DNA from: a virus
Direction: 5' to 3' (one strand)
DNA: 20,391 nucleotides
Virus record (IMG/VR): IMGVR_UViG_3300046816_000349
Location: 1 to 20,391 of that record
Part shown: positions 1 to 20,391 of the stretch, piece after piece
Layout of the letters: each line of letters opens with the position of its first letter
How positions within the stretch are numbered: the first letter of the stretch is position 1
Made by a program: the position numbers and the translations under genes
Notes under the pieces: model-generated
What the model was told of the DNA's origin: nothing
The model's database searches: none
The model's input: the letters and a program-made list of their open reading frames with translations, nothing else

Positions 1-1082
1 AGCGCTTCTTTCTTTGTGATTTGGAAGTCGGCGATTTCTCCTGGAGCAAGTATATTTAAGTCCGATCGCATTGGGTTAACATCATTTTCCAGATTGTCCT
101 TCATCATTTTCAGTATCCACTCCGCGACCGGCGGGCAGACTCCTTTGGAGAGGTACAGGCGAAAATCCTTCGCCCGCTGTCCAGGCCACTTGTAATCCGG
201 CGGGAATCCCATCAACTTGCAATATTCTTCGCGGAACAGTTCCCGGCCCATTACAAAGAACGAGCTGTCGTGCAGAATTGTAGTCCCGAATTCTTCAGGA
301 TTCAGAACCCGTGGCAGTTTCACTCCAAACCGCCTGCCCAGGTTCCAGCGCTTCCGCACTTCCGCGTGGTTCGGTCCAGGGTCGTCAATACCGAGGATTC
401 GCCGGCCGATTGCAAGGAGCGAACCCGTATGCTCGCCCGAGAGGATATCGGCGAATATCTTTTTCTCATTAATACCGACCGCGGCCATCTTTTTAAAGGC
501 GCCAGTGATTCCTGAATTATACGGCAGCACGTCCCCGTGTGCTTGCAGAATATCTTCAATGCGAAGCACACGGGGTTTATGCCAGAGCCGCATCGATTTC
601 AGTTTTGTGAAAATTACCCAGCATCGCGGCCGCCACTGCGGAACGCCGAACGTGACAGCGTTCTGCCGGATTCTGAAAATGTTGTAGCCATGAATTTTTC
701 CCATGCGCTCGTGAATTTTCCGCGCTCCTTCCAGGAATGCCGGCACGGATTCAATTGCCAGACTGGCACAACCCAGGCCAAGCGCGTAATCCATTACCCG
801 GGTATGGCACTTGAACGATTCTCCGTCGACTCCCTTATGGCCGGCAAACTGGTTGCTGAATGACGAGCAAGGCGGGTGAGCGATGACCATCACGCCTTTC
901 AGGTCTTGCTTCGGCCAAGGCAGACGTTCAATATACGGCATGTCAGGGAAGTTCGCCCGCTGCACGTCCATGCCGAAGCCGGTATCTTCCATTGAACAGA
1001 TGACGTCGAGTTTCAATTTCTTCGCGGCCAGGACGAGGCTCCCGCCGTAACTGTTGATAATCAGGCACTTCTTGAATTCCAT
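1..1082 (-). CDS. C5-cytosine DNA methyltransferase, C-terminus cut by window edge
   Basis: I translated this reading frame directly; 360 codons are visible and no stop is reached. Motifs of the C5-cytosine methyltransferase family appear in order. A glycine-containing SAM-binding start lies near residues 8-20 with MEDTGFGMDVQRANFP after it. The catalytic PPCSSFS motif has Cys72. IESVP at 110-114 is a variant of the usual ENV motif. GVPQWRPR at 146-153 keeps the QxRxR signature, LMGFPPDY lies at 290-297 and GVCPPVA at 314-320. The enzyme would transfer a methyl group from SAM to cytosine C5 in phage DNA. Phages often use such orphan enzymes to evade restriction; no cognate nuclease is seen here. 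The ATG follows AAAGGTGAAC. The region between motifs VIII and IX, where the target-recognition domain sits, is short (about 135 residues) and gives no clue to the target sequence. Confidence 0.88.
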   Translation of the reverse strand, partial: MEFKKCLIINSYGGSLVLAAKKLKLDVICSMEDTGFGMDVQRANFPDMPYIERLPWPKQDLKGVMVIAHPPCSSFSNQFAGHKGVDGESFKCHTRVMDYALGLGCASLAIESVPAFLEGARKIHERMGKIHGYNIFRIRQNAVTFGVPQWRPRCWVIFTKLKSMRLWHKPRVLRIEDILQAHGDVLPYNSGITGAFKKMAAVGINEKKIFADILSGEHTGSLLAIGRRILGIDDPGPNHAEVRKRWNLGRRFGVKLPRVLNPEEFGTTILHDSSFFVMGRELFREEYCKLMGFPPDYKWPGQRAKDFRLYLSKGVCPPVAEWILKMMKDNLENDVNPMRSDLNILAPGEIADFQITKKEA

Positions 1083-1092
1083 GTTCACCTTT

Positions 1093-1107
1093 CTACTATC
1101 ATAGTAG
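1093..1107. promoter_or_regulatory. Palindromic operator-like site upstream of the methyltransferase
   Basis: CTACTAT-C-ATAGTAG is a perfect 7-bp inverted repeat around one central base. It lies in the 46-bp gap between the 49-residue membrane protein and the methyltransferase start, about 10 bp upstream of the methyltransferase ATG. Its size and place suit a dimeric repressor or autoregulatory site. It overlaps a TATGAT hexamer on the minus strand that could be a -10 element. Function is inferred. Confidence 0.4.
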
Positions 1108-1128
1108 TCAACATTCAGGGCAAATTTT

Positions 1129-1278
1129 TTAGTGTTTGAACTGCTTGACCAATTTAATTACTAGTGGAATCCAAATAATAAAAATCAGGATCGCCATCAA
1201 TAGCAGGTTTATGCGAAATTGCCGGCGGGCTGCCCTATGCACGAGGTCGTCAGCCGTCAATCGCGGTTTGATATTCAT
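1129..1278 (-). CDS. Small membrane protein, 49 aa, single helix
   Basis: This small gene starts at ATG 1278 with GGAAGGAT as ribosome binding site seven bases upstream. Its start overlaps the stop of the preceding 29-residue gene by four bases (ATGA), which suggests translational coupling. The N-terminal half is basic and polar (MNIKPRLTADDLVHRAARRQ). A hydrophobic helix, INLLLMAILIFIIWIPLVI, then leads to a basic C-terminus (KLVKQFKH). That layout fits one transmembrane segment with charged ends, as in small phage holin-like or host-takeover membrane peptides. No family is recognised and no lysis genes are visible near it. A longer in-frame start at 1410 exists, but it would overlap two other genes and ignores the good ribosome binding site. 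Confidence 0.65.
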   Translation of the reverse strand: MNIKPRLTADDLVHRAARRQFRINLLLMAILIFIIWIPLVIKLVKQFKH

Positions 1279-1364
1279 CGGATATCCTTCCATATGGCGA
1301 TTGCGTACAGGAATGCCATTAACCCGCAGTACCCAACGAATCCGTACCAAATGGCTTCTATCAT
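1275..1364 (-). CDS. Micro-protein, 29 aa, membrane helix
   Basis: The 29-codon frame runs from ATG 1364 to TGA 1275. Both ends overlap neighbours by ATGA: its start overlaps the stop of the 81-residue gene and its stop overlaps the start of the 49-residue gene. Such tiling on both sides is unlikely by chance and is the main support for the call. The protein begins MIEAIWYGFVGY, is hydrophobic and aromatic almost throughout, and ends in the charged WKDIR, so it is probably a single membrane helix. No separate strong ribosome binding site is seen, so translation probably depends on termination of the upstream gene. No family can be named from a sequence this short. Confidence 0.55.
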   Translation of the reverse strand: MIEAIWYGFVGYCGLMAFLYAIAIWKDIR

Positions 1365-1606
1365 GGTTTGATAACCCTGATCCTTTCCTGCTTGTCAAAT
1401 GTCTTGGCAAACGCGAGCTCCAGGGCGCGGCGGTTCTCCCTGGGTTCAGGTCCGTATAAATTCGTGACGTGCTCCTTCGCCTTCCGGCGCGATCGGGCGC
1501 GAGCCTGCTGGCGGGAGTCGGTCGAGGATTCGTAGGCCTTCTCGTTTTTGGTCCAGCGCTGCGCGGCTTTCAGCAGGGCCTTCCCTTTGGGAGTTTTCTT
1601 TCCCAC
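1361..1606 (-). CDS. Small basic protein, 81 aa, unknown
   Basis: GTG start at 1606 with GAAGGG about nine bases upstream. It begins only three bases after the stop codon of the preceding 29-residue membrane peptide, and its own TGA overlaps the next ATG. The sequence is rich in Lys and Arg, with MGKKTPKGKALLKAAQRW at the N-terminus and the stretch QQARARSRRKAKEH around residues 33-46. It is predicted to be mostly helical and has no hydrophobic segment. The charge suggests nucleic-acid binding, but no domain is recognised. It lies in a run of very small early-type genes on the left arm, between two membrane micro-proteins. Confidence 0.6.
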   Translation of the reverse strand: MGKKTPKGKALLKAAQRWTKNEKAYESSTDSRQQARARSRRKAKEHVTNLYGPEPRENRRALELAFAKTFDKQERIRVIKP

Positions 1607-1608
1607 AA

Positions 1609-1698
1609 TTAAAACCCTTCGAAAACAGTTTCAAGTGCCAAGCAACCGAGCCACAAAATCAGACCGGCCGATACGAGCCATTCCGCGAAGTGAAGCAT
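1609..1698 (-). CDS. Micro-protein, 29 aa, membrane helix with strong RBS
   Basis: The 29-codon frame starts at ATG 1698, preceded by a textbook AGGAGG (1703-1708) at a four-base spacing, and ends in TAA at 1609. The ribosome binding site fills most of the short gap to the upstream 59-residue gene. The protein opens with MLHFAEWL, has a hydrophobic core SAGLILWLGCLAL, and ends in the acidic ETVFEGF. This fits one transmembrane helix with a short cytoplasmic or periplasmic tail. It is not related in sequence to the other 29-residue peptide at 1275-1364, although the length and layout match. No function can be assigned. Confidence 0.6.
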   Translation of the reverse strand: MLHFAEWLVSAGLILWLGCLALETVFEGF

Positions 1699-1713
1699 AG
1701 TGCCTCCTGTAAT

Positions 1714-1893
1714 TTATTGGCCTACAAATCGAGTTTTTTGCCCATTTTTTATTCGATAAAAACTGGTAATGGTTTCTGGTTTAGTTTCAGAAATTACAAA
1801 CTTATTTTCTTGTTCAAAAACGTACACAACACTTTTTTGAGCCATACTTTTTCTGCATGCCCTATCTAGTATTTCACCAATATTTTCATTCAC
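1714..1893 (-). CDS. AT-rich small protein, 59 aa, unknown
   Basis: GTG start at 1893 with GGAGGG (1900-1905) six bases upstream, reading 59 codons to TAA at 1714. By direct count 56 of 180 bases are G or C (31%), clearly lower than the neighbouring genes, and AAA, AAT and TTT codons are frequent. This suggests recent acquisition or a different selection history. The protein begins MNENIGEILDRACRKS, then has a probable beta hairpin (SVVYVFEQENKFVISETK) and a basic C-terminus (RIKNGQKTRFVGQ). No transmembrane segment and no known domain are seen. The ribosome binding site of the next gene starts six bases after its stop, so the two are probably co-transcribed. Confidence 0.6.
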   Translation of the reverse strand: MNENIGEILDRACRKSMAQKSVVYVFEQENKFVISETKPETITSFYRIKNGQKTRFVGQ

Positions 1894-2115
1894 AGTTTAC
1901 CCTCCTCAAGTTTAGGAGAGGCAGGCGCGCTCCGGCCGGTTAATCCGGTACTGCCGCGCCCGCGTTCCTGATTGTTAGGGATGCGGTCCAGATAACCCCC
2001 ACTGTCCCAGGGTTAGGAGGATGACGCCTCTAGAAATCTGTGTCGCATCCCTCAGGGAAGCCACGGTTCATAACGCCGTGGATTCCTTGCCGGCCGCGAC
2101 CTTTGCGTGCCCCGC
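1894..2115. other. Noncoding gap with short inverted repeats
   Basis: These 222 bases hold no supported gene. Three short inverted repeats are visible: GGCAG 1920-1924 with CTGCC 1951-1955, enclosing CCGG-TTAAT-CCGG; TCCC-TCA-GGGA at 2048-2058; and CCACGG 2061-2066 with CCGTGG 2076-2081. The last lies 35-55 bases past the stop of the 213-residue gene, where a terminator or RNA-processing hairpin could sit, but no T-run follows on the minus strand. No clear promoter is seen. Confidence 0.4.
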
Positions 2116-2469
2116 TCAGGCCGCCTCGACTTCTTCGCGCTTCTCGATCGACTTCACGAAGCCCTTCTTGATAAGGTCCTGAATGTGCCACCTGAAAATA
2201 TTGTCGACGGCCTTCGATTCGGACCCGAATTCCTTCTTGCCAATGGTGTCCGTGATTTCCGCGAACGTCAAGGGTTCCTTCGCCGCCTTCAGCGCGCGGT
2301 AAATCACGGCGTTGTGCGTCTGTTTTTCCTCGTTCTCGTATCCGACCTTCTCGGGGACTGCCTTCGCCGTTACGGTGTAGCGAGTCGTGAGAAGTTTCTT
2401 CGGCTCGCGGACCTTTGCGGCCTTCTTTGCTGATTTCTTTCCGGTCAGGGCTTGCGTGGCGGTTGCCAT
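2116..2469 (-). CDS. Alternative internal product, 117 aa, winged-helix-like
   Basis: Inside the 213-residue frame, an ATG at 2467-2469 is preceded at a seven-base spacing by AGGAGG (2477-2482), better than the site in front of the full-length start. The product, starting MATATQALTGKKSAKKAAK, keeps the basic linker and the whole winged-helix-like half but lacks the N-terminal domain. Either the gene makes two proteins from one frame, or an ancestral pair of adjacent genes has become fused in frame while keeping the second start signal. The presence of the motif is direct observation; its use is inference. Confidence 0.5.
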   Translation of the reverse strand: MATATQALTGKKSAKKAAKVREPKKLLTTRYTVTAKAVPEKVGYENEEKQTHNAVIYRALKAAKEPLTFAEITDTIGKKEFGSESKAVDNIFRWHIQDLIKKGFVKSIEKREEVEAA

Positions 2470-2757
2470 GGTGGTGCCTCCTTTGAGTTTTTGTATCCAC
2501 TTCTCTACATCTTGAATCTCGCCGGTCGGAATGACCAGCGTGTCACAATCCCAGTGCTGAATAATGTCGGGTGCTGCGATCGGCTTCGACTTCCGGCCGT
2601 CTTGCGAGACGATTACCCGCGGAGGTTTCGTCGACTTGCAGGCCACCGTCGCCGAACCCCGCGTGACGTCAACCAAGATACCTTGTTTCATGCCGTATTC
2701 ATACAGGTCAAGATGGAATACGGCTCCGGGTTTCAGGGTGCGGAGGGGGAGTTCCAT
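2116..2757 (-). CDS. Two-part protein, 213 aa, winged-helix-like C-terminal half
   Basis: The chosen ATG at 2757 overlaps the previous stop as TAATG, with GCGGGGG upstream. The N-terminal half (MELPLRTLKPGAVF to about residue 96) is a mixed alpha/beta domain with no recognised family. A Lys/Ala-rich linker follows (KKSAKKAAKVREPKK). The C-terminal half, from about residue 145, has HNAVIYRALKAAKEPLTFAE, then a helical segment and DLIKKGFVKSIEKREE, which resembles a winged helix-turn-helix domain. DNA binding or transcription control is therefore inferred. A strong internal ribosome binding site and in-frame ATG at 2469 would yield the C-terminal half alone (listed separately). It sits in the leftward early operon. 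Confidence 0.65.
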   Translation of the reverse strand: MELPLRTLKPGAVFHLDLYEYGMKQGILVDVTRGSATVACKSTKPPRVIVSQDGRKSKPIAAPDIIQHWDCDTLVIPTGEIQDVEKWIQKLKGGTTMATATQALTGKKSAKKAAKVREPKKLLTTRYTVTAKAVPEKVGYENEEKQTHNAVIYRALKAAKEPLTFAEITDTIGKKEFGSESKAVDNIFRWHIQDLIKKGFVKSIEKREEVEAA

Positions 2758-2975
2758 TATAACCCCCGCTTTTCCCAAAAATCAACTCGTTCTTTACACT
2801 CTGACAAAGGAGCCGTATAGAGTAGTTTTCCGCCCGGCGTGTATATGTGCCATGGGTGATAGGCAGTCATTTCCGGGGTTGGAACGTGCGGCGTCATGTG
2901 CTCAAAGGCCCCGCACATTAAGACGTAACCCTTATAGGATTTTTCCGTCCACTTTGGTCTGTTAGGGTTAATCAA
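2757..2975 (-). CDS. Small hypothetical protein, 72 aa
   Basis: I place the start at TTG 2975, seven bases after AGGAG, giving MINPNRPKWTEKSYKGYVL at the N-terminus. An upstream TTG at 2990 would lie across the ribosome binding site itself. The stop TAA shares one base with the ATG of the next gene (TAATG). The protein is rich in Pro, His and Tyr (FEHMTPHVPTPEMTAYHPWH) and ends in a charged helix (SECKERVDFWEKRGL). It has no membrane segment, and no family is recognised. It belongs to the same short-gene leftward operon as the winged-helix-like protein. Confidence 0.6.
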   Translation of the reverse strand: MINPNRPKWTEKSYKGYVLMCGAFEHMTPHVPTPEMTAYHPWHIYTPGGKLLYTAPLSECKERVDFWEKRGL

Positions 2976-3017
2976 TTTCCTTCTCCTCAACCAGGTCCGT
3001 TCAGGACGGGTTGTCAG

Positions 3018-3200
3018 TTATAGGTTCGGAATACCCTTATACGCTTCTTCGATCGCCCGATGAAACTTTTTCCGCGAACATTCCGAAAAATCCAGCCCAG
3101 TTTCTTCCATATAGGACTGCATTCTTCGAGCCTGTTCTAAACTGCATGGTCTGAATTTCTTCGCCACGTATTCCGCGATATCTACCGTTGTTTTATTCAT
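3018..3200 (-). CDS. Small helical protein, 60 aa, first gene after a leftward promoter
   Basis: The ATG at 3200 follows AGGAG at a six-base spacing, which favours it over an in-frame ATG eight codons upstream at 3224. The protein begins MNKTTVDIAEYVAKKFRPCS, is largely helical and charged, and ends EEAYKGIPNL. The central SLEQARRMQSYMEETGLDFS and following SRKKFHRAIEEAY suggest a compact three-helix fold. It has no Cys pairs and no membrane segment, and I do not recognise the family. A candidate promoter and a repeated 29-bp element lie just upstream, so this is probably the first gene of its transcript. Confidence 0.6.
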   Translation of the reverse strand: MNKTTVDIAEYVAKKFRPCSLEQARRMQSYMEETGLDFSECSRKKFHRAIEEAYKGIPNL

Positions 3201-3233
3201 TTCAGTCTCCTGCTGCCCGATCAACTGAATACA

Positions 3234-3262
3234 ATATTACAGTGTGTTCGTATTTTTGTACA
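3234..3262 (-). promoter_or_regulatory. Candidate leftward sigma-70-type promoter
   Basis: Read on the minus strand, TGTACA (3257-3262) and TAATAT (3234-3239) are 17 bases apart, with an AT-rich stretch upstream. The -35 matches four of six consensus positions and the -10 five of six if aligned loosely, so strength is uncertain. It lies 34 bases before the 60-residue gene, in the only sizeable gap between that gene and the primase. Confidence 0.4.
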
Positions 3263-3281
3263 GCATTATTTTCAACAAAAT
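3253..3281 (-). repeat. Promoter-associated element, copy B
   Basis: This 29-bp block matches copy A at 5711-5739 at 23 positions. All six differences are transitions. On the minus strand both read ATTTTRTTRAAAATAAYG followed by YTGTRCAARAA. It includes the candidate -35 hexamer and the AT-rich stretch before it. An operator for a phage regulator or an UP-element-like promoter block is inferred. Confidence 0.55.
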
Positions 3282-3306
3282 GGTACTAGGACTAGCAACA
3301 GCTGAG

Positions 3307-3329
3307 GGGTGATGAGGTTATCAACACCC
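3307..3329 (-). other. Imperfect hairpin downstream of the primase gene
   Basis: GGGTGATGA (3307-3315) and TCAACACCC (3321-3329) pair with one mismatch around a five-base loop. It begins 24 bases after the primase stop codon. There is no T-run after it on the minus strand, so it is at best a weak or factor-dependent terminator, or an RNA stability element. Confidence 0.3.
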
Positions 3330-3352
3330 TTTCACTTTTCTTTCACCTGCGG

Positions 3353-5647
3353 TTATAGCGAGCTCTGCCCTTCTCCCCGTGTCGAAATCCCTTTCCAGGT
3401 TAGATAGTTTCCTCCGCCATTGTATGAGCTGAAATCGTGCTCGCGCAGATAAATTGCCAGCGTGCGCCTGGTCACGGGGAACCGCATTCCATTTTCCTTG
3501 ACCCATCTCACGTAATCGTCGTACAAAACAGAATGCAGTATTTTTGTGTTTTCATCTTTCACAACGATGTCGCGGATAAACTGCCCGAGCGTATCCATAT
3601 TCTCTTTTAACTCCTCGCCGGCCTTGATTACTTTTTCAGGCGGCTGGAGACCGTTCTTCTGCCAGTCAAGGCAGGACCGCACACTACGAGCAAGAATTCC
3701 ATCGAGCTCGCCGAAAAGTTTAAGCGGAAGTTTTTTGTCTATTTTATTTTCAGGAACGCGATATCCAAACGGTATCCGGTGCAGGCGATCCCAGAGCGCG
3801 TGCGAAGATTCCTGAATCTTAGGGACGTGGTTTGTCACCATAAATAATTTAAACGCCGGCTTGAATTCGAATTCCCGGCCGTATAAAAACCTTGCCCGGA
3901 TCGTGTCCGAACCCGTGAGCGTTTTCACAACCGCGGCATCCAGCGTTGCCGCGTCGTCGGCTTCCGACGCGATTACGACACGGGCGCCGACCAGGTGCGC
4001 CACGTCATCGTTGGCACCCGTGGCCACCTGATTCTTCCTGAGGAACGTGGAGAACCTGGCTGTTTGTCCGTAACCGTCCGCGAGCGCGTGCAGGACCTCG
4101 GCGAATGTGGTCTTTCCGTTACGGCCATGCCCGTGCAGAAGAAAGAACGACCGCTCGGATGTGTCGCCTGTCAGGCAATACCCGAGAACACGCCAGAGGT
4201 ATTCAACCATTTCTTTATTTCCTTCCATGGCTTCCAGGAGGAAATTCTCGAACAGCGGGCAGGTTGCATCAGGATCATAAGCGATATCCGACAGCCTGGT
4301 GGTCCAATCATCTTTGCGCCCTTCGCGGAGTTTGCCTTCACGCAAGTCGATTACTCCATTCGCGCAGGCAAATAAGAACGGGTCAGCGTCAAAGTTATTT
4401 GTGCGGACAATCAACCGCTGCCTTGAAATCTGGTCAATAGCATTTAATCTCGAGAGTTGACCGGCATCGATCGCCCACTGTCTTTCTTTCTTAGATTCAT
4501 CAGGCGGCTGTTGCGCGGCACGCCTTAATAATTCCGCAGAGACAATTTCCGTCGCACGTCGCAATTCGGGTTCGGCATCCCGCTCCCAGGAAATACCATT
4601 CCAGTGCAGCCACATTTTCCACTGCGGGCACCAGCGGAAATCATCTCCAACCATCTGCACGAATATGCCGGCGTTCCCTATATCATTCCTAGTTGTTATA
4701 TTAGACGAATCAGAATCCGGGTCGTATAAGGCGCCGGCTGCCCCCAACGCCTGGTTGACAGTCATTTCACCATATGTGAGTTTACCGTGCCGTTCATCCC
4801 ATTTCTTTCTGAATAGCTTCGACTGGCGAAAGAGTTTATCTATTCTTGGCCCGTCTGCCCGCGTCCAGTAGCATAGGATCGCGCATAAAGAAAGGTCCGC
4901 CCGAGAATGGTCTCCTGCGTGGTCTTCAAGATTCCCTTCCCATAGCCTGGTAAACTTCGGCCCGTTCGCCGCCTGAACGGCTTTGTCCAGCAGGTCTTTA
5001 TCTTTAATCTTTTGAATGCGAGCCAGCTTGGCGTCTTTATGCACTTCCGGAGCCGGCCGTTCTTTCTTCTTGATGTCATCTCCGAATACCATTAAATATA
5101 GTTCATCAAGTTTTTGTTGCCGTTTTTCAACAGGCAACCGCGTTCCATATACATCTCCCGTAATCGTCAGATATTGTCCGGAAGAGTATATTTCAATTTT
5201 ATTACGACGCTTAAATTCACCAGGAGAATTTGCTTCTATAATAATTCGTACTCCCATTCCCGACGGAGAAATCTCGGTATAAGAATCCATTGGCTCAATA
5301 ACCGATAATGCCCAGTCGGCGATGACACCCGTGTCTTTATCACGGCAATCATCGATATCTATTCCTGTATAAGGGTCGGTTGCGGTAAACACGAATCCCA
5401 AACCGTGTAATGTGGTGTCTGCAATGAATCTATTAACGGCTTCCTGGTACGTGCCCCACGTCCTGGGCTTGTCTGTTGATGCCTCTAAACCTGTGTGTGG
5501 ATTGATCGGCATCTTTGAAAACTTTTCATTTTCTCTTTGAAATAATTTCCAGCAAATCCATTGCGGAACTTTCTTCAATTCATCGGGGATGTTCTTAAAT
5601 GCAGATTGAGATACACGGGTATAGGTCTTCGGGCGTCCAGCGGGCAT
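3353..5647 (-). CDS. Primase-polymerase/SF3 helicase replication protein
   Basis: This 764-residue protein combines an N-terminal primase-polymerase domain and a C-terminal phage/plasmid P4-type helicase. In the first domain, KMPINPHTG (45-53), GIDIDD (95-100, putative metal-binding acids), SYTEISPSGMGVRI (122-135) and IEIYSSGQYLTITGD (151-165) follow the family order. In the second, the Walker A motif GHGRNGKT is at 506-513, a Walker B-like VVIASEADD at about 557-565, a sensor-like VTN near 604-606, and WDRLHRIPF near 619-627. It would make primers and unwind DNA at the phage origin. The ATG follows AGGAGG at ten bases. It is the first gene left of the control region, so the origin is probably next to it. 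Arg replaces the common His in the SGxGxH primase motif, a known variant. Confidence 0.88.
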   Translation of the reverse strand: MPAGRPKTYTRVSQSAFKNIPDELKKVPQWICWKLFQRENEKFSKMPINPHTGLEASTDKPRTWGTYQEAVNRFIADTTLHGLGFVFTATDPYTGIDIDDCRDKDTGVIADWALSVIEPMDSYTEISPSGMGVRIIIEANSPGEFKRRNKIEIYSSGQYLTITGDVYGTRLPVEKRQQKLDELYLMVFGDDIKKKERPAPEVHKDAKLARIQKIKDKDLLDKAVQAANGPKFTRLWEGNLEDHAGDHSRADLSLCAILCYWTRADGPRIDKLFRQSKLFRKKWDERHGKLTYGEMTVNQALGAAGALYDPDSDSSNITTRNDIGNAGIFVQMVGDDFRWCPQWKMWLHWNGISWERDAEPELRRATEIVSAELLRRAAQQPPDESKKERQWAIDAGQLSRLNAIDQISRQRLIVRTNNFDADPFLFACANGVIDLREGKLREGRKDDWTTRLSDIAYDPDATCPLFENFLLEAMEGNKEMVEYLWRVLGYCLTGDTSERSFFLLHGHGRNGKTTFAEVLHALADGYGQTARFSTFLRKNQVATGANDDVAHLVGARVVIASEADDAATLDAAVVKTLTGSDTIRARFLYGREFEFKPAFKLFMVTNHVPKIQESSHALWDRLHRIPFGYRVPENKIDKKLPLKLFGELDGILARSVRSCLDWQKNGLQPPEKVIKAGEELKENMDTLGQFIRDIVVKDENTKILHSVLYDDYVRWVKENGMRFPVTRRTLAIYLREHDFSSYNGGGNYLTWKGISTRGEGQSSL

Positions 5648-5710
5648 TTAGGTGGAACCTCCTGATAGTTTACAGTTACGAACCCGCGAATAATACATCG
5701 AGCGGGTATG

Positions 5711-5739
5711 TTCTTGCACAACGTTATTTTTAATAAAAT
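5711..5739 (-). repeat. Promoter-associated element, copy A
   Basis: This 29-bp block is the partner of the one at 3253-3281 (23 of 29 identical, six transitions). It lies 63 bases upstream of the primase start. It overlaps a perfect hairpin, GTTATTTT-TAAT-AAAATAAC, at 5723-5742. A TGTATT or TATTAT hexamer at 5690-5697 on the minus strand could be the -10 element at the position equivalent to copy B. Confidence 0.55.
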
Positions 5740-5742
5740 AAC
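5723..5742. repeat. Perfect 8-bp inverted repeat with 4-base loop
   Basis: GTTATTTT (5723-5730), TAAT, AAAATAAC (5735-5742). It is fully complementary and AT-rich. It coincides with the AT-rich half of the duplicated promoter element. In copy B only ATTTT-CAAC-AAAAT of the same dyad is kept, which supports a protein-binding role. Confidence 0.6.
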
Positions 5743-5751
5743 ATTGGATTC

Positions 5752-5853
5752 GTTAGTCACTATTATTTAGCGAGCCCTTTTTTATATACTTTTCTTAGAC
5801 ACACTCCTATAAAAAGTATATAAAAACGCCATGACTAAATAATAGTGAATAAC
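5752..5853. repeat. Large concentric inverted repeat
   Basis: Outer arms TCACTATTATTTAG (5757-5770) and CTAAATAATAGTGA (5835-5848) are exact reverse complements. They extend four more pairs past one mismatch, to 5752 and 5853. Inner arms TTTTTATATACTTTT (5779-5793) and its exact reverse complement (5812-5826) share the same centre at 5802.5. The arms are separated by eight unmatched bases on each side, and the central loop is 18 bases. The structure lies between the divergent arms. It could form a cruciform, act as an origin, or present identical half-sites to two divergent promoters. Confidence 0.85.
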
Positions 5854-5876
5854 TACCAAGTTCAGGGCATTTATTC

Positions 5877-5894
5877 ATGTTTACTTTTAAACAT
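5877..5894. repeat. Perfect 7-bp inverted repeat
   Basis: ATGTTTA (5877-5883), CTTT, TAAACAT (5888-5894). A second overlapping dyad pairs CATGTT (5876-5881) with AACATG (5900-5905). It lies on the rightward side of the control region before the candidate rightward promoter, in an operator-like position. Confidence 0.5.
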
Positions 5895-5923
5895 CTTATT
5901 AACATGTGGCCGAGTTTAAACTG

Positions 5924-5954
5924 TGGACAAGACATACCATGATTCGGGTATAGT
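5924..5954 (+). promoter_or_regulatory. Candidate rightward promoter
   Basis: TGGACA (5924-5929) and TATAGT (5949-5954) each match five of six sigma-70 consensus bases, but the spacing of 19 is longer than ideal. It would drive the rightward arm and place a leader of about 100 bases in front of the 155-residue gene. No better rightward candidate was seen in this gap. Confidence 0.3.
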
Positions 5955-5964
5955 CCGCCCCGCT

Positions 5965-6024
5965 GCCCGAACGGGCGATCGCCGGCGGGTTCAACTCCTA
6001 CACTCCTGGAGGCAGGTTGAACCC
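5965..6024 (+). other. Structured 5' leader of the rightward arm
   Basis: Three dyads are stacked here. GCCCG-AA-CGGGC lies at 5965-5976. The perfect 10-base palindrome GGCGATCGCC is at 5974-5983. A 9-bp stem pairs GGGTTCAAC (5987-5995) with GTTGAACCC (6016-6024), and its loop contains CTCC-T-GGAG. The loop includes a GGAGG sequence, and the next start codon is 35 bases further on. It may be a folded leader RNA affecting translation or stability. The first stem contains a tRNA-like TTCAACT, but no full tRNA can be built. Confidence 0.45.
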
Positions 6025-6058
6025 CAAGCGATTTTAGAAACAGGAACGGGAGAATCAA

Positions 6059-6526
6059 GTGCCAGCTTATTCAAACAGTACTCCACCACAATCACTCCAG
6101 TCAGGCGGGGTAGGATATTCATTTGGCAGCATGGATTGGAACCACAACGTAGGCGGTCAGGGCAATCCAGGTTCTTCAGGTCCTCCCACAGTTCAGCAAG
6201 AAACCTTCGAGACAATTCCCGCGGCACCGCCGCAAGCCGGCCAGCGTGTTGCTGTATGTCAGCCGGCGACGGCGATCGATCCAGGTTCACGCACCGTGAC
6301 TTATGTCACCGAGTTTGATTTCGCTCCATCCGCGTTGTCTGTTTCGCTGCAAGGCGCAATGCGCGATGTTGATTCCGAATATGTGACGATTGATACAGAT
6401 TCTACAGACCACGCGCTTGTAAATTCAAAAGTTGTAACCGGCGTGCGGGAATTGTTCCTACGATTGATTTTGAATTCGATTACGGTAAACAACGCGACAA
6501 AAATGGTCGGAAAAATTCTGGTATGA
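6059..6526 (+). CDS. Hypothetical protein, 155 aa, first gene of the right arm
   Basis: GTG start at 6059, with GGGAG about six bases upstream. The first 75 residues are low-complexity and rich in Gly, Pro, Ser and Gln (NHNVGGQGNPGSSGPP), likely disordered. The C-terminal half (from about TVTYVTEFDFAPSALSVSL) is predicted to be beta-rich and ends in a hydrophobic strand-like VNNATKMVGKILV. It has no signal peptide, no membrane helix and no known motif. The disordered N-terminus plus compact beta domain is a common layout in phage minor virion proteins, but this is only a resemblance. It is followed after ten bases by the Tad2-like gene, which has its own ribosome binding site. Confidence 0.65.
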   Translation: MPAYSNSTPPQSLQSGGVGYSFGSMDWNHNVGGQGNPGSSGPPTVQQETFETIPAAPPQAGQRVAVCQPATAIDPGSRTVTYVTEFDFAPSALSVSLQGAMRDVDSEYVTIDTDSTDHALVNSKVVTGVRELFLRLILNSITVNNATKMVGKILV

Positions 6527-6536
6527 GGAGTTAACG

Positions 6537-6779
6537 ATGGGCGAAGTATTTGACTTTGGCGAAGCACTGAAACGATTGCGGGCCGGCCAGAAGGTGGCTC
6601 GTGAAGGTTGGAATGGTCGCGGCATGTGGTTGGCGTTGCAGGTTCCGGATGCCCACAGCAAGATGACACTGCCTTATATTTATATGAAGACTGTTCAGGG
6701 CGATCTGGTTCCCTGGCTGGCTTCGCAAACCGATATCCTGGCCATTGACTGGGAATTCGTGGCCGCAGCAGCGGCATGA
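6537..6779 (+). CDS. tad2: DUF2829/Tad2-like anti-Thoeris protein
   Basis: The 80-residue protein matches the DUF2829 pattern over almost its full length. It has DFGEALKRLRAGQKVAREGW at residues 6-25, NGRGMWLAL at 26-34, LPYIYMKT at 45-52, and VPWLASQTDILAIDWEF at 58-74. Characterised members of this family (Tad2, Thoeris anti-defence 2) bind and sequester cyclic ADP-ribose-type immune signals, which stops the Thoeris effector from being activated. The family is known from phages and is active as a small cytoplasmic oligomer. The ATG follows GAGGAG at a seven-base spacing. The stop overlaps the histidine phosphatase start (ATGA), so the two are likely co-translated. The poly-Ala tail is a minor oddity. 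The family assignment is strong; the exact ligand cannot be read from sequence. Confidence 0.85.
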   Translation: MGEVFDFGEALKRLRAGQKVAREGWNGRGMWLALQVPDAHSKMTLPYIYMKTVQGDLVPWLASQTDILAIDWEFVAAAAA

Positions 6780-7366
6780 GGAAAGTAAAGGCGATATTTG
6801 TCAGACACAGTGAATCGACAGGCAATGCATCTGACGTTGTGAAAGGAACCCGTGATTACCCGCTTGACGCCAAAGGAAAACGAGAGTCACAGGCGATTGG
6901 CCCGCGCATTGCAAGATTTAAGCCAACTGTGGTTATCACCTCGCCGCTATCCCGCGCTAAAGAACCTGCAAAGCAAATTGCGAAAGCTGCAGGCGTCAAA
7001 CTCAAAGTTGACCGTGGACTCTTGCCTCAGGATTTTGGCTCGCTCGAAGGAACACCAAGAAAAACTGGCGAACCTCGGATCAGGCGCCTGGCCATGCGGA
7101 CTCCAGACAAGAAAATGCCGGGAGGCGAATCAACTACTGCGTGGGATGGAAAAGCAAATAAAGCAATCGGTAGAATTAAACGAATTGTTTCGTCAGGCGG
7201 CCGGCCGGCCGTCGTCACTCACTCAAGAAATCTCCGCGAGCTCAGCCATCACTTATTCGGTGGGAAATTCAAAGACCCGACTCGCGGCGGTCCAGCACCA
7301 TCGGGATTCGTAACCTGGAATGGCAAGAAGAAACTCGTAATCCACAAAGGAGCGGCAAACAAATGA
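6776..7366 (+). CDS. Histidine phosphatase family protein
   Basis: The 196-residue protein carries the branch signature of the histidine phosphatase (phosphoglycerate mutase-like) superfamily. It has RHSESTGN at residues 10-17 with nucleophile His11, then TSPLSRAKEPA at 55-65 with Arg60. FGSLEG at 87-92 includes the probable proton donor Glu91. PGGES lies at 115-119 and VTHSRN at 147-152 with the second histidine, His149. All expected active-site residues are present, so it should be an active phosphatase; the substrate is unknown. Its start overlaps the Tad2-like stop, and its stop overlaps the start of the exported protein. This places it in a coupled accessory cassette rather than a virion module. 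A role in nucleotide-signal or phosphometabolite turnover is inference only. Confidence 0.85.
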   Translation: MRKVKAIFVRHSESTGNASDVVKGTRDYPLDAKGKRESQAIGPRIARFKPTVVITSPLSRAKEPAKQIAKAAGVKLKVDRGLLPQDFGSLEGTPRKTGEPRIRRLAMRTPDKKMPGGESTTAWDGKANKAIGRIKRIVSSGGRPAVVTHSRNLRELSHHLFGGKFKDPTRGGPAPSGFVTWNGKKKLVIHKGAANK

Positions 7367-9027
7367 AAAAGTTTTTATTGGTGGCACTGCTGGCCCTCGC
7401 GGTTCTGACGGCGCCGGTTCACGCGCAACGTGTTCAATACAACGGAACCGCACGTTATTCAAATACCTGGGACGCCGCGAACTTCGGCAAGTGGCAATTG
7501 CGAGTCGTTTCAGGTTCCACAGGTACAGGAGCATATTCGATTACATTCCCTGCTGGCGGATATGTTACAACCCCGCAAGGGCAATCTTTCTCGCCGTTCA
7601 CCACTACGACTAGGATCACGGTAGGAATTGGCGCCACGCAGGAAACAGTCACGCCTTCCGCAGTATCCAATTGCGGTGTATCGAGCATTGCCACTTGCAC
7701 CGTGACCGCCACATTCACTTACGCGCATGGCGCCGGCACCCCCGTGATTTCAGGTAGTGGTGGTTTTGACGAAGCGGCGAACGTGGCGACGGTCAATGGC
7801 GGTGGACCGGTATTTGTCAGCAACAACACGTCAATTACCGACGCGCTTATGAACGCATCGACCGCAGTATTCAATAACGTGACGGTTCTCAGCATGGTGC
7901 ATGGAACGATGCAGCCCTGGTCTCCAACTCCGACGGGATTGGCGCTAGCTGTTCCATCCGGCGTTCCGGTTACAGGTCAAGCGGCCTGCGATGCGACGCA
8001 CCAGGCGTGTTCAGATGCGAACGTAGTGGGTTCAGCATCATGGGGCGGCGCGGTATTCGTCGCCGTTACATATATGGATTGCTTTGGAAATGAAGGTCCG
8101 GCATCGGCAACCACAACCTGGACTTCCGTCGCTTCTAAAGCGATTGATATTGCCACTCCGGTTACTGGAAACACGGGGGCATGCGGTTGGGTTCCCTATC
8201 TTTCGCTGTCAGGCGGAACGTACGCCCTTGCCTATCAGATTCCTCCGACTTCAAGTGTCTGCACGCTTTCAAAGCTAACGCCGATTCCGAGTTGTTCATT
8301 GACTTCGACGTACGGCGCCGACGCTCTGTTCACGGGTGGAGCGCAGATTACAACGTATCCGGTCAGCACGGCGATGACCTACCCAATTTTGGCGACTACG
8401 GCCGCGACGATCACAGCCCAGCATCCGATGACCAATTCATCGCTTACTTATAAATATTCTCCTGGAAACCGCATGGGGCAATGCGGATTGACTTCCGCGA
8501 ACATGGTGCAGACTTCGGCGGCCGGCGGTATCAACGGTTCGTCGGCAACCACGGTTCCGAATCCTATGGTGAGCTGGTCGCTTCCAGCGAACTGTTTGAA
8601 TTACATTGGAGCCGAATTCAGGGTCACAGGCAAATGGACCTACACGGATGGCGGCGATACTTCAACTCACCTGGTTGTGTCCTGGGATGCCAATGGAACG
8701 AATACCGCTTCAGTTCCTACAAAACTTTGCGACGTGCTTGACACGGCCACGGGAACTGGCGCCGCATACAACGGAACCTGGACTTGCACGGTTAAGGTTT
8801 TGACAGTTGGGGCGACGGGAACCGCGCTCGTCAACGGATATTCAACTCAGAATCTGGCGGCCGGCGCGACTACGCTTGTCAGGAATGGAGCGGATATTGC
8901 CGTCGCGGCATCCGGTTCTATCAACCTGACAACAAACGCCAGGATCAGCGTATGGTTCGAAGGAATCGGCGCGACGAACAACCCAGGAGCGCAGGCTCTC
9001 GATGCATCGCTCGAATTCCTGAACTAA
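7363..9027 (+). CDS. Exported Cys-rich beta protein, virion-fibre-like C-terminus
   Basis: The 554-residue protein has a clear Sec signal peptide: MKK, a hydrophobic core FLLVALLALAVLTAPV, and a VHA|Q cleavage site after residue 21. The mature part is rich in Thr, Ser, Gly and Ala and is predicted to be almost entirely beta. It contains 12 cysteines, several as close pairs (CGVSSIATC, CDATHQAC), as in secreted proteins with disulfides. The last about 160 residues (from NYIGAEFRVTGKWTYTDGG) resemble the beta-sandwich domains at the ends of phage fibre or decoration proteins. The ATG overlaps the phosphatase stop (ATGA). A signal peptide is unusual for a tailed-phage structural protein. It could be a host-surface modifier or exclusion factor, or a virion protein with a misleading N-terminus. 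Confidence 0.7.
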   Translation: MKKFLLVALLALAVLTAPVHAQRVQYNGTARYSNTWDAANFGKWQLRVVSGSTGTGAYSITFPAGGYVTTPQGQSFSPFTTTTRITVGIGATQETVTPSAVSNCGVSSIATCTVTATFTYAHGAGTPVISGSGGFDEAANVATVNGGGPVFVSNNTSITDALMNASTAVFNNVTVLSMVHGTMQPWSPTPTGLALAVPSGVPVTGQAACDATHQACSDANVVGSASWGGAVFVAVTYMDCFGNEGPASATTTWTSVASKAIDIATPVTGNTGACGWVPYLSLSGGTYALAYQIPPTSSVCTLSKLTPIPSCSLTSTYGADALFTGGAQITTYPVSTAMTYPILATTAATITAQHPMTNSSLTYKYSPGNRMGQCGLTSANMVQTSAAGGINGSSATTVPNPMVSWSLPANCLNYIGAEFRVTGKWTYTDGGDTSTHLVVSWDANGTNTASVPTKLCDVLDTATGTGAAYNGTWTCTVKVLTVGATGTALVNGYSTQNLAAGATTLVRNGADIAVAASGSINLTTNARISVWFEGIGATNNPGAQALDASLEFLN

Positions 9028-9063
9028 GAATGCCGATCGCTGAACTAACAGGGAGGAGGGATT

Positions 9064-9237
9064 ATGCCGGCGAAATCCGAATCGCAACGAAGACTGATGG
9101 CGATCGCCGAGCACAATCCCTCCGCTCTGTACTCGAAGAACAAAGGTGTGCTGAACATGTCGCACTCCCAGCTTCACGATTTTGCTTCGACCAAGAACGC
9201 GGGCAAGAAGAAAATAATCGTTCGAAAGAAACGCTGA
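9064..9237 (+). CDS. DUF3008-like small basic protein, 57 aa
   Basis: The ATG at 9064 has GGAGGAGGG just upstream. The N-terminus, MPAKSESQRRLMAIAEHNPS, has the MPAKS-x-x-QRR(F/L)M pattern of small phage and bacterial proteins grouped as DUF3008. The C-terminus is strongly basic (KNAGKKKIIVRKKR). Function is unknown; the charge fits nucleic-acid or nucleoprotein contact. It ends at TGA 9237, whose last base begins the next ATG. It is the first of four closely linked small genes that run into the terminase. Confidence 0.65.
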   Translation: MPAKSESQRRLMAIAEHNPSALYSKNKGVLNMSHSQLHDFASTKNAGKKKIIVRKKR

Positions 9238-9374
9238 TGCACGGGATGGAGCAAAACAAGATTACGATCGGCGATTGTATGTGGCTGGCGATGGGAATCA
9301 TCATCGCGATTGAAGTATTCTGCATCATTGGATACGGGATTGAGTTTATTGAGCAATTGTGGCGGACACTGTGA
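9237..9374 (+). CDS. Small membrane protein, 45 aa
   Basis: The start ATG at 9237 shares a base with the previous stop (TGATG), a typical coupling arrangement. The protein begins MHGMEQNKITIGD and has one hydrophobic segment, MWLAMGIIIAIEVFCIIGYG, at about residues 15-34. It ends EFIEQLWRTL. A single helix of this size is compatible with a small holin, a spanin-like anchor, or a membrane-targeting peptide, but the sequence does not decide. The same frame stays open far upstream, but that part overlaps the end of the exported protein and has no start signal. The second Met at position 4 is an alternative start. Confidence 0.55.
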   Translation: MHGMEQNKITIGDCMWLAMGIIIAIEVFCIIGYGIEFIEQLWRTL

Positions 9375-9577
9375 GCAAGGTTTCGCAAGTTGCCGCCGGT
9401 TACATGGAATTGGACGGTGCGAAGAAAGATGCGGAATGTGAAATCGTCCAGGTTGTTGGCGGAGTCAGTAAAGAACTCGGTTGCTGCAATTTGTTCAAGC
9501 CTAAAGATTCGGTAAAGAAATTTAGCTGCGGTACTTGCAAGGAAGTCCGGCAACGCCGTGTAGTGGTGAGGAAATGA
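9371..9577 (+). CDS. Cys-rich small protein, 68 aa
   Basis: The preferred start is GTG 9371, overlapping the previous stop as GTGA; GTG 9359 would add four residues. The protein has five cysteines: CEIVQVVGGVS (one), GCCNLF (two) and FSCGTCKE (two). The first part resembles the small phage proteins with a CxLV-GxVSxxGxCxLF pattern that look like high-potential iron-sulfur domains, but here the CxxC pair has moved to the C-terminal side. Metal or cluster binding is therefore plausible but unproven. The C-terminus is basic (VRQRRVVVRK). Its TGA overlaps the ATG of the small terminase, so the pair is likely co-translated. Confidence 0.55.
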   Translation: MSKVSQVAAGYMELDGAKKDAECEIVQVVGGVSKELGCCNLFKPKDSVKKFSCGTCKEVRQRRVVVRK

Positions 9578-10140
9578 GTAAAGAAAAACCGAGATTACGC
9601 GGACGCGGCCGGCCAAGAGCCGATGGGATAGCACATCCCGTTGAAGAACAGAAGTTTTTGCCTCGGGAAATTGCTCTGATTAAAGCTTTGACTGCGGGTT
9701 CTACTATTGCCGAAGCATATAAGGCGGCTGGTTACACGGGGCAGAACGCGAACAAAGCCGGATGGGAAATTTTGGAACGGATCAGGCGCAAGGCTCCTGA
9801 CATCATGAACCAGGTTGGATTGAACCAAGAGAACTTGATTAATGACTACCTGAAGCCGATGTTGAACGCGACGGAAGTGAAAGTCTTCAAGCAAAATGGA
9901 ATGCTCATTGAAGACGCTGAAGGAAACGAATCGATGGCACCAGGTGAAATCATTTACAGCGATCCGTTGGTTGCCTGGGAACCGCGGCGCGCGGCTCTGG
10001 ACATGAGTTTCAGGCTGCATGGGTCCTATGCTAAAACGGGTGAGGACCCGGGCAGCGTGACGAATAACAACTTGACGATCATCAATCATATCGAGCGACC
10101 AGAACGGAAAGAGAAGGTAATTGATACCAGCGTCCAATAG
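9574..10140 (+). CDS. terS: Terminase small subunit
   Basis: ATG 9574 overlaps the previous stop (ATGA) and follows GTGAGGAA, giving 188 residues; a start further upstream would overlap the Cys-rich gene. The basic N-terminus (RLRGRGRPRADG) is followed by a helix-turn-helix-like region, EIALIKALTAGSTIAEAYKA, at about residues 32-51. AGYTGQNANKAGWEILERI comes next, as in small terminases that bind the packaging site. The middle (LNQENLINDYLKPMLNATEV) matches a pattern common in this family. The C-terminal part with a SDPLVAWEPRRAALDMSFRL segment also fits. It lies directly before the large terminase and overlaps it by 20 bases. The role is to recognise viral DNA and load the motor. Confidence 0.8.
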   Translation: MSKEKPRLRGRGRPRADGIAHPVEEQKFLPREIALIKALTAGSTIAEAYKAAGYTGQNANKAGWEILERIRRKAPDIMNQVGLNQENLINDYLKPMLNATEVKVFKQNGMLIEDAEGNESMAPGEIIYSDPLVAWEPRRAALDMSFRLHGSYAKTGEDPGSVTNNNLTIINHIERPERKEKVIDTSVQ

Positions 10141-11566
10141 TCCGGAGACATACAAGCCGTTCCCACGGCAGCAGGAATTCCATAGGAATCCTGCGAAGTA
10201 TCGTCTGTTCGGCGGTGCAGCTGGCCCTGGAAAGTCACGGGCGTTGCTTGAGGATTGCTGTATTCAGGCGGCTGAAGTTCCAGGGTCGGACTCGCTCCTA
10301 TTAAGAAATTCGTTCAAAGAACTTGAGAAATCGATTATCTCAAGCTTTCGCCGGCACATCCTTCCGCAATGGACGAAGATCGGCGGCCAGTACCTCGAGT
10401 CTGACAAGATTATGAAATGGCCGAACGGTTCGAAGACCTACTTCGGCTATTCTGAAAATGAAAAAGATATCTTTCAATACCAGGGCGGCGAATTCCTGTT
10501 CATAGGAGTCGACGAGCTCACTATGTTTGTGCTGAAGCAGTGGCTGTTCTTGACCAGCCGCAACCGTTGCCCCGTGGCCGGCTCGTTTCCGAACATGGCC
10601 GGCGCGACGAACCCAGGCAACATAGGACACGAATGGGTGAAGTCATTATGGATTGACAAGAAAAGACCGGCTGCCTGGGAAGAGAATACGCCGTACAATC
10701 CTTCGGAGTACGCGTTCATACGCGCCTTGATTTGGGATAATCCGATCTACGCAAACGATGAAGGTTATTTGAATTCGCTGCGCGCCCTGCCAACCCACAT
10801 GCGGCAGATGTTTCTTGAGGGCGTATGGGATTTGCACATTGGAACATTCTTTGATAATTTTCTAAAGGATCGCAATTGCGATCACGGTATTGAAGTACAG
10901 CCCTGGTATTCGAAGTGGGTCAGTATCGATTGGGGGTTCGCCCATAACGCAGCGGTTTACTGGCACACGACGTTGCCTGATGGACGCGTGTATACCTATC
11001 GAGAGTTTGTTGAGAGCAAGTTGACTCCCAGCGAGCTGGCTCAGGAAATCGCCACGAAATCGAAAATGAACGGCCTGGACGAGAAAATCGATTACATCTA
11101 CTTGTCGCCAGACGCGTTCAATCGCCGTGATTCTCCATACACCGTCGGCCTGCAAATCAGCGACGAGCTTGAAAAGCACGGCCTGCCCCGTGCCTTTCAT
11201 GCCGACAATGATCGCATTGGTGGATGGATGTTGATGTACCAGTTGCTCGACAAACAATATTGGGTCATTGATCGTGACTGTGTGAAACTAATTGAATGTC
11301 TGCCGACATTGACGCGTGACCCGGATAACCCGGAAGATGTTTTGAAGGTCGACGGGGATGATCCCGCGGATTCCGCGCGTTATGGATTAAAGAGCAAGCT
11401 GCAGCCGTCGCAGATGCCCCTTGAGCAGCGCGTGCTGTCCAGGGTTTCGCATCTGACAGACCAGACCAGCCGGCAGCACTTCATGCAGCGCGTGATGCGG
11501 GAAGAAGTTCAGGCTACGGATAACACGCCGTACACAATGGCGCGTCCAAACAGGAGGTTCAGTTGA
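10121..11566 (+). CDS. terL: Terminase large subunit
   Basis: This 481-residue protein has the ATPase and nuclease parts of the packaging motor. Walker A is GGAAGPGKS at 31-39, Walker B is FLFIGVDE at 125-132 with Asp131 and Glu132, and a coupling motif, GATNPGN, lies at 161-167. In the nuclease domain VSIDWGF holds Asp270, LSPDAF holds Asp331, and ADSARYGL holds Asp417, the expected metal-binding acids. The start is TTG 10121, with AGAAGG just upstream; no ATG occurs before residue 98. The stop overlaps the following TTG start (TTGA). It cuts and pumps DNA into the prohead docked on the portal. No truncation is seen. Confidence 0.93.
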   Translation: MIPASNSPETYKPFPRQQEFHRNPAKYRLFGGAAGPGKSRALLEDCCIQAAEVPGSDSLLLRNSFKELEKSIISSFRRHILPQWTKIGGQYLESDKIMKWPNGSKTYFGYSENEKDIFQYQGGEFLFIGVDELTMFVLKQWLFLTSRNRCPVAGSFPNMAGATNPGNIGHEWVKSLWIDKKRPAAWEENTPYNPSEYAFIRALIWDNPIYANDEGYLNSLRALPTHMRQMFLEGVWDLHIGTFFDNFLKDRNCDHGIEVQPWYSKWVSIDWGFAHNAAVYWHTTLPDGRVYTYREFVESKLTPSELAQEIATKSKMNGLDEKIDYIYLSPDAFNRRDSPYTVGLQISDELEKHGLPRAFHADNDRIGGWMLMYQLLDKQYWVIDRDCVKLIECLPTLTRDPDNPEDVLKVDGDDPADSARYGLKSKLQPSQMPLEQRVLSRVSHLTDQTSRQHFMQRVMREEVQATDNTPYTMARPNRRFS

Positions 11567-11838
11567 AGTGGATTACATTCAATTGGCCCTGGACGCGAAC
11601 TGCGGCGCTCGAAGATTTTGTCATTGCCCAGAGTAATGTTATCAAGCAACTCGAAGAGCGCTGTAACGAGTATGACAAGAAATTTGAAGAGATTCGGGTT
11701 CGTCTGTCAAAGTCAGAACAGAATGAATTGGAACCGAAGCCTGTATCTTCAACCGACTGGTTAAGTGAAAGACGCCGATTAGAATCTAAATTTGCTCCTA
11801 AAGGAGATTCAAGTGCAAAACAAAGCAACCCTGCTTAG
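11563..11838 (+). CDS. Coiled-coil small protein, 91 aa
   Basis: TTG start at 11563 overlaps the terminase stop by four bases and has a perfect AGGAGG six bases upstream. The product is helical and charged: after MKWITFNWPWTRTAALEDF, residues 21-55 (VIAQSNVIKQLEERCNEYDK and onward) form a likely coiled coil. A polar C-terminus follows. No known family is recognised. Its place between large terminase and portal, and its strong ribosome binding site, suggest an assembly or packaging accessory role. It overlaps the next gene by 26 bases. Confidence 0.65.
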   Translation: MKWITFNWPWTRTAALEDFVIAQSNVIKQLEERCNEYDKKFEEIRVRLSKSEQNELEPKPVSSTDWLSERRRLESKFAPKGDSSAKQSNPA

Positions 11839-12262
11839 AAGCGATCAAAGCGGGTATACGGTTCGCGTGCAGTTCATTCCGCTTAGTCCCGCCGAGCATG
11901 AGCGCTGCAGCAAACTGCTCAAGCAATTCCAAGTACAGCAAGTGATGGCGACTACGGAAGGTCCTCTATCCGCCGATTTGTATTTCATGGATTGCACGCC
12001 GGAGGAGCAGCAAGCCCAGATGCAACGTGAAGTTGTTCCGGTCATTCGTTTCATGACAGTGCTGGAAATGAAAACAGCGCTTGAAGCCTCTGGGTTTGAC
12101 GTTATTGAAAAAAGTCCCGCGCCATCGGCGCCTACCCCTGCCCAGGGATTGGCTCCTGTACAATTACCGGTTGTTGAACCCGCGCCGGCCGCCGAACCCG
12201 TGTTGACTGACGAACAGAAGGCAGCGCTGAATAAGCCCGACCCAACTGACAAACCGGCATAG
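11813..12262 (+). CDS. Hypothetical protein, 149 aa
   Basis: I chose GTG 11813, preceded by AAAGGAG at a six-base spacing; an in-frame ATG at 11792 lies before that site. The first about 100 residues form a mixed alpha/beta domain (GYTVRVQFIPLSPAEHERCS, then VPVIRFMTVLEMKTALEASG). The last 45 are Pro/Ala-rich and acidic (SPAPSAPTPAQGLAPVQLP), a flexible tail. No family is recognised. It overlaps the coiled-coil gene by 26 bases and precedes a 42-residue gene and the portal, so it belongs to the packaging/head operon. Confidence 0.65.
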   Translation: MQNKATLLRSDQSGYTVRVQFIPLSPAEHERCSKLLKQFQVQQVMATTEGPLSADLYFMDCTPEEQQAQMQREVVPVIRFMTVLEMKTALEASGFDVIEKSPAPSAPTPAQGLAPVQLPVVEPAPAAEPVLTDEQKAALNKPDPTDKPA

Positions 12263-12264
12263 CT

Positions 12265-12393
12265 ATGAAACGACGAAACGTCCATGCCCTTCGCGCGTTG
12301 GCCCGCAAACAGCAGAAACCGACGCGTGAAGGATTGAACAAGCTGGCGGAAGCCGGTAAGAAGATTGTTGAGGAGTTGAAGAAAAAAGACTAA
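12265..12393 (+). CDS. Small basic peptide, 42 aa
   Basis: The frame starts at ATG 12265, two bases after the previous stop, and ends in TAA whose last base begins the portal ATG (TAATG). It fills the 130-base gap exactly, which is the main support; the ribosome binding site is weak. The sequence is very basic and helical (MKRRNVHALRALARKQQK and ending KKIVEELKKKD). It may bind nucleic acid, or may mainly ensure coupling of portal translation. It could be a chance frame, but the tight fit argues otherwise. Confidence 0.5.
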   Translation: MKRRNVHALRALARKQQKPTREGLNKLAEAGKKIVEELKKKD

Positions 12394-14789
12394 TGGCTGC
12401 TTTCACAAATGCGATGACGTTGCGCGATCCGAATACTCCGCCGCCGGATGAGAAACTTATGCGCCGGCTGGACCAGGCGCGTAACGTCGCCCCGCTCGAC
12501 ACAGATTCCCAGACACAGGGCGTGCCGAACCCGCAGGCGTCGATGGCGGACCTTGAAAAGGAAGACCCAGAAGCATGTGCGGCACTCAAAACGATTCTCA
12601 CGAAGTGCGCCCGCCAGATCATTGTAGCCCGCAGGATGCAAATCTACAGGGCTGGCCGGTCGGAATTGTACTATCTCGGGAAACAAAAGATATTCTGGAA
12701 CGGTTCGCAGCAGGAATGGAATGGCGTTGGCCCGAACGGTTCGATCGTTTCCGCGGAGTCTTACGAAGCAGAATCATTTGACTTTGTAACGAATTTCTAT
12801 AAAGGTTATGCTGAGTCATTTATGACTACGGCGGCGCAAAACGTTCCTGGGGTTCCATTCCATCCTGAGGACCCCAATCGCCGTGAAGATATTGAATCCG
12901 CGAAGCACGCTACCTCGGCTTCTGAACTTGTTTCGCGCTGGAACAATGCGCCGATGCTTTGTTCTAAACTCGCATACCACGGGTTTACCGGCGGCCTCAT
13001 GGCCACATACGTTCGGGAAGTGACAGATGGTTCGCAGTTCGGATACGAAGTCGATCCCCAAACAGGACAGTTGACAAATGTCCCGAAGAGCCGGCCGGTA
13101 ATTTCAATTCATGGAGCGCTTGACGTTTCAGTTCCTATGTGGGCGGACAGCCAGTCCGATATGGATTATTTGTGTTTGTTTACTGACATTCCGAAATCGA
13201 AGGCTCACGCGACCTACCCGTGGCTTCAAGGAAAAATTCCGTCGGTATCGGATATGCGGGATGACGATGTGCTTGCCCGGTTGTTCAGAGCCGCGGTTCG
13301 TGGAAACATCGCCCCAGTCATGCCTTCCGATGCGATGGAAGATATAACCACGGTGTTGCGCATGTGGATGCGTCCGTCCTGCTTCTGGTACATTGACGAT
13401 GAAAATATTCGCGGCCGGCTGTTGCAGCGTTTCCCTCAAGGTGCCTTAGTGCACTGGGTCGGCGCCCGCTTCGCAGCCGCCGCGAATGAGAACATGGACG
13501 ATCATTGGTCAGTGGAATCAGCTACAGAAGGCCGTGGCATGGCTCGTCCGGGAATTGGTGAACCGTTTGTCGACGTGCAGGACCAGATTAATATCTTGTC
13601 CAATCTATTTCATGAGTACCTTGTTTTTGGCATCCCTCCGATCTTCCATGATGCGAAAGCAATCAACAAAGCGGCCGTACAGCAAATGACCGCGAAAGTT
13701 TCTCAATTCGTTCCTGTAAATTTTAGAGACCAGTTGGCGGCGATTGGAGATTTGTTCTGGCAACCGCAAGCCGCACAAGTTCCTGAAGCATTGATCTCTC
13801 GCCTGGACGCCCTGGCCGGCCCAATTGGGCAATTCCTTACGGGAATATTTCCGGCACTTGTGGGCGCCCAGGCGGAGGGTGTCGCCGACAAAACGGCGTC
13901 TGGCTATAAGATGCAGTTGCAGCAGTCCATGGGACGTGTGGCGTTCTTTTACCGCCGGTTGAAATCGGTTTATGAAAAAACCATGTACAACGCAGTTCGT
14001 GAGTTTGCGAACAACCGTAATAAAGATATAACGCTATCCACACAAGACCCGACGAAGAAACCGCAGGCAATTAATCCTATTGCCATTCGCAAAGGTAATT
14101 TCAACGTATACGCGGAAGCGGATGACGGGTATCCGACACTATTCAGTGACGAGCAAAGTGTTGTTGAAAAGTTTATAGCAATGGCGGAAAAGAATCCGAT
14201 GCTCGCCGCTGATCTTGAGGAACCCGCGAATCAGGCATATATCAAGAATGTCTATGGAATGACGGATTGGGTTGTGGCCGGAGAAGATTCCAGGTTGAAG
14301 CAACTGAAAGAAATTGAAATGATGCTGGCCCCTGGAGTCGGGCCTGAACCGATGAAAGACCCGAATGAACCTGATCCGACAAAGGCTGCGGTTGTTGGAA
14401 TGCAGTCCTCCGTTCCGATCAAGCCTCTGGATCATGACGACATGGAATTTGCCACATGCCGGCAATGGGCAAATTCAGATGCGGGAATGGACGCCGCAGA
14501 AAATAATCCGGAAGGTTATGAAAATGTAATCTTGCACGCGCAGGAACACCAGCAGCGCATGCAGGCTCTTGCGGCGCAGAATTCTCCGCCGGCAAAAGTT
14601 TCGATCAACGTTCCACTTGACAAAATGCCGCCGGAAGCGATCGCGCAGGAACTAGAGAAACAGGGTATTCACCTCAGCCCGCAGGATTTTCAAGTGCAGC
14701 ATGCTATGCAGAAAGATTTGAAGGCTACGGCCCCGCCGAAGCCTGATCCGAAGGACCAGAAAGACAAAAAACAAGGAGAACAACAATGA
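12393..14789 (+). CDS. Portal protein
   Basis: The 798-residue protein follows the terminase genes and precedes the scaffold-like and capsid genes, the position of the portal in most tailed phages. The length is in the range of the larger portals, such as the P22-type. Internal features that fit are mixed alpha/beta N-terminal and wing regions. A long stretch from about IGEPFVDVQDQINILSNLF also fits, leading to the helical AEGVADKTASGYKMQLQQSM of the kind found in portal stems. The C-terminal about 100 residues are Gln/Pro/Lys-rich (APPKPDPKDQKDKKQGEQQ), probably a disordered barrel or tail. The start shares a base with the previous stop (TAATG). The call rests largely on context and length, since portals share few fixed motifs. 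Confidence 0.8.
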   Translation: MAAFTNAMTLRDPNTPPPDEKLMRRLDQARNVAPLDTDSQTQGVPNPQASMADLEKEDPEACAALKTILTKCARQIIVARRMQIYRAGRSELYYLGKQKIFWNGSQQEWNGVGPNGSIVSAESYEAESFDFVTNFYKGYAESFMTTAAQNVPGVPFHPEDPNRREDIESAKHATSASELVSRWNNAPMLCSKLAYHGFTGGLMATYVREVTDGSQFGYEVDPQTGQLTNVPKSRPVISIHGALDVSVPMWADSQSDMDYLCLFTDIPKSKAHATYPWLQGKIPSVSDMRDDDVLARLFRAAVRGNIAPVMPSDAMEDITTVLRMWMRPSCFWYIDDENIRGRLLQRFPQGALVHWVGARFAAAANENMDDHWSVESATEGRGMARPGIGEPFVDVQDQINILSNLFHEYLVFGIPPIFHDAKAINKAAVQQMTAKVSQFVPVNFRDQLAAIGDLFWQPQAAQVPEALISRLDALAGPIGQFLTGIFPALVGAQAEGVADKTASGYKMQLQQSMGRVAFFYRRLKSVYEKTMYNAVREFANNRNKDITLSTQDPTKKPQAINPIAIRKGNFNVYAEADDGYPTLFSDEQSVVEKFIAMAEKNPMLAADLEEPANQAYIKNVYGMTDWVVAGEDSRLKQLKEIEMMLAPGVGPEPMKDPNEPDPTKAAVVGMQSSVPIKPLDHDDMEFATCRQWANSDAGMDAAENNPEGYENVILHAQEHQQRMQALAAQNSPPAKVSINVPLDKMPPEAIAQELEKQGIHLSPQDFQVQHAMQKDLKATAPPKPDPKDQKDKKQGEQQ

Positions 14790-16201
14790 CGCCCGAAACC
14801 CCCGGCGCCGCAGCAGCGGCAGACACAGGAAGTTCGATTTATGATTCAGGAGCATCAAATCTCGATATCCTGGAGAGTGTTGGAAATTCGTTGATTGATG
14901 AAAGTTCTCCTGCCGCCGGCGGATCGGGCACGGGGGTGACTGATCCCGCTGCTCCTGGGGCGTCGGGAACCGAAGGCGGTGCGGCAGGAGAACAACCTGC
15001 GCGTCCTGAGTGGTATGAAACCGCCCCCGCGGAACTGAAAGGTTTGCTCGACCACGGCAATGTCTCCGCACCGATGAAGAAGTGGCTCGAAGAAACTTAT
15101 GGAGAACTCAATGGATTTAAGTCATCTCCAATTGGAAGCCGCGAAGCTGTTCAGGAAATTACAGAACTTTTTCCTGGCGGTGTCGAGGATATGCGCGTCG
15201 CGCATGAACAGTCGCAAGCTTTCGCCCGTGAGATGGAACAATTCAGGTCCGGCGATGCGACGCAGCAAAGTGAATTGCTGGCGGGCCTTCTTCAGGACGA
15301 AGCAGGACCGGAAGCGTTTATCTCGCTCACAAGTAACGCGCTGGAACTGCTGAAAGAAACGCTCCCCCGTGACTATACCGCGGTCGCTTCGGGAATTACG
15401 AAAGGGCATCTTGATGAAGTCACTGATGGAAAATTCAGTTCATTCTTTGACTCCGTCCGGGGAGTGGCTTCCGAATACCAGGCGAAACTCGATGCGGGCG
15501 ATCACGAAGGCGCGGCAAAACTTGCGGCGAAGTTGGGCGGCTATGCGCTCCAGATGTCTGATTGGTGGGGAACAGCGAAGAACAAACTTGGGTATGGAGA
15601 GCAAGCCGCGGCGACTCCAGGAGCACGACCGTCATTAGTTCCCAACCGCGGAGTGGACCTAAACGACAAAGATGTTCAGTACGCACAGCGGGATGCCCAG
15701 TATTTCAACACAAATTATATTTCCAAGCACGATAGTCTTGTGCGGCCGATGGTAACCTCGAATTTAACAAAGGAACTTACAGCGCGTAAAATGGAATTAA
15801 CCGATAAGTGGAAAAATGATATCATGTCTTTTGTTGAAAATGGGATCAAACAAAATTTGATAAAAGATAAGACGTTCGCAGCGTTGGAAGCCCGGATTTA
15901 CAAGCGGAATTCCGCGGACCCTCGTCGTTGGGATAACAGTGAAAAAGTCGCCCAAATTTTGCTCAACAACGTAAAGTCACGGGCGGAGAAACTTGTTCCT
16001 GTTTTGTTGAAACAAGCGCTCGATCGCTTGTCTGAACTTCGTCCTGGAACGCAGCGCCAAGTGCAGCCTGGTGAAAAAATCAGGACTGGGGCTGGCGGAC
16101 CGGGGGCAGGCGGCGGCGGAGGAAACAGTTGGGAAGCAGATTTGAAAGATGGAAAAATTTCATCGGTTGACGCTATCCAGAAAATGGCCGGCCTTAACTA
16201 A
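14786..16201 (+). CDS. Scaffolding-like protein
   Basis: The 471-residue product overlaps the portal stop by ATGA and lies directly before the capsid gene, where scaffolds are found. The first about 75 residues are low-complexity (Ala, Gly, Ser, Pro, Glu), likely disordered. The middle is mostly helical and charged (YETAPAELKGLLDHGN, then EAVQEITELFPGG). The C-terminal region ends in a Gly-rich linker (GAGGPGAGGGGGNSWEADLK) and a short helix. Such disordered ends with a helical core are typical of scaffolds that guide capsid assembly and then leave. No protease motif is seen. Confidence is moderate because the call depends on position and composition. Confidence 0.68.
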   Translation: MTPETPGAAAAADTGSSIYDSGASNLDILESVGNSLIDESSPAAGGSGTGVTDPAAPGASGTEGGAAGEQPARPEWYETAPAELKGLLDHGNVSAPMKKWLEETYGELNGFKSSPIGSREAVQEITELFPGGVEDMRVAHEQSQAFAREMEQFRSGDATQQSELLAGLLQDEAGPEAFISLTSNALELLKETLPRDYTAVASGITKGHLDEVTDGKFSSFFDSVRGVASEYQAKLDAGDHEGAAKLAAKLGGYALQMSDWWGTAKNKLGYGEQAAATPGARPSLVPNRGVDLNDKDVQYAQRDAQYFNTNYISKHDSLVRPMVTSNLTKELTARKMELTDKWKNDIMSFVENGIKQNLIKDKTFAALEARIYKRNSADPRRWDNSEKVAQILLNNVKSRAEKLVPVLLKQALDRLSELRPGTQRQVQPGEKIRTGAGGPGAGGGGGNSWEADLKDGKISSVDAIQKMAGLN

Positions 16202-16211
16202 TTTGTAGAAC

Positions 16212-16225
16212 CCGCCTCAAGGCGG
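16212..16225 (+). other. Hairpin upstream of the capsid gene
   Basis: CCGCC-TCAA-GGCGG (inner stem), extended as CCGCCT/AGGCGG on paper, lies between the scaffold stop and the capsid ribosome binding site. It has no T-run, so it is not a classical terminator. It may be an RNA-processing or stability element that lets capsid mRNA accumulate. The capsid gene itself has a strong AAAGGAG. Confidence 0.4.
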
Positions 16226-16253
16226 ACTGAATCAACAACAAAGGAGAAACAAA

Positions 16254-17546
16254 ATGTCCACTGGTTTAACAGGGGCGGGACTACTTGGCGAAATGTTTGA
16301 GAAGGTCGATCCGAACCTCTACAAACTTTTCGAAAACGACAAGTCGTTCTACTTCCAGTTGCAAAAGAAGAGCCGCACGGAAGAAGTATCAATGCGGCCG
16401 TACCGTATTCCGATCCAATTCACGCCTACCGGACTTGTGTCAGGTTACGACCCGGATGGCGGAGACATGGGTGTTGGAAACGGTCCGATCATCGACCATG
16501 CGGAACTGACCCCGATTTATACCAGGATCGCGGCGAAGTTCACGCAGAAAGCCTTGTATACCACGGATACCTCCGCGAAGGCCGTGATGAAGGCGAACAC
16601 CATCGTGATTGATGACGCGCTCAAAACGATGCAGATGGCTTTGGATCAGTACGCCCAGGGGCCAGGAAACAACCAGCTCGGAATTATCGCCTCGATTTCC
16701 ACCTCGGTGGCGACCATGACCGTTCCGAACGGGGCGAACGGCGTGTATGACGGAGAACAGGTCAACATCATTTCCGCGGATTTGACGACCTTGCGCAATC
16801 CGGGCGGCCCGCTGCAAATTCTTGTGCACGATGAAGTCGAATCGAACACAATTACATTCACCACCGATATTTCTGGACTCGGAATTCTCGCTGGTGACTT
16901 GATTGTCGATCCATTTATCACTCCATCGAATCCGTTTGGGCTGTTTGGTATCAAATACCACCAGAACAACGCGACCACGGGAACTTGGCAAAACTTGGAC
17001 CGTTCCGCTTATCCTTACAACCTGCGAACTTCGCGTGTGAATGCCGGCGGGGCAGCCCTCCAGCACTTGTTCGTGATGCAGGCGATCGCCAAGGGCAAGA
17101 AATCGATCGGCATTTCCATGTTCCAGAAGGGAAAGTATGCCTTCTATACGAACACGGATCAGGAAATTGCCTACAAGCAACTTGGCCTCAACGTTCAGGT
17201 CATCAATAAGCAAACTCCGCAAGGAAAAGTGACGGATAAGCTTGATGTCCTGTATTCCGGCGGCGTTGAGATGGAAGGTATTTCAGCTTTGGGTGGCGAT
17301 GTTTCGATCCGTGCCGACCAAGCCCGCATTGACTTCCTTGATATGACTCGCTGGGGTCGCGTAGTGACGAAGGAACTGTCATTCTACAAAAACCTCGACG
17401 GCCAGATGATCTTTCAGCAATACGGAGACTCCGGCGGGATCGCGGCATCCTGGCTCTTTTACTATGACATTGGTCACCAGATTTTCAATACCTGCCCGCT
17501 GGCCGGCATGTTTATTGACAACCTGGCCGTACCGAATCTCTATTAA
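16254..17546 (+). CDS. Major capsid protein
   Basis: The 430-residue protein follows the scaffold-like gene and has its own strong AAAGGAG seven bases before the ATG. The size fits HK97-fold capsid proteins. It has a long helix-like N-terminal segment (VDPNLYKLFENDKSFYF) and an extended region. Central alpha/beta parts follow (KANTIVIDDALKTMQMALDQ as a probable spine helix; ALQHLFVMQAIAKGKKS). The C-terminal part (WGRVVTKELSFYKNLDGQM, then SWLFYYDIGHQIFNTCPLAG) is strand-rich. An embedded beta domain near DLTTLRNPGGPLQILVHDE may be an insertion domain. No protein family can be fixed by eye, so the call rests on position, size and abundance-type translation signal. Confidence 0.78.
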   Translation: MSTGLTGAGLLGEMFEKVDPNLYKLFENDKSFYFQLQKKSRTEEVSMRPYRIPIQFTPTGLVSGYDPDGGDMGVGNGPIIDHAELTPIYTRIAAKFTQKALYTTDTSAKAVMKANTIVIDDALKTMQMALDQYAQGPGNNQLGIIASISTSVATMTVPNGANGVYDGEQVNIISADLTTLRNPGGPLQILVHDEVESNTITFTTDISGLGILAGDLIVDPFITPSNPFGLFGIKYHQNNATTGTWQNLDRSAYPYNLRTSRVNAGGAALQHLFVMQAIAKGKKSIGISMFQKGKYAFYTNTDQEIAYKQLGLNVQVINKQTPQGKVTDKLDVLYSGGVEMEGISALGGDVSIRADQARIDFLDMTRWGRVVTKELSFYKNLDGQMIFQQYGDSGGIAASWLFYYDIGHQIFNTCPLAGMFIDNLAVPNLY

Positions 17547-17568
17547 CATCCAACCGGGGAGAATAGAA

Positions 17569-18195
17569 ATGCGCGCTGTTGACGCAGGGGTGGCGGCTGA
17601 AGTTAAATCCGCCTCCCCGCTGAATCAATACGGAGAACCTGAATTTCGCGTGGTCTGGTCGCCCGACGTCAAACAATGGGTGTCCGGCTGGTGGAACGAT
17701 TATGACTCCGTGACCGGGGCATTGCTTCGCCGCGTATTTGAGGCGAGGCAAGGTCCGAAATACCAGTTTGCACCACGATGGATTGTGGAACAGTGGAAAC
17801 CTGCTGAATTCTTTGGCGACAAAGATATGTGGGAAGCGATGACCGCGGAATGGAGTGCCCAACATGGAATGGCGTTACTGGAGCTTGGTCCTTATCCTTC
17901 GCGTGGTGACTACATTTTTATCTGGAAATGCGAAACCGCCGACGGTAAGTTTCTTGAGATTACGCCTACGCTCGCACGGTATACGATTGACCTTGCGTTA
18001 TTGCCGAAGCCCTCTCTTGCGGACCTTATCGCGGATGCTGCCGCGCGCAAAGCCCGCGACCGGATCGCGTTTTCAAAAAGTGTTGATGACATGGTAGGAG
18101 ACGCATTCCCGTTCCTGGGAAGAACGAATAACTTAAACCCCCGTTCTTTGATGCAGAAAATCAAAGACCAGAAAAAGAGAGGAAAAGAAATATGA
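17569..18195 (+). CDS. Hypothetical protein, 208 aa, after capsid
   Basis: ATG 17569 follows GGGGAGAATAGAA; an upstream frame extension overlaps the capsid gene and is rejected. The protein is Trp-rich in its first half (KQWVSGWWNDYDSV, APRWIVEQWKPAEFFG) and has a compact mixed domain with a beta hairpin (GDYIFIWKCETADGKFLEI). A basic C-terminus follows (SLMQKIKDQKKRGKEI). It has no signal peptide or membrane helix. No family is recognised. The gene stops in an ATGA overlap with the next, so the two are co-translated. A head-associated or regulatory role is possible but not shown. Confidence 0.65.
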   Translation: MRAVDAGVAAEVKSASPLNQYGEPEFRVVWSPDVKQWVSGWWNDYDSVTGALLRRVFEARQGPKYQFAPRWIVEQWKPAEFFGDKDMWEAMTAEWSAQHGMALLELGPYPSRGDYIFIWKCETADGKFLEITPTLARYTIDLALLPKPSLADLIADAAARKARDRIAFSKSVDDMVGDAFPFLGRTNNLNPRSLMQKIKDQKKRGKEI

Positions 18196-19043
18196 GCAAC
18201 GCCCCTGCTTCAAAAGAACTTGCAACATCGCTGGATTCTTTGCAAAATGAACTTAAATCGGTCATGATTTTGCTTGGCAGTGACAAGGCAACGGAAAAAG
18301 AAAAGTCAATTGGCCATATACGCCTGTCGGAAATCACAGAGAAGATTGTCGAGCTGTCAAAGCGCGGCGACGCCCCCGTGTACTTGATTAATTTGACCGA
18401 TAAGCAGTGGATGGTGCACCGCAGTTACAGTTCTTTCTTCGTTCGTGGCCGGGAACAAGGTGAAGATTACGCTGTGACGGAAATCACGGGGCGGAAGGCG
18501 TTCCTTGATTCAGGACGCGGTGGAGAATCAAATCATCGTGATCGCGGTTGGACTGTCAAGTTGGATACGTTGTATGTGACCGCGCTTTCTGTCGCCAAAG
18601 ATGTGGCTCGTGAAATTAACGGGGATCTTCCGGCAATTTCAGGAATGCGCGGGAAGAAAGACCAGCGCGTGGCGAAAACAATGGGCGTTTTTATTTCTTC
18701 AAACCGCCGGCCGTCGAAAGAACTACTTGAAGAGAACTTAAATGTTCTCAAAGGGTATTTTGCAACCCTGGTGGCGGAAGGAAACGCTGTTTTCAATAAA
18801 ACGAAAGACTACCGCCAGGTTTCTGACTTGGCAAGAGATGCCGCGGAATATCTCGGGGTATCGACGGAATGGCATGAAAATTTGCTCAATCGCCAGATTT
18901 GCCCTGGTTGTGGTGAATCGGTTCGCCTGGGAATTGCCAAGCATCCATCATGTGGTGCGATCTTGGATGAAGATAAGGCGTATACACTTCAACTGTTATC
19001 TGAAAAACAGATGAAGAAATACGAACAGGAACACGCGAACTAA
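18192..19043 (+). CDS. Hypothetical protein with C-terminal zinc ribbon, 283 aa
   Basis: The 283-residue product starts at the ATGA overlap. The first about 60 residues are a charged helical segment (SLDSLQNELKSVMILLGS). A mixed central domain follows, with LINLTDKQWMVHRSYSSFFV and TVKLDTLYVTALSVAKDVAR. Then comes a helical stretch, and at the C-terminus CPGCGESVRLGIAKHPSCG. This has Cys237, Cys240, His251 and Cys254 as probable zinc ligands. A zinc ribbon in a gene set directly behind the capsid is uncommon and may reflect nucleic-acid or protein contact. No family is known to me. Its stop is nine bases before the adaptor start. Confidence 0.65.
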   Translation: MSNAPASKELATSLDSLQNELKSVMILLGSDKATEKEKSIGHIRLSEITEKIVELSKRGDAPVYLINLTDKQWMVHRSYSSFFVRGREQGEDYAVTEITGRKAFLDSGRGGESNHRDRGWTVKLDTLYVTALSVAKDVAREINGDLPAISGMRGKKDQRVAKTMGVFISSNRRPSKELLEENLNVLKGYFATLVAEGNAVFNKTKDYRQVSDLARDAAEYLGVSTEWHENLLNRQICPGCGESVRLGIAKHPSCGAILDEDKAYTLQLLSEKQMKKYEQEHAN

Positions 19044-19052
19044 GGAGCTCTA

Positions 19053-19823
19053 GTGCCTGTTAACCCATCGGCGCCGTACGATACCGGGGCGCAAATTCTG
19101 GCAATGGTCCAGGATTTGTGCAAGGACCCGCAAGGGCAGTTGTTCACTGCCGTCTATTGCCTGTCTGCTATCAACTCTGCGGCGCGATGGTTAGCACAAG
19201 AACTTCGCAATAATGACAAGATGACGTTGATTGAGGACGAGTATCTTGTCACAATTCCGGCGGTAACGGCTTCAGATGCCGCGCAACAAGTTTATCTGAC
19301 GTTTACGGGTATCAGTGGCGACGTGACGGCAGCGAATACGCCTACGCTGCCGCAAGATTTGATTGAACCCCTGGTTTTGTGGGAACGCCCGTCAAACCAG
19401 AAGATGAACTTGCTGGAAATGCGGAATACGACGGGGGCCGGCGGGTTGCCAAAGCGTTTCCAGCGCTCGCGGTTGTCCGAATGGGAATGGCGCACGGATA
19501 TGATTTGTTTTGTTGGGGCTCTGGAAGCCACGGATGTAATTATCCGGTATGCCGCGGCCGCGGTTGCCCCATTTACAATTGATAACAACGGTTTTATTTC
19601 CGGGTCACTCGTGGATATCAACGGAATTGACGCTGTTTCATATAGAGCAGCTTCCCAATTAATTCCGAAGCGAGGCGGCGCGGCCCTGGGCGCGTATTAC
19701 GAGCAACAGGCCCAGATGTTCCTTGAAAAATTGGCGACGGACGCGACTCGTCAGCAACAAATGTCACCGGTAAGGATGCGACCTTACGGCCGCTTGCGGT
19801 CAAGAGGATCAAGATGGCTCTAA
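19053..19823 (+). CDS. Head-tail connector/adaptor protein
   Basis: GTG start at 19053 with AAGGAG upstream, 256 residues. The N-terminal helical segment ILAMVQDLCKDPQGQLFT and the following AINSAARWLAQELRNND match a pattern seen in phage adaptor proteins of the DUF6682 type. Later LPQDLIEPLVLWERPS, RFQRSRLSEWEWRTDMICFV and an Ala-rich helix (AASQLIPKRGGAALGAYYE) continue that pattern. These proteins sit under the portal and join the head to the tail. It lies after the capsid region and before other probable virion genes, as expected. The C-terminus is basic (RMRPYGRLRSRGSRWL). The family name is from memory of the pattern and is moderately sure. Confidence 0.68.
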   Translation: MPVNPSAPYDTGAQILAMVQDLCKDPQGQLFTAVYCLSAINSAARWLAQELRNNDKMTLIEDEYLVTIPAVTASDAAQQVYLTFTGISGDVTAANTPTLPQDLIEPLVLWERPSNQKMNLLEMRNTTGAGGLPKRFQRSRLSEWEWRTDMICFVGALEATDVIIRYAAAAVAPFTIDNNGFISGSLVDINGIDAVSYRAASQLIPKRGGAALGAYYEQQAQMFLEKLATDATRQQQMSPVRMRPYGRLRSRGSRWL

Positions 19824-19839
19824 ATTTTAAGGAGGAAAC

Positions 19840-20241
19840 ATGTTAACACTGACACTCTTGGCCGCGGAACGCGGAAAGGGTCCGTTTACTGAAGTTGAAT
19901 TTCTTATCACTCCGACTGGAAACTATGTTGCCGGAGGTGTGCCCCTGGATTTGACAACTTTGTACGGGCAAACCGATCCGGCCGGACGAACTTTGGATTC
20001 CGACCAGCTGCCTCTGTTCATTGACGTGAAAAGCATGGGTGCCGTTGCTGGAACACCGCAAGGCTATAAAGCGAGTACCTACACAAATCCGGCGGACGGG
20101 ACTCCTCCGGTCGCCCTCACGCCGGCCACTGTGAACTTTCAGACATTCGCCGGTATCACAGAAGCGAGCACCACAGCATTCACCAACACCGTGCTTTCCG
20201 ATCGCATTGTGGCAAAAGCTGTTTTCAAATCCCAACAGTAG
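19840..20241 (+). CDS. Probable structural protein, 133 aa
   Basis: The ATG at 19840 follows AAGGAGGAAAC, a strong site. The protein is beta-rich with many Thr and Ala (VEFLITPTGNYVAGGVPLDL; then FAGITEASTTAFTNTVLSD). It has no signal peptide, and the opening MLTLTLLAAERGKGPFTEVE is only weakly hydrophobic. Composition and place between the adaptor and another probable virion gene suggest a small decoration or virion component. No named family is recognised. Confidence 0.6.
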   Translation: MLTLTLLAAERGKGPFTEVEFLITPTGNYVAGGVPLDLTTLYGQTDPAGRTLDSDQLPLFIDVKSMGAVAGTPQGYKASTYTNPADGTPPVALTPATVNFQTFAGITEASTTAFTNTVLSDRIVAKAVFKSQQ

Positions 20242-20247
20242 GGTGCT

Positions 20248-20391
20248 ATGAGCGTTATTGAGGGGACAGAGATACCTCTGGAGATTTTCAACGGGCTCGT
20301 AACGAACATTGATCCACGAGCCCTACCTCCAGGTGTGTCTCCAGACTGCGCCGATAACGCGTTCAAACCCGGTACTCCTGGAACCGTGCAA
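20248..20391 (+). CDS. Probable virion protein, N-terminal part only
   Basis: A frame opens at ATG 20248, after TAGGGTG, and runs without a stop to the window edge (48 codons). It begins MSVIEGTEIPLEIFNGLVTN and continues with LPPGVSPDCADNAFKPG. Phage structural proteins downstream of the adaptor often open with a GLVTN-x-x-P-x-x-LPxGVSPDxxD-x-x-FxPG pattern, so a virion protein is likely. The rest of the gene lies outside. Confidence 0.6.
   Translation, partial: MSVIEGTEIPLEIFNGLVTNIDPRALPPGVSPDCADNAFKPGTPGTVQ

Follow-up and report, generated by a model that had tools for sequence, protein, structure and literature searches.

A concentric inverted repeat next to a PrimPol-D5 primase-helicase gene as a candidate phage replication origin

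The locus and its genes

The window, meaning the whole stretch of DNA that was analysed, covers an entire IMG/VR record (20,391 bases). Between its two divergent gene arms lies a 102-base concentric inverted repeat at 5752-5853, hereafter called the dyad. The left arm is opened by a PrimPol-HBD-D5 primase-helicase gene, whose start codon is found 155 bp from the dyad centre, while the rightward virion arm begins with a gene at 6059-6526 and continues with terminase, portal, scaffold and coat candidates. The features are listed below in the order of their coordinates.

3353-5647, minus strand: PrimPol-HBD-D5 primase-helicase of 764 aa, with a predicted C-terminal winged helix; proposed initiator
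5674-5682, plus strand: 9-mer AGTTACGAA, also present in the primase 5' gaps of L093 and L094
5752-5770, plus strand: left outer arm GTTAGTCACTATTATTTAG, mirroring 5835-5853 at 18/19 positions; candidate initiator binding site, identical in the twin contig
5771-5778, no strand: left spacer, 8 nt, unrelated to the right spacer
5779-5793, plus strand: left inner arm TTTTTATATACTTTT, A/T throughout except for one C; putative melting element
5794-5811, no strand: central segment, 18 nt, without palindromy
5812-5826, plus strand: right inner arm AAAAGTATATAAAAA, a perfect mirror of 5779-5793
5827-5834, no strand: right spacer, 8 nt
5835-5853, plus strand: right outer arm CTAAATAATAGTGAATAAC, with GTGA inside at 5845-5848
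6059-6526, plus strand: first gene of the rightward virion arm, with a homologue upstream of TerL in several relatives

A twin contig, IMGVR_UViG_3300046817_001352 (G001; 28,781 bases), is 99.8% identical over a 13 kb overlap that includes the dyad. The dyad itself is the same in both contigs (102/102), and three substitutions at 5685-5704 fall outside it. The twin adds 12.7 kb of the left arm, which brings the genome seen to ~33 kb in total, and this part encodes a thymidylate kinase, thymidylate synthase, dCMP deaminase, family A DNA polymerase, VRR-NUC-like nuclease, MazG and SNF2-type helicase. A lysozyme gene with the opposite direction is located at the far end of the twin's left arm; the genome therefore consists of two long arms that part at the dyad and probably meet close to this lysozyme gene. 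Among the proteins that were searched in the ~33 kb seen, none was recognised as an integrase, a repressor or an RNA polymerase. We also observed that window positions 1600-2760 are only 90-97% identical to the twin, with gaps, far below the 99.8% elsewhere; small left-arm genes turn over in this segment. A C5 cytosine methyltransferase-like gene at 3-1088 shares 93% identity with the twin, and in L222 a gene related to it may follow the primase, as the opening residues look alike by eye.

The primase-helicase matches PHROG 1829 and the Pfam families D5_N, NrS-1 polymerase HBD, DUF5906 and Pox_D5. Its sequence relatives in the PDB are NrS-1 PrimPol and the DNA primase 7ola, which we take to be the SaPI5 primase-helicase. 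An AlphaFold2 model (pLDDT 86.6, pTM 0.55) contains an H-E-H-H-E-E unit at residues 686-756, which by the order of its elements is predicted to be a winged helix, and a Foldseek search with the model retrieved hexameric and dodecameric viral PrimPols as well as NrS-1 N300. According to these matches and the model, the protein is an NrS-1/SaPI5-like D5-type initiator helicase with a predicted C-terminal DNA-binding domain. In SaPI Rep and the SCCmec helicase Cch2, it is the C-terminal domain that binds the origin repeats, or iterons (PMC7581432).

Structure and statistics of the dyad

The sequence-only reading had described two perfect arm pairs, one of 14 bp (5757-5770/5835-5848) and one of 15 bp (5779-5793/5812-5826), around a common centre at 5802.5. 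Their coordinates and sequences are right, and so is the claim of equal 8-nt spacers that are mutually unrelated, with 2/8 mirrored positions in agreement. The outer pair is in fact longer, with arms of the form GTTA(G/T)TCACTATTATTTAG that extend over 19 bp with one mismatch (5752-5770/5835-5853). Across the whole dyad 38/51 mirrored positions match, which is the best in the window; the maximum was 30 in 100 whole-window shuffles and 31 in 500 shuffles of the intergenic region. The multi-block dyad score of 23 was reached in 0/100 shuffles (maximum 9), and the next-best dyad in the window scores 11. The dyad is therefore genuine, far from random expectation, and well ahead of every other inverted repeat in the genome seen.

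As single-stranded DNA the dyad folds with -23.2 kcal/mol (z = -8.3), and it falls within the 100-150 bp of the window that have the lowest stability. Both of its blocks are unique to this site in the ~33 kb seen, with the exception of an inner-block match at 14167 that has 3 mismatches, and no other mirrored site or iteron array was found in the window or L083 (~33 kb seen). Within the 300-nt region 5' of the primase no 7-mer occurs more than twice (p 0.95), and the outer arm is present as one copy per side. GTGA is found once in each outer arm (5845-5848 on the plus strand, 5757-5760 on the minus strand), though this motif is common, with 73 and 64 copies in the window.

Some smaller elements surround the dyad. 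A 12-bp AT-rich hairpin at 5719-5746 stands beside the left outer arm, towards the primase and within its 5' region. The 9-mer AGTTACGAA is a lead only, given that triple-shared 9-mers occur in shuffles with a mean of 0.06 and a maximum of 2. In the leader of the rightward arm there is a hairpin GGGTTCAAC...GTTGAACCC at 5987-6025 (leader fold z = -3.05) without an Rfam match.

Searches beyond the genome recovered little of the element. The half-site pattern of the arms was found in IMG/VR in the twin contig only. The inner mirrored arms alone occur in 25 other contigs, none of which has the outer symmetry or a related primase (L316 is truncated by its contig end). When the gap was compared with phages and plasmids by BLAST, only short chance matches were returned. 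Relatives by TerL and portal are many, but they possess other left arms, with a D5 primase in 0/20 records tested, the twin excepted, and hence cannot test the dyad.

Repeats beside related primases

We compared 38 non-redundant primase loci, of which 33 lie outside the window's own clade. An iteron array was defined as at least four copies of a 7-mer with p <= 0.01 and no more than 300 nt from the gene. By this definition arrays are located 3' of the primase in 21/33 relatives and 5' in 0/33, and concentric dyads above all 20 shuffles are distributed in the same way (3' of the gene in 22/33, with a mean dyad score of 10.6 vs 5.2, and 5' of it in 2/33). Concentric mirrored repeats next to the gene are thus a hallmark of DNA carrying the PrimPol-D5 primase family, and the window's score of 23 would be third in this family. 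Several, such as L211, L230, L125 and L247, are built like the dyad of the window, their inner pair being AT-rich and their outer pair longer. PrimPol-D5 primases followed directly on the 3' side by mirrored iteron arrays were noted in L205, L211, L241, L175, L176, L180, L230 and L171, with a perfect mirrored arm of 35 bp in L241. Such 3' arrays are widespread among phages and in MAGs of Planctomycetes, Acidobacteria and others, an organisation described as characteristic of PICIs (PMC6092414).

The inner arm of the window resembles the 3' regions of the family beyond shuffles (z = 7.5) but not the 5' regions (z = 1.2). About half of this likeness to the AT cores of the family is AT-run composition, because the reversed copy already scores 4.2. 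In a smaller set, ATATATA was found in the 3' regions of 12/15 loci vs a shuffle mean of 1.4. A likeness of the outer arm to family iterons, through GTTA and GTGA, is attractive by eye, but its z of 2.2 is matched by 2.1 for the reversed-sequence control and we gave it no weight.

For the checks that the sequence-only reading proposed, on shared arm sequences and on covariation, the one relative with the arms is the 99.8% identical twin, and the primase relatives with 46-52% identity have different sequence at the place of the dyad. These relatives (G021, G022, G023, G024 and G025) form the window's own clade, in which no iteron arrays were found 3' of the primase. For the window itself this side has no iterons and no mirrored repeat (dyad score 3, p 1.00). 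In G023, a GTTACCG array in mirrored arrangement lies 6.2 kb away from the primase (p = 0.00) and is likely an origin apart from its own initiator gene. This array, mirrored GGTTACCGAT around an AT-rich core, is located at L307 834-950 (G023 38835-38945), in a 71-kb phage contig. In G024, mirrored GGTTAA sites lie around AT-rich sequence of the divergent 5' gap (p 0.07-0.10), in addition to a weak 3' dyad (p 0.04). The remaining members contain a weak 3' dyad (G021; p 0.04), one mirrored 9-mer in the 5' gap (G022; p 0.28) and a weak mirrored 8-bp pair, likewise in the 5' gap (G025; score 5, 35/100 shuffles). Outside these signals, GCAGAGC is repeated in tandem in L093 (7226-7528), with ten copies in 300 nt.

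The clade has therefore left the usual 3' arrangement, and a strong dyad 5' of the gene is possessed by the window alone among its members. The position of the origin seems to vary within the clade, since the G023 array is 6.2 kb away and G024 has mirrored sites in the 5' gap. A move of the origin to the 5' gap by the whole clade is unsupported, with the G023 array elsewhere and weak candidates on both sides in G024.

Origin or operator

We consider the dyad to be a compact mirrored replication origin of the PrimPol-D5 kind, with one long site per side, placed between divergent arms, and give this reading a probability of roughly 0.6. It is favoured because of the layout, the neighbouring gene, the empty 3' side and the lack of another candidate: as neither iterons nor a second dyad were found on the 3' side of the primase or elsewhere in the window or L083, the 5' dyad is the sole origin candidate. 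The sequence-only reading had offered either an initiator site or a regulator of both divergent promoters, and the initiator has gained from the 22/33 relatives and the annotated origin of phage A2, while the regulator is kept as a rival. Several points count against an origin, namely the single outer arm per side, its lack of likeness to family iterons above the control, the site 5' of the gene, and the closest other relatives (primase 46-52%), which do not have the same dyad. GC skew changes sign at the dyad, but gene orientation explains this equally well and the skew does not decide, because in either arm the coding strand is rich in G at its 4-fold sites.

From the arrangement of the arms and the predicted domains we infer how the primase-helicase may act here. 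Its C-terminal winged helix would recognise one long outer arm per side, and two hexamers would assemble on the outer arms in opposite orientation. The AT-rich inner arms would then melt, and the exposed strands could be primed by the PrimPol/HBD part and extended by the phage PolA, with two forks moving outward along both divergent gene arms. A more specific version, which we regard as doubtful, is a symmetric double origin. Each half would possess its own long recognition arm and melting element, separated by 8-nt unconstrained linkers, and would load one hexamer; with one GTGA priming site near either outer edge, on different strands, each of the two leading strands would begin at its own edge and run across the centre. 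If true, the iteron origins of PrimPol-D5 initiators would here be reduced to a minimal single-copy form and moved to the divergent centre, so that replication would be co-directional with transcription on leaving it.

The principal alternative is that the dyad is the operator/promoter of the divergent transcripts, with mirrored sites for a regulator or an autoregulating initiator and with promoters in or beside the arms. We find this unlikely on balance, though it stays alive because of the divergent position, the single-copy sites and the strong sigma70 promoter in the 5' gap of G021. Both arms are in need of promoters and the dyad sits between them; a weak rightward TAGACA-N17-TATAAA lies inside it at 5796-5824, but at the mirrored position of this -35 stands TAGGAG, and the conserved blocks are unlike -35/-10 elements. 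The rest of the gap has no significant sigma70 promoter (p 0.27 and 0.47 vs shuffles in the two directions, by an E. coli-like consensus that may not be that of the host), and the identical outward half-elements could consequently be the promoters; the best rightward candidate outside the dyad is TGGACA-N19-TATAGT at 5924-5954. The 5' gap can be a promoter region, since that of L093 contains a clear sigma70 promoter, TTGACA-N17-TAGAAT, with a short palindrome just downstream, and a possible regulator is the protein with a weak HTH match encoded in the left arm (2116-2778). Against an operator, neither block recurs at another gene start in 33 kb, the inner arms resemble the origin cores of the family beyond chance, and the primase would be left without a recognisable origin. 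The two functions may also coexist, since it is common for initiators, as in iteron plasmids, to repress their own gene by way of origin-like sites. An archaeal BRE/TATA promoter, for which the block spacing fits, was rejected by inference, because the phage lysozyme encoded by the twin contig points to a bacterial host.

Far less probable is a site for recombination, packaging start or telomere resolution. Large palindromes do occur at such sites, but the 18-nt centre lacks the palindromy of a protelomerase target, the searched proteins of the ~33 kb seen included no recognisable integrase or protelomerase, the dyad is internal to both assemblies, and the putative small terminase gene is 3.7 kb off. 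Least credible of all is a role as RNA, such as a bidirectional terminator, riboswitch or similar hairpin: the dyad strand folds well, but it lies upstream of both arms without a GC-rich stem, and Rfam (at gathering score), tRNA and terminator scans gave no match.

Comparison with known systems

The sequence-only reading knew no described phage origin with this layout. As we show above, the concentric mirrored layout is common in the primase family, and the claim holds in so far as the family has it at the opposite flank of the gene, mostly built from several short iterons. Phage divergent promoter/operator regions, as generally known, likewise have mirrored sites between divergent arms, but the gap of the window lacks a sigma70 promoter above chance.

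NrS-1 has PrimPol and HBD domains homologous to those of the window, while the C-terminal half of its protein differs and an 11-copy iteron array is located 3' of the gene. This AAGTGTAA array (AAGTGTAACC array) contains the published 8-nt primase recognition site TTTGGTTA, and GTGA, from the GTGA/GTGG priming motif, is also used for priming by the NrS-1 polymerase (PMC7102993, PMC8718748). TTTGGTTA has 0 copies in the window and L083. Two copies are reported for NrS-1 (PMC7102993); our exact search of the deposited genome (L091, region 17051-17460) gave one, at 17198 on the minus strand.

The pri-rep-ori modules of SaPIs and PICIs share with the window a D5-type initiator helicase with a C-terminal DNA-binding domain, predicted by model for the window, and an AT-rich melting region with a set of sites on either side (PMC6092414, PMC7581432). 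PICI origins are found immediately 3' of rep with several iterons, unlike the window element, which belongs to a phage with divergent arms. In the A2/phi105-type module, the primase-helicase is homologous to that of the window (33-36% identity) and mirrored sites again surround an AT-rich core. In phage A2 (AJ251789) the annotated rep_origin directly follows the primase on its 3' side; ACGGGAGG iterons come first, then an AT-rich core that contains AAAAAGTATATATATAAAAAC, then the ACGGGAGG iterons in inverted orientation. The core AAAAAGTATATATATAAAAAC nearly equals AAAAAGTATATAAAAAC of the window, but A2 has ~7 short iterons 3' of the gene and the window one long site per side 5' of it.

With the PICI/A2 type the dyad thus shares mirrored sites flanking an AT-rich segment and an adjacent D5-type helicase with a predicted C-terminal DNA-binding domain; it has neither several short iterons per side nor a position immediately 3' of the initiator gene. 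Because of these two differences in defining features we set it apart from this type, though it would work like one. If the dyad is an origin, one site per side suffices for a PrimPol-D5 initiator without an array, providing a clean substrate for opposite hexamer loading, and the place of the origin relative to the initiator gene can change inside one clade. Mirrored-iteron origins 3' of the primase, as in PICIs and the A2 annotation, seem to be widespread, which our survey suggests for phages and elements of many bacterial phyla.
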